Positions 1 to 51,255 of a stretch of DNA of 51,255 bases are shown one piece after another. The translations under genes and the position numbers were made by a program. Source of the DNA: Candidatus Saccharimonadota bacterium (lineage in GTDB: Bacteria > Patescibacteriota > Saccharimonadia > Saccharimonadales > UBA4665); assembly GCA_027371825.1 (NCBI GenBank), contig DAHXLE010000011.1, positions 1-51,255 on the forward strand, given 5' to 3'. Position 1 is the first letter of the stretch. Each line of letters opens with the position of its first letter. A model generated the notes under the pieces. The model searched no databases. It saw only the letters and a list, made by a program, of their open reading frames with translations, and was not told the DNA's origin.

Positions 1-31
1 CCAGCTAAGACTTGCACCAAAGGAGAACGAA

Positions 32-742
32 GTGCGTAAAAATTTGATTATTAGGGATAGTGTTATTTCATATCGCGAAATGTGTGATATTGAGAATGTT
101 CAAACTTTACAGAGAGGTATGAACTACAAGTTAAATCCTAGTCATTCGGTAGTTTTAATGTCCCAGAGATCGAATGCCCCATACACTGATAGAATTCATG
201 ATGACGGTATTACCGTAGAGTATGAAGGACATGATGTTTCCAAAAAGTCATATAGGCACAATCCAAAGTTTGAAGATCAAGTAGCAATGCTACCTTCCGG
301 AAAAGCAACTCAGAATGGCTTATTTATTAAAGCTATCAATAAGTATAGAAATGAGGGCGCAAAACCTGAATTAGTTAAAATATATGAAAAAATACTACCA
401 GGCGTGTGGTCGCTCAAGGGCATCTTTGAGCTTATAGATTATAAGCAGGTTTTTGATAACGGACGTAATGTCTATAGATTTATTATGAGATTATCAAAAA
501 AACAGAATATAGATCAACATTCAGAGTCCCAAGATCTAGAACACACCAGAATTATACCCAGTAAAGTGAAGCAAGAGGTGTGGAAACGTGATAATGGAAA
601 ATGTGTGATATGCGGCTCATCGCTAAATCTACACTTCGATCATGAATTGCCCTTTTCTAAAGGTGGCACTAGCTTGACTGCAAAGAATATCAGACTTCTT
701 TGTATGAATCATAACTTAGCTAAGTCAGGCAAGATCGAATAA
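32..742 (+). CDS. HNH endonuclease with N-terminal SRA/YDG-like domain; candidate modification-dependent restriction enzyme
   Basis: GTG start with AGGAGA upstream; C-terminal HNH pattern VWKRDNGKCVICGSSLNLHFDHELPFSKGGTSLTAKNIRLLCMNHNLAKSGK; N-terminal VVLMSQRSNAPYTDRIHDDGITVEYEGHD resembles SRA/YDG-type domains (recognised by eye). Confidence 0.75.
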   Translation: MRKNLIIRDSVISYREMCDIENVQTLQRGMNYKLNPSHSVVLMSQRSNAPYTDRIHDDGITVEYEGHDVSKKSYRHNPKFEDQVAMLPSGKATQNGLFIKAINKYRNEGAKPELVKIYEKILPGVWSLKGIFELIDYKQVFDNGRNVYRFIMRLSKKQNIDQHSESQDLEHTRIIPSKVKQEVWKRDNGKCVICGSSLNLHFDHELPFSKGGTSLTAKNIRLLCMNHNLAKSGKIE

Positions 743-835
743 ATATACGCTTATGTGCTACTCAGTTTAAAACAGTTGAGCAACACATCTTTGATAGGTG
801 TTATTATGAATCGATGAATTTGATACTATAAAAGT

Positions 836-1801
836 ATGAAATTGAGATGGTTAATTCCAATCACTATTTTAGTAGTTCTTATTGCGTCTATCGCTATCAT
901 TATAGGTTTAGGGTCTACCACTCATAAATCTCTCACGGTACCAATCACCACAAAGTCCTCTAAGTTGCCATCTTCAAATCACTTGCCAAAAACACCGTCA
1001 AATCAGTTAACGAGTCTTGATCATATATTTATTATAGTAGAAGAAAACAAACCACTAAACTCAATAATAAACAACCCTAGTGCATCTTATATTAATTATT
1101 TAGCTAAACGTTATGCATTAGCTACTAATTATTATGCAGTAGCTCACCCTAGTCTGCCCAATTATTTGGCTTTGACAAGTGGCTCAACAGACGGAATATC
1201 TACTGATTGTAATCCACCTAGTGCTGGCTGTGAGGTAAACGTACAAAATATTGCTGATCAAATCAAGGCTTCTGGAAGAACCTGGAAAGAATATGCTGAA
1301 AGTATGCCTTCCAATTGTTACGCTTATAATTCCGGAGAGTATGTTACCAAACACAATCCCTTCATTTATTATACGGACATTATTAATAATCCGAAACGAT
1401 GCCAGGCAGATGTCGTTCCCTTTAGTCAGCTTAAGACTGATCTCCAATCTGTCTCTACTACTCCTAATTATGCTTTTATTACCCCTAATGTTTGTAATGA
1501 CATGCACGATTGTTCAGTCTCTATTGGTGATACTTGGCTTCAACAGAACGTTCCAATGATTCTTAATTCAAAAGCCTTCACTACCCAGAATTCACTTCTG
1601 ATCATAACTTGGGATGAAGGTTATGCAACTACTAACCACGTCGCCACACTCTTAATAGGGTCTAATGTAAAACAAGGTTTACAATTAACCGGTAATTATA
1701 GTCACTACTCTTTGCTCCACACTATTGAAAATGCTTGGGGATTACCTCCTCTAACTAATAGTGTTACACAGTCTCCTGTAGTCAAAGACTTTCTCAATTA
1801 G
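836..1801 (+). CDS. Secreted phosphoesterase / acid phosphatase-like protein (PF04185-like)
   Basis: N-terminal TM/signal segment; DHIFIIVEENKPLNSI, HPSLPNYLALTSGS and ITWDEG motifs typical of the phosphoesterase family. Confidence 0.8.
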   Translation: MKLRWLIPITILVVLIASIAIIIGLGSTTHKSLTVPITTKSSKLPSSNHLPKTPSNQLTSLDHIFIIVEENKPLNSIINNPSASYINYLAKRYALATNYYAVAHPSLPNYLALTSGSTDGISTDCNPPSAGCEVNVQNIADQIKASGRTWKEYAESMPSNCYAYNSGEYVTKHNPFIYYTDIINNPKRCQADVVPFSQLKTDLQSVSTTPNYAFITPNVCNDMHDCSVSIGDTWLQQNVPMILNSKAFTTQNSLLIITWDEGYATTNHVATLLIGSNVKQGLQLTGNYSHYSLLHTIENAWGLPPLTNSVTQSPVVKDFLN

Positions 1802-2243
1802 CTATTAGAAGACCTCTATCAGAGAACTCATTACCGTTTTGAAATTGCCAACTACCCTTAATGGTCGCCACAAAAGACTTTTCTTGCCCCATCTCAATAA
1901 TTCCTAAATTAAGTTCTGGGTTAAGGTGCGCCTGATAAGGTAGTTCTTTAAATACCATTGGTCCGTCAGTAGCTGTATTTTTAACTATAACAGTAGTGCC
2001 AACTGACACATTAACTATATTAGGATCAAAGCCATAGTTATCGTAATTGATAATCACTACTTGAGGAGTAGGAGTGACTTTAGATAATACTGGCGGTTTG
2101 CTTATGGAGATAGATTTTGATTTAGGACACGAGGATAAAGACTTTGGCTTGCTAAAAGGCCCAGAAACTGACTTACTAATAATCCTTCCCCCGACCAATT
2201 CTAAATGACTTCTGTACACTAGCCAACCTCCTCCAAGAACCAA
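1794..2243 (-). CDS. Membrane-anchored cupredoxin-like domain protein; 5' end interrupted by an in-frame TGA
   Basis: VVIINYDNYGFDPNIVNVSVGTTVIVKNTATDGP...SFVATIKGSWQFQNG cupredoxin-like fold pattern; TTG start; reading frame continues upstream beyond a TGA at 2253-2255. Confidence 0.6.
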   Translation of the reverse strand: MVLGGGWLVYRSHLELVGGRIISKSVSGPFSKPKSLSSCPKSKSISISKPPVLSKVTPTPQVVIINYDNYGFDPNIVNVSVGTTVIVKNTATDGPMVFKELPYQAHLNPELNLGIIEMGQEKSFVATIKGSWQFQNGNEFSDRGLLIAN

Positions 2244-2505
2244 AATAACGACTCAACTGATTAAAACAACTTCTAGGCTACTGAGTCTGATTTGGATTAA
2301 TTTTTTATTCCCTATACCACCACATTACCTATTGTCTTCTAGATCTTTAGCTACTTGGTTAGTTTTTTATAGTCTTTTATCTTTACGCTCTACCATATTT
2401 AATATTTTACTTTATGATGATTGATTTATATAAATATTGATCGCTACTTTTAGATAAATTGAAACTTCGACTGAATAGTCAGCTAATTTAATTAACTACA
2501 TAGTG

Positions 2506-2556
2506 GGGTAAACTAATAAACTAGTCGTAAATTGGTTAATAAAGCTCAACCAATTT
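2506..2556 (+). repeat. Degenerate ~60-bp intergenic repeat, copy A
   Basis: GGGTAAACTAATAAACTAGTCGTAAATTGGTTAATAAAGCTCAACCAATTT aligns almost base-for-base with 3247-3297; contains hairpin AAATTGGTT/AACCAATTT. Confidence 0.65.
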
Positions 2557-2583
2557 AGTAATATCCCACCACAGTAACTCCTT

Positions 2584-2626
2584 GGGTTCGAAAATCCGAC
2601 TATAGCTTATTCCAAGGATAATGGAA
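2584..2626 (+). repeat. Degenerate intergenic repeat, partial copy F
   Basis: GGTTCGAAAATCCGACTATAG resembles AGTTCGAAATTCCGAACATAG in copy B. Confidence 0.4.
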
Positions 2627-2677
2627 GACTCCACAGGGAGGTTTTTTTATTTTCCACAAGTTAGCTATGATTGATAC

Positions 2678-3112
2678 ATGATTAATGAAAAAGCTACTCG
2701 AAAACAAGCACAATCAGATGACATAACACACATTTCTACCGGTGTTGCTGTTGTTAAAGATGGGAAGGTTTTGGTTGTAAGGAGAGTAGCGCACGATGAT
2801 ACCCTAGCTGGCGAATGGGAGCTGCCAGGCGGGGGCGTATACGCCGCTGAGACAATTGAACAAGGAGCTATCCGGGAACTTCAAGAAGAAACAGGTCTAG
2901 AAGTTTATAAAGTTATCGACACATTCGAGGGGTTTGACTATACGACCCCTAAAAAGCCCAGAGTCCGTCAAATTAATTTCAAAGTGAGCGTAAAGCCAGG
3001 AGATATTCGACTATCAGAGCATGATATGTATAAGTGGATTACAGTGGATGATATTCCTGGGCTAAAAACAAACAGTGTCATGCAAGACTGCTTATATCGA
3101 GCCTTCGCTTAG
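2678..3112 (+). CDS. Nudix hydrolase
   Basis: Nudix box GGGVYAAETIEQGAIRELQEETGLEV; TATGAT 6 nt before ATG. Confidence 0.92.
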   Translation: MINEKATRKQAQSDDITHISTGVAVVKDGKVLVVRRVAHDDTLAGEWELPGGGVYAAETIEQGAIRELQEETGLEVYKVIDTFEGFDYTTPKKPRVRQINFKVSVKPGDIRLSEHDMYKWITVDDIPGLKTNSVMQDCLYRAFA

Positions 3113-3167
3113 CCTACCATGCTCATGAGTAAGCACTTATAGGCAAGCAGTGCTTTTACTTTCGCCA

Positions 3168-3226
3168 CTGAGTCTGGATCAATAGCAAGAACTATAGTTC
3201 GAAATTCCGAACATAGTCTCAGCCAA
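3168..3226 (+). repeat. Degenerate intergenic repeat, copy B
   Basis: CTGAGTCTGGATCAATAG...TTCGAAATTCCGAACATAGTCTCAGCCAA; starts and ends like copy C, 7 bp away. Confidence 0.6.
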
Positions 3227-3233
3227 ATTATAG

Positions 3234-3294
3234 TGAGTTGGATAATGGGTCACCTACTAAATTAGTCGGAAATTCGTTAATTACGCTCAGCCAA
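3234..3294 (+). repeat. Degenerate intergenic repeat, copy C
   Basis: TGAGTTGGATAATGGGTCACCTACTAAATTAGTCGGAAATTCGTTAATTACGCTCAGCCAA. Confidence 0.65.
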
Positions 3295-3297
3295 TAT

Positions 3298-3636
3298 TCA
3301 GCTCATGATCAATTCGACGGCGCTGCTTGTTTTACGTAGTACTTCCTCAGAAGACTTTTCTATAAACGTGACATTTCTTGCTACAGCATCAATGCTCCGC
3401 ACATGAATCGGAAGTATTGCTCCATCAATTTTTTTTGTCTTTATGCGCAGCTCGAATGGCAACCCCTTGACTTTTGATGTAATGGGACATATAACCGCCA
3501 ATCTTGTATGCTCAGTAAGCTGTTTCCTGCTCAACACAATAGCTGGTCGACGACCGGATTGTTCATGACCAATGCGCGGATCAAGGATGACCCAAACAAT
3601 ATCTCCTCTGTCTGGAATATACTGGTTACTACTCAT
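3298..3636 (-). CDS. mazF: MazF/PemK-family endoribonuclease toxin
   Basis: RGDIVWVILDPRIGHEQSGRRPAIVLSRKQL...VICPITSKVKGLPFEL; ORF call trimmed to the MSSNQ start, which overlaps the end of the upstream antitoxin. Confidence 0.9.
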   Translation of the reverse strand: MSSNQYIPDRGDIVWVILDPRIGHEQSGRRPAIVLSRKQLTEHTRLAVICPITSKVKGLPFELRIKTKKIDGAILPIHVRSIDAVARNVTFIEKSSEEVLRKTSSAVELIMS

Positions 3637-3880
3637 ACCGCTCTGCACCAACATCTTCACCCCAGTCAAGCTCACCGCCAACTTTGTCTGGCGTTACACC
3701 ACGCAACATGGACTCTAGTGTAAGTTCACTATCCTTGACTGGAGTAAGAACAATCGAGTCGTCTTGTAGCACAACACTCAAGGGTTGGTTAATATGCAAC
3801 TTGGCCGCTTGCACCACTTTCTTAGGGATGCGTACCCCAGTGCCATTCCCCCACTTTTGTAGAGATAGAGTAATATTCAT
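3629..3880 (-). CDS. mazE: AbrB/MazE-family antitoxin
   Basis: LSLQKWGNGTGVRIPKKVVQAAKLHINQPLSVVLQDDSIVLTPV; immediately upstream of and overlapping mazF. Confidence 0.9.
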   Translation of the reverse strand: MNITLSLQKWGNGTGVRIPKKVVQAAKLHINQPLSVVLQDDSIVLTPVKDSELTLESMLRGVTPDKVGGELDWGEDVGAERYE

Positions 3881-3894
3881 AAGTAGATCCTTTC

Positions 3895-3920
3895 TGTATA
3901 CACAAGTATATACATATACA
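3895..3920. promoter_or_regulatory. Putative mazEF operator/promoter inverted repeat
   Basis: TGTATAcacaagtatatacaTATACA, an imperfect palindromic AT-rich site just upstream of mazE. Confidence 0.45.
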
Positions 3921-3989
3921 AATCTTTGTCAAGTGACTAAGGGCTCAAGCCATTGTCATTTTCGGCGTTGAATACATAGCACATTTCTA

Positions 3990-4049
3990 CAGCGTTAACA
4001 GATTCGGAATCGACCAAAGTTCTATAATCGTTCTTATGCCCAGCCAATA
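3990..4049 (+). repeat. Degenerate intergenic repeat, copy D
   Basis: 3' half ATCGTTCTTATGCCCAGCCAATATTA matches copy C TTCGTTAATTACGCTCAGCCAATATTC. Confidence 0.5.
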
Positions 4050-4251
4050 TTACTTACAGTATGAAAGTCTGTAAAGTCTAGACACTGCGGCTTGGTCAGC
4101 ACAAAGTACGAAATGGTTCTATGCAGGCATGCTCACCGCAAACATCAACTAGGGGTCGTGGCTTGTGATGTGCAATCAAAAAACTGTTGTAAATAACCAT
4201 CATAAAACTTATGCTAAGTGCAGATAATTTAATAATAAAGGAATAACTCAG

Positions 4252-4821
4252 ATGTGCAAACTACATAAAAATCAAGAAGGCTTCGGACCCGTTGAAGCCA
4301 TTTTAGTGTTGGTTATCATTATTTTAATTGGAGTTGTGGGTGTGATGGTATATAACAACCATTATAAGAATAGTTCCAATACAACCACGTATTTACCCGC
4401 AAAACCCGCACAATCACCGTCTACCAAAAGTTCATCTTCAAACTCTCAAACGACACATACAACGACGGAAGCGACCAGCTTCGTACAGACAACCTATGCT
4501 AACTATCTTTCCGCCATTAACAATGCGAGCACGAATAACACCCAGCCCTTAGGTTTGGTAGGATTAGCAGCCGTAAAAGATAACCTGGCGAGCGACTTTT
4601 ACGCACAGGCTGTTGCCAGCAACAACGGTAGTGCTTTTAGTTGCGCATCACAGTTTATGCCCAACAAGTATGTAGTTGGCTCAGCTTCAAGTACTGGTAC
4701 GACTGCTACAGTACCATTGACTATTTGGAATAGTGCCGATGGCTCAACAACAACCAGCGGAATGACCGTTAGCGTAGATTTAGCTTCTCTTAAAATTACG
4801 TCTGTTAGTTGTCCTAGCTAA
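4252..4821 (+). CDS. Type IV pilin-like exported protein
   Basis: Prepilin-like N-terminus KNQEGFGPVEAILVLVIIILIGVVGVMVYNNHYKN (G|F...E at +5, hydrophobic helix), Ser/Thr-rich linker, no further recognisable domain. Confidence 0.65.
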   Translation: MCKLHKNQEGFGPVEAILVLVIIILIGVVGVMVYNNHYKNSSNTTTYLPAKPAQSPSTKSSSSNSQTTHTTTEATSFVQTTYANYLSAINNASTNNTQPLGLVGLAAVKDNLASDFYAQAVASNNGSAFSCASQFMPNKYVVGSASSTGTTATVPLTIWNSADGSTTTSGMTVSVDLASLKITSVSCPS

Positions 4822-5601
4822 AAACCAGACCTACCTAGTAATAGCCAAGTCACTAGATGACCCGAAGCCGTGAATATAAACTTGGATAATCCGGGGCTTG
4901 GTGATCAGCGCCCCAGCAGAACTTCTGACGTTTACGGGTCATGACTCATCATATATTTTTTACTCATCCAGCTAATAGCTGACCGTAGGCTTGGTGTTGT
5001 GTTTGCTGTAGGCTACGACGAGGGCATACTTTCATTGTCGTGTCCATCTTTGCGGAGCATAGTTTTGTTGCCAACCTCGCTGATTCCAAGAAGCTTTAGG
5101 TTATAGAAAATATTGCCATTCTGTCCCTCTTTGATTTATTGCTCCTATGCTACCGCCAGTATTAACAATGTAACGGTTTTTATACCCCACCTCTGCCCGG
5201 AGTTTGTTGAATGTTAGTAATTTATAAAGTCGATGTCATAACTGCTGCAGTATAGGCGTTCTGGAAGATTTTCTCGGAGTAAATACAAAACCTTGGAACC
5301 GTCCAGTAATGATAGCGAGATAGTAATATCGCTCCAAAAGCTCAGGCTTGGATCCTCTCGCGGAGTTTGAGCTAATACTGAGGAGCGCAGCCGAGTGTGT
5401 AACCAAACTACAGACTCGGGTTAATCGCTGTTTGAGCGATTACCACTTCTTTCGTCCTCAATAGGCACTCAAACTACCTAACGCCTGATTAATTCTGTGC
5501 TACATTATAGATAACTATTCTATGTAGAAAAGTGCCTACAATATAGCGTATGAGCGCAATTAGGTATTGCTATTATTGCGGTTTTGTGTTATTATTGGTT
5601 A

Positions 5602-6420
5602 ATGGTAGTTACTAGTCCCGAAGTAAACTTAGATCTAGAAACCGAAACCTATACCAAACCGATTCTGCTAACTTTGACACCTGAAGATCAGGCTTGGCTG
5701 GAAGGTTTTGGCGTAAACCCTGCATGGCAAAATGACACGACACGTCTGCAGTCTTTGAATGAGCTGATTGTAATCGGTTCACTACGACTAGATGGATCAG
5801 TCAACCAAGACAGATGGCAACATATTGTTTCGGCGCGTATCAAGTTTTTGGAATTTGTTGGAATATCAGATGACTTAATTGACGAATATCAGTCACAACA
5901 TCCGACTATTATCCCGTTAGATACTTTTATTGGTACCCAGCGAGTTATGCATGGTCTCGGTCTGGATGCTGTCAGGGTGGTTAACGTGCTACCGGCAGCT
6001 ATCAGCTATGCGCCGGAATCGGTGCGGGATAAGATGGTATTCTTGCGTCGTAGCGCTAGACTGCTTCAATGGCAAAACCCTATAGAAGAACTGGTTAACA
6101 CTTATCCGGCTTTACTAGGATTTAGCACTGAAAAGCTAGCTATTCTACGTCGCATAGCAGCTCGCCATGTAGATTCTACCGCAAGAACTGCTAGCCCCTC
6201 CATGCTACCCGACAAGCTCATAGTTCCTCTTGAGAAATACATTATTGCTCTAAGCCGACTAGAAGATGATCAAGTACTATCGCTAAGCGAGTTATCAAAA
6301 GAGGCTCGTCGTATAAAGCTGGGATCGATAGAGAGAAAAGAACAAGCATCCAACGTTGCTCCTTCGATGGGGCGTATCGGTACAATGTACTTAGCTTATC
6401 GGAAGAGGAAAGCAAAATAG
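5602..6420 (+). CDS. mTERF-like helical repeat protein
   Basis: Tandem ~33-aa repeats: FVGISDDLIDEYQSQHPTII..., LGLDAVRVVNVLPAAISYAPESVRDKMVFLRR, WQNPIEELVNTYPALLGFSTEKLAILRRIA; start refined to ATG 5602 (TATTAT 6 nt upstream). Confidence 0.6.
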   Translation: MVVTSPEVNLDLETETYTKPILLTLTPEDQAWLEGFGVNPAWQNDTTRLQSLNELIVIGSLRLDGSVNQDRWQHIVSARIKFLEFVGISDDLIDEYQSQHPTIIPLDTFIGTQRVMHGLGLDAVRVVNVLPAAISYAPESVRDKMVFLRRSARLLQWQNPIEELVNTYPALLGFSTEKLAILRRIAARHVDSTARTASPSMLPDKLIVPLEKYIIALSRLEDDQVLSLSELSKEARRIKLGSIERKEQASNVAPSMGRIGTMYLAYRKRKAK

Positions 6421-6782
6421 TACTGGCCTTAGTATTAATCGTAAGTTCACCATTGGGCTGCTAGTACCCGCTACGCATTTTGTGGATTCACTATTTAGAG
6501 ACATACCGTATCAGGGGCAGTCTAAGATAAGTTAGCGTGAGATAGGCCATTTAATCCAAATATGGGCTTATTGGCGTGGAGGTTTGTCAGTTGAAATTTC
6601 CATTCTGCTTGTTAAAAGAGAGCGCCACATTTGTCTAATTTACGATTGCTGATGGGTTCCGGACAGCGATATTCAGTAACGGTATTCGGTCTAAAGTCAA
6701 ATACGTAGCATAACTATCTGTTATTGTTCCAGACCCAGACACTCAGAGTCGCATGGACTATATCAATTAATCTATCGCGAGT

Positions 6783-6812
6783 TTGACAATTGCATTGTAA
6801 TATCATTATAAT
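6783..6812 (+). promoter_or_regulatory. Sigma70-type promoter TTGACA-N18-TATAAT
   Basis: Perfect -35 (6783-6788) and -10 (6807-6812) hexamers; the -10 ends 6 nt before the ATG at 6819. Confidence 0.8.
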
Positions 6813-6818
6813 ACTCAT

Positions 6819-7040
6819 ATGATTCAGAGTGTTCAAAAAGTCATAAAGATCGGGACCAGTGTAGGTGTTACCATTCCCGCCAAAGAGCTAAAGCGACAAA
6901 ATATTGCAGTTAGCGATGAGGTCGAGGTTATAGTTCGTCCGCTTCACAATACAACAGCCGCTGATCAGGCTGTCATAAATACTGCTAAAAAAATCTTATC
7001 TACCTATAAAAAAGATTTTACTAGTCTAGCAAAAAGATGA
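6819..7040 (+). CDS. AbrB/MazE-like antitoxin
   Basis: VQKVIKIGTSVGVTIPAKELKRQNIAVSDEVEVIVRP; TTGACA-N18-TATAAT promoter upstream; overlaps the Doc-like ORF. Confidence 0.85.
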   Translation: MIQSVQKVIKIGTSVGVTIPAKELKRQNIAVSDEVEVIVRPLHNTTAADQAVINTAKKILSTYKKDFTSLAKR

Positions 7041-7414
7041 CTACGTTAACACTAGAGCAACTACTAGAGCTTCATGCTTTAGTGGTTAAGGTCAGCGGCG
7101 GCAATATGGGCCTACGCGATCTAGGTAGGCTAGAGGCGGCAATTGCAACGCAAACCCAAAACGTTTTTGGTGAAGAACTTTACCCAGCATTAACAGATAA
7201 AGCTGCAGCAATGATCAGAGCAATCATTGCCGATCATCCATTTGTAGACGGTAATAAAAGAACAGCAATGCTGGCAGGCTTAACTTTGCTCCAGCTAAAT
7301 AGCTTCACCTTTTTTGCAAACATGGGCGAGATCGAAGATTTAGCAGTAAAAACAGTAACCAAGCATATTGACGTGCCCAATCTTTCGAAATGGCTCAGAT
7401 TACACAATAATTAA
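7037..7414 (+). CDS. doc: Death-on-curing (Doc/Fic) family toxin
   Basis: Fic-type motif HPFVDGNKRTA; 4-bp overlap with the upstream AbrB-like antitoxin. Confidence 0.9.
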   Translation: MTTLTLEQLLELHALVVKVSGGNMGLRDLGRLEAAIATQTQNVFGEELYPALTDKAAAMIRAIIADHPFVDGNKRTAMLAGLTLLQLNSFTFFANMGEIEDLAVKTVTKHIDVPNLSKWLRLHNN

Positions 7415-7581
7415 TTGGCGGTCAAACTTAGCGTCTTTATATGTTTCAAATTTGAGCGATAGCCTAGGATGGTGTGAGGACTGCAAATTACACAAAAAGA
7501 TTCCTGACCGGTCTGCTCGGCAAACATCTTAAACTCCAATAATTTAATCCGGAATTAAAAGAACTTTGCTATAGTTAAGAC

Positions 7582-8238
7582 GTGCTACCTAAAGCTAAAA
7601 AAACGGTATACTTTGTTCGACATGGACAAAGCATGGATAATGCCTCTCCGGTGTTTCAGTCACATCTATCACCATTGAGTGTTAAGGGCCAAAAACAAGC
7701 CGAGCTAATCGCCAATCGAGTTTCAAAAATTACATTTGGAAGCATTATAGCGAGCCCTTTACCTCGAGCTGCTCAAACTGCACAAGCACTAGCGGATAAA
7801 ACCAAAAAACCAATACAGTTTTCGGATTTATTTATAGAGCGCATTAAACCTGCTTCGATTGACGGTAAACCTTGGAACGATAGCAAAGCTATTAAAACAT
7901 GGCATAACTGGGAAGAAAGCCTATATAATCCTGAGTTGCGCATAGAAGATGGCGAAAATTACGATGACATAGTAAAACGCGCCGACAACGCCCTTCAATA
8001 TCTATTGGACCATAGCGAGCGATCAATCGTTGTTGTATCGCATGGCTATTTTATACGGACTATTATATCCAGAGTACTTCTTGGCGATCAATTAAACAGT
8101 AGCGTATTATTTAAAATCCAGAGGGTAGCTTCCATGGAAAATACTGCTATTAGCGTTATACAGTATAGAGATGCTTTTGAAGAGAATGATTGTTGGCGCT
8201 TATGGACCTACAATGACCATTCCCACTTTGCGGATTAG
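7582..8238 (+). CDS. Histidine phosphatase family (phosphoglycerate mutase-like) protein
   Basis: VYFVRHGQSMDNASPVF...IIASPLPRAAQTAQALA...VVVSHGYFIRTI; GTG start. Confidence 0.88.
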   Translation: MLPKAKKTVYFVRHGQSMDNASPVFQSHLSPLSVKGQKQAELIANRVSKITFGSIIASPLPRAAQTAQALADKTKKPIQFSDLFIERIKPASIDGKPWNDSKAIKTWHNWEESLYNPELRIEDGENYDDIVKRADNALQYLLDHSERSIVVVSHGYFIRTIISRVLLGDQLNSSVLFKIQRVASMENTAISVIQYRDAFEENDCWRLWTYNDHSHFAD

Positions 8239-8279
8239 CCTAAGCTCCATGAGCTATGAGGCAAGCCGAAGCAATAGCC

Positions 8280-8341
8280 GGGTTATATGATGGGCGGATA
8301 TGTTGATACGAGCTCTGACTTCGTTTAGTATACCCAGCCAA
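8280..8341 (+). repeat. Degenerate intergenic repeat, copy E
   Basis: GGGTTATATGATGGG...TTCGTTTAGTATACCCAGCCAA vs copy C GAGTTGGATAATGGG...TTCGTTAATTACGCTCAGCCAA. Confidence 0.5.
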
Positions 8342-8416
8342 GCATAAGCAATATTGTATGATAATACAATATGAGCGAACTACCTCAAAAGGTATTGGAA
8401 ATTATTAATAACTTCC

Positions 8417-8656
8417 GTGATTGGCTTACTCATACTAGGTTTTTTTGTATTCTACTTCTATCAACTGCAAACCATTAATATTTATATTGATACAAATAAT
8501 ACATGCCGATGGTTAAACGGTAAGATTACATCAGGGACTTCAGCTATTGCAAGAATAAAAACGGTGCAAATACATAGGTATCAGCTTGCGTCTCGCATAA
8601 GGACTGCAGCACAGAACCAAGAATGTCTTAGTACTCTGTACCACAACAACTATTAG
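8417..8656 (+). CDS. Small membrane protein, possibly truncated or frameshifted at the 5' end
   Basis: Hydrophobic N-terminus VIGLLILGFFVFYFYQLQ; the frame extends upstream (YLKRYWKLLITSVIGLL) without a start codon. Confidence 0.35.
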   Translation: MIGLLILGFFVFYFYQLQTINIYIDTNNTCRWLNGKITSGTSAIARIKTVQIHRYQLASRIRTAAQNQECLSTLYHNNY

Positions 8657-9122
8657 TTTCAATAACAAGACGAGTTGTTTAAGATGTTCCTAAAACTAAA
8701 AAATAATACCCCGTTTCTATATATTTTAGTCACCGAATGAATCGTTTACTATAAACACCTCTTCCGTGCTGAACCAATCGAATCATGCTATTATTTCACT
8801 CCATATCGAAAAAATCTAAAATTACCTACTCTAAATCCATGCTGAGCATTACGGCTCACAACCCCTAAGCAATTGCATAATGAAAATTAGTAGTTAAAAC
8901 ACGTTTTATATTTACATAGTCTTAACTTTTAACATTGATCCTTAGATCATAGTAAGTGTTGACGTTCGAACATTAGACTAAAACATTAGTCAATTTGGTA
9001 ACACATTATTGTAGTATCTCCTTGGACCTGGACTGCCTCAGCAAATGTATGGTGTACATTATCGGGGTGTCTACTTGTTGTCTTAACGACACTCAAAGAT
9101 TTAGTGATGCTACAATTAGCTT

Positions 9123-9344
9123 ATGAATCAAATACTTAAACATAAACTGCTAGCTATCCCGCTTATCATATGGGTGCTTCAACTACTGTATGTTGCTTTT
9201 GCGTTGGGGCTGTTTGCGGTGTTGACTTTATTTACCCATCAAGTCCACCATCTGCTGTTTCAGGTGATTTATGTTATGGTAATGATTGCAATAAATGTCT
9301 TTTGGCGTATTGCCTTTAGTAGACAAAAGCCAGAGTGGTTCTAG
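9123..9344 (+). CDS. Small two-TM membrane protein
   Basis: Two hydrophobic segments; TACAAT box 6 nt before ATG. Confidence 0.5.
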   Translation: MNQILKHKLLAIPLIIWVLQLLYVAFALGLFAVLTLFTHQVHHLLFQVIYVMVMIAINVFWRIAFSRQKPEWF

Positions 9345-9581
9345 TTTTTTATGAAAATTAGTCAAGGTAATTGTCTGTGCCAACAAAGCTTCCTCTCTCG
9401 CCATCGATACGATCAATAGCATGAATCAAGGCTATAAAATCGTGCATAATTCCTCACAAACCAATAAGACACGGTATAGTATCCATACTGTACTGTTTCT
9501 AACTTCACACAATGCTTGGAGTCGGAGGTTCAACTCAAAACTCGAACTTGTTTTTGAAGGTTATGAGTATTTGTAGAATGT

Positions 9582-9689
9582 TTAGAAAATTATACCTAGT
9601 ACAACACCGCCCAAGAAACCAATAAACAGAATAGCCACTAACCGCACCATAGCTATATGCATAACAATACTTGCTATTACTAAGTGCAT
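9582..9689 (-). CDS. Very small hydrophobic ORF (35 aa)
   Basis: MHLVIASIVMHIAMVRLVAILFIGFLGGVVLGIIF read from the minus strand; not in the supplied ORF track. Confidence 0.25.
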   Translation of the reverse strand: MHLVIASIVMHIAMVRLVAILFIGFLGGVVLGIIF

Positions 9690-9749
9690 ACTATGACCTA
9701 ATCTCTTCCCTTTGATATTTGTCGTTAACTACAATATTCATCGACATTC

Positions 9750-9896
9750 CTATACCGACGCAATCAAAAACCCTAAAATAATAGCAACAACAAAGTATAC
9801 GAATAAATGCGTCAATGTTATCTTTACCGACGAACCGGTTGCGACTATTATCGGTAAATGTGTTGTGTGTGACATGATAATTTTTGAAAAATACAT
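9750..9896 (-). CDS. Very small hydrophobic ORF (48 aa)
   Basis: MYFSKIIMSHTTHLPIIVATGSSVKITLTHLFVYFVVAIILGFLIASV read from the minus strand; resembles the neighbouring 35-aa ORF. Confidence 0.25.
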   Translation of the reverse strand: MYFSKIIMSHTTHLPIIVATGSSVKITLTHLFVYFVVAIILGFLIASV

Positions 9897-9995
9897 GTAT
9901 TATGTACCCATATATTATAGATCTCTTTGAGCTCTACTCCCTGCATGTTTAGTGCTAATTGATTTATTTATTGACATACTAAGACCTTTATTGGA

Positions 9996-10562
9996 TTAAA
10001 AAATATATGGCACAATGGCTTTAACACGCTTCTTGTAAGATATATACTCCTTAGAAAAGTGCTTCAACATAAGTTCCTCTTCAAGGCGACTCTTTCCATT
10101 AAAACCCACTACATAAACAGCCAACAGAATGAAAGCGTATATCTTTCCTATATTAATAGCCGTTCCGATTGACATTAATATTAAGCCCGAATATATCGGA
10201 TGTCGAACAACCGAGTACGGCCCGTGTTTAATAAGTTTATGACCTTTTTTAAAAGTTATTCCAGCGCTCCAATTTCTACCCAGAATAGCGCGAGCCCAAA
10301 TACTAAAAACCAGCCCGATCACTACGAGTACGTCGGTTAATATACCTAAATCGATAGAGGTCCGCCATAAGGTGTATTGTAAAAATGTCTTTGTATAGAA
10401 CATGGTAACGAACAAACCGACAACGACCACGCTGAGTAAGAATATGTACTTAAAGGCAATATGTTTTTCAACATTTTGCTTAACATTAGAGGCATTTATT
10501 ATCCAGTACATCAACAATACAATCCAACAGAGCAATATGAATAGTCCTGTCCAGTTGTTCAT
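9996..10562 (-). CDS. Isoprenylcysteine carboxyl methyltransferase (ICMT)-family membrane protein
   Basis: RNWSAGITFKKGHKLIKHGPYSVVRHPIYSGLILMSIG...EEELMLKHFSKEYISYKKRV. Confidence 0.85.
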   Translation of the reverse strand: MNNWTGLFILLCWIVLLMYWIINASNVKQNVEKHIAFKYIFLLSVVVVGLFVTMFYTKTFLQYTLWRTSIDLGILTDVLVVIGLVFSIWARAILGRNWSAGITFKKGHKLIKHGPYSVVRHPIYSGLILMSIGTAINIGKIYAFILLAVYVVGFNGKSRLEEELMLKHFSKEYISYKKRVKAIVPYIF

Positions 10563-10739
10563 GTGGTTAGTTTAACCATAGCTTATTTATGTATTTAACC
10601 TTATGGTTGTATTTTACTCTAAGATAAAGCCTTGCTCAATATGATTTAGGTGGCAAGTCGATGATCAAACATTAATTATCACCGCTAATATGATCGGACC
10701 AATGCTTTACGAAGGAAATTTTTTATATATGACAATGTA

Positions 10740-11606
10740 TTAGCCTAGTCGGCTAAACAATCTATTCACAAAAATAGGATCCTCGTGATCAACCAGGGGG
10801 CGGCCCGTATCAAGCTTAGTAATCTTGGCCATATCACCGGTTGATAGCTCGAAGTCAAAAACATTAAAGTTTTCTTCGATACGTTCTTTGTGGGTAGATT
10901 TAGGAATTGCTACGATTCCTCGTTGGATGTGCCATCGTAACACTACTTGGCCGATAGATTTTCCGTGATTTTTGGCAATCTCGGATAAGATTTCATTGGT
11001 GAATATTTCGTGTTGTCCTTCTGCAAATGGTCCCCAGCCTTCATGTACAATACCGTATTCTTCCATAATTTTTCTGGTATTAACTTCTTGATTAAACGGA
11101 TGTGTTTCAATTTGATTAACCATCGGGACTACATCTCTGTCTAATACTTTTCTGTTGGTCAGTATAAAGTTTGTCAATTTTGCGCCATTAAAGTTGGACA
11201 CACCAATTGCTTTAACTTTACCGGCTTCATATAACTCTACAAGTGCTTTCCAGGCTCCAAAAATATCACCGTATGGCTGATGGATAAGATATAAATCCAG
11301 ATAATCTATCCTTAATTTGTCTAATGACGCTTGGTATGCCTGCTTGGCTTTTTCGTACGAAGCATTGCCGATCCACATCTTGCTAGTGATAAAAATTTCT
11401 TTACGAGGTACGCCGCTTTTTCTTATCCCACGGCCAACAGCTGCCTCGTTGCCGTATGAGGCGGCCGTATCAATGGAACGATACCCGGTCTGCAGTGCTG
11501 TAACTACACTCTGTTCAGCATCCTCATCGCTCATTTGGAAAACACCCAGTCCTAGTATGGGCATCTTTGTTCCATTAGACAGGTTTATCATTGGAATATC
11601 CGACAT
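10740..11606 (-). CDS. Aldo/keto reductase
   Basis: MPILGLGVFQM, GYRSIDTAASYGNE, YLDLYLIHQPYG, KAIGVSNF, IPKSTHKERIEENFNVFDFEL. Confidence 0.95.
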   Translation of the reverse strand: MSDIPMINLSNGTKMPILGLGVFQMSDEDAEQSVVTALQTGYRSIDTAASYGNEAAVGRGIRKSGVPRKEIFITSKMWIGNASYEKAKQAYQASLDKLRIDYLDLYLIHQPYGDIFGAWKALVELYEAGKVKAIGVSNFNGAKLTNFILTNRKVLDRDVVPMVNQIETHPFNQEVNTRKIMEEYGIVHEGWGPFAEGQHEIFTNEILSEIAKNHGKSIGQVVLRWHIQRGIVAIPKSTHKERIEENFNVFDFELSTGDMAKITKLDTGRPLVDHEDPIFVNRLFSRLG

Positions 11607-11973
11607 CTTGCCCCCCTTTTTTTATTAACTGCCTTGCATTTTATATTATACGCCCGGATTTAGAACCAAAGAACTTCGTGAGCCCCAATATCAAACTCAA
11701 CCATTATAATTACGTCATCACTTGCTCGGGGGCGAAGACAATGCACCTAAAGGAGGTGTAAGGAGGTAATATTTAAACATTCATCCAAGTGAAGTATGCA
11801 AACAGATACCAAATCTATCACCAAGCCAACTGCCTGCTGATATGTTGCCGACCCAGCAAACGACTAAACCGGCATACACCCCTGGGAGTTATATGATTGA
11901 ATTGCGAGAAACCTAAAATCTAGGCTTCGCGCGGTTTGCATCTAATTCTAGTGTTTAGGTGGCCATTTATTAT

Positions 11974-13272
11974 TTAGTTCAATGGCGCGCTGTTACGAGC
12001 AAAGTAGTTCTGCAATAATTTACCAACACCCTGACCGAACTCATGCCCACAATCATAACTACTCGTTAGATGGGTTGGAATTCTAAGATCCGCGGCATTT
12101 ACAGGACTATTCGGGGAATTAAGATTGGATGGCCTCGCAAAACGACCGCCCCGTACAAGGGAACCGGCTTGGAGTGACCAGGCTATAATCCCAACACCAT
12201 GAGCATGCAAATAGTTTAAATACAGTGGAGCATTTGTATAGGCTGTGGAAAAACACTCGGTCCAGGGCGATTGATACTGTGCCCATTCACCATCAACAAC
12301 CGGTGCTATCTCAGCCAAATTACCTATTTCCGCCCAACTTGACGGCTTGTTTAAATCGGGGTGATGAATCGAGTACTCTATGTTGCTCCCTTGTATTAAG
12401 TACTTTTTAGACGGGAGTTCTCTGGCTTCGTTGGGTCCTTCTACCCAGATTAAATTTTTTGCTCCATAGCCTCTAATCTGATTAACCAGAGTTTGGGTAC
12501 CGACGTATTCGGCTCCGTTAAACTCTCCGCCATATTTCCATACATTCCAAATCGTGGATGAGCTAGCTTGAAAATATCTATGGGTAAAGTGCTTACGGGT
12601 AGGCAGCCCGAATGGAACAAAACCCCTGTGGGGCGTAAATTTATTAGAAGTAGTCAAAAATTGATTTAATCTAGGTTCATTAAAGAGATCAAAAATAATG
12701 TATGGGCTATTTTTAAATGTATGTGCCAGCACATTCCAAAACTTGACTGTCGTTGTCGTGGGACTTGGGGTGTTATTAGTAAATTCTGTTTGATCGTTTA
12801 ACACTACTGCCATGTTGAGACTGCGGATAAGTTTGACCTGGCTTATTATCGCCTCTAAGAAATGTTCATTATAGGTCTTACCCGGTGTAGGATTATTCAG
12901 TAGGTTACTTTCGGCAATTTGAAGACGGACGGTATTGGCATGCCAATACTTGGCTGCAGCTATTATCTGAGCCCTTATATTAGCAACATTTTCATTATAA
13001 TCACTGTCTTCCAGCCCGCCGTATATCGAAATACCCTCTGGTATGAATAGTTTACCGTTACCGGTGACTATATGGTTGCCGACAACGTTCAGTTGCCCGT
13101 TATTATCGCTAGCTATATTACTACCGAGACTTGTATTGGCTGATGCGGCTACGGTTGGTTGTCCCGACGGAGGAGCTATAAGCATAAGCCCGTACGTAAT
13201 AAATAACACCGCCAAAACGAATATACGCATTTTGGATTTGGGTTTTAGCATCACTCTATCGTTCTTAAACAT
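11974..13272 (-). CDS. Secreted GH5-like (cellulase family) glycoside hydrolase
   Basis: N-terminal signal anchor; GKLFIPEGISIYG, ANTVRLQIAESNLL, YIIFDLFNEPRLN (acid/base NEP) and VVDGEWAQY. Confidence 0.8.
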   Translation of the reverse strand: MFKNDRVMLKPKSKMRIFVLAVLFITYGLMLIAPPSGQPTVAASANTSLGSNIASDNNGQLNVVGNHIVTGNGKLFIPEGISIYGGLEDSDYNENVANIRAQIIAAAKYWHANTVRLQIAESNLLNNPTPGKTYNEHFLEAIISQVKLIRSLNMAVVLNDQTEFTNNTPSPTTTTVKFWNVLAHTFKNSPYIIFDLFNEPRLNQFLTTSNKFTPHRGFVPFGLPTRKHFTHRYFQASSSTIWNVWKYGGEFNGAEYVGTQTLVNQIRGYGAKNLIWVEGPNEARELPSKKYLIQGSNIEYSIHHPDLNKPSSWAEIGNLAEIAPVVDGEWAQYQSPWTECFSTAYTNAPLYLNYLHAHGVGIIAWSLQAGSLVRGGRFARPSNLNSPNSPVNAADLRIPTHLTSSYDCGHEFGQGVGKLLQNYFARNSAPLN

Positions 13273-13358
13273 ACCGCCTCTTATTCACCCGAAATATTAT
13301 TTTCTGCTACTCTCTTGAAATTTATTCTAGTCTTTAATGATTCTGAGCCCGTGATATA

Positions 13359-14279
13359 TTAGCTTGATATAGGGACGTATTTGCTCCCGACAATTCTAAC
13401 CGTACGTCCTAAAATAAATTGGCTTAATCCGTTCGTCGACTTTTGTCGGTGGGCACGATCACGGATTAATTCTAATAGATGAGCTTTGGATAACCAGATA
13501 GGATCATTTTTTGACACTATCCCCACAGCCCATTCTTGATCTTTTTTACCCTGGTCGCTTACGGGCTCTGAATCAAGCAGCCCGGCATCGATAATAGTCT
13601 GCCTTTGCGCCTCCAACACGGTCAGTGCGTCAAAAATACCACTTAACGCTATTGTCCTAGCAAAATTATTATACCCGGTAATTCCTTTTTGCCCAGGCAT
13701 GGCAAAACTATCTCCTTCGTGCTGACGACGCATTCCCGCTAACGCTATATCGGGATCTATTGATGTCAGCTCTCTTAGGATTGAGATGTAAAACCGGTAA
13801 TGACGTCCTTCGTCTCCTCCGATGGCGCGTAAATTTTTTGCACCCGATTCATCCATTACCCTGGCGGAGTGAAAATGTGCAATCTGAGTCAGTAACTCTT
13901 GAGTTGATACATACGCAAGCGAATCGGCAATCGACACTACTGCCAGGTGTATTCCTGCTACCATATTTTGTTCTCGGATAGGCAACCACTCTTTCGACAT
14001 GTCCACGACGCCTCTCGCCTCAATTGCTCTAGCCATTATTTCGCCATGACTTTTCTCTTCGGTAGTCCATCGCCTATTCCACTCCCTCCAGGGAAATGCG
14101 GATTCAATATGAGCTGAATACCAAGGCAAATTTTCTTCGGTTGCAGCACCAACCAACAGGGACGCCTTCATCACCTCCTTTACGTCAATGCCATACTCTG
14201 CCCACTTAGCAACAAATTCTTCATACTCGTCGCGAAGGTTCGGATATTCGGATAAAGGAACCTCTTCGTATGGGTCCAA
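13359..14279 (-). CDS. Acyl-ACP desaturase (ferritin-like di-iron, DesA type); N-terminus probably extends upstream
   Basis: Di-iron motifs EEKSHGE and DEGRHYRFY; called TTG start at 14279, but coding-like sequence continues in frame to about 14368. Confidence 0.82.
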   Translation of the reverse strand: MDPYEEVPLSEYPNLRDEYEEFVAKWAEYGIDVKEVMKASLLVGAATEENLPWYSAHIESAFPWREWNRRWTTEEKSHGEIMARAIEARGVVDMSKEWLPIREQNMVAGIHLAVVSIADSLAYVSTQELLTQIAHFHSARVMDESGAKNLRAIGGDEGRHYRFYISILRELTSIDPDIALAGMRRQHEGDSFAMPGQKGITGYNNFARTIALSGIFDALTVLEAQRQTIIDAGLLDSEPVSDQGKKDQEWAVGIVSKNDPIWLSKAHLLELIRDRAHRQKSTNGLSQFILGRTVRIVGSKYVPISS

Positions 14280-14795
14280 AGACGTTGTGTCACGGCCCGG
14301 TTTTGATACATGTCTATCATAAGCTAGGTTAACTGCTTGCTGGATAGCAGACAGTCGTAATTTTTCATCTGCAATATTTACTTCGTAATCTGTGATTAGT
14401 ATATTTTATCAGTTAGGGCATCTTTATTAAAAGTGGTTATGTTTAATAAAACAAGAAACTAACAAATAGACCTGTATGTTTGTCGTTCGCCAGACATAAC
14501 ATATCTACATACAAGCAAGTCGAATAATTTCTAGCGACGTTGTATCTGTGATTGGCAAGTGATGCCAGTTGTAATTTTATCGGCACTTGCACTATCAATT
14601 AATTTGAAAATTTTTGGATTTCATAAGGATTGGTTCTGTGCATCGGTAATTACACTGCCCTACAACAAGCTCATGGTCAAATGTCCGTCGGGTTGTACTT
14701 GGCCCATGGTAATTGCAGAATGAACTCGAAAATACCATAACCCGGACTCATAACATCTACTTAAACGATTCTTACGGTTATCATTAGCATTATAA

Positions 14796-14822
14796 TTGAC
14801 TGCCGAACAGAATTGCTATAAT
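14796..14822 (+). promoter_or_regulatory. Promoter TTGACT-N15-TATAAT upstream of the FNR-ApbE-FRE operon
   Basis: TTGACT 14796-14801 and TATAAT 14817-14822; ATG at 14834. Confidence 0.65.
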
Positions 14823-14833
14823 AAACCTTAAGC

Positions 14834-15937
14834 ATGCACACTTATATAGTTGAGGACAGTAAAAAAATTACGCCATCGACCTTGCTCTTGTCGTTGCGTA
14901 AAGACGAAGCCGAGCGGCCCTTAGCTTTTCAGCCCGGTCAATACGCGGCGATTAGCTTCCAAAAACGTGGTAGAGCTTCTGTTACGCGCTGTTTTTCGAT
15001 AGTAAGTTCCCCGACCGACCAGCATATATTACAATTTAGCATGCGCATCCACGGTCGATTCACGACTGCTCTTAGTAATTTACAAAAGGGCGACACAGTA
15101 GACGTCACAGGTCCTTTTGGCGGTTTTGTTTTTGACGTTTCGAATGATAAAAAAGCAGTCTTTATGGCGGGCGGAATAGGTATTACGCCGTTTATGAGTA
15201 TACTGCGCTACCTCAGCACATTGCAGGCAGCCAACGAAGTAACGCTGCTATATAGTTGTGCGACCCAGGATGACATACCATTTAAAGATGAATTGCTGAC
15301 TCTTGAGAAAAATCATCCTAATATTAAAGTCATATTTGTAATTGGCAAAGGACCGGTCGACAAACTACCGTTAGGGCAAGTAAGTTCAGGATATATCACG
15401 CTCGAATTGCTGGATAAAGTGACAGGTAAAAACTACAAAAACATACGATTCTTCATATGCGGTCCGCCTATGTTTATGAAACCGATGTCCAATCTACTCG
15501 GCAAACAAGGTACGCCTACTTCTAACATAATGACCGAGGCGTTCGCACAATCGTCTCTCAAACAAACCAGCGTATTGCGAAGCTGGCCGGCTAACGTTTA
15601 TGCACTTGGCGCCATCGGTTTGGCGCTAGGCAGTTTCATAGTAATGGTCAGTGATCTATTGCGAGCCCTTCCCTCAAGTACAACCCTTAAACCAACCAGC
15701 AGCACGCCCTATCTTATTACCAATGCTCGAGGTCAACAACTTGACCAACTCATTAACACCATACCACCGTCTCCGGATGTTATTACTGCGCCCAAGACAC
15801 CCGTCCCCAATCAGTCTGCTAACACTAATTCTAGTACGACTAATCTACCGCCTCAGACGGCCGCCCCTATATATACTGCACCCATATCGGCGCCGGCACC
15901 GACTTGTCAAACAACTCCGTCAGGAAGGTGTATCTAG
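14834..15937 (+). CDS. FNR-like FAD/NAD(P)H oxidoreductase with C-terminal TM helix and Pro/Ser/Thr-rich tail (copy 1)
   Basis: FQPGQYAAISF, TRCFSIVSSP, GPFGGF, MAGGIGITPFMSIL, FFICGPPMF motifs; TM VYALGAIGLALGSFIVMVSDLL; low-complexity tail. Confidence 0.88.
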   Translation: MHTYIVEDSKKITPSTLLLSLRKDEAERPLAFQPGQYAAISFQKRGRASVTRCFSIVSSPTDQHILQFSMRIHGRFTTALSNLQKGDTVDVTGPFGGFVFDVSNDKKAVFMAGGIGITPFMSILRYLSTLQAANEVTLLYSCATQDDIPFKDELLTLEKNHPNIKVIFVIGKGPVDKLPLGQVSSGYITLELLDKVTGKNYKNIRFFICGPPMFMKPMSNLLGKQGTPTSNIMTEAFAQSSLKQTSVLRSWPANVYALGAIGLALGSFIVMVSDLLRALPSSTTLKPTSSTPYLITNARGQQLDQLINTIPPSPDVITAPKTPVPNQSANTNSSTTNLPPQTAAPIYTAPISAPAPTCQTTPSGRCI

Positions 15938-15945
15938 GCCTTGAT

Positions 15946-16893
15946 ATGCAATACTATCAACACTGTATTGCTCTGGGCAGCAAGACTGAATTATCGTTAG
16001 TTAGCTCTCTGCCGTCATCGAAAATTAATGCTCTGTACCGTCAGCTTTGGAGAGAAATTTTTTTGTTTGAGAGACGCTTCAGCCGATTCTTACCCGATAG
16101 TGAATTATCAATGTTTAACAAATCCAGCGGCATGAAAAATTTTATAAGCGTTGAGATGAAGCATCTTCTAATGGCCGCCAGCTCAATGGCAAATCAAACT
16201 GATGGCTTATTTAACCCCTTCGTGCTCCCCGCTATACAAAAAGCCGGCTATTACTACTCGCGTGTGCCGGGTCATGAAAAAGATCTTGTTGACGACCACT
16301 CCGATAAAGCTGTTGTTACGATTGATCGTCTTGAGATAGGCGATAACTGGGCAAAAATTCCATACGGGACAGCAATCGACTTCGGGGGTTGTGGTAAGGG
16401 TTATTTAGCCGATCAACTACGAAAAAGTTTACCAGGGACCATCTCGGGCTATTGGTTCTCTTTTGGAGGGGATATTGCCTTAGGAGGAGTTGACGCTAGT
16501 GACCGTCCTTGGAATATATCGGTTCAGAGTGCCGACGATTCCTCTAAGAATATCGCTACGCTGTCACTGCCCGGCGTCAGAGGAATTGCGACATCAGGCA
16601 TCACCGTTCATCAAGGCAGACACGCCGGCAAACACTGGCATCATATCATTGATCCCAGAACACACCTTCCGGCTGATACGGATGTTCTGTTGGCTACGGT
16701 TTGCGATAACGATTCTACTCTTCGTGCCGATGTACTGGCCAGCTGCGCCGTAATATTGGGCAGTAATAAAGGTATGCGCTTTTTGAAAAAGGCGGGCATT
16801 GCATCGGCTTTACTACAGTTTCGTAATTTTAAAGGAGAGACCGAAATGCGAAGTTTTGGTAACGGTATACTGCCGAAGGTTATTTATGCATAA
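15946..16893 (+). CDS. apbE: ApbE-family FAD:protein FMN transferase (copy 1)
   Basis: FERRFSRFLPDSELSMFN, AIDFGGCGKGYLADQL, FSFGGDIALGG, GIATSGITVH...WHHIIDPRT; start refined to ATG 15946; no obvious signal peptide. Confidence 0.88.
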   Translation: MQYYQHCIALGSKTELSLVSSLPSSKINALYRQLWREIFLFERRFSRFLPDSELSMFNKSSGMKNFISVEMKHLLMAASSMANQTDGLFNPFVLPAIQKAGYYYSRVPGHEKDLVDDHSDKAVVTIDRLEIGDNWAKIPYGTAIDFGGCGKGYLADQLRKSLPGTISGYWFSFGGDIALGGVDASDRPWNISVQSADDSSKNIATLSLPGVRGIATSGITVHQGRHAGKHWHHIIDPRTHLPADTDVLLATVCDNDSTLRADVLASCAVILGSNKGMRFLKKAGIASALLQFRNFKGETEMRSFGNGILPKVIYA

Positions 16894-17635
16894 AATACTC
16901 CTAACCGTCGGCTTAGTCTCGCTGTTTCTACTTGCCGGTTATTCTACCGGGACTCGTGTAGCTGCCGCTACGTCTTCGGGCACCAATCACGCCGCCCTCT
17001 CTGCAAAAGACTCACCAAATATTATAGTAAGCCCCGCACAAGGTCCGACCGTTACTAAACAACTTGAATCCCGGGCGAAAGCTTCTTGGCCATGGTATAT
17101 AACTCGCGCCGCCGGCTTTGTAGCTGCTTTTTCTCTGGTATTGTTGATGTTATCCGGTATCGGTTTCATCACAGGAGCCAGTTTTCGCTTTTTGGAACCT
17201 CTAACCGCTTGGGCTACACATAAAGCAATTGCGTATGTTTTTGGAATTTCGTCTGTTATACACGTCGTTGCCCTGCTATTCGATAAATATGTACCATTCA
17301 CGATCGCCCAAGTGCTTGTACCGTTCTTATCACACTACCGCCAAGTCACCATTGATGGCCATAACCTGGGGTCACTGTATGTCGCGCTGGGTGTATTTGC
17401 TCTATATTTAGTGCTGGCTATTATACTTACTTCTATTATATGGATTGACAAAAAACCGCATACTTGGAAGTTATTCCATTTCCTCGCCTACCTAACAATG
17501 ATATTCGTTTTCTTTCATGCCTTGTATCTAGGAACAGACCTGACGCACGGTCTCTTCCGAATATTATGGATTGTCTTTGGCGTCGCAGTGGCAGTTGCCA
17601 TCATCTATCGCCTACGAAGAAGGAGTAGAGCATAA
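16886..17635 (+). CDS. Ferric reductase-like transmembrane protein (bis-heme b type, copy 1) with N-terminal signal-like helix
   Basis: Start refined to ATG 16886; paired TM histidines HKAIAYVFGISSVIH and HFLAYLTMIFVFFH; five TM helices after the signal-like helix. Confidence 0.78.
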   Translation: MHKILLTVGLVSLFLLAGYSTGTRVAAATSSGTNHAALSAKDSPNIIVSPAQGPTVTKQLESRAKASWPWYITRAAGFVAAFSLVLLMLSGIGFITGASFRFLEPLTAWATHKAIAYVFGISSVIHVVALLFDKYVPFTIAQVLVPFLSHYRQVTIDGHNLGSLYVALGVFALYLVLAIILTSIIWIDKKPHTWKLFHFLAYLTMIFVFFHALYLGTDLTHGLFRILWIVFGVAVAVAIIYRLRRRSRA

Positions 17636-18273
17636 TGTCAGACCTTGTTCCGTTGACTACGATTCGAGAGCGCAACAAACTTAAACGACTTATCGGCTGG
17701 GTACTGCTTTACATATTATTAATATCGATCTTTGCCATTGCCGTTGTCTTGCAAACCAGACGTGTCAATACGCTCAATTTCGCAAGTGGCGAGTTGCAAT
17801 TAACAACGCCTAAGACGCAATACACCGTTGGAGACAACATCAGTTACACACTTAGAAATAATCTCAGCTTGCCCATAACTTTTGTTAACGCTTGCCCGCA
17901 AGAACCGTTGTATGTCTATTCGTGGGTAAATAATTCTTGGGTCAGAATTCATGACACCGCCGCGGCATCGGCTTGCCACAATACCCCAAGAAATACCGTC
18001 ATACGACCAGGTAGCTCATATACCCAAAGCTTTGCCGATTGGCCCAACCTCTTTAATAAGCCCGGCATTTATAGAATAGTGGGGCTTGCCACTAATTACA
18101 CCGCTATCCCCTACACCGATTTCCAGGTTATTGCAAAACCGGTTCCCCCTCAGGTACAAACCAGAACTCAGATCATAATTCAAAAAGTAATTACACCGAT
18201 TTACATTCCTGTACCTAGCAGCAGTGGAGGTGGCGGAGGAGATAGCGGTGGCGGTGGGGGCAAAGATAATTAA
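17635..18273 (+). CDS. Membrane-anchored extracytoplasmic protein with Gly-rich C-terminus
   Basis: Single TM LIGWVLLYILLISIFAIAVVLQ, beta-rich ectodomain, terminal GGGGGDSGGGGGKDN; start overlaps the stop of the ferric reductase-like gene. Confidence 0.6.
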   Translation: MSDLVPLTTIRERNKLKRLIGWVLLYILLISIFAIAVVLQTRRVNTLNFASGELQLTTPKTQYTVGDNISYTLRNNLSLPITFVNACPQEPLYVYSWVNNSWVRIHDTAAASACHNTPRNTVIRPGSSYTQSFADWPNLFNKPGIYRIVGLATNYTAIPYTDFQVIAKPVPPQVQTRTQIIIQKVITPIYIPVPSSSGGGGGDSGGGGGKDN

Positions 18274-18427
18274 AAGTCTTCGACCGGCATGTGATCAGCA
18301 CAGTAAGAGAGAGTTTAAAGACTACATCGTCTGACGCCCGTAAATTAGACAGGTCAGGAAACTTCGTCGAACAACATCACACAAAATTACAGACCGCATA
18401 CTTATGTCACAGAACGCAACGGTTATC

Positions 18428-18583
18428 TTAAACACTTGTGATGATTTTTGAATGGTTAAGATTGGATTTACAAGCTATTGCCTGATCCGCCAAAGAGCTT
18501 GATACAATTACATGAGCAGACATTATCAATAAAGATCCGCAAACTACAATCATTATGCTCGATATAAGGAACATTCTTTTCAT
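18428..18583 (-). CDS. Small exported peptide, divergent from the two-component system
   Basis: MKRMFLISSIMIVVCGSLLIMSAHVIVSSSLADQAIACKSNLNHSKIITSV; signal-peptide-like; TATAAA (18596-18591) 7 nt before ATG; too short for the ORF track. Confidence 0.5.
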   Translation of the reverse strand: MKRMFLISSIMIVVCGSLLIMSAHVIVSSSLADQAIACKSNLNHSKIITSV

Positions 18584-18625
18584 CTATGTATTTATACCTT
18601 AATAACATACGCTACAATTAAGTCT

Positions 18626-19312
18626 ATGAGAGTGCTTGTCATTGAAGACGAAGATAGAATAGCCGGAGCGATTAAAAGCGCCTTGGAGCAACATAATTTT
18701 GCCGTCGACCTGGTACACGATTCCGACAGCGGCCTGTCAGCAGCCGTAGATCCGGATTATGATCTGATCATACTCGACCTTATGATGCCGGGCTCGATCG
18801 AAGGCATCGAATTATGCCGTAAAGTCAGAGAATATGGCGTACACACCCCCGTTTTAATGCTTACCGCTAAGGGGGAGATTGACGATAAGATAACAGGCTT
18901 GGAATCTGGCGCGGACGACTACTTAACAAAACCATTTTCGATGAAAGAACTGATCGTGCGAGTACAGGTCCTGCTTAGACGAAACCCGAAAACAATCGGT
19001 CCCGATATTAAGCTAGACGATCTGGAGGTTAATGTTGAATCATTTGCGGTAAGAAGGAGCGGTAAAGAAATAAAGCTATCCGCGAGAGAAATTAAACTAC
19101 TCGTATATCTTCTCCACAATAAAGGACAGACTTTATCAAAGAATAAGATCATTAGCCACGTTTGGGACGGTGATTCCTTAATTATGCCCAACACCGTAGA
19201 GGTTTACATAGGATATTTACGCAAAAAGATCGACAAATCGTTTCCCGGGCGTCCACCCCTCATACATACCGTACATGGCTTCGGGTATAGAATCGGCAAA
19301 TCGAATGTTTAA
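18626..19312 (+). CDS. OmpR/PhoB-family response regulator
   Basis: VLVIEDEDRIA, LIILDLMMPG, LMLTAKGEIDDKITGLESGADDYLTKPF, winged-helix C-terminus VEVYIGYLRKKID...TVHGFGYRI. Confidence 0.95.
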   Translation: MRVLVIEDEDRIAGAIKSALEQHNFAVDLVHDSDSGLSAAVDPDYDLIILDLMMPGSIEGIELCRKVREYGVHTPVLMLTAKGEIDDKITGLESGADDYLTKPFSMKELIVRVQVLLRRNPKTIGPDIKLDDLEVNVESFAVRRSGKEIKLSAREIKLLVYLLHNKGQTLSKNKIISHVWDGDSLIMPNTVEVYIGYLRKKIDKSFPGRPPLIHTVHGFGYRIGKSNV

Positions 19313-20300
19313 GTCAGCCACCATTAAACTAACTCTTTGGTATGTCCTCAGCATTATGCTGCTCAGCCTATTGTTCAGTGGATTTTTGTATCATTTTGGA
19401 ACTAGAGAGTTATCCGAAGGGTTCAAAGACCAGTATCTTAAAATTGTTACGATCAATCCTGAGTATACCAACAATACCCGCCTCTCTAAGAGTGAATATA
19501 ATACCAGAGCTAACCAGCTTAAAGAAGATCTCTTGTATTTCAATGTTGTAGTATTGGCCGGCGCATGCATTGGTAGCTACGTACTGGCTAGAAGAACACT
19601 AAGGCCCATTGAAGAGGCTCATCAATCTCAGATCAGATTTACGGCAGATGCATCCCACGAACTTAGGACGCCCTTAACGGCGATGAGAGCCGACACCGAA
19701 GCGACGTTAATGAGCGGCACTAATGACATTTCACGACTACGACAAGCACTTCAAGATAACCTTAAAGATATTCAACGGTTGCAGAATCTCACTGATCACC
19801 TAATCGACATATCAAGACACGATAGCAAAGCTGTCACCGTATCTGAGACAATAGACCTTGCGAACACAGCCAATGATGTTCTGTCGTCGCTTAGTTCCAG
19901 AATCCACGACAAACATATTGAGACCGAAGAAATAATAGAAAACGTCACGGTTAAAGGGGAGTCTCAGAGTTTACATCAACTCATAACAATTTTCTTAGAT
20001 AACGCCATTAAATATAGTAGCGTAAATGGTCATATCAAAATAAAAGTCACAAAAAAGGGCGACAAAGCAGTCATTATAATCGAGGATAACGGTATAGGTA
20101 TTCCGGCTATCGACTTGCCTCATATCTTCGAGCGTTTCTATAGATCAAAAAATACCAAAGACCATAAAGAAAAATTAAAAGGATACGGGCTTGGGCTGCC
20201 TCTTGCTAAAGACATAGTTGACTTACACGGTGGTAGTGTCACGGTTAGGAGCACGGAGAATCAGGGTACGGTCATAACAATAACCCTTCCCGTAGCTTAA
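19305..20300 (+). CDS. Sensor histidine kinase
   Basis: FTADASHELRTPLTAMRADTE (H-box), IFLDNAIKYS (N-box), IEDNGIGIP, GYGLGLPLAKDIV; start refined to ATG 19305, overlapping the response regulator stop. Confidence 0.95.
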   Translation: MFKSATIKLTLWYVLSIMLLSLLFSGFLYHFGTRELSEGFKDQYLKIVTINPEYTNNTRLSKSEYNTRANQLKEDLLYFNVVVLAGACIGSYVLARRTLRPIEEAHQSQIRFTADASHELRTPLTAMRADTEATLMSGTNDISRLRQALQDNLKDIQRLQNLTDHLIDISRHDSKAVTVSETIDLANTANDVLSSLSSRIHDKHIETEEIIENVTVKGESQSLHQLITIFLDNAIKYSSVNGHIKIKVTKKGDKAVIIIEDNGIGIPAIDLPHIFERFYRSKNTKDHKEKLKGYGLGLPLAKDIVDLHGGSVTVRSTENQGTVITITLPVA

Positions 20301-20462
20301 GGAACAAGGTGTTTAGGCCATCGTGTTTTTCCGTCTAAATTGTACTGGGAAGAAAGCCATGGTCATCGGTACTACAACTCAAGAAGTTGACTATGTCATC
20401 AGAAAATCCACAGCAAATTATGCGACAATAGCAAAAGTTTAGATTAAACGAGAACTACAAAT

Positions 20463-20942
20463 ATGGTTATGAAGAAATTTGTTCTGATACTTGCGGTCCT
20501 TGGAATTTTCGTCATATATAGCGCCGGTATTCGTCATCAGGTTCCGGTTCTAAAAAAACCTCAATCATTGATTGCAAGCAGTTCACCTCCGCCCACCACA
20601 AAAAGCGGATCCACTATCAGTAGTACCGGCAGTAGTGCTGCGCCACAGCACGCCAGTAGCGGTCGCTATAAGGACGGCACCTACACCGGCAGCGTGGCAG
20701 ATGCCTACTACGGCAACGTTCAAGTAGCCGTTACTATATCTGGTGGAAGAATTGCAAAGGTAAAGTTCTTACAGTTTCCAAATACTCACTCAACTTCAGT
20801 GATAATAAATGACCAGGCAATACCCTACCTACAGCAGGAGGCGATACAAGCACAAAGCTCCAACATACAATTAATAACGGGTGCGACATTTACATCGCAA
20901 GCATTTGCACAATCCTTGCAGGCAGCATTGTCAAGGGCATAA
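20463..20942 (+). CDS. Membrane-anchored FMN-binding domain protein (PF04205-like)
   Basis: N-terminal TM anchor, Ser-rich linker, YKDGTYTGSVADAYYGNVQVAVTISGGRIAKVKF and flavinylation-type motif ITGATFTS. Confidence 0.88.
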   Translation: MVMKKFVLILAVLGIFVIYSAGIRHQVPVLKKPQSLIASSSPPPTTKSGSTISSTGSSAAPQHASSGRYKDGTYTGSVADAYYGNVQVAVTISGGRIAKVKFLQFPNTHSTSVIINDQAIPYLQQEAIQAQSSNIQLITGATFTSQAFAQSLQAALSRA

Positions 20943-20946
20943 CTAG

Positions 20947-21690
20947 ATGACACAAACACAGATAATAATGGGTATGCCGATAACTATAGAGATAACGCAT
21001 GGAGGATCACAGCCTATTTTTGACAAAGTGTTTAATTACTTCAAGAAGATTGATAATCGTTTTAGCACATATAAATCCGACAGTGAGATCTCTAAGATCA
21101 ACAACGGTCTAGAAGCCAGTCGATGGAGCAAAAGCATGAAGGATGTCTTCAAACTATGCGAACAGACAAAGGAAATCACGAATGGTTATTTTGACATTGA
21201 CCATAACGGACAACTAGATCCTTCAGGATTGGTTAAAGGCTGGGCCATAGACAACGCCGCCAACATATTAAGAAAGCAAGGCTTAAAAGATTTCTACGTA
21301 GAAGCCGGGGGAGACATACAAGTAAGCGGCACGAATTCCGAAAAAAAACCTTGGGCCATAGGGATCCGAAACCCGTTTAATATAAATGAGGTTATTAAAA
21401 TAGTCAGTTTAAGCAACGAAGGAGTAGCCACATCCGGTACTTATATCCGTGGACAACATATCTATAACCCAAAAAATAAAAACCAAAAAATAACTGAAGT
21501 AAAAAGCTTATCGGTTATAGCGGGCAACGTATACGAGGCAGATCGTTTTGCGACGGCAGCATTTGCCATGGGCAGGAAAGGAATAAAATTCATAGAAAGT
21601 ATCCCGGGGCTGGAGGGCTATATGGTTGATGATAAAAAAATAGCTACTTATACCACCGGGTTCGAAAGGTATGTAATAAAAAATGCTTAA
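20947..21690 (+). CDS. apbE: ApbE-family FAD:protein FMN transferase (copy 2)
   Basis: MGMPITIEI, NRFSTYKSDSEISKIN, DPSGLVKGWAIDNA, FYVEAGGDIQVSG, GVATSGTYIRG; no obvious signal peptide. Confidence 0.9.
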   Translation: MTQTQIIMGMPITIEITHGGSQPIFDKVFNYFKKIDNRFSTYKSDSEISKINNGLEASRWSKSMKDVFKLCEQTKEITNGYFDIDHNGQLDPSGLVKGWAIDNAANILRKQGLKDFYVEAGGDIQVSGTNSEKKPWAIGIRNPFNINEVIKIVSLSNEGVATSGTYIRGQHIYNPKNKNQKITEVKSLSVIAGNVYEADRFATAAFAMGRKGIKFIESIPGLEGYMVDDKKIATYTTGFERYVIKNA

Positions 21691-23203
21691 AATTTTAGAC
21701 AAATTCATAGACAGCATAACCATGTATCGTCTGCTCTTGTATTATCTAGTGGGTCTGCTGCTTGCTGCGTTCGTACTAAGCGTGTTTGGTTCTCTCCACT
21801 ATAACCCGGTTTATATTGTTGTTTCCTCGGCTATACTGTTAGCCACTTGCTGGATAGTCAACAAAGCCTTTTCGTATATATTGGATGCGCCCATTAACCC
21901 CGAGTCCTCGCTAATAACCGCTCTGATATTGGCTCTTATAATTACACCGGATCCGACTGGATATAACATTTTATTTCTGCTTGCCGCCTCGGGACTGGCG
22001 ATGGCCTCTAAATACCTTATAACTATCAAGGAAAAGCATATATTTAATCCTGCGGCAGTGGCGGTCGTACTCACAGCGTTTGGGCCAAAACAAACAGCCA
22101 GCTGGTGGGTTGGTACGGCCGCCATGTTACCGTTTGTTCTGATCGGAGGCCTGTTGGTGATGCGGAAAATCCGACGCGAGCGAATGCTTGCCAGTTTTTT
22201 TATAGCAACAACCGCGTCAACGATTTTTTATTCGGTAATTTCTAGAGTCAGTGTCATTAGCAGTTTGCATAACATGATTTTGAGTTCGTCGATATTCTTC
22301 CTTGGTTTTGTAATGCTCACCGAACCGCTCACTTCACCGACAACCGTCAAAAAACAAGCCTGGTACGGAGCTATTGTCGGAGCACTCCTGCCACCCCAAG
22401 TTCATATATTCAGCTACTATACGACACCAGAACTATCGCTGATTATAGGAAATGCTTTTGCGTACATCGTTAGTCCCAAAACTAAGCTATTCCCTATCCT
22501 AAAGCAGAAAATTAAAGTTGCCACCGATACCGCAGATTTTATATTTAACCCGGACAGAAAATTCGCCTATGAACCGGGTCAATATATGGAATGGACGCTT
22601 CAGCACGGTAATGCTGATTCCCGTGGCAGCCGTCGATATTTTACGTTAGCCTCGTCGCCAACCGAGCCTGATCTTAGGGTAGGAATTAAATTTTATGATA
22701 ACAGTAGTAGTTTCAAAGAAGCATTGTTAGATTCAGACTCAAACACGCTTATAGTCGCTTCACAGCTTGCCGGAGACTTCGTGTTACCAAAAGACCCTCA
22801 CCAAAAATTGGTATTTATAGCCGGGGGAATAGGCATAACTCCCTTTAGAGGCATGATCAAGTACCTTATCGACACAAACGACAAAAGATCAATAAGTCTT
22901 TTTTACTCTTCCAGCACTGAAGACGGCATAGCTTACCGGAACATATTTGAAGAGGCCAGAAGCAAGATTGGCCTCAAAACAATCTATGCTATAACCGGTA
23001 AGAACGCTGCTATTACCAAACCAAATACGATCACGGGATATATAACCGAGAGTCTCATTAAAAAATCGGTTCCGGACTATCGTGAAAGGGTTTTTTATAT
23101 TTCAGGAACGCATACTATGGTAGAAGCTATGCAGGATATACTATCTGGTTTGGGCGTAGAAAAGCACAACATTAAAACGGACTTTTTCCCAGGCTACGCC
23201 TAG
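21683..23203 (+). CDS. RnfD/NqrB-like membrane domain fused to C-terminal FNR-like oxidoreductase
   Basis: N-terminal multi-TM region with HIFNPAAVAVVLTAF and FVMLTEPLTSPTTVKKQAWYGAIVGALLP; C-terminal YEPGQYMEWTL, RRYFTLASSP, FIAGGIGITPFRGMI, FYISGTHTMVEAM. Confidence 0.85.
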   Translation: MLKILDKFIDSITMYRLLLYYLVGLLLAAFVLSVFGSLHYNPVYIVVSSAILLATCWIVNKAFSYILDAPINPESSLITALILALIITPDPTGYNILFLLAASGLAMASKYLITIKEKHIFNPAAVAVVLTAFGPKQTASWWVGTAAMLPFVLIGGLLVMRKIRRERMLASFFIATTASTIFYSVISRVSVISSLHNMILSSSIFFLGFVMLTEPLTSPTTVKKQAWYGAIVGALLPPQVHIFSYYTTPELSLIIGNAFAYIVSPKTKLFPILKQKIKVATDTADFIFNPDRKFAYEPGQYMEWTLQHGNADSRGSRRYFTLASSPTEPDLRVGIKFYDNSSSFKEALLDSDSNTLIVASQLAGDFVLPKDPHQKLVFIAGGIGITPFRGMIKYLIDTNDKRSISLFYSSSTEDGIAYRNIFEEARSKIGLKTIYAITGKNAAITKPNTITGYITESLIKKSVPDYRERVFYISGTHTMVEAMQDILSGLGVEKHNIKTDFFPGYA

Positions 23204-23256
23204 CGTGATATTGTGCCTGGAGAGCCACGAACAATATAATTTTAAAAGGAGAAACG

Positions 23257-24468
23257 ATGCTCGAATCAGCTCAAAGTATAATTAAAGAAACGGGTAAGAA
23301 GTTAGGCTTGGACGACAAGACTATTGCTTCATTATTAAAAATGAATGCTGAGCATAAATTTAATATTACTCTCGACGACGGATCAATCTTCAAAGCTTAC
23401 CGGATTCAGCACAATAATAGGTTAGGACCGTACAAAGGAGGCGTCAGGTTTCATCCGAATGTAGACTTAGATGAAACTAGAGCATTAGCGACTCTTATGA
23501 GCCTTAAGACGGCAGCTATGGGCTTGCCGTTAGGCGGAGGTAAGGGAGGCATATCTGTCAATCCAAAGACATTAAGCAACAAACAGCTAGAAGAAATAAG
23601 CCGCAAATACGTTGATTACTTGTATCCCTACATTGGTGCCGATAAAGACATCCCGGCACCCGACGTAAACACCAACCCTATGATAATCGACTGGATGGTC
23701 AATGAGTACGAGAAGCTGAGTGGCGATACCTCTGGCGCAAGCTTTACGGGCAAAAGTATAGAAGCTGGCGGTAGTTTGGGCAGAGATGCAGCCACCGGTA
23801 GGGGCGGCGTTATTGCACTAACAGAACTTTTAAAAATCGACGACTGGGGTAAGCTGCCGTTAACCTATGCCGTACAGGGATACGGTAATGTCGGATCATA
23901 CTTTGCCGTGACGACAGAAACTATGCACCCTAACTGGAAATTGATTGGAGCAAGCGATTCTTCGGCTACGCTATATAGTCCAGACGGGTTAAAAGCCTTG
24001 GATTTAGCGAAGTATAAACACAGCGGTAAGCAGTTCTTAAATTATAGTAGTCAAACAGTAAAATATACAAAGCCGCACAATATCATAGGACTAGATGTTG
24101 ATGTGCTGGTCTTGGCGGCACTCGAAGATTCAATCACGGATAGTAATATGCACCAAGTGAAAGCCCGCTACATTATAGAAATGGCCAACGGACCCGTTAG
24201 CAAGCAAGCTTTAGACTATCTATCTCAAAAGAATGTGACAATTTTACCGGGCATTATCGCCAATGCCGGAGGCGTTGTTGTTAGTTATCTTGAATGGTTA
24301 CAGAACAAGAAAAATCAAAAGTGGACAGAATCAAAAGTTAATCATCTATTAAGCGGCTATATAACCAAGGCCGTAAAAAACGTCACGGATATTGTTAATA
24401 ATTCAAACGCGGATAATCTAACTGAAGCAGCATACATGTTGGCTATCAAACGATTAATTGCTGATTAG
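23257..24468 (+). CDS. gdhA: Glu/Leu/Phe/Val dehydrogenase family; probable glutamate dehydrogenase
   Basis: RIQHNNRLGPYKGGVRFHPNVDLDE, AMGLPLGGGKGGI, DIPAPDVNTNPMIIDWM, GYGNVGSYFA, LPGIIANAGGVVVSYLEW; AAAAGGAG RBS. Confidence 0.93.
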   Translation: MLESAQSIIKETGKKLGLDDKTIASLLKMNAEHKFNITLDDGSIFKAYRIQHNNRLGPYKGGVRFHPNVDLDETRALATLMSLKTAAMGLPLGGGKGGISVNPKTLSNKQLEEISRKYVDYLYPYIGADKDIPAPDVNTNPMIIDWMVNEYEKLSGDTSGASFTGKSIEAGGSLGRDAATGRGGVIALTELLKIDDWGKLPLTYAVQGYGNVGSYFAVTTETMHPNWKLIGASDSSATLYSPDGLKALDLAKYKHSGKQFLNYSSQTVKYTKPHNIIGLDVDVLVLAALEDSITDSNMHQVKARYIIEMANGPVSKQALDYLSQKNVTILPGIIANAGGVVVSYLEWLQNKKNQKWTESKVNHLLSGYITKAVKNVTDIVNNSNADNLTEAAYMLAIKRLIAD

Positions 24469-24499
24469 TAACTCTAAAGAAAAAGTTATCGTCGGCTAC

Positions 24500-25147
24500 T
24501 TACCTTACCCGGGTGGTGCCTGCTCTTAATAACCTAGAGATAGCGCCTACCCCCAGAATAACGCCCAGTACTATCCAGGCTTGACGAAAAATACCGTATT
24601 TAAGATCAGACCCAATATACAGCGCATGTAAAAACACAAAAAATGCCACAACATAACTTAAGTAATGCAGTTTGTGCCATTTCTTTTTACGCGTATTAAT
24701 CCAACCAAGCGAGCTTAAGACAACTATGATTACGCCGTATGAAGCTAGAATACCGAGCGTTACCGCGATTCCACCAAGAGGAATACCTGCAAGCTTGGTG
24801 CCGTTGTTATAGTGAGAGGCAAACGGAACAAGTATCTGTACTAGAGAAAAAGATATATAGTGATCCAGCAGCAAAAAACTAACATGTACCACGATTGAAA
24901 CACATAACATGATTGCCATCGATTTATGGATAGCCCATGCTTTTACCGGCTCAATATATCTATAGGTAGCTCCGGTGACCTGACCTATACCAGAAAGCAT
25001 TAGTAGAAATAATAAACCGGCGGCTACGAATCCCGCCCCCCTTACAACATACCACGGCCACGTCATTGCTACTCTCTGAGCTGCAACGTTGAGTACGCTG
25101 GAAACAACGCTCATATGATAATTAGGCACAATACTACTCAGTAACAT
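24500..25147 (-). CDS. Ferric reductase-like transmembrane protein (copy 2)
   Basis: Paralogous to 16886-17635: WPWYVVRGAGFVAAGLLFLLMLSGIGQVTGATYRYIEPVKAWAIHKSMAIMLCVSIVVHVSFLLLDHYISF...LHYLSYVVAFFVFLHALYIGSDL. Confidence 0.8.
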   Translation of the reverse strand: MLLSSIVPNYHMSVVSSVLNVAAQRVAMTWPWYVVRGAGFVAAGLLFLLMLSGIGQVTGATYRYIEPVKAWAIHKSMAIMLCVSIVVHVSFLLLDHYISFSLVQILVPFASHYNNGTKLAGIPLGGIAVTLGILASYGVIIVVLSSLGWINTRKKKWHKLHYLSYVVAFFVFLHALYIGSDLKYGIFRQAWIVLGVILGVGAISRLLRAGTTRVR

Positions 25148-25154
25148 GGCAGAT

Positions 25155-26078
25155 CTATCCTTTGATTATCTTTACTTTTGTACTATTGCCTTTTGCTTGT
25201 ACTACGAACGACTCGATTATCCGGTTTTCTTTATAAGTAGTAGCAATTTCTTCGCCGCCAATTACGATACATTTGGCATATACGTCGGCTATTACGGCTT
25301 TATCCGCCGTAACCGACACCGTAAGAACGCCAGTTGCGGCCGGTTCGCCTGACTGCGGATCAATGATGTGGTGCCATGCTTTATGATTATGAATGCCGTT
25401 ACGCTTGGTTATACCGGAAGTTGCAACCGCCAATTTCCTTCCTCTGTTATTAGAGAATGACGCAACGTTTGTGCCTTGGTTTAACGCTCCTTGTACGGCA
25501 ATATCCCACGGTAGACTATAAATATCATGCCCGCTACAAATAATGTCTCCGCCTAGAGATAACCAAAAACTAGTTTCGTCTTGAGAGTATAGATAATCGG
25601 CAAGATTATCCAGTAAGTATCCTTTGCCTAATCCCCCGAAATCGACGGCGGTGTTGGTAGGTATTTGTGCCCAAAATCTACCAATATCTATTTTAGTTGC
25701 CGGTAGGACGGCTCGATCACTGAAGTTTAGTGTCTTTATCTCATTACCCGGGTTGGGCCAGCTGCCCTTATAACCGGCCTTCTGTAAAGCTGGTAAGATT
25801 AAAGGATTGTACAGTCCGTTGGTTTGAATGCTTAACGATTTTGCGGTTGTCAATATTTCCATAAAAGTCTTACTAATTGTCGTTCGTCTTCCTGCCCGTA
25901 TATTAAAATTGCTGAGTTCGCTGTTGTTTAAAAATCGGCTGAAACGCCTTTCGAACTCACCAATACGAGCCGTCAATTGGTCTAGTAATTGATCGATACG
26001 CCTAGAGTCTTTCTTTGTTACCACCGTTAAGATAATGGCGGAGTTCATTGCTCTTAAGTTACGCTGATATATTTTCAT
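25155..26078 (-). CDS. apbE: ApbE-family FAD:protein FMN transferase (copy 3)
   Basis: FERRFSRFLNNSELSNFN, TAVDFGGLGKGYLLDNL, FWLSLGGDIICSG, VATSGITKRNGIHNHKAWHHIIDPQSGEP. Confidence 0.88.
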   Translation of the reverse strand: MKIYQRNLRAMNSAIILTVVTKKDSRRIDQLLDQLTARIGEFERRFSRFLNNSELSNFNIRAGRRTTISKTFMEILTTAKSLSIQTNGLYNPLILPALQKAGYKGSWPNPGNEIKTLNFSDRAVLPATKIDIGRFWAQIPTNTAVDFGGLGKGYLLDNLADYLYSQDETSFWLSLGGDIICSGHDIYSLPWDIAVQGALNQGTNVASFSNNRGRKLAVATSGITKRNGIHNHKAWHHIIDPQSGEPAATGVLTVSVTADKAVIADVYAKCIVIGGEEIATTYKENRIIESFVVQAKGNSTKVKIIKG

Positions 26079-27167
26079 CTATGATACTGACGTTATAGGG
26101 GGTTGATAGACGGTCGGCGCAGGGACTGAACCGCTATTTGTAGTTGGAGTTGGCGTACCAGAAGACTGAGAATTATAACTATTGCCGGAGCTTGGGGTAG
26201 TAGTAGAAGTATTCGGGGAAGTCGAGCCAGGAGCAACGTTCGAGGGTGTTGACTGTGAAGCGCTAGGTGTTTGGCTCGATATATTGGAAGTTTGATGCGT
26301 GGAGTACGCTACCGCTAACTTCGGCACAGCTCTGACTAGATCCATGCCCATTATTAATAACGTTCCGATCGTTAAAGATGCGGCACTCAAAAAATATACC
26401 ATCCTTGCAGATTGATCTTTCGGTAATAAAGAGTCTGAAAGTTTACCGGCGACCAGGAACTCTTCTGTGACGATTCTATCCGTTTCGGTGCCATGCTGCT
26501 CTAGTATGTTTTTCATGCCGTTAATGAACCCTTGTGGGCCACAAATGAAAAACGTGAAGCGATTGTAGTTTTCTCCGGTCAATTGATTTAACCGCGATTC
26601 GGTAATCCTACCCCTTAAAGCACGAGTACCTTTAAGTTTATCTATATCGCCGTTAGATATAAAAAAGGCGACCTTAAACTTGTCATTCATCCGCTCCAGC
26701 TCTACCAAACTGTCCTTAAAGGCCACGTCATTCTGTGTCGTGTTGCTATACAATAACGTTAACCGATTGGGTCGTTTAATTTCGGCTGAGTCTAATATCA
26801 TACTCATAAACGGAGTTACGCCAATCCCCCCCGCCAGCATAATTACATTTCTATCATATTGATCATCGATAACAAAATTGCCAAATGGTCCCCTGAGCAA
26901 AATTGATGAGCCGATTTTTTGCCCGGCTAATGTCGTAGTAAAATCCCCGTCTACGCGTATGGCAAACCAAAGTTCATCGGTATGATTCGGTGAGCTTACT
27001 ATAGAAAAGCAACGCATAGCAGAATACCTGCCTCGCGACCTATAGCTAATGGCCGCATATTGACCCGCAACAAACTCTATCCTATCCCGATTATGTTTTG
27101 GGTGAATACATAGAAGCAGAATTTGACGACTGATAAATCTAGTACTTTTAATCTTATATTTCGCCAT
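26079..27167 (-). CDS. FNR-like oxidoreductase with C-terminal TM helix and Ser/Thr/Pro-rich tail (copy 2)
   Basis: Paralogous to 14834-15937: FVAGQYAAISYRSRGRYSAMRCFSIVSSP, MLAGGIGVTPFMSMIL, FFICGPQGF; TM MVYFLSAASLTIGTLLIMGMDLVRA; low-complexity tail. Confidence 0.88.
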   Translation of the reverse strand: MAKYKIKSTRFISRQILLLCIHPKHNRDRIEFVAGQYAAISYRSRGRYSAMRCFSIVSSPNHTDELWFAIRVDGDFTTTLAGQKIGSSILLRGPFGNFVIDDQYDRNVIMLAGGIGVTPFMSMILDSAEIKRPNRLTLLYSNTTQNDVAFKDSLVELERMNDKFKVAFFISNGDIDKLKGTRALRGRITESRLNQLTGENYNRFTFFICGPQGFINGMKNILEQHGTETDRIVTEEFLVAGKLSDSLLPKDQSARMVYFLSAASLTIGTLLIMGMDLVRAVPKLAVAYSTHQTSNISSQTPSASQSTPSNVAPGSTSPNTSTTTPSSGNSYNSQSSGTPTPTTNSGSVPAPTVYQPPITSVS

Positions 27168-27192
27168 AAAAAGCTAATAAAGTTTAACCAAT

Positions 27193-27249
27193 ATAGCTGA
27201 TGATTTACTGACTATTGATTAATCTCGTGGCGCTACTGTCATCAGCTAT
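27193..27249. promoter_or_regulatory. 11-bp inverted repeat in a divergent intergenic region
   Basis: ATAGCTGATGA (27193-27203) and TCATCAGCTAT (27239-27249) between the FNR copy 2 and DedA genes. Confidence 0.4.
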
Positions 27250-27338
27250 TATTCAGGATATTGTTTTATAACTTATAAAGTGTCATTTTCTTGGACTTTT
27301 TATCGACTTACTTAATGATTAAAGGTTAGTATACTTGT

Positions 27339-27980
27339 GTGCATTACATTTTGTTATTTATCGACAAATATACCGATAAGATTCAACTTTTTATAGTCAA
27401 CCATATAGTATTGGCGCCGCTTTTGCTGCTCTTTTTAGAGGAAATGGGCGTGCCCATTCTAGTTCCAGGCGATGCCATCCTCGGATATGTCGGTTTCAAG
27501 TTATCGCAATCTCACAGCGCCACACTTTGGGAAGCATTCATCCTTGCCTTGATAGCGGTTGTTTGCGGGTCCAGTGTATTATATTTTATCTCTAAACGCT
27601 GGGGACAAGCTGCTCTAACCAAGATAAGTAAGTACATTTTCCTCCCCAAAAGACACTTAAACAAGGCTGAAACCATGTTCCATAAGTATGGTATCTGGGC
27701 GATCATATTCGGTCGCCATATACCCGGCCTCAGGATACCAATAACGATCTTTGCCGCAACTTCAGATGTTAAGTACACAACTTTTGTAATCGGTACGATT
27801 ATCTCAACAACTCTTTGGATATTGTTCTACTTAAGCATCGGCGCCCGCTATGGCTCCGATATACTGCGTACGGCTCGAGCATATATATGGATCACCTTAA
27901 CGCTTGTTGTGCTTTTGGCTATTGTTATTGTTGCACTACACATTAGGGGTCGTCGTATAGAAAAACGTAAAAATTCTTAA
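27339..27980 (+). CDS. DedA family membrane protein
   Basis: FLEEMGVPILVPGDAILGYVGF, VLYFISKRWGQAAL, FGRHIPGLRIPITIFAATSDVKYTTF. Confidence 0.9.
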   Translation: MHYILLFIDKYTDKIQLFIVNHIVLAPLLLLFLEEMGVPILVPGDAILGYVGFKLSQSHSATLWEAFILALIAVVCGSSVLYFISKRWGQAALTKISKYIFLPKRHLNKAETMFHKYGIWAIIFGRHIPGLRIPITIFAATSDVKYTTFVIGTIISTTLWILFYLSIGARYGSDILRTARAYIWITLTLVVLLAIVIVALHIRGRRIEKRKNS

Positions 27981-28189
27981 ACCATCCGTTAAGTGCAGAA
28001 TATGGAGTATCAAGACTTTAGGTTAAGAAGATTAAAATATATCATTAAAACAACAGATCCTATGGCATAATTCATCATAATGTGCTAAAATTGTCCTATT
28101 GTTTCTAATGAATCCGAAAAGTAATTAAAGATTCGATGTTCATTGCAGACAATCGAATTACTAATTTCTAAATAAAGGATTCATTTTTT

Positions 28190-29380
28190 ATGTACAAAAA
28201 CAATCAGAGACGCTTTGGTGGTAATAACAGAACGCAACCCGGCGGTAGCCGCAACTCAGGTCGCAAAATCAAAAAAGACTACATTCACCCGTCGAAATTC
28301 ATTCGATCCGCCCAGCCAATCACTAATACGGAATATACTCCCGAACATTCATTTGCGGACTTTAACTTAAATCCGCTAATACTGCACAACCTTTCCCTAA
28401 TGGGCTTCAATCAACCGTCGCCAATTCAAGACAAGTGCATACCTGCAGGGGTTGACGGTAAGGACGTTGTCGGTTTGGCCAATACCGGCACGGGTAAAAC
28501 CGCTGCTTTTGCCATACCGGTTTTACAGAGACTACTGTCAGAACCAAACTCAAAAGCGATAATAATAGCTCCGACAAGAGAGTTGGCTCAACAAATCGAT
28601 GAGCAGTGTCGTAGCATAGGCAAAGGCAGTAAGCTTAACGGTGCCCTGTTGATAGGTGGCACATCTATGAGCGCACAACTTAGAGAGCTCCGATATGATG
28701 CGCGATTAATTATCGGTACCCCGGGGCGCATAAAAGATCATTTAGAGCGGAGATCTCTTGTGCTAACAAATTGTAATATAGTTGTCTTGGATGAAGTTGA
28801 TCGAATGCTCGATATGGGATTTGTTCACGATATACGGCAAATATTAGGACAGACAATGGACCAAAAACAATGTTTTTATTATTCCGCTACGCTGGATACC
28901 AGAGTTAGAGGCATCATAGACGGATTTTCAAAGAATCCTGTATACGTGTCGGTTAAAACCGGCGACACTAGCGACAATGTTGAACAAAATATCGTACATT
29001 ACATGGACACCGGCGACAAAGTCGATAAACTGCACAACCTACTCTTACAAGAGAAGGTGGCTAAAACGTTGGTATTTGATGATACCCATAGAAGTGTTGA
29101 AAAGTTAGCAAACGAATTGATAGGACGAGGATTTTCTGCTGATTCCATTCACGGAGGCAAATCTCAGGCTCAAAGACAAAGAGTTCTTAAAAAATTCAAA
29201 GATAATCAGATAAAAATTCTGGTTGCTACCGATGTTGCCGCACGTGGACTGGATGTCGCGGACATAACACATGTCATCAATTATTCATCGCCTCAGACTT
29301 ACGACGATTACGTACACCGAATCGGCAGAACCGGCCGAGCCGGAAAGGTAGGTTACGCGCTGACTTTTGTCCAAAAGTAA
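28190..29380 (+). CDS. DEAD/DEAH-box RNA helicase
   Basis: ANTGTGKTAAFAIP, PTRELAQQI, GTPGRIKDHLE, VLDEVDRMLDMGF, YSATLD, VATDVAARGLDV, YVHRIGRTGRAG. Confidence 0.96.
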   Translation: MYKNNQRRFGGNNRTQPGGSRNSGRKIKKDYIHPSKFIRSAQPITNTEYTPEHSFADFNLNPLILHNLSLMGFNQPSPIQDKCIPAGVDGKDVVGLANTGTGKTAAFAIPVLQRLLSEPNSKAIIIAPTRELAQQIDEQCRSIGKGSKLNGALLIGGTSMSAQLRELRYDARLIIGTPGRIKDHLERRSLVLTNCNIVVLDEVDRMLDMGFVHDIRQILGQTMDQKQCFYYSATLDTRVRGIIDGFSKNPVYVSVKTGDTSDNVEQNIVHYMDTGDKVDKLHNLLLQEKVAKTLVFDDTHRSVEKLANELIGRGFSADSIHGGKSQAQRQRVLKKFKDNQIKILVATDVAARGLDVADITHVINYSSPQTYDDYVHRIGRTGRAGKVGYALTFVQK

Positions 29381-29405
29381 TACTAACTTTTAGTGGCAAA
29401 TTGGG

Positions 29406-30821
29406 CTAAATAACTATTATTGAACGCCGATTGGGTTGATCAACGGCAGGACCGGTGGAGCCTTTTTTGTACGATAACATACCATCATTATTGGCATCCC
29501 AGACATTGAGCACCTTGTCGATAATCTTCCAAGATAAAAGTACTTCTTCTTCGGTTGCAAACAGCGTGTTGTCACCGCGAATGGAGTCAACCAACACTCT
29601 TTCGTAGGCATCGGGGTGGTTGGTCTCTCCGAACGTCGATTGGTAAGAAAAGTCCATGACCGCGCGCTCCAGCTGGTGTACATATCCAGGACGCTTAACC
29701 CAAAATTCCATATGAATACCTTCGTTGGGTTGAATTCTAAGAACCAAAACATTAGCATTACTATCGGCTGGACTCCTGAAACGTATGGTTATGTCCGTGC
29801 GCTTTTCTGTGAGTGCTTTACCGGTAACAAGACGTATTTTAGTATTTCTCCACATATCATTATCGATGCTTAGGTCAAGATTGGCGTATGTTTCGGTCGT
29901 CGACTCCGCCTTACCCACTTCGTCCAAATATCCCTCATACTGTGCCCTGAGAGCGTTATTAGGATCTATTGGAAGTACTCCCTTTAGCAATTGGTATTTC
30001 TTTGCATGAATGTCTTCTGAATCATCAACCTTCTCAGGTAGTTCCATGGTAACGAGCGTCAACAGCTGAATTAAATGACTTTGGATAAGATCACGAACTG
30101 CTCCTAGGCCTTCGTAAAAATTAACCCTACCTTCTATCCCTATCGACTCGAGAGCATTAATTTCGATTGAGCTTATATTCTTATCGTTCCAGACTTGTGA
30201 AAATATCGGGTTACTCATCCTAAAAGTCAGGATATTCTGGACTGTTTCTTTGGCCAGATAATGATCTACCCTGAAAATCTGTGTCTCATCAAATACTTTA
30301 GTAGTTGAGTCTATTAAATCTCTCGCTGTATCAAAGTCACGGCCGAAAGGTTTTTCAATTACAACCCTGGTGGTATGTATCTTGTCAGCACAGGGCATAT
30401 TAAGACCCGATGCACCAAGATTGCCCATAACCGTACTATAAATATTCGGCGGTATCGAGAGTTGGTATATTCTATTTAGATAACTCCCCCGTTCATGATC
30501 ATTGTTATCAAGCCTGGCCTTAAGCTTTTGGTAATCTTCGGTCTTCGTGGGATCAAACGTCATTAAAGTCGTGCGTTGTCTAAGTGCCTTAAGAGCTTCG
30601 GCATCACAAATTTTATCCTCTTCGTATATACAAACTTCGACCTTCTCAAATAGCTGGCTGGCGGTCAGATCTTGTCTGGTTAGTCCTAGTATTTCGAACT
30701 TTTCATTGAGTACTTTATCCTTGAACAGGTGGTAGAGAGCCGGCAGTAAATAGCGCTGTGACAAGTCACCGGTTATTCCAAACAGGACAATTACGGCCGG
30801 TTCCAGTTCCTTTGATTTCAT
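29406..30821 (-). CDS. zwf: Glucose-6-phosphate 1-dehydrogenase
   Basis: VLFGITGDLSQRYLLPALYHL, VVIEKPFGRDFDTARDL, RVDHYLAKETVQNILTFRMSN, PDAYERVLVDSIRGDNTLFATEEEV. Confidence 0.95.
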   Translation of the reverse strand: MKSKELEPAVIVLFGITGDLSQRYLLPALYHLFKDKVLNEKFEILGLTRQDLTASQLFEKVEVCIYEEDKICDAEALKALRQRTTLMTFDPTKTEDYQKLKARLDNNDHERGSYLNRIYQLSIPPNIYSTVMGNLGASGLNMPCADKIHTTRVVIEKPFGRDFDTARDLIDSTTKVFDETQIFRVDHYLAKETVQNILTFRMSNPIFSQVWNDKNISSIEINALESIGIEGRVNFYEGLGAVRDLIQSHLIQLLTLVTMELPEKVDDSEDIHAKKYQLLKGVLPIDPNNALRAQYEGYLDEVGKAESTTETYANLDLSIDNDMWRNTKIRLVTGKALTEKRTDITIRFRSPADSNANVLVLRIQPNEGIHMEFWVKRPGYVHQLERAVMDFSYQSTFGETNHPDAYERVLVDSIRGDNTLFATEEEVLLSWKIIDKVLNVWDANNDGMLSYKKGSTGPAVDQPNRRSIIVI

Positions 30822-31723
30822 TTGTTGATCTTATGTCCGCCAAACTTATTACGCATAGCCGCTAGCAACTTGGTGGAAAAGTTAATGCTACCGTTTTGAG
30901 ACGCTACGCGAACATCAAATGCCGACTGAATAGCGGGCATAGGTATATTAAGACTGTTTGCGAGTTCTAAAGTCCAGCGTGCTTCACCGCTTTCCGCAAC
31001 GTACCCGTCTACCCCATCTAAGTTAGGATTCTCTTTTAAGACATCTCGGCAGAGTTCGTTCAACCAAGACGTTACTACACTGTGATGCTGCCAGACCTCG
31101 CCTGCTGCCCCTAAATCTAATTGCTTATAAGGACCTTCTTTTAAGATATGGTATCCTTCTGCCAGAGATTCCATCATGCCATACTCGACAGCGTTGTGAA
31201 CCATCTTCACAAAATGACCCGAACCGCTTGGCCCGAAGTATTGGTAGGCGCCTTCCGGTTTTGCAAGACTTGCGAGAGCCGGTATAACTACATCAAAATA
31301 CTCTTTACTATCAGAACCGCACATCATCGAAAAACCGTTTTGATAACCCCATATACCGCCGCTTGTTCCTATGTCAATTAAATGTGACCCTTTATTGGTA
31401 ATCTTATCGTTTAAAAGCTTGGTTTTTCTAAAATCCGAATTACCTCCATCTATGATTATGCTGTCGTGGGGCAGGATATCCAGCCACTCATCCACTTGAC
31501 CATCGACTAAGTCAGCCGGTAGCATGATCCAAACTACCGGTTGATCATCTCCGAATAAATTCAGCACCGATTTTTTATCGTAAGCCGGCTTGGCTCCATG
31601 TTCAACGGCTTCATCGATTGGTTCGCGACTTCTATTATGTGCAATAACAAAGTGACCGTCTTCAGCCAGCTTCCTCGTAATCTGCATACCCATTCTGCCC
31701 AAACCCTGTACGGCTATTTTCAT
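30818..31723 (-). CDS. gnd: 6-phosphogluconate dehydrogenase (decarboxylating, GntZ-type)
   Basis: IAVQGLGRMGMQITRKLAEDGH, VVWIMLPA, IIDGGNSDFRKT, DIGTSGGIWGYQNGFSMMCG, SGHFVKMVHNAVEYGMMESLAEGY. Confidence 0.94.
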   Translation of the reverse strand: MKIAVQGLGRMGMQITRKLAEDGHFVIAHNRSREPIDEAVEHGAKPAYDKKSVLNLFGDDQPVVWIMLPADLVDGQVDEWLDILPHDSIIIDGGNSDFRKTKLLNDKITNKGSHLIDIGTSGGIWGYQNGFSMMCGSDSKEYFDVVIPALASLAKPEGAYQYFGPSGSGHFVKMVHNAVEYGMMESLAEGYHILKEGPYKQLDLGAAGEVWQHHSVVTSWLNELCRDVLKENPNLDGVDGYVAESGEARWTLELANSLNIPMPAIQSAFDVRVASQNGSINFSTKLLAAMRNKFGGHKINK

Positions 31724-32391
31724 GTAGACCCTCCAATATAACTATTATATACGTATGAGTTCGGTATGAGCTTAAGAATTTGAGCAGGTTGCCGCGCATA
31801 CTCCATATCCGATTCGTAAAGAAGCTGCAACTGTTCCTTCTTATCTTCACCAAAAACACAGGCATATATCTCGTTTACCATTACCAATGCCTTCACCGTT
31901 AAAGTCATGCGCGTCAGTGCACCGCTTTCGTATCCTTCTGTTAAATTTTCAGAGGTTACAGCCCGTGAACCAGGTAGTATTCCGGCAATATGTCCGTCAC
32001 CGCCCATGCCCAGCTCGGCTAGAGTAAAGTCACTATCATTCAATGCTGTTTTGAACCTCTCGGCGTAGAGTTTGACCGTATCACCAAGTGTCGATTTATC
32101 TTTTGTCAAAACCGGAATGAACTGTGCCCTGCCTATCCTGAATCCGCCTTCAATCAGCTGTCGGTAATTGGAAGCCTGGTGCATATATTCCCCGTACCGC
32201 TCGTCTGCTAACATTATTTTTAAATTCTTGGTCAAATGATCATCTAGTTTCTTGGAGACTTCGGATTCAATCGATATATTAGACCCTCCCGACACGAGCC
32301 AAAAAACACGACCCCGTTTTAAGGCGTCGTTGATCTTGTTGCTGATCATAGCTATGACATCAACGGTATCGTTGACTTGGATAAATTTCAC
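31720..32391 (-). CDS. pgl: 6-phosphogluconolactonase
   Basis: WLVSGGSNISI, LADERYGEYMHQASNYRQL, ELGMGGDGHIAGILPGS; GTG start preceded by TATACT at 7 nt; 4-bp overlap with gnd. Confidence 0.88.
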   Translation of the reverse strand: MKFIQVNDTVDVIAMISNKINDALKRGRVFWLVSGGSNISIESEVSKKLDDHLTKNLKIMLADERYGEYMHQASNYRQLIEGGFRIGRAQFIPVLTKDKSTLGDTVKLYAERFKTALNDSDFTLAELGMGGDGHIAGILPGSRAVTSENLTEGYESGALTRMTLTVKALVMVNEIYACVFGEDKKEQLQLLYESDMEYARQPAQILKLIPNSYVYNSYIGGST

Positions 32392-32527
32392 ATTCCCAAG
32401 TATACACTAACGAATAAATGACTATCCCTAAAAGGGGTCAGTTGAATCTGATTTTAGTAGATGCTTCGATCTGTCTGAGCAGCCCGATGCATAGCTACTA
32501 CCGCATCAGACTCCTACGCGGAAGCCG

Positions 32528-33220
32528 TTAATTATCAGGTATCTGCCGGGGGGTTCTTTCGTTAATTATTGCTTCGACGAGTTTAAGGGATGATTTTCCA
32601 ACTTGGTACATGGACGTCAGGCTACCGTTCTCAAAAAGAGCCTGAAGGGCGGTTAAAGACAGCCTACGCTGTTTATCGAAAAGTCCTTCATATTTACGGT
32701 ATGGACGAGCTAAGGATTCGTACAGATTCAGACGATCCTCCGACCAGTCATCATCCTTGTTGTCTAACCGACCCTTTGCATCGGTATATATGCGGTAGTT
32801 TCTCTCCAGCCTTCCCCAGATTCTATTAGTAACCCCACTTCTTTTATGTGGACTGATCTTAGTTTCAACGGCCCTGAAGTCTTCCCTGGTAAGCCAAGTA
32901 TCTTGTTTCGTAAGCTCCTCGCAAGATGCGTTAACGCGTACGACTACGTAATTATAGCTCGACAAACTACCGGCAACAGCTTCTGCCTCGGTTGGAGTTA
33001 AAACATTATCCGCCGTATAATCAATCATTCGTTTTATCGCCTCTCCGACAACAAAACGGATCTTGTCACGTGTATCAATTGAATTTTTTGGATTTTCGTA
33101 CCTAGAACCAATACCAGAATCAGATCCTGGTTGTTGATCCTCTTGCCCAGGTAGTAGTTGATTCTCCGATTCCACCCAATCGAATATTTTATCGTGATCT
33201 AGCGTCATGGCACTTTCCAT
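32528..33220 (-). CDS. Hypothetical protein, charged and helical
   Basis: Long ORF with coding-like composition; no family recognised. Confidence 0.6.
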   Translation of the reverse strand: MESAMTLDHDKIFDWVESENQLLPGQEDQQPGSDSGIGSRYENPKNSIDTRDKIRFVVGEAIKRMIDYTADNVLTPTEAEAVAGSLSSYNYVVVRVNASCEELTKQDTWLTREDFRAVETKISPHKRSGVTNRIWGRLERNYRIYTDAKGRLDNKDDDWSEDRLNLYESLARPYRKYEGLFDKQRRLSLTALQALFENGSLTSMYQVGKSSLKLVEAIINERTPRQIPDN

Positions 33221-33345
33221 TCATACTTACGACTATTACCGACGTTAGTCGGGTGGTATTATCCTACACAAAGTAGCACCAATTCAAGTAGATAAATTTT
33301 ACCGCAGAACAACGCGTCTTAAGAGTCAAATGGTAAAATATATTA

Positions 33346-33894
33346 ATGATCAATAAGAAGCATGAAAATATTACATTTACGGCTCGGTTACAGAAGATTC
33401 AAAGCGTCTACTTGATTCATTTACCAAAGACGGTTAGTCAAAAACTCAGTTCCCGAGGACAGGTCATGGTAAGAGCCACCATCAACAACGTGTCTTTTGT
33501 CACTCCGCTTGAACCAGATGGTAAGTTCAGCCATTACTTCTTGATTGATAAAAAACTTCTCGATTCTTTGGGAATTTTGGAAGGTTCGTCGACAAAAACA
33601 GTCATCGAGCCGATAAATGATTGGCCTGAACCCGTAATCCCCGCAGATATTCAAGAAGCTTTGTCGTACTCACCTAAAGCGCGCGAGCTATGGCAAAACA
33701 TCACAACAATGTCAAGATGGGAGTGGATAAGATGGATACGTTCAACGCCAAATTCAAAGACGCGTTCTCGCCGTATTAACGTTGCCATTTCTAAACTCAA
33801 CTCCGGTAAACGTCGTCCATGTTGCTGGAACAGAAATCTATGTACCGATCCTAGGGTTTCAAAAAATGGCGTACTGCTAGATAGTATTTTTTAG
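33346..33894 (+). CDS. DUF1905 / YdeI-OmpD-associated family protein
   Basis: N-terminal beta domain FTARLQKIQSVYLIHLPKTVSQKLSSRGQVMVRATINNVSFVTPLEPDGK; C-terminal IPADIQEALSYSPKARELWQNIT...RWIRSTPNSKTRSRRINVAISKLNSGKR. Confidence 0.75.
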   Translation: MINKKHENITFTARLQKIQSVYLIHLPKTVSQKLSSRGQVMVRATINNVSFVTPLEPDGKFSHYFLIDKKLLDSLGILEGSSTKTVIEPINDWPEPVIPADIQEALSYSPKARELWQNITTMSRWEWIRWIRSTPNSKTRSRRINVAISKLNSGKRRPCCWNRNLCTDPRVSKNGVLLDSIF

Positions 33895-33954
33895 GTTTTA
33901 TCTGTTATTATCTGATCGGTACTTTACTAAAATTAGCCTAAAACCAACCGAGAT

Positions 33955-35019
33955 ATGCAAACAGATAATTTTAATTACAACCTGCCCCGTGAGCTAATTG
34001 CATTGCATCCGCCAAAAGAACGCGGCAATGCTCGATTACTGGTTATGGATAGAACTAGTGGAAAATTATACGAAAGAGTATATGCTGACTTCACAAATTA
34101 TTTATCGGCAGGTGACGTAGTTATATTAAACGATACTAAGGTCATACCGGCCAGGATAATTACCCATAAAAAAAATAACCTTGCTAAACGTGAGCTGGTA
34201 CTTTTAGAAAGCCACGGCCGGCAGGATAACTGGCATATACATAAAGCACTTTACCGGGGGCACATAAATCGCGGTGATGTTTTGTTAACCGAGGATCAAA
34301 CCGAGTTATTTGTTACAGAAGTCTTAGATGACGGCGTTATATTGATAAGTTCTCGGATTACTCTGCTGGAGGTCGCCAACAAAAACGGCCAAACACCCCT
34401 GCCCCCTTATCTAAATCGAGATGCTGAACCGGATGACAAATACCGTTATCAGACAATATGGGCGAAAGAAGAGGGATCGGTCGCAGCACCAACAGCAAGC
34501 TTAAACTTGACCAACGAAGTGATTGATAAGTTGACTGCGCAAGGAGTCGTAGTCACTTACGCCACACTACACGTTGGACTTGGTACTTTCCTGCCGATTA
34601 GAACCAATGACCTGGCACAGCACGTCATGCACAAAGAATACTTCGTTGTTCCTGCCGTCACGATCGGTGCTATTCGAAGAGCTAAAGAAAATGGTAAGAA
34701 AGTTATAGCTATCGGTACAACCATAACTCGCACCCTAGAATACGCCGCCGAAGAGATCATGAGCGGATCGGGCGAAGAGATCTCGGGAGATGCGGATATA
34801 TTTATATATCCGGGTTATAAATTCAAGCTGGTAGATGGACTCCTGACAAATTTTCATGCACCGAAGTCTAGTGTACTCATGCTGGCGGCAGCATTTGCAG
34901 GATGGGATAACTTAAAGTCAGCCTATAACTACGCCATAGAAAAGCGTTACAACTTCTTAAGTTATGGTGATTCTATGTTCATAAAAGATATTGCCGGCTT
35001 AGAGGAAAGATCAGAATGA
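33955..35019 (+). CDS. queA: S-adenosylmethionine:tRNA ribosyltransferase-isomerase
   Basis: FNYNLPRELIALHPPKERGNARLLVMDR, GDVVILNDTKVIPARI, HVGLGTFLPI, NFHAPKSSVLMLAAAFAG. Confidence 0.96.
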   Translation: MQTDNFNYNLPRELIALHPPKERGNARLLVMDRTSGKLYERVYADFTNYLSAGDVVILNDTKVIPARIITHKKNNLAKRELVLLESHGRQDNWHIHKALYRGHINRGDVLLTEDQTELFVTEVLDDGVILISSRITLLEVANKNGQTPLPPYLNRDAEPDDKYRYQTIWAKEEGSVAAPTASLNLTNEVIDKLTAQGVVVTYATLHVGLGTFLPIRTNDLAQHVMHKEYFVVPAVTIGAIRRAKENGKKVIAIGTTITRTLEYAAEEIMSGSGEEISGDADIFIYPGYKFKLVDGLLTNFHAPKSSVLMLAAAFAGWDNLKSAYNYAIEKRYNFLSYGDSMFIKDIAGLEERSE

Positions 35020-36245
35020 CCAAGGGTTTCAGCTTTAAAATCAATCATAAGTTATCCGGCACACTTGCCAGAGCCGGAACCATAGAAACTCCTCACGGTA
35101 AGATTTTTACACCGGCTTTTATCGCCGGAGCCACGAATGCTACCGTTAAATCTCTAACGCCGGAACAAATAATAAGCACCGGCGCACAAGCCGTACTAGC
35201 CAATACCTATCACCTGATGCTCCGGCCGGGCGGTGACACCATCAAGGCATGCGGCGGTATCCATAAGTTTATGAACTGGCATGGTCCGATTGTTACAGAT
35301 AGTGGTGGATTCCAGGTGTTTTCCCTCGGTATGGCATACAAAAAGGGTATTGATTTAACCAGCCACAGCAAAAAAGGTGATCCAACTGCGGCCGTCCATA
35401 GCCCCAAACAACTGGCTAATGTCAGTGACGAGGGGGTTAGTTTTAAGTCTCATCTTGACGGCTCTAATTTGTTCTTAACTCCCGAGTTGTCAATGGAGCT
35501 TCAGCATAAAATCGGGGCTGATATTCACATGGCGTTTGATGAGCTCACCTCCCCACTAGCCAGTGCATCATATATAAAAACGGCAATGGATAGAACACAT
35601 TCCTGGGCAGAGCGCTGTATACCAAAACATCAGCAGTTAAATGCCATACATGCACAACAAAACGAACCTCTGCAGGCTCTCTTTGGAGTTATTCAAGGTG
35701 GACGAAACGAAGAATTAAGAAAAACTAGCGCGAATTTCTTGAATAACTTACCGTTTGATGGCTACGGCATAGGCGGAACATTCGAAGCCGCCGAGTTGCC
35801 GGATGTACTCACTTGGGTAAACACTGCCCTTGCGGATACTAAGCCCAGGCACCTTCTCGGCATGGGCTCCAGGCCGGAAGATTTGTTTGTCGGAGTAGAG
35901 TATGGCATAGATACTTTTGACTGTGTGGCACCGACCAGACAAGCAAGAAACGGTACGTTATATACATACGACGGACGAATTGGGATTAAGAATGCGCGTT
36001 TTAAGCTTGACCGGCTGCCGATTGATTCTGACTGTTCGTGTTATACGTGCACACATTTTACGAGATCCTATGTTCACCATTTGTTTAATGCCCGAGAGAT
36101 ACTCGCGGCAACTCTAGCATCGATCCACAACGAATATTTTGTCATCAACCTTCTGAGTGACATAAGACTATCGATTATAAACGATAGTTTCATGACATTT
36201 AAAACCATATTCCTTGATCGATACAATGCCGGTTTAGTATCTTGA
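35016..36245 (+). CDS. tgt: Queuine tRNA-ribosyltransferase
   Basis: TPHGKIFTPAFIAGATNATVKSLTP, VLANTYHLMLRPG, VTDSGGFQVFSL, FGVIQGGRNEELR, YGIGG, HLLGMG, DCVAPTRQARNG, CSCYTC; 4-bp overlap with queA. Confidence 0.96.
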   Translation: MTKGFSFKINHKLSGTLARAGTIETPHGKIFTPAFIAGATNATVKSLTPEQIISTGAQAVLANTYHLMLRPGGDTIKACGGIHKFMNWHGPIVTDSGGFQVFSLGMAYKKGIDLTSHSKKGDPTAAVHSPKQLANVSDEGVSFKSHLDGSNLFLTPELSMELQHKIGADIHMAFDELTSPLASASYIKTAMDRTHSWAERCIPKHQQLNAIHAQQNEPLQALFGVIQGGRNEELRKTSANFLNNLPFDGYGIGGTFEAAELPDVLTWVNTALADTKPRHLLGMGSRPEDLFVGVEYGIDTFDCVAPTRQARNGTLYTYDGRIGIKNARFKLDRLPIDSDCSCYTCTHFTRSYVHHLFNAREILAATLASIHNEYFVINLLSDIRLSIINDSFMTFKTIFLDRYNAGLVS

Positions 36246-36304
36246 GACTAGAACCGATTTTTAGTAAACCGTTTAGAGATATCTTTAGCAATTGTATTTT
36301 GATA

Positions 36305-36360
36305 GTTGACGAAGTTTTATGGGTGCAATCCACTTTAATCCTAATATGCTCAACCAATTT
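36305..36360 (+). repeat. Degenerate intergenic repeat, copy G
   Basis: TATGGGTGC...TTTAATCCTAATATGCTCAACCAATTT shares GCTCAACCAATTT exactly with copy A. Confidence 0.45.
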
Positions 36361-36440
36361 TTAATCGTTAAACACGTTGGTCAAAAACATTTTCGACATT
36401 TTTTCTAAGAAATGCCGCCTTTTTATATATAATTTAGCTA

Positions 36441-37022
36441 ATGGATACGATATATTTTGCAACCAGTAATAAAGAAAAAATGATTATAGCTCAGACTGTC
36501 TGTTCGAAATTCAAAATTAAAGTTGAGCAAATGATTCTCGAAATTGATGAAATCCAGAGTGAAGATCCTGTCATTATCGTGCAAGATAAGGCTCGTCGAG
36601 CATATGAGAGTTTATCTAAGCCGGTGGTGGTGAGTGATGACTCGTGGGACATTCCTGCCATCAACGGTTTCCCTGGACCCTATATGAAGTCGGTTAATCA
36701 ATGGTTTAAACCAGAGGACTTCATTAGACTGATGAGAGGCATAAACAACAGACGAATTATCTTGCATCAGTTTTTAGCGTTTTACGACGGGAACATAATA
36801 AAGGTTTTTAAAAACGACATTTTTGGAAAAATTATTGATAAACCACGTGGCAAAAACAAACGATCGCCAAACATGACAGTTACCGCGCTAGACTACGACA
36901 ATGGAAAGACTATCGCTGAAGTTTTTGAACAGGGCGAGAAAGCAGTTATTGAGCGCTACCTAACTCGTCGCGATGCATGGCATGAATTTGCTGAATGGTA
37001 TATCGGAAACATTCAAACCTAA
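36441..37022 (+). CDS. Non-canonical purine NTP pyrophosphatase (RdgB/HAM1-like)
   Basis: IYFATSNKEKMIIAQTV, VVVSDDSWDIPAINGFPGPYMK; TATAAT 7 nt before ATG. Confidence 0.85.
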   Translation: MDTIYFATSNKEKMIIAQTVCSKFKIKVEQMILEIDEIQSEDPVIIVQDKARRAYESLSKPVVVSDDSWDIPAINGFPGPYMKSVNQWFKPEDFIRLMRGINNRRIILHQFLAFYDGNIIKVFKNDIFGKIIDKPRGKNKRSPNMTVTALDYDNGKTIAEVFEQGEKAVIERYLTRRDAWHEFAEWYIGNIQT

Positions 37023-37120
37023 TTCGAAACCCATTTTGCTTAAGGTTTGAGTATATGGTGGCCCGGGGGGAAACAATTTGACCTTTTATGGCTCAAGAAA
37101 GAGCCGGAGTACTTGCTTTG

Positions 37121-39487
37121 TTAGGATCTTGACAGAGATTCCTCAGTCTTTAGGGTAGCTATGGTTGTTTTTATGACCGTATCGGGAGCTAACGACATGC
37201 TGTCTATGCCACATTCTACCAGAAAACGGGCAAACTGAGGATAATCAGAGGGTGCCTGACCGCAGAGTCCAACCTTAGTATGTGTCTTCTTGCCGACTTT
37301 TATGACCCTTTCGATCAGTTCCTTGACGGCCTGATTATTTTCATTGTAAACGTGTGCAACCATCTGATTATCTCTATCTACTCCTAGGGTTAATTGCGTA
37401 AGGTCATTTGAGCCGATTGAGAAACCGTCAAATAACTCTGAGAACTGTTCAGCCAGTATGACATTGCTAGGGATCTCGATCATGACATAAACTTCAAAAC
37501 CATTTTCGCCCCTCTTCAAACCTGCCTGACGCATTATATCGAGTACTTTTTTAGCTTCTTCCAGGTCCCGACAAAAGGGAATCATGGCTTTTACATTAAC
37601 AATGCCCATGTCATCACGAACTCTTTTCATAGCACGACACTCTAGTTCAAAGGCTTCTCTATACGCCGGTGAATAGTAGCGGGAGGCTCCTCGCCAGCCT
37701 ATCATAGGATTATCTTCCTTGGGCTCAAATTGTGATCCGCCGATTAAATTGGCATACTCATTAGTCTTAAAATCACTAAACCGTATAATTACATCCTTCG
37801 GGTAGAATGCTGCACCTATAGTGGCAATTCCTTCCGCAAGCTTGTCTACAAAGTAATCGGCTTTGTTTTTATATCCTCGCGTTAGCTGATCGATCTGAGA
37901 CCTAGCATCTTGATCGGTAAGTTTATCGAAATGCAGTAACGCCAAAGGGTGAATCTTGATATGAGAGTTTATGATGAACTCTTCTCTGGCCAGACCAACA
38001 CCATCGTTGGGTATCATTGAGTACTGAAATGCTAGATCGGGAGATCCGACGTTCATCATTATCTTAGTCTTCGGCCTGGTCAAATTCTTAATGTCCGTAC
38101 GCTTAACATCGAAGTTTAAGAGACCTTTGTAAACCGTACCTTCATCGCCTTCCGAACAACTAACCGTGACACTTTCATTGTCAGTAAGTTTATCGCTTCC
38201 GTCGGACGTACCGACAACACAAGGGATACCCAACTCACGGGATACTATAGCGGCATGACAGGTTCGTCCCCCCTTGTCTGTTACGATTGCGCTGGAACGT
38301 TGCATGATAGGAACCCAATCCGGATCAGTCATTTCAGTAACCAGAACATCACCGTCTTTAAAGTCACTAATATTTTTTATGTCCATGATTTTTTTGACTC
38401 GACCGCCACCGATTTTATTGCCAACGCTTGTCCCTTTGGTGATAATCGGGCCACTCTCAAGGAGCTTATACTCCTCGACAACATTGGGATTCTTGCGGGA
38501 GGCTACCGTCTCGGCACGAGCCTGGACAATGTATAATTTATTATCGTCCGCATCAAGAGCCCACTCCATATCCATAGGTTTTTCGTAATGTTTCTCGATC
38601 TCCATTCCCCATTTTGCTAGAGTCAATACCTGCTCGTCAGTTATAGCAAATTTGTCTTGATCCTCTACCGACACGGGAATATTTTTTGTGCGATTACCGA
38701 ATGTAGGAATCATTTTCATTTTTTTTGCGCCGACTCGTCGCCTTAGAATAGCCATGGTCGGTTTAAACACTACGAATTCGTCCGGACTAACTCTTCCCTG
38801 CACTATGTTCTCGCCAAGCCCGTAAATAGAAGTCACTATAACGGCATTACGAAAACCCGACTCTGTATCAATCGTAAACATTATACCGGCTGCCTTGGCT
38901 CTCACTGCAACCATTTGCTGTATGCCAACCGATAAAGCTACCTTCATATGATCAAAGTGGTTCTCGATCCTGTAAACAATAGCCCGATCGGTAAAAAGAG
39001 AAGCTATGCATTTCTTGGTAGCTTTTAGTACGCTCTTTTCGCCCTTTATATTTAAGTAGGTTTCCTGTTGACCGGCAAAAGAGGCGTTTGGCAAATCTTC
39101 GGCTGTGGCTGATGATCTTATTGCAACTACCAGCTTATCGTGACCACATATTTTGCTAAGTTCTTTATATCCTCGAATAATCTCCGACTCCAAGTCCTTC
39201 GGCAATTTAGATTTTATAATTAAAGCTCGGATCTTGGCTGCTCTAACCGCCAAGTCCTTGACATCTTTTATTTTGACATCACTCAATAATTCTTTGATCG
39301 CCTGATTAATGCCGGCTTTTTCCATAAAATAGTAGTAAGCACTCGAGGTTGTAGCGAATCCGTTGGGAAGATTTATTCCTTTAGGCGCTAAATACTGGTA
39401 CATCTCTCCAAGCGATGCATTTTTACCTCCTACCTCCGGTACATCAGAAATAGAAACTTCTTTGAAGAATTTTATATAGTTATACAT
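37121..39487 (-). CDS. ppsA: Phosphoenolpyruvate synthase
   Basis: VGGKNASLGEMYQYL, AIRSSATAEDLPNASFAGQQETYLN, IVTDKGGRTCHAAIVSRELGIPCVVGT, VGLAREEFIINSHI, FSIGSNDLTQLTLGVDRDN, VGLCGQAPSDYP. Confidence 0.97.
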   Translation of the reverse strand: MYNYIKFFKEVSISDVPEVGGKNASLGEMYQYLAPKGINLPNGFATTSSAYYYFMEKAGINQAIKELLSDVKIKDVKDLAVRAAKIRALIIKSKLPKDLESEIIRGYKELSKICGHDKLVVAIRSSATAEDLPNASFAGQQETYLNIKGEKSVLKATKKCIASLFTDRAIVYRIENHFDHMKVALSVGIQQMVAVRAKAAGIMFTIDTESGFRNAVIVTSIYGLGENIVQGRVSPDEFVVFKPTMAILRRRVGAKKMKMIPTFGNRTKNIPVSVEDQDKFAITDEQVLTLAKWGMEIEKHYEKPMDMEWALDADDNKLYIVQARAETVASRKNPNVVEEYKLLESGPIITKGTSVGNKIGGGRVKKIMDIKNISDFKDGDVLVTEMTDPDWVPIMQRSSAIVTDKGGRTCHAAIVSRELGIPCVVGTSDGSDKLTDNESVTVSCSEGDEGTVYKGLLNFDVKRTDIKNLTRPKTKIMMNVGSPDLAFQYSMIPNDGVGLAREEFIINSHIKIHPLALLHFDKLTDQDARSQIDQLTRGYKNKADYFVDKLAEGIATIGAAFYPKDVIIRFSDFKTNEYANLIGGSQFEPKEDNPMIGWRGASRYYSPAYREAFELECRAMKRVRDDMGIVNVKAMIPFCRDLEEAKKVLDIMRQAGLKRGENGFEVYVMIEIPSNVILAEQFSELFDGFSIGSNDLTQLTLGVDRDNQMVAHVYNENNQAVKELIERVIKVGKKTHTKVGLCGQAPSDYPQFARFLVECGIDSMSLAPDTVIKTTIATLKTEESLSRS

Positions 39488-39708
39488 TATTGTGGCCTTT
39501 TATTTATATTTTTTTACGACCCTTATTATACTCGCTTAAGCCTATTAATGCCACCGTGCAAACCATCAGAAGTCTACATGCGCCCGTTCGACACCGTATT
39601 TATAAACAGGATACTCGGAGCATGGCCACATATTAACCAATACCCTTAAAGAACATTATTTTTGATCATATAATCGGTTTGGATCGATGTTATACTAAAG
39701 TAAGATTT

Positions 39709-40323
39709 ATGAACGATAAAATACAAAGTGTCGGGTCCTGGCTGGGCAAAGGATCTCTCAACCTATTTGGAAGACCATTCTCCGGAAAAGATACCCAAGC
39801 CGATATTCTGGCCGCATTGCTAAACGGCAAAGTAATCGGCGGAGGCGAGATACTGCGCAGTCAGACAGACGTACCTAAAGATATTAGTCAGACCTACGAC
39901 AGCGGCGATCTAGCTCCATCAAATTTTTATTTAAAAGAAGTAACCCCGTATCTCTCCCGGCCTGAATATAACTCATGCCCCCTAATTCTCAGCTCCCTAG
40001 GAAGGATGCACGGAGAGGAAGCATCTATTTTAAAAGCAGCAGATGATTCACATCACCCAATCAAGGGGGTCATATACTTAAAGATTGACGAAGATTTAGT
40101 CTGGGAAAGATTTAGATCGGCTAAACAAATAAAAGACCGCGGGCAAAGAGCCGATGACACCGATGAAGCATTAAAGCTAAGGTTGGAAAAATTCAGAACC
40201 GAGACATTGCCGGTCATAGAATATTACAGAAATCTAGGTATACTGCACGAGATAGACGGGTCTTTGTCGGTTCAAGCGGTCACTCAAGAAATAATTGAGA
40301 CGTTATTTCACGCTCTTGTCTGA
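39709..40323 (+). CDS. Adenylate kinase-like nucleoside monophosphate kinase
   Basis: P-loop LFGRPFSGKDTQADIL, GGGEILR, RADDTDEALKLRLEKFRTETLPVIEYYR; start refined to ATG 39709. Confidence 0.85.
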   Translation: MNDKIQSVGSWLGKGSLNLFGRPFSGKDTQADILAALLNGKVIGGGEILRSQTDVPKDISQTYDSGDLAPSNFYLKEVTPYLSRPEYNSCPLILSSLGRMHGEEASILKAADDSHHPIKGVIYLKIDEDLVWERFRSAKQIKDRGQRADDTDEALKLRLEKFRTETLPVIEYYRNLGILHEIDGSLSVQAVTQEIIETLFHALV

Positions 40324-41979
40324 TGTTATAGGATCGGCGGAATCAATGTGTTGAACAAAGCAGCTTTTTGACAATCCCTCATCGGTCAGATCGTAGACTT
40401 TGATATCACCGAAGGGCATCTCAATCTTACATATGTCCTCGTCGCTTATGGATTCCAGATACTTAGTAAGCGCTCTGATGCTATTACCGTGAGCTACAAT
40501 CAAAACATTCTTACCGGCTTTTAATTGAGGCCAAACTGTTTGCTTATAAAAAGGGACGCACCGCTCATAAACGTCTTTGAGTGTCTCGCCGCCTTTTATC
40601 GGTACATCCCAACCTCGACGAATATTATTAAACGCTTCTTCACCGATCTGCTCTTTGACTTCCCATTTATTCTTGCCGGTAAACTCACCATAGTCTCTCT
40701 CATTAATGGCGGCATTGGCCTCTGTTTCGACATTAAATAATTGTGCTGAATCAAGTAACGCTTCGAGGGTCTCTCTGGTTCTAACTTGTTGTGAACAATA
40801 AGCCTTGTCAACGGAGAGTCCGATTTTTTTGAGCTCTCTTCCTAAATCTGCCGATTCTCTAAAGCCTTTTTCGCTCAGATGCACGTCGGTTATACCGGTC
40901 CACCTTCCGGTAGCGTTATATTCACTCTCGGCATGTCGAATCACGATAAGTTTACCTATTCCCGTTCGAGCCGGCTCTACTTTGTTCGGGATATTGTTAT
41001 TCCAGAAATCCGTAATATTTTGAACCGTTATGTTGTTGATTCGTTCCAGTGCCTCGGTAGTGTTAAAAGCATTGTGCGGACTTAATATCACATTGGGCAT
41101 GTGCTGCAGCATAGATATCTCAACGCTGTGGTTCAAAACCTCTTGAGGTAGGCTGTCGCTTCTTAAGAGTATCGTTTCTTCGTGATAGTTCAACAAAGCC
41201 TCTCCTTCTACTACATCAATAGCGGCTCCGGCAAGATGGCCGTTGTCGAGTAGCTGCGTCAGGGCGTTTGTCTCGACCAGCTCACCGCGTGCGGTGTTAA
41301 TCAGAATGGACTTATCCTTCATTTTGTTAAGCCGTTCCCTGTTTAGTATATGGTGAGTAGCGGGCATATACGGCAGGTGGATAGAGACAACATCAGACGT
41401 TTCAAGCAAGTCTTCCAGCGGTAGATATTGAAAATTATATTCCGATTCAAGCTCTTTTTTCGGGAATGCATCATAAGCCACTACATGCATCGAAAATCCG
41501 TTAGCAATTTTAATGACGTTAACCCCTATGTGCCCGGTTCCGATTACTCCAATGGTTCGTCCTATAAGATCGTGCCCCATTAACTCCTCGGTTGTAAATT
41601 CTTCTTGCTGGGCTTTTATGACAGCCGGTAACTTTCTAGTCAGAGCCAGTAGAAGAGTAAACGTATATTCGGCAACCGTTGCTTCCCCGTAGGTCGGCAC
41701 GTTAACAACCGTAACTCCGTGATCGCCGGCCGCTGCAAGATCAACATTGTTAAACCCGGTAGAGCGGCATGCTATCAATTTTAGTTTAGGCATGGTCTCG
41801 ATCACTTCACGGCTGACATTACTAGATATAAACACAGAAATAACCTCAGCTTCTGGGTCAGTATTATCGGTATTTATTTTATCCGGGATATATTCCCAGT
41901 GATGATCTGTTTGAGATAGCGCGCTGCTTAGCTGCTTCTTGTCCAGTTCGGTAGAGTCATAAAAATATATCAGAGCCAT
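40303..41979 (-). CDS. Fusion: N-terminal D-2-hydroxyacid (D-lactate-type) dehydrogenase and C-terminal phosphoglycerate mutase (dPGM-type)
   Basis: N-terminal VGVIGTGHIGVNVIKIANGF-type Rossmann region (GRTIGVIGTGHIG), LINTARGELVE, NVILSPHNAFNT; C-terminal LIVIRHAESEYNATGRWTGITDVHLSEKG, INERDYGEFTGKNK, VLIVAHGNSIRAL in one uninterrupted frame. Confidence 0.92.
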   Translation of the reverse strand: MALIYFYDSTELDKKQLSSALSQTDHHWEYIPDKINTDNTDPEAEVISVFISSNVSREVIETMPKLKLIACRSTGFNNVDLAAAGDHGVTVVNVPTYGEATVAEYTFTLLLALTRKLPAVIKAQQEEFTTEELMGHDLIGRTIGVIGTGHIGVNVIKIANGFSMHVVAYDAFPKKELESEYNFQYLPLEDLLETSDVVSIHLPYMPATHHILNRERLNKMKDKSILINTARGELVETNALTQLLDNGHLAGAAIDVVEGEALLNYHEETILLRSDSLPQEVLNHSVEISMLQHMPNVILSPHNAFNTTEALERINNITVQNITDFWNNNIPNKVEPARTGIGKLIVIRHAESEYNATGRWTGITDVHLSEKGFRESADLGRELKKIGLSVDKAYCSQQVRTRETLEALLDSAQLFNVETEANAAINERDYGEFTGKNKWEVKEQIGEEAFNNIRRGWDVPIKGGETLKDVYERCVPFYKQTVWPQLKAGKNVLIVAHGNSIRALTKYLESISDEDICKIEMPFGDIKVYDLTDEGLSKSCFVQHIDSADPITSDKSVK

Positions 41980-42045
41980 TTACGTCTACAGATTATAACC
42001 CCGTCTATGTAAAAAGCACAAGAAGTATGAGACAATAACGATGAT

Positions 42046-43308
42046 ATGAAAATAGCCTCAATAACAGCTAGACAGATTTTAGATTCAAGGGGCGAGCCGA
42101 CTATTGAGGCCGATGTATGGTTGGACAACGGAATTTTTGGACGAGCAGCAGTTCCGGCCGGGGCATCAACCGGTACGCACGAGGCAATAGAATTACGCGA
42201 TGGTGAAGAGGCTTATAACGGAAAGGGAGTCACCAAAGCAATCTCCAATGTTCAGGGAGAAATACTAGCCTGCCTTAAGGGCGTGGCAGCCGACGATCAG
42301 TTTTTAGTAGATCAAAAACTTATTGATCTTGACGGCACTGCCAACAAGTCACGATTGGGCGCTAATGCCATACTGGCCGTATCATTAGCAGCAGCCAGGG
42401 CGGCAGCTAATGCAAGGGGGGTGCTCTTCTATGTTCACATCGCAGATATTGCATCCAACCAGCATAAGTCATTACCTCTTCCTATGATGAATGTTCTAAA
42501 CGGTGGACGACACGCCAGCAACTCTGCGGACCTTCAGGAGTTCATGTTAATTCCCGTTTCCGCAAAAACTTATGCCGAAGCAGTAAAAATCGGAGCGGAA
42601 ATATTCCAGTCCCTTAAGAGCGAAATTGGCTCCAGCGGAAACACAACAACAGTCGGCGATGAAGGCGGTTTTACGTACCCGGTTTCTAAAAATACCGACA
42701 TGTTGGATCTTCTTACTCGCGCTACTACAACCGCCGGTTATCGTCCCGGAGAAGACGTATGCTACGCCATTGACGCTGCCGCCTCAGAGTTCTATCATGA
42801 CGGAATCTACGATCTAAAGAAAGAACAACGTCAGCTTAATCCTCAACAGATGATAGATTATTTGACGGATATATCAAACCAATACCCCTTGCGTTCTATT
42901 GAAGACGGGCTTGCAGAGGATTCGTGGGAGGATTGGGTAACCATGACAAACGATCTCGGGCATCTGCAACTTGTCGGTGATGATCTTTTGGTTACAAACC
43001 CACAACGACTACAAAAGGCAATTAACATGAAAGCAGCCAATGCAATTTTAATAAAATTGAATCAGATTGGCACGCTAACAGAGACCATTAAGACCATTAA
43101 GCTTGCCAAAGCAAACGGCTGGAGGACGATAGTTTCACACCGCAGCGGGGAGACGGAAGATGTGAGTATCGCACATTTGGCAGTAGGAACAGGAGCTGAT
43201 CAAATTAAAACCGGCAGCTTATCAAGAAGCGAGCGAACCGCTAAACATAACGAGCTTATGCGTATAGAAGAAGCCGATCGATCGCTGGTCTTAGCTCATC
43301 CTCTCTAG
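42046..43308 (+). CDS. eno: Enolase
   Basis: ITARQILDSRGEPTIEADVWL, GAIL-type AILAVSLAAARAAA, GDEGGFTYPVS, SIEDGLAEDSWEDW, ILIKLNQIGTLTETI, SHRSGETED. Confidence 0.98.
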   Translation: MKIASITARQILDSRGEPTIEADVWLDNGIFGRAAVPAGASTGTHEAIELRDGEEAYNGKGVTKAISNVQGEILACLKGVAADDQFLVDQKLIDLDGTANKSRLGANAILAVSLAAARAAANARGVLFYVHIADIASNQHKSLPLPMMNVLNGGRHASNSADLQEFMLIPVSAKTYAEAVKIGAEIFQSLKSEIGSSGNTTTVGDEGGFTYPVSKNTDMLDLLTRATTTAGYRPGEDVCYAIDAAASEFYHDGIYDLKKEQRQLNPQQMIDYLTDISNQYPLRSIEDGLAEDSWEDWVTMTNDLGHLQLVGDDLLVTNPQRLQKAINMKAANAILIKLNQIGTLTETIKTIKLAKANGWRTIVSHRSGETEDVSIAHLAVGTGADQIKTGSLSRSERTAKHNELMRIEEADRSLVLAHPL

Positions 43309-43404
43309 GTCAATTTATAAACATACGGATAGACTGCATGTTTGACTACACGACAAACCATCTTACCAAAAGCAACAACGCTATTCTGATCTGATCGTAA
43401 TACT

Positions 43405-43426
43405 AAGACTGCTTAAAAACAGTCTT
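43405..43426. terminator. Hairpin between convergent eno and MMPL genes
   Basis: AAGACTG cttaaaaa CAGTCTT perfect 7-bp stem; no strong U-tract. Confidence 0.5.
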
Positions 43427-43433
43427 GGATTCA

Positions 43434-45743
43434 TTAACCCTGGTCTATCCAGCGCCCGTGCTTACTGGGCCACCAGTTCCAGCGTCCTAAGAGTATAACC
43501 GTAGCCGGGACCAGCAATGTCCTAACCAAGAAAGTGTCCATTAATATCCCAAGAGCCAAACCGTAACCAATCTCCTGTATCTCCGTTCCCCCTCCACTAC
43601 CTCCGACAATTGCCAGAATAACGAACGTTCCGGCCAATACCAAGCCGGCTGAAGTAACGGTCGTCCCGGTAGTTGTTAAGGCTTTAGTGACGGCCTGTTT
43701 CAGGGGCAGACCATGAGCTTCTTCGCGAATCCGGGTCATTACTAATATGTTGTAATCTTCGCCTAGAGCCAGGAGGAAAATGAACATCAAAAAGGGCAGT
43801 AGAAATACGATGCCATTATCTCCGCTGATCCTAATGAAGACAAGTACCGTAAGACCAAGTGCCGCCAAATAAGACAAGACAACCGAAACAATCAAATAGA
43901 TAGGAGCTACTAAACTGCGCATCAGAATAGCTAGAATACAGCCAATTATTATGATAGCTATCGGGATAATCTTCTTGAGATCGCTATTAGAGATTTTACT
44001 GATATCATATAGGGCCGGTGCCTCACCGGTCACTCCGGAGTCCACGGCGTGAATGTCTTTAGCTACACCACTGACTATGGCACGCATGGCGGGAGTCTGA
44101 GACATCGCGTATGATCCTCCCGGATTTCCGGCGCTTAGGCTAGCCAGAAAAAGAATTGTCTGACCATTACTGCTGATATAGTCCGAGGTTGCCCGATATT
44201 CCTGGTAAACAGCCTGAGGCACGTGAAGCGAGACTGGTTCGATGGGGCTCAAATCTGCAGCCGGTCCGATCGTTTGGTAAAGTTTTTGGTATAAGAGTCC
44301 GCTGAGGTTGGCGCCGTTCGGGTCGAGCGGTCCGGTGACATGGTTAAAGACTGTACTGGAAGATAATTTACTCTGGGCAAGAACTGCGGGAGTAGAGTCA
44401 GACCAAAGAGGCCGATTAAGAGTAAACACAATTTCTGTCGGGTTTGCTGACGTCTTTGGAAAATATTTGGCGAGCATAGCATTACCCTTGGCTGAATCAC
44501 TGCCGGCCGGGGCACTTGTTGTACCACCAAACCCCGAAGAATAATATCCGTTGATTGAGAGCGCTAAACCTATGAATACTACCAGGCCTATCAAAAGAGT
44601 CGGCAATGGCTTTCCTACGACCCTAACGGCAATCCTTCCCCACAGTCGTGCTTTCTTGGCTGGTTTATGAATATTCGATGGCCAAAATACAGCTCGACCA
44701 AATATAGCTATAAGAGCCGGCAATAATGTCAAACCAGCCAACAACATAAGTGCTATGCCAATAGCCAGGGGAGTACCAAGATCAGAGTATATTTCGAAGC
44801 TCGCAAACGTCAGTGACAATAACGCCGCAATGACAGTAGCGGCAGAAAAGCTGATTGTTTCACCCACTCTACCAAGCGCCTTAATTACAGCTTCTCGACC
44901 AGCATGTCCGGCATTAAGCTCTTCTCTGACCCTAAAGATCAGGAACAGACCGTAGTCAGTACCGGCTCCCAGAACCAACACCGTCAATAGTAGTTGTGCG
45001 ATCGAAGAGACTTTGAGTCCGGCATGGCTTGCTTCGGCTATTATGGGACCCGATATTAATACCACTATCAGAGGGGGCAGTAGTGTGATTAGTGGAGCCA
45101 GTGGAGCCCTGAAAATTAACACCAACAGGACAATAATAAATAGCGCCGATACAACCTCTAGACGCGTATTGGTGCTGCCGGATTTGCTGGCGTTGTCGAA
45201 TGACGCCGCCAAATCGCCTGCTAAATGTACCTCTATTCCACTGGGCAAAGTTACCTTAGCAATTGAGTCTCGCATAGCTCCGATGACGGTGGCCGATACG
45301 TTAGTATTGTTCTGTACAAAAGCTACGAGTTCGTCGGCTTTAGAATTGACCGATCTTCCCTGATCTTTTACTGCTTCTACGCCAGCCGTATGTTTCAGAG
45401 CACTCTCTATGGCTGTAATCGTAGGCTGATCGGATGCAGTCAGCGTGCCACTGTTATTAGCAATAATTACCGGCACCGCCGGTGTATTGGCGTGCCCAAA
45501 GACAGACGCTAAGTTTGCGGCCTTTTCACTCGGTGCACTGGTAGGCAAGAACGACGAATTACTTGACTGAGTTACCGAGGTTAAAGAAGGCAGGTTCTTG
45601 ACAATAAGCAAAGAGCCCAACAACCAGACAATTAATACTATCCATCGGAAACGCACGGAATACCTTCCCACCGCTTCAAAGAATCTGAAACCGGCGTGTT
45701 TAGCGATAGGTTTTTTGGTGTCTTTTATTGTCTTTGTGCTCAC
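43434..45743 (-). CDS. MMPL family RND-type transporter
   Basis: SAATVIAALLSLTFASFEIYSDLGTPLAIGIALMLLAGLTLLPALIAIFG, FLLALGEDYNILVMTRIREE, 12-TM pattern with two large ectodomains. Confidence 0.92.
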   Translation of the reverse strand: MSTKTIKDTKKPIAKHAGFRFFEAVGRYSVRFRWIVLIVWLLGSLLIVKNLPSLTSVTQSSNSSFLPTSAPSEKAANLASVFGHANTPAVPVIIANNSGTLTASDQPTITAIESALKHTAGVEAVKDQGRSVNSKADELVAFVQNNTNVSATVIGAMRDSIAKVTLPSGIEVHLAGDLAASFDNASKSGSTNTRLEVVSALFIIVLLVLIFRAPLAPLITLLPPLIVVLISGPIIAEASHAGLKVSSIAQLLLTVLVLGAGTDYGLFLIFRVREELNAGHAGREAVIKALGRVGETISFSAATVIAALLSLTFASFEIYSDLGTPLAIGIALMLLAGLTLLPALIAIFGRAVFWPSNIHKPAKKARLWGRIAVRVVGKPLPTLLIGLVVFIGLALSINGYYSSGFGGTTSAPAGSDSAKGNAMLAKYFPKTSANPTEIVFTLNRPLWSDSTPAVLAQSKLSSSTVFNHVTGPLDPNGANLSGLLYQKLYQTIGPAADLSPIEPVSLHVPQAVYQEYRATSDYISSNGQTILFLASLSAGNPGGSYAMSQTPAMRAIVSGVAKDIHAVDSGVTGEAPALYDISKISNSDLKKIIPIAIIIIGCILAILMRSLVAPIYLIVSVVLSYLAALGLTVLVFIRISGDNGIVFLLPFLMFIFLLALGEDYNILVMTRIREEAHGLPLKQAVTKALTTTGTTVTSAGLVLAGTFVILAIVGGSGGGTEIQEIGYGLALGILMDTFLVRTLLVPATVILLGRWNWWPSKHGRWIDQG

Positions 45744-45913
45744 TAGATTGAATTGTAAACGAATGTCGGTGCTATTGTCAATCGTTATATCGTTATCTTA
45801 TTTTTATATTTACTTTAATGTCTGCTCAAAACACCCTGTAGATATTAACGAAAAACGTATAAATGCAGTGGACTTATCAAGGCTTAGTCGGTGTATACTG
45901 ATAGATACAAAAC

Positions 45914-47029
45914 ATGAAATTAGGTAAATTTAAGCGACTAAAACAAAGACTATTAAAAATATCCAAGCGGGTATTTAATAACAACCTGGCCTTATCGCTT
46001 ATGATAACCAGTTTATTGATTGCCGTAGGGGTAATATTGGCCTACGAAAATAACAAGGTTGTAGCCGTGAATAACCTGGCTGTCGCACACTATATTGCCG
46101 GCCATAATAAGAGCCTCGGTTTTTTGGCGAACTGGGATGGAGCTAACTACATTTCAATTGCTCTAAGCGGATACCGTTCTATACGCCTAGCCAACTTCTT
46201 CCCCCTATATCCTCTTCTTATTTATCTGGTGCACTTAGTTATCGGCTCACCCCTTTATAGTGCTCTATTGATTTCCTGGGCCGCTTTCGTAGGAGCTGTG
46301 TACTACTATATAAAAATTACCAGTAGGTTATTTAAATTGACCGACACCGATAACAAGCTCAGAGCTGTTTTGCCTTTTATTTTATTTCCATCGGCCATAT
46401 GGTTTATGGCGGCCTATACGGAAAGCCTTTTCGCCTTCTTGGCTCTCGGAGCAATCTACTATGGTTTTACTCACAGATACCTGCTCTCAGGAGTTATGCT
46501 GGCATTCTTAAGCCTAACGAACGTCAACGGTTTACTCGTTATAGCTTTGGTAGCGATGATAATCCTCGAAGAAGGAATGGGCATTTGGAGATCACTAATA
46601 ACTACCGCGGTAGGCATGAGCGGTATTTTGGCTTATAGCATTTACCTGAATGTTCGCTTCTCTAAACCGCTAGCATTTATCACAGCTCAACAAAAACACG
46701 GCTGGTTGGTTCATTCAGCTGGATCTTTGATCGGTGATTTGAGTTTTTTACATGTCATATTTATAGCCGCTCTTCTAACGGGTGTTATATATTGGTGGCG
46801 TAAAAGAAAAAGCTTTTCAATCTATTGTTTTTTCTATATTCTCATCCCGGTGATCGGAGGACAGTTTGGAGGATTCGAACGGTACTGTTTAATGGCCTTC
46901 CCGTTGCCTTTAATGGTCTATTCCGTGCTCAAAAAGCATAATTCGTTATTCACATTAACAGTAGCTCTATCCGCGATACTTTGGACATATTTCTTGTTTC
47001 AGTTTAGCGGCGGATATATTGGGGGTTAA
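45914..47029 (+). CDS. PIG-V-like mannosyltransferase / membrane glycosyltransferase
   Basis: NWDGANYISIALSGYRSIRLANFFPLYPLLIYLVHLVIG, multi-TM, WFMAAYTESLFAFLALGAIYYG. Confidence 0.75.
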   Translation: MKLGKFKRLKQRLLKISKRVFNNNLALSLMITSLLIAVGVILAYENNKVVAVNNLAVAHYIAGHNKSLGFLANWDGANYISIALSGYRSIRLANFFPLYPLLIYLVHLVIGSPLYSALLISWAAFVGAVYYYIKITSRLFKLTDTDNKLRAVLPFILFPSAIWFMAAYTESLFAFLALGAIYYGFTHRYLLSGVMLAFLSLTNVNGLLVIALVAMIILEEGMGIWRSLITTAVGMSGILAYSIYLNVRFSKPLAFITAQQKHGWLVHSAGSLIGDLSFLHVIFIAALLTGVIYWWRKRKSFSIYCFFYILIPVIGGQFGGFERYCLMAFPLPLMVYSVLKKHNSLFTLTVALSAILWTYFLFQFSGGYIGG

Positions 47030-47055
47030 CTGTAAATTTATGCTTTAATAAGGCT

Positions 47056-47430
47056 GTGTTTAGAGTTTCCCAGAAAGAATTTGATCAAATTATAACGGAC
47101 GGGCTTGAAGCCATCCCCGAACGATACCGTAACCGACTTAATAACGTCGCGATGATTGCAGAAGATCAGCCCAGTCCCGACCAGCGTACGGCGCTCAAAC
47201 TGCGAGGCGACCAGACTCTGCTCGGTTTATATGAAGGCGTACCGTTAAGTAAGCGAGGCGGTCAGACTAAACTCTTGCCTGATAAAATTACTCTGTTTAA
47301 GCTTCCTCTGGAGAATATGAGCAACAGTTACGCTGAACTTAAGAAAAACGTTCGTCATACTATATGGCATGAGGTCGCGCACTATTTCGGACTTGACCAC
47401 GAGCGTATTCGTGAGCTAGAACAAGAATAA
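47056..47430 (+). CDS. Zincin-like metallopeptidase family protein (PF06262-like)
   Basis: FDQIITDGLEAIPERYRNRLNNVAMIAEDQP, LGLYEGVPLSKRG, TIWHEVAHYFGLDHERIRELE; GTG start. Confidence 0.88.
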   Translation: MFRVSQKEFDQIITDGLEAIPERYRNRLNNVAMIAEDQPSPDQRTALKLRGDQTLLGLYEGVPLSKRGGQTKLLPDKITLFKLPLENMSNSYAELKKNVRHTIWHEVAHYFGLDHERIRELEQE

Positions 47431-47576
47431 ACACCGGTTTTTAAAACGTCAACAAATCGAAACAGTATAGAGTCGGAATAAGTCCTATACCTAAAAACAC
47501 CTAGCAACCCTGCAGGTTTGTGGCATATAATAGCAACCAGTGGGGTTTATTAACTTATGATCTTAGGAGGTTCGTT

Positions 47577-48536
47577 TTGAAGTTAGTTATAATGTTACCC
47601 TGTCTCAATGAAGAGGCTACTTTACCGCTTGTCCTGAAAACGATACCAAAAAAGATTGCCGGCATAGATAAAATTGAGCTGTTGTTAATAGATGATGGTT
47701 CAACCGATAAAACCGTTAAAGTTGCAAAATCGCTTGGCGTTAAACATTTCTTACATCACTCCAAAAACCAAGGACTAAGCAGATCATTTCGTCACGGTTT
47801 GTTTCGGGCCCTCGAGCTTGGCGCAGACATTATCGTCCTAACCGAAGGAGACAATCAGTATAAACAGGAGCGCATTCCAGACCTAATTAAGCCAATACTT
47901 GAAGGTCGTGCCGATGTTGTTATATCGGATCGAAACACTCAGGAAATAGATCACTTCTCAACCTCTAAGAAGTTTCTCCAAAAAATTGGTACTTGGGTTT
48001 TAAATAAAGTAGCCGGGACCAATATTCCCGACGCCATAAGTGGTTTTCGGGCATATACCAGAGACGCCGCCATACAACTTAACCCGATAGCGGATTACAG
48101 CTGGGCAACCGAGACAACTATCGAGGCAGCTCATAAAAAGCAAGCCATAGTTGTTGTCCCTATCCCGACAAATCCTAAGCTGAGAGAATCCCGTCAGTTT
48201 AACTCATCCTGGGAACACGTTCGTCGTTCCAGCTTCACTATTATCCGGGCGTTTGTTATGTATAAACCGTACACGCTGTTCATGTCTCTTGGCAGCTTTT
48301 TCCTGATTGTCGGCTTACTGCCTTTTGTTCATTTTGTGTATCTGACGTTTACTAGCCATTCAGCCTATGGTGCGCACCATTTGCAGTCTCTTATTAGCGG
48401 TGTCGTTCTATTGACGGCCGCCTTTATATCCTTTACGTTAGGAGTTATAGCCGACCTAATTCGTATTAACAGGTTACTTTTAGAGGAAACGTTAGAGCTT
48501 GCTAAAAGAGACCACCTCGACAGAATCGCGAAATAG
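47577..48536 (+). CDS. Glycosyltransferase family 2 (dolichol-phosphate mannosyltransferase-like) with C-terminal TM helices
   Basis: VIMLPCLNEEATLPLVLKTIP, LLIDDGSTDKTVKVAKSLGV, ISGFRAYTRDAAI; AGGAGG 6-8 nt upstream of TTG 47577. Confidence 0.9.
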   Translation: MKLVIMLPCLNEEATLPLVLKTIPKKIAGIDKIELLLIDDGSTDKTVKVAKSLGVKHFLHHSKNQGLSRSFRHGLFRALELGADIIVLTEGDNQYKQERIPDLIKPILEGRADVVISDRNTQEIDHFSTSKKFLQKIGTWVLNKVAGTNIPDAISGFRAYTRDAAIQLNPIADYSWATETTIEAAHKKQAIVVVPIPTNPKLRESRQFNSSWEHVRRSSFTIIRAFVMYKPYTLFMSLGSFFLIVGLLPFVHFVYLTFTSHSAYGAHHLQSLISGVVLLTAAFISFTLGVIADLIRINRLLLEETLELAKRDHLDRIAK

Positions 48537-48582
48537 TCGTAGGTAAAAATCCAAGATGCGCCGATTGATAATGATGGGGCTG

Positions 48583-50175
48583 TTAATCAAACATTCGGAT
48601 AACGGAGTGCACAGACTTTGACCCTTTCAGTATAGCCGGACTTATTATCTTCCGGGCGGTATCGTTGACATTAATGACGATTTTGTTTGGCCAATCCCAC
48701 GATGCGTTACTTCTGGTAAGAAACGTTAAGAACCCTCCACCCTCCAGGAAAAGGATGACCGCCAAGGAGGCAATCATAGCCTTACGAACCGGTCTGTACC
48801 TAAGAGCAATCGAAAAACCTCTGCCAGCAATTGCTGCTACCAATAGTAGTATCGGCAGAAGATAACGTCCGTTCATGGCTACCAAGACATCGGTATATCT
48901 ATACTGAGCGTAGCCGTCGACCATTAAGGCTATGACATAAAATCCTACCACCAGGCCGAAAAATATCAGGTAGGGATTATTCTTAAATATCCGCTTACGT
49001 TGTACTGCGAAAGTTATAATACCGGCCAAAAATATCATTATAGCCGCTACGGCAGGAAGTGGCAGGGGAGGATAATTTGTATACCCGGCATTTGGCCCGT
49101 TGATCGCGAAGAATGAACGATACCACATCCAATATAACCATGACCCAAGATAAAAGAGCGGGTTTTCGTACTTAACGGGCTGAGGACTGTTGATTATTCG
49201 ACTGTGCCGACGATTGTTGGCACCCCACGGACCATATTGCTGGCAAGAGGAAACGCTTACTACTTTAGAACAGTTAGGCGTAAAAGTATGGTATGTTATT
49301 AAATTAAGTCCGTCTCTTTGCACGAACAACCCGATACTAATCACCAATAAAGTCGCCAACAGCAACCGCCGGATTATTGATAGTTTTTTCCAACTACTGG
49401 TTAGAGGCTTCGTTATGCTTTTCCAAGGCTTGTGATGATATGCCCGGTATGCGGAGAATAAAATAAACACGATAGCGCCGGCAAAAATAGTAGCGAAGGC
49501 ATACTTTGTCTGTGTTCCAATAAACCCCAGAGATAAGAAATACAAAAGAGTTTTTGCATTAACTTTGTGTGATTTAATTTCATCATATAAACGAAAGGTT
49601 AACAGACACATACCGGCAGTCATCGGAAAAATTAAATCATCATAGTTAATATGGGCTGCCAGCTGGGGAACGATAGGAATCAGGATAAACAAGAAAATGC
49701 TAATATTCGTTAAAGCGTCGGATGTTCTAGTTTTCTTAATAACTTTTCTGAAGAGGATGAGACCAAAGCCAAATAGAGCAATATCTATCAACCTGAGAGA
49801 TATAACCTGCCCGGCTTGAGAATGAATGAACACCGATATTAGCCGGTAAGGAAAACTCATCAAATAGTGGTAAAGATAAGACGGATCTCGCGCAACCGCC
49901 CCGTAAGCAGCCGCATTCGGAGGTTGAGAAGTCAAAAAAGGCAGCCAGTAATGGGCATATATCTTTATTAAGCCGAAGTGGAAGTTCTCGTCAAATGCCT
50001 GAGGATAATTAGCCGACAGAGCCATCCAGATCGACTCAAAATAGAAAAAAACCATCGTCCAGACGAAGAACCGCCTGCTTTCAAGCCACAACTTTATCCT
50101 TAGCACGTAGCCTTTTAGTGTTTTGGAATCTGACATCAACTTCTTCATTATACCCCAGCTTGTTTCTTGGCTCAT
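48583..50175 (-). CDS. Multi-TM membrane glycosyltransferase-like protein (GT39/DUF2142-like)
   Basis: QAFDENFHFGLIKIYAHYWLPF, many TM segments, YTDVLVAMNGRYLLPILLLVAAIAGRG. Confidence 0.65.
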   Translation of the reverse strand: MSQETSWGIMKKLMSDSKTLKGYVLRIKLWLESRRFFVWTMVFFYFESIWMALSANYPQAFDENFHFGLIKIYAHYWLPFLTSQPPNAAAYGAVARDPSYLYHYLMSFPYRLISVFIHSQAGQVISLRLIDIALFGFGLILFRKVIKKTRTSDALTNISIFLFILIPIVPQLAAHINYDDLIFPMTAGMCLLTFRLYDEIKSHKVNAKTLLYFLSLGFIGTQTKYAFATIFAGAIVFILFSAYRAYHHKPWKSITKPLTSSWKKLSIIRRLLLATLLVISIGLFVQRDGLNLITYHTFTPNCSKVVSVSSCQQYGPWGANNRRHSRIINSPQPVKYENPLFYLGSWLYWMWYRSFFAINGPNAGYTNYPPLPLPAVAAIMIFLAGIITFAVQRKRIFKNNPYLIFFGLVVGFYVIALMVDGYAQYRYTDVLVAMNGRYLLPILLLVAAIAGRGFSIALRYRPVRKAMIASLAVILFLEGGGFLTFLTRSNASWDWPNKIVINVNDTARKIISPAILKGSKSVHSVIRMFD

Positions 50176-50249
50176 TCCTTATTTTATCGATTCACACAGA
50201 CAACATTAAGACAGAGCAAGTGTATAATGAGGTGTTAAAGCAAGTAGAA

Positions 50250-51125
50250 ATGAAGAAAAACTTTCGGATAATAATTACGGTCCTATTAGCACTGACAACG
50301 ATTGCTCTTTTTGTATATTACATTTCACATCATACCAATCTTATTACCAAGCTGGGACAAACATCGCCGTATACCATAGCTCTATTAATCGGTTTATATT
50401 TGCTGTGGTTTATGTCGAATATCCTGATACTGGCAGCTTGTTTAAGTTTGTGCAAAATAGGGCTATCGGCCAGCGAGAATACTCTGTTAAGTGCCTACTC
50501 CACGCTTGTTAATTTTTTTATACCGGGTCAGAGCGGTCCGGTGGTCCGGGGGGCTTACTTGAACAGAAAACACAAGCTTAGCGTTAAAAAATATATTTTC
50601 GTTACTCTTTTATATTACGGTTTTTACGGCTTAGTGAGCGCCATCCTGCTATTAGTATGTAATAGACCTTGGTGGCAGACATTAGTTGCAAGCATATTAG
50701 TTGTGATCATTAGTTTCAGTGTTATCCAGTTGTATCAAAAACGAAAAAAAGTTGTCGAAAAAAGCATTGATTGGAAACTAACAAAACTTATCTACTTATT
50801 GATGGCCACGATCTTACAGGCTATATTACAACTTGCAATATATTTTATCGAACTCCACAGCATAAATAGCGGCATTCATATCAGCCAGGCAATAACATAT
50901 ACCGGTGCAGCTGACTTTGCTCTTTTCGTTGCCCTGACACCGGGGGGTATAGGCATCAGGGAATCATTTTTATTATTCAGCCGAAAGCTTCATCATATAT
51001 CGAGCGCTAACATTATCGCCGCTAGCGTGATAGACCGCTCGGTATTTCTAATATTCTTGGCAATGCTCTTTGTCCTGACCATCGTTTTTCATGCCAAAGA
51101 CAAATTTAAGGTCGCCAAAAACTGA
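50250..51125 (+). CDS. Lysylphosphatidylglycerol synthase TM / flippase-like membrane protein (PF03706-like)
   Basis: NFFIPGQSGPVVRGAYLNRKHKLSVKKYIFVTLLYYGFYGL, ALFVALTPGGIGIRESFLLF; start refined to ATG 50250. Confidence 0.82.
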   Translation: MKKNFRIIITVLLALTTIALFVYYISHHTNLITKLGQTSPYTIALLIGLYLLWFMSNILILAACLSLCKIGLSASENTLLSAYSTLVNFFIPGQSGPVVRGAYLNRKHKLSVKKYIFVTLLYYGFYGLVSAILLLVCNRPWWQTLVASILVVIISFSVIQLYQKRKKVVEKSIDWKLTKLIYLLMATILQAILQLAIYFIELHSINSGIHISQAITYTGAADFALFVALTPGGIGIRESFLLFSRKLHHISSANIIAASVIDRSVFLIFLAMLFVLTIVFHAKDKFKVAKN

Positions 51126-51255
51126 TCAATTGGGTGGCATCATCGCGTTAGATAGAAATAAACTGTTACCGAAATGACTCATGTAAGGTTAAGCAGTATT
51201 TAGTAGTGGTAACCTAATTCTCGCTGAGTCCTTTCCAGTTTAATTGTTAATGACT

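Follow-up and report, generated by a model that had tools for sequence, protein, structure and literature searches.

A predicted bifunctional D-lactate dehydrogenase–phosphoglycerate mutase fusion in Saccharibacteria

Glycolytic fusions and the saccharibacterial locus

To our knowledge, the glycolytic enzyme fusions known so far mostly join consecutive steps. TPI-GAPDH and PGDH-PSAT fusions have been described from stramenopiles, where channelling or co-regulation was proposed (PMC5715807). The gene described here likewise carries two enzymes of central metabolism on one chain, however the stramenopile partners are consecutive whereas here enolase and pyruvate kinase (PK) intervene between a D-lactate dehydrogenase (D-LDH) and a 2,3-BPG-dependent phosphoglycerate mutase (dPGM). 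The closest separate enzymes are the fermentative D-LDHs of the LdhA type (PDB 5z20, 5z1z, 3kb6), which share with the fusion both Pfam domains, the catalytic Arg, Glu and His, the C-terminal insert and the best fold matches; the fusion differs in bearing a C-terminal dPGM, has 33% identity to Escherichia coli LdhA and stays below the equivalog cut-offs. Its other half resembles the short form of dPGM (TIGR01258; PDB 1fzt) in all catalytic residues, the NERxYG motif and a 1fzt-like length, but is tethered to the D-LDH and thus has no free N-terminus. As for the physiology, a Saccharibacteria genome paper infers conversion of pyruvate to D-lactate by D-LDH with recycling of NAD+ (PMC6031116), and D-LDH is listed as a trait of the oral clade G6, not G1 (PMC8386444). 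Literature searches found no published description of a D-LDH–dPGM fusion; a sequence-only reading of the locus had not regarded it as a standard enzyme architecture. It is a real and conserved domain architecture, apparently undescribed, built of two ordinary enzymes.

The locus lies in a 51,255-nt stretch of Candidatus Saccharimonadota DNA (contig DAHXLE010000011.1, assembly GCA_027371825.1), which was analysed as a whole and is termed the window. Its genome is 71% complete, and absences from it (e.g., of PK) carry little weight. The features are as follows.

37121..39487, minus strand (that of the fusion): phosphoenolpyruvate (PEP) synthase, TIGR01418 at 1132 bits; a neighbour conserved in many relatives
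39679..40323, plus strand: adenylate-kinase-like gene, PF00406 at E 7e-16, convergent with the fusion and overlapping its 3′ end by 21 bp
40303..41979, minus strand: D-LDH–dPGM fusion ORF, 558 aa with ATG start, one unbroken frame, identified by Pfam and colinear in 14 other genomes
40345..40956, minus strand: 2,3-BPG-dependent phosphoglycerate mutase domain, residues 342–545, assigned by Pfam, TIGR01258 and GpmA alignment
40957..40974, minus strand: linker, residues 336–341, about 6 aa, without internal start codon
40975..41979, minus strand: D-2-hydroxyacid (D-lactate-type) dehydrogenase domain, residues 1–335, assigned by Pfam, alignment with E. coli LdhA, SerA and GhrB, and fold search
42046..43308, plus strand: enolase, TIGR01060 at 560 bits, divergent from the fusion across a 66-bp gap

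Pfam places 2-Hacid_dh at residues 31–332 (E 1e-28), 2-Hacid_dh_C at 107–304 (E 8e-52) and His_Phos_1 at 344–535 (E 1e-36), all far over the gathering cut-offs, and the same architecture recurs in the 14 other genomes. The D-LDH half ends with PNKV (about residue 334) and the PGM half opens with GKLIVIRH at G342. These results agree with the sequence-only reading, which had described a single uninterrupted 558-aa frame in which a D-LDH-type dehydrogenase and a dPGM, each complete, meet near residue 340, divergent from enolase and with PEP synthase close by. The adenylate-kinase-like gene, which is also conserved in two other loci (L057, L058), lies between the fusion and PEP synthase. Translation of a free PGM from an internal start was rejected, as the window copy has no in-frame ATG, GTG or TTG from 20 codons before to 3 codons after G342. 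An AlphaFold model of the fusion reached a pLDDT of 85.7 with a pTM of 0.49, at which the domain orientation is unreliable.

We consider it quite likely that the fusion is a bifunctional fermentation enzyme of Saccharibacteria, having both activities, making D-lactate from pyruvate, fixing the co-production of its two halves and originating through stop-codon loss. The C-terminal dPGM would interconvert 3-phosphoglycerate (3PG) and 2-phosphoglycerate (2PG) via phospho-His349, and the N-terminal domain would convert pyruvate and NADH into D-lactate, with R231 holding the carboxylate and H302/E260 giving the proton, a reaction that would restore the NAD+ spent by GAPDH. From the sequence we infer the enzyme activities, pyruvate as substrate, the NAD preference and the benefit. 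The main benefit probably lies in making two lower-glycolysis activities, encoded beside enolase, in a fixed 1:1 ratio and assembling them together, rather than in passing an intermediate from one site to the other. Since enolase and PK stand between the two reactions, neither site acts on what the other produces; direct channelling is therefore unlikely, and we prefer stoichiometric co-production and co-assembly. The earlier claim of a physical link between 3PG-to-2PG conversion and the re-oxidation of NADH stands as anatomy, but a coupling by channelling is improbable for reactions that are not consecutive.

Distribution, mutase half and origin

The search covered 380 genomes sampled over the whole phylum and 393 from the class Saccharimonadia (Ca. 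Saccharibacteria). The full fusion was found in 15 of them, the window's included, all of the same class and spread over at least four families; none occurs outside the class in the 380-genome phylum sample. Since only about 4% of the sampled class genomes are carriers, any benefit would be lineage-specific or slight. The other 14 copies are colinear with the window copy at 45–64% identity, and a sixteenth carrier (G543) holds a fusion cut by a contig end. The carriers are tiny and probably host-dependent Saccharibacteria. Many relatives are thus fused, though most of the class is not, contrary to the possibility raised beforehand that relatives always encode separate proteins. Candidates discarded as carriers were G132, where a GhrB/PGDH-like dehydrogenase has an ORF of its own and the PGM is fused to PK; G534, whose long frame merely comprises adjacent PEP synthase, dehydrogenase and enolase genes; and a Bathyarchaeota MAG (L085), in which the genes lie side by side without being joined.

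The PGM half passes the dPGM model TIGR01258 (171 bits against a cut-off of 81.7), and R348, H349, R400, E427 and H497 are invariant in all 15 fusions. H349, R400, E427 and H497 align with E. coli GpmA H11, R62, E89 and H184, which we take to be the phospho-His, Arg, Glu and second His of the GpmA active site. It differs from GpmA in being a short dPGM, missing a segment of about 25 residues, and is by these features a complete dPGM with predicted mutase activity. The near-identical copies of G303 and G520 give a dN/dS of 0.035 in the dehydrogenase and 0.017 in the PGM, which shows purifying selection on each half; the sequence evidence says that both are functional.

In unfused sisters the dehydrogenase and PGM genes are separate and either overlap, by 1, 4 or 8 nt (G555, G507, G295), or are simply adjacent (G560). 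In the dehydrogenase tree two of the fused copies have unfused partners, G639 being paired with G560 and G067 with G507. A constraint placing the fused copies in one clade was rejected with the dehydrogenase (p-AU 3e-5) and, though weakly, with the PGM (p-AU 0.024). The fusion thus probably arose from neighbouring genes more than once, although the present sample does not separate repeated fusion from fission and gene transfer. We suppose that a stop codon was lost between adjacent, overlapping genes, probably on more than one occasion.

Such an origin could also be neutral, a by-product of stop-codon loss in a compact genome that leaves two working enzymes on a tether without benefit. This is the leading alternative for why the fusion exists, and one to be taken seriously even if we lean against it. 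It fits the overlaps of 1–8 nt in the sisters, the patchy distribution and possible reversals, but less well the retention of the fusion in at least four families at the identities given above, the constant short linker, the absence of an internal start codon from most copies and the more than one apparent origin. Neutral and co-production readings agree on both activities.

Gene neighbourhood and other dPGM fusions

Enolase adjoins the fusion in 14 of the 15 carriers of the genome set, the exception being G639, where enolase lies beside a second, separate dPGM; PEP synthase or PK is often near the fusion as well. dPGM appears, from sequence, to be a recurrent fusion partner in Patescibacteria. 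A PGM-PK fusion of 484 aa lies beside enolase in G132 (L007:2329-3783), where a single stop codon separates it from an upstream dehydrogenase that shares its frame, and a PK-PGM fusion of 480 aa lies beside enolase in G366 (L157:1891-3333), a member of the same patescibacterial family. These resemble the D-LDH fusion in joining the same dPGM family to a downstream glycolytic enzyme beside enolase, but their partner is PK, in either order, and they represent a separate event. In addition, a Nudix–dPGM fusion of 392 aa, Nudix first, was found in G253 of the Saccharimonadales (L144:1567-2745).

The neighbouring genes and the two orders of the dPGM–PK fusion would suit a tether that organises a lower-glycolysis assembly with enolase and PK, coupling the 3PG-to-lactate flux kinetically. 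We regard this putative assembly as rather unlikely: two steps part the fused reactions, and the Nudix–dPGM fusion does not fit. A broader version is similarly unlikely, in which dPGM would be a repeatedly recruited tether in Patescibacteria, its separate fusions to D-LDH, to PK in both orders and to Nudix giving rise to a minimal metabolon of lower glycolysis centred on enolase in very small genomes, with LDH-PGM tuning 3PG-to-lactate flux against NAD+ recycling. The D-LDH–dPGM fusion joins non-consecutive steps, apparently has more than one origin and persists in reduced genomes, including one from a human oral lineage; it can therefore serve as a natural test of what keeps enzyme fusions in place, be it channelling, stoichiometry or gene economy.

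Elsewhere in Patescibacteria (L081, L082, L101, L125, L133, L156), D-LDH is encoded in tight clusters together with PEP synthase, enolase or both; the ends of the genes often overlap, and in L156 the gene order equals that of the window. Such clusters suggest an old lower-glycolysis operon.

A sigma-70 promoter scan of 40200-42200 returned nothing at its threshold. By eye, and below that threshold, the intergenic region 41980-42045 holds TTGTGC-18 nt-TATAAT directed toward the fusion and ending about a dozen nt before the ATG, which would yield a nearly leaderless transcript. The window encodes one more histidine phosphatase (7582-8238, plus strand), which was considered as the real PGM and rejected, being CobC/phosphatase-like and not dPGM. 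Shortly before it lies a 125-aa ORF (7037-7414) that looks Fic/Doc-like by eye only (HPFVDGNKRTA).

Dehydrogenase half, metabolic setting and further carriers

R231, E260 and H302 are invariant in all 15 fusions and align with R235, E264 and H296 of E. coli LdhA, presumably its catalytic Arg, Glu and His. In the alignment, the C-terminal insert that follows E260, the VPxYGExTVAE segment and HNAFNT are closer to LdhA than to SerA or GhrB. The best 30 PDB fold matches of the AlphaFold model are all D-LDH or D-LDH-like and include ternary complexes with oxamate, a pyruvate mimic, and in the dehydrogenase tree LdhA groups with the fused dehydrogenases, apart from SerA and GhrB (99/98, on long branches). 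The dehydrogenase half is accordingly assigned, by sequence and model, as D-lactate-type and not phosphoglycerate-dehydrogenase-type, with predicted activity.

If the domain were instead a 3PG (or hydroxypyruvate) dehydrogenase, 3PG would be common to both halves at the serine branch and the pairing with a PGM would make biochemical sense. Profile scores lie close together, as the phosphoglycerate dehydrogenase (PGDH) model TIGR01327 gives 201 bits (equivalog cut-off 454) and the VanH-type D-LDH model vanH_gen 215 bits (cut-off 540). A further D-LDH model, PRK08605.1, gives 158 bits (cut-off 356), and both of these D-LDH models are narrow. The best single phmmer match is even a PGDH, Pyrococcus horikoshii 1wwk, at 190 bits against 188.5 for the D-LDH 3kb6. 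However, the good alignment with 1wwk stops at residue 267, while matches to D-LDH continue through the C-terminal insert to the end, and Pfam finds no ACT (regulatory C-terminal) domain in the fusion. Together with the insert, motifs, fold matches and tree, this leaves a PGDH very improbable, and likewise disfavours a 3PG-derived 2-hydroxyacid as the substrate, which had been offered initially as an alternative to D-lactate formation. Because the curated NCBIfam equivalog cut-off is reached for no specific dehydrogenase, the pyruvate specificity of the preferred D-LDH remains a prediction.

In each of the 15 carriers no D-2-hydroxyacid dehydrogenase is a stronger match than the fused domain, and the L-LDH family is absent from 13 of them, making the fused D-LDH the only evident LDH in most carriers. 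PK is encoded by 14 of the 15 and frequently lies only a few kb away. PF01676 (iPGM/aPGM) was not found in any of 19 genomes (15 fused and four with adjacent genes), a search whose control was positive in 13 of 14. G123 and G515 encode no His_Phos_1 protein and no PGM candidate other than the fusion, while some carriers, e.g., G448 and G639, have an additional separate dPGM besides the fused one. Pathway tools that assign one function per gene can miss PGM or LDH in these genomes, in which the fusion may be the sole source of both.

A pattern scan of GTDB contigs added named carriers: Ca. Saccharibacteria UBA1050, HKST-UBA54 and LH_M92; Go_SlAct_bin_486 of the same group, cut by a contig end; TM7 oral taxon 348 (HOT-348) SAG2; the “Patescibacteria” MAG Prado157; and the bog_1339 MAG, whose Kaiserbacteria label is doubtful. 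An assembly artefact, in which a stop or start was missed at the junction, has a negligible chance and can be excluded because the same junction recurs in 14 other whole genomes, including the single-contig genome G067, and in these named GenBank records, and nothing was found in its favour. A close relative of the window fusion, L057:6001-7659 (JALOQO010000001.1), has one in-frame stop near codon 29, either a sequencing error or the mark of a broken copy.
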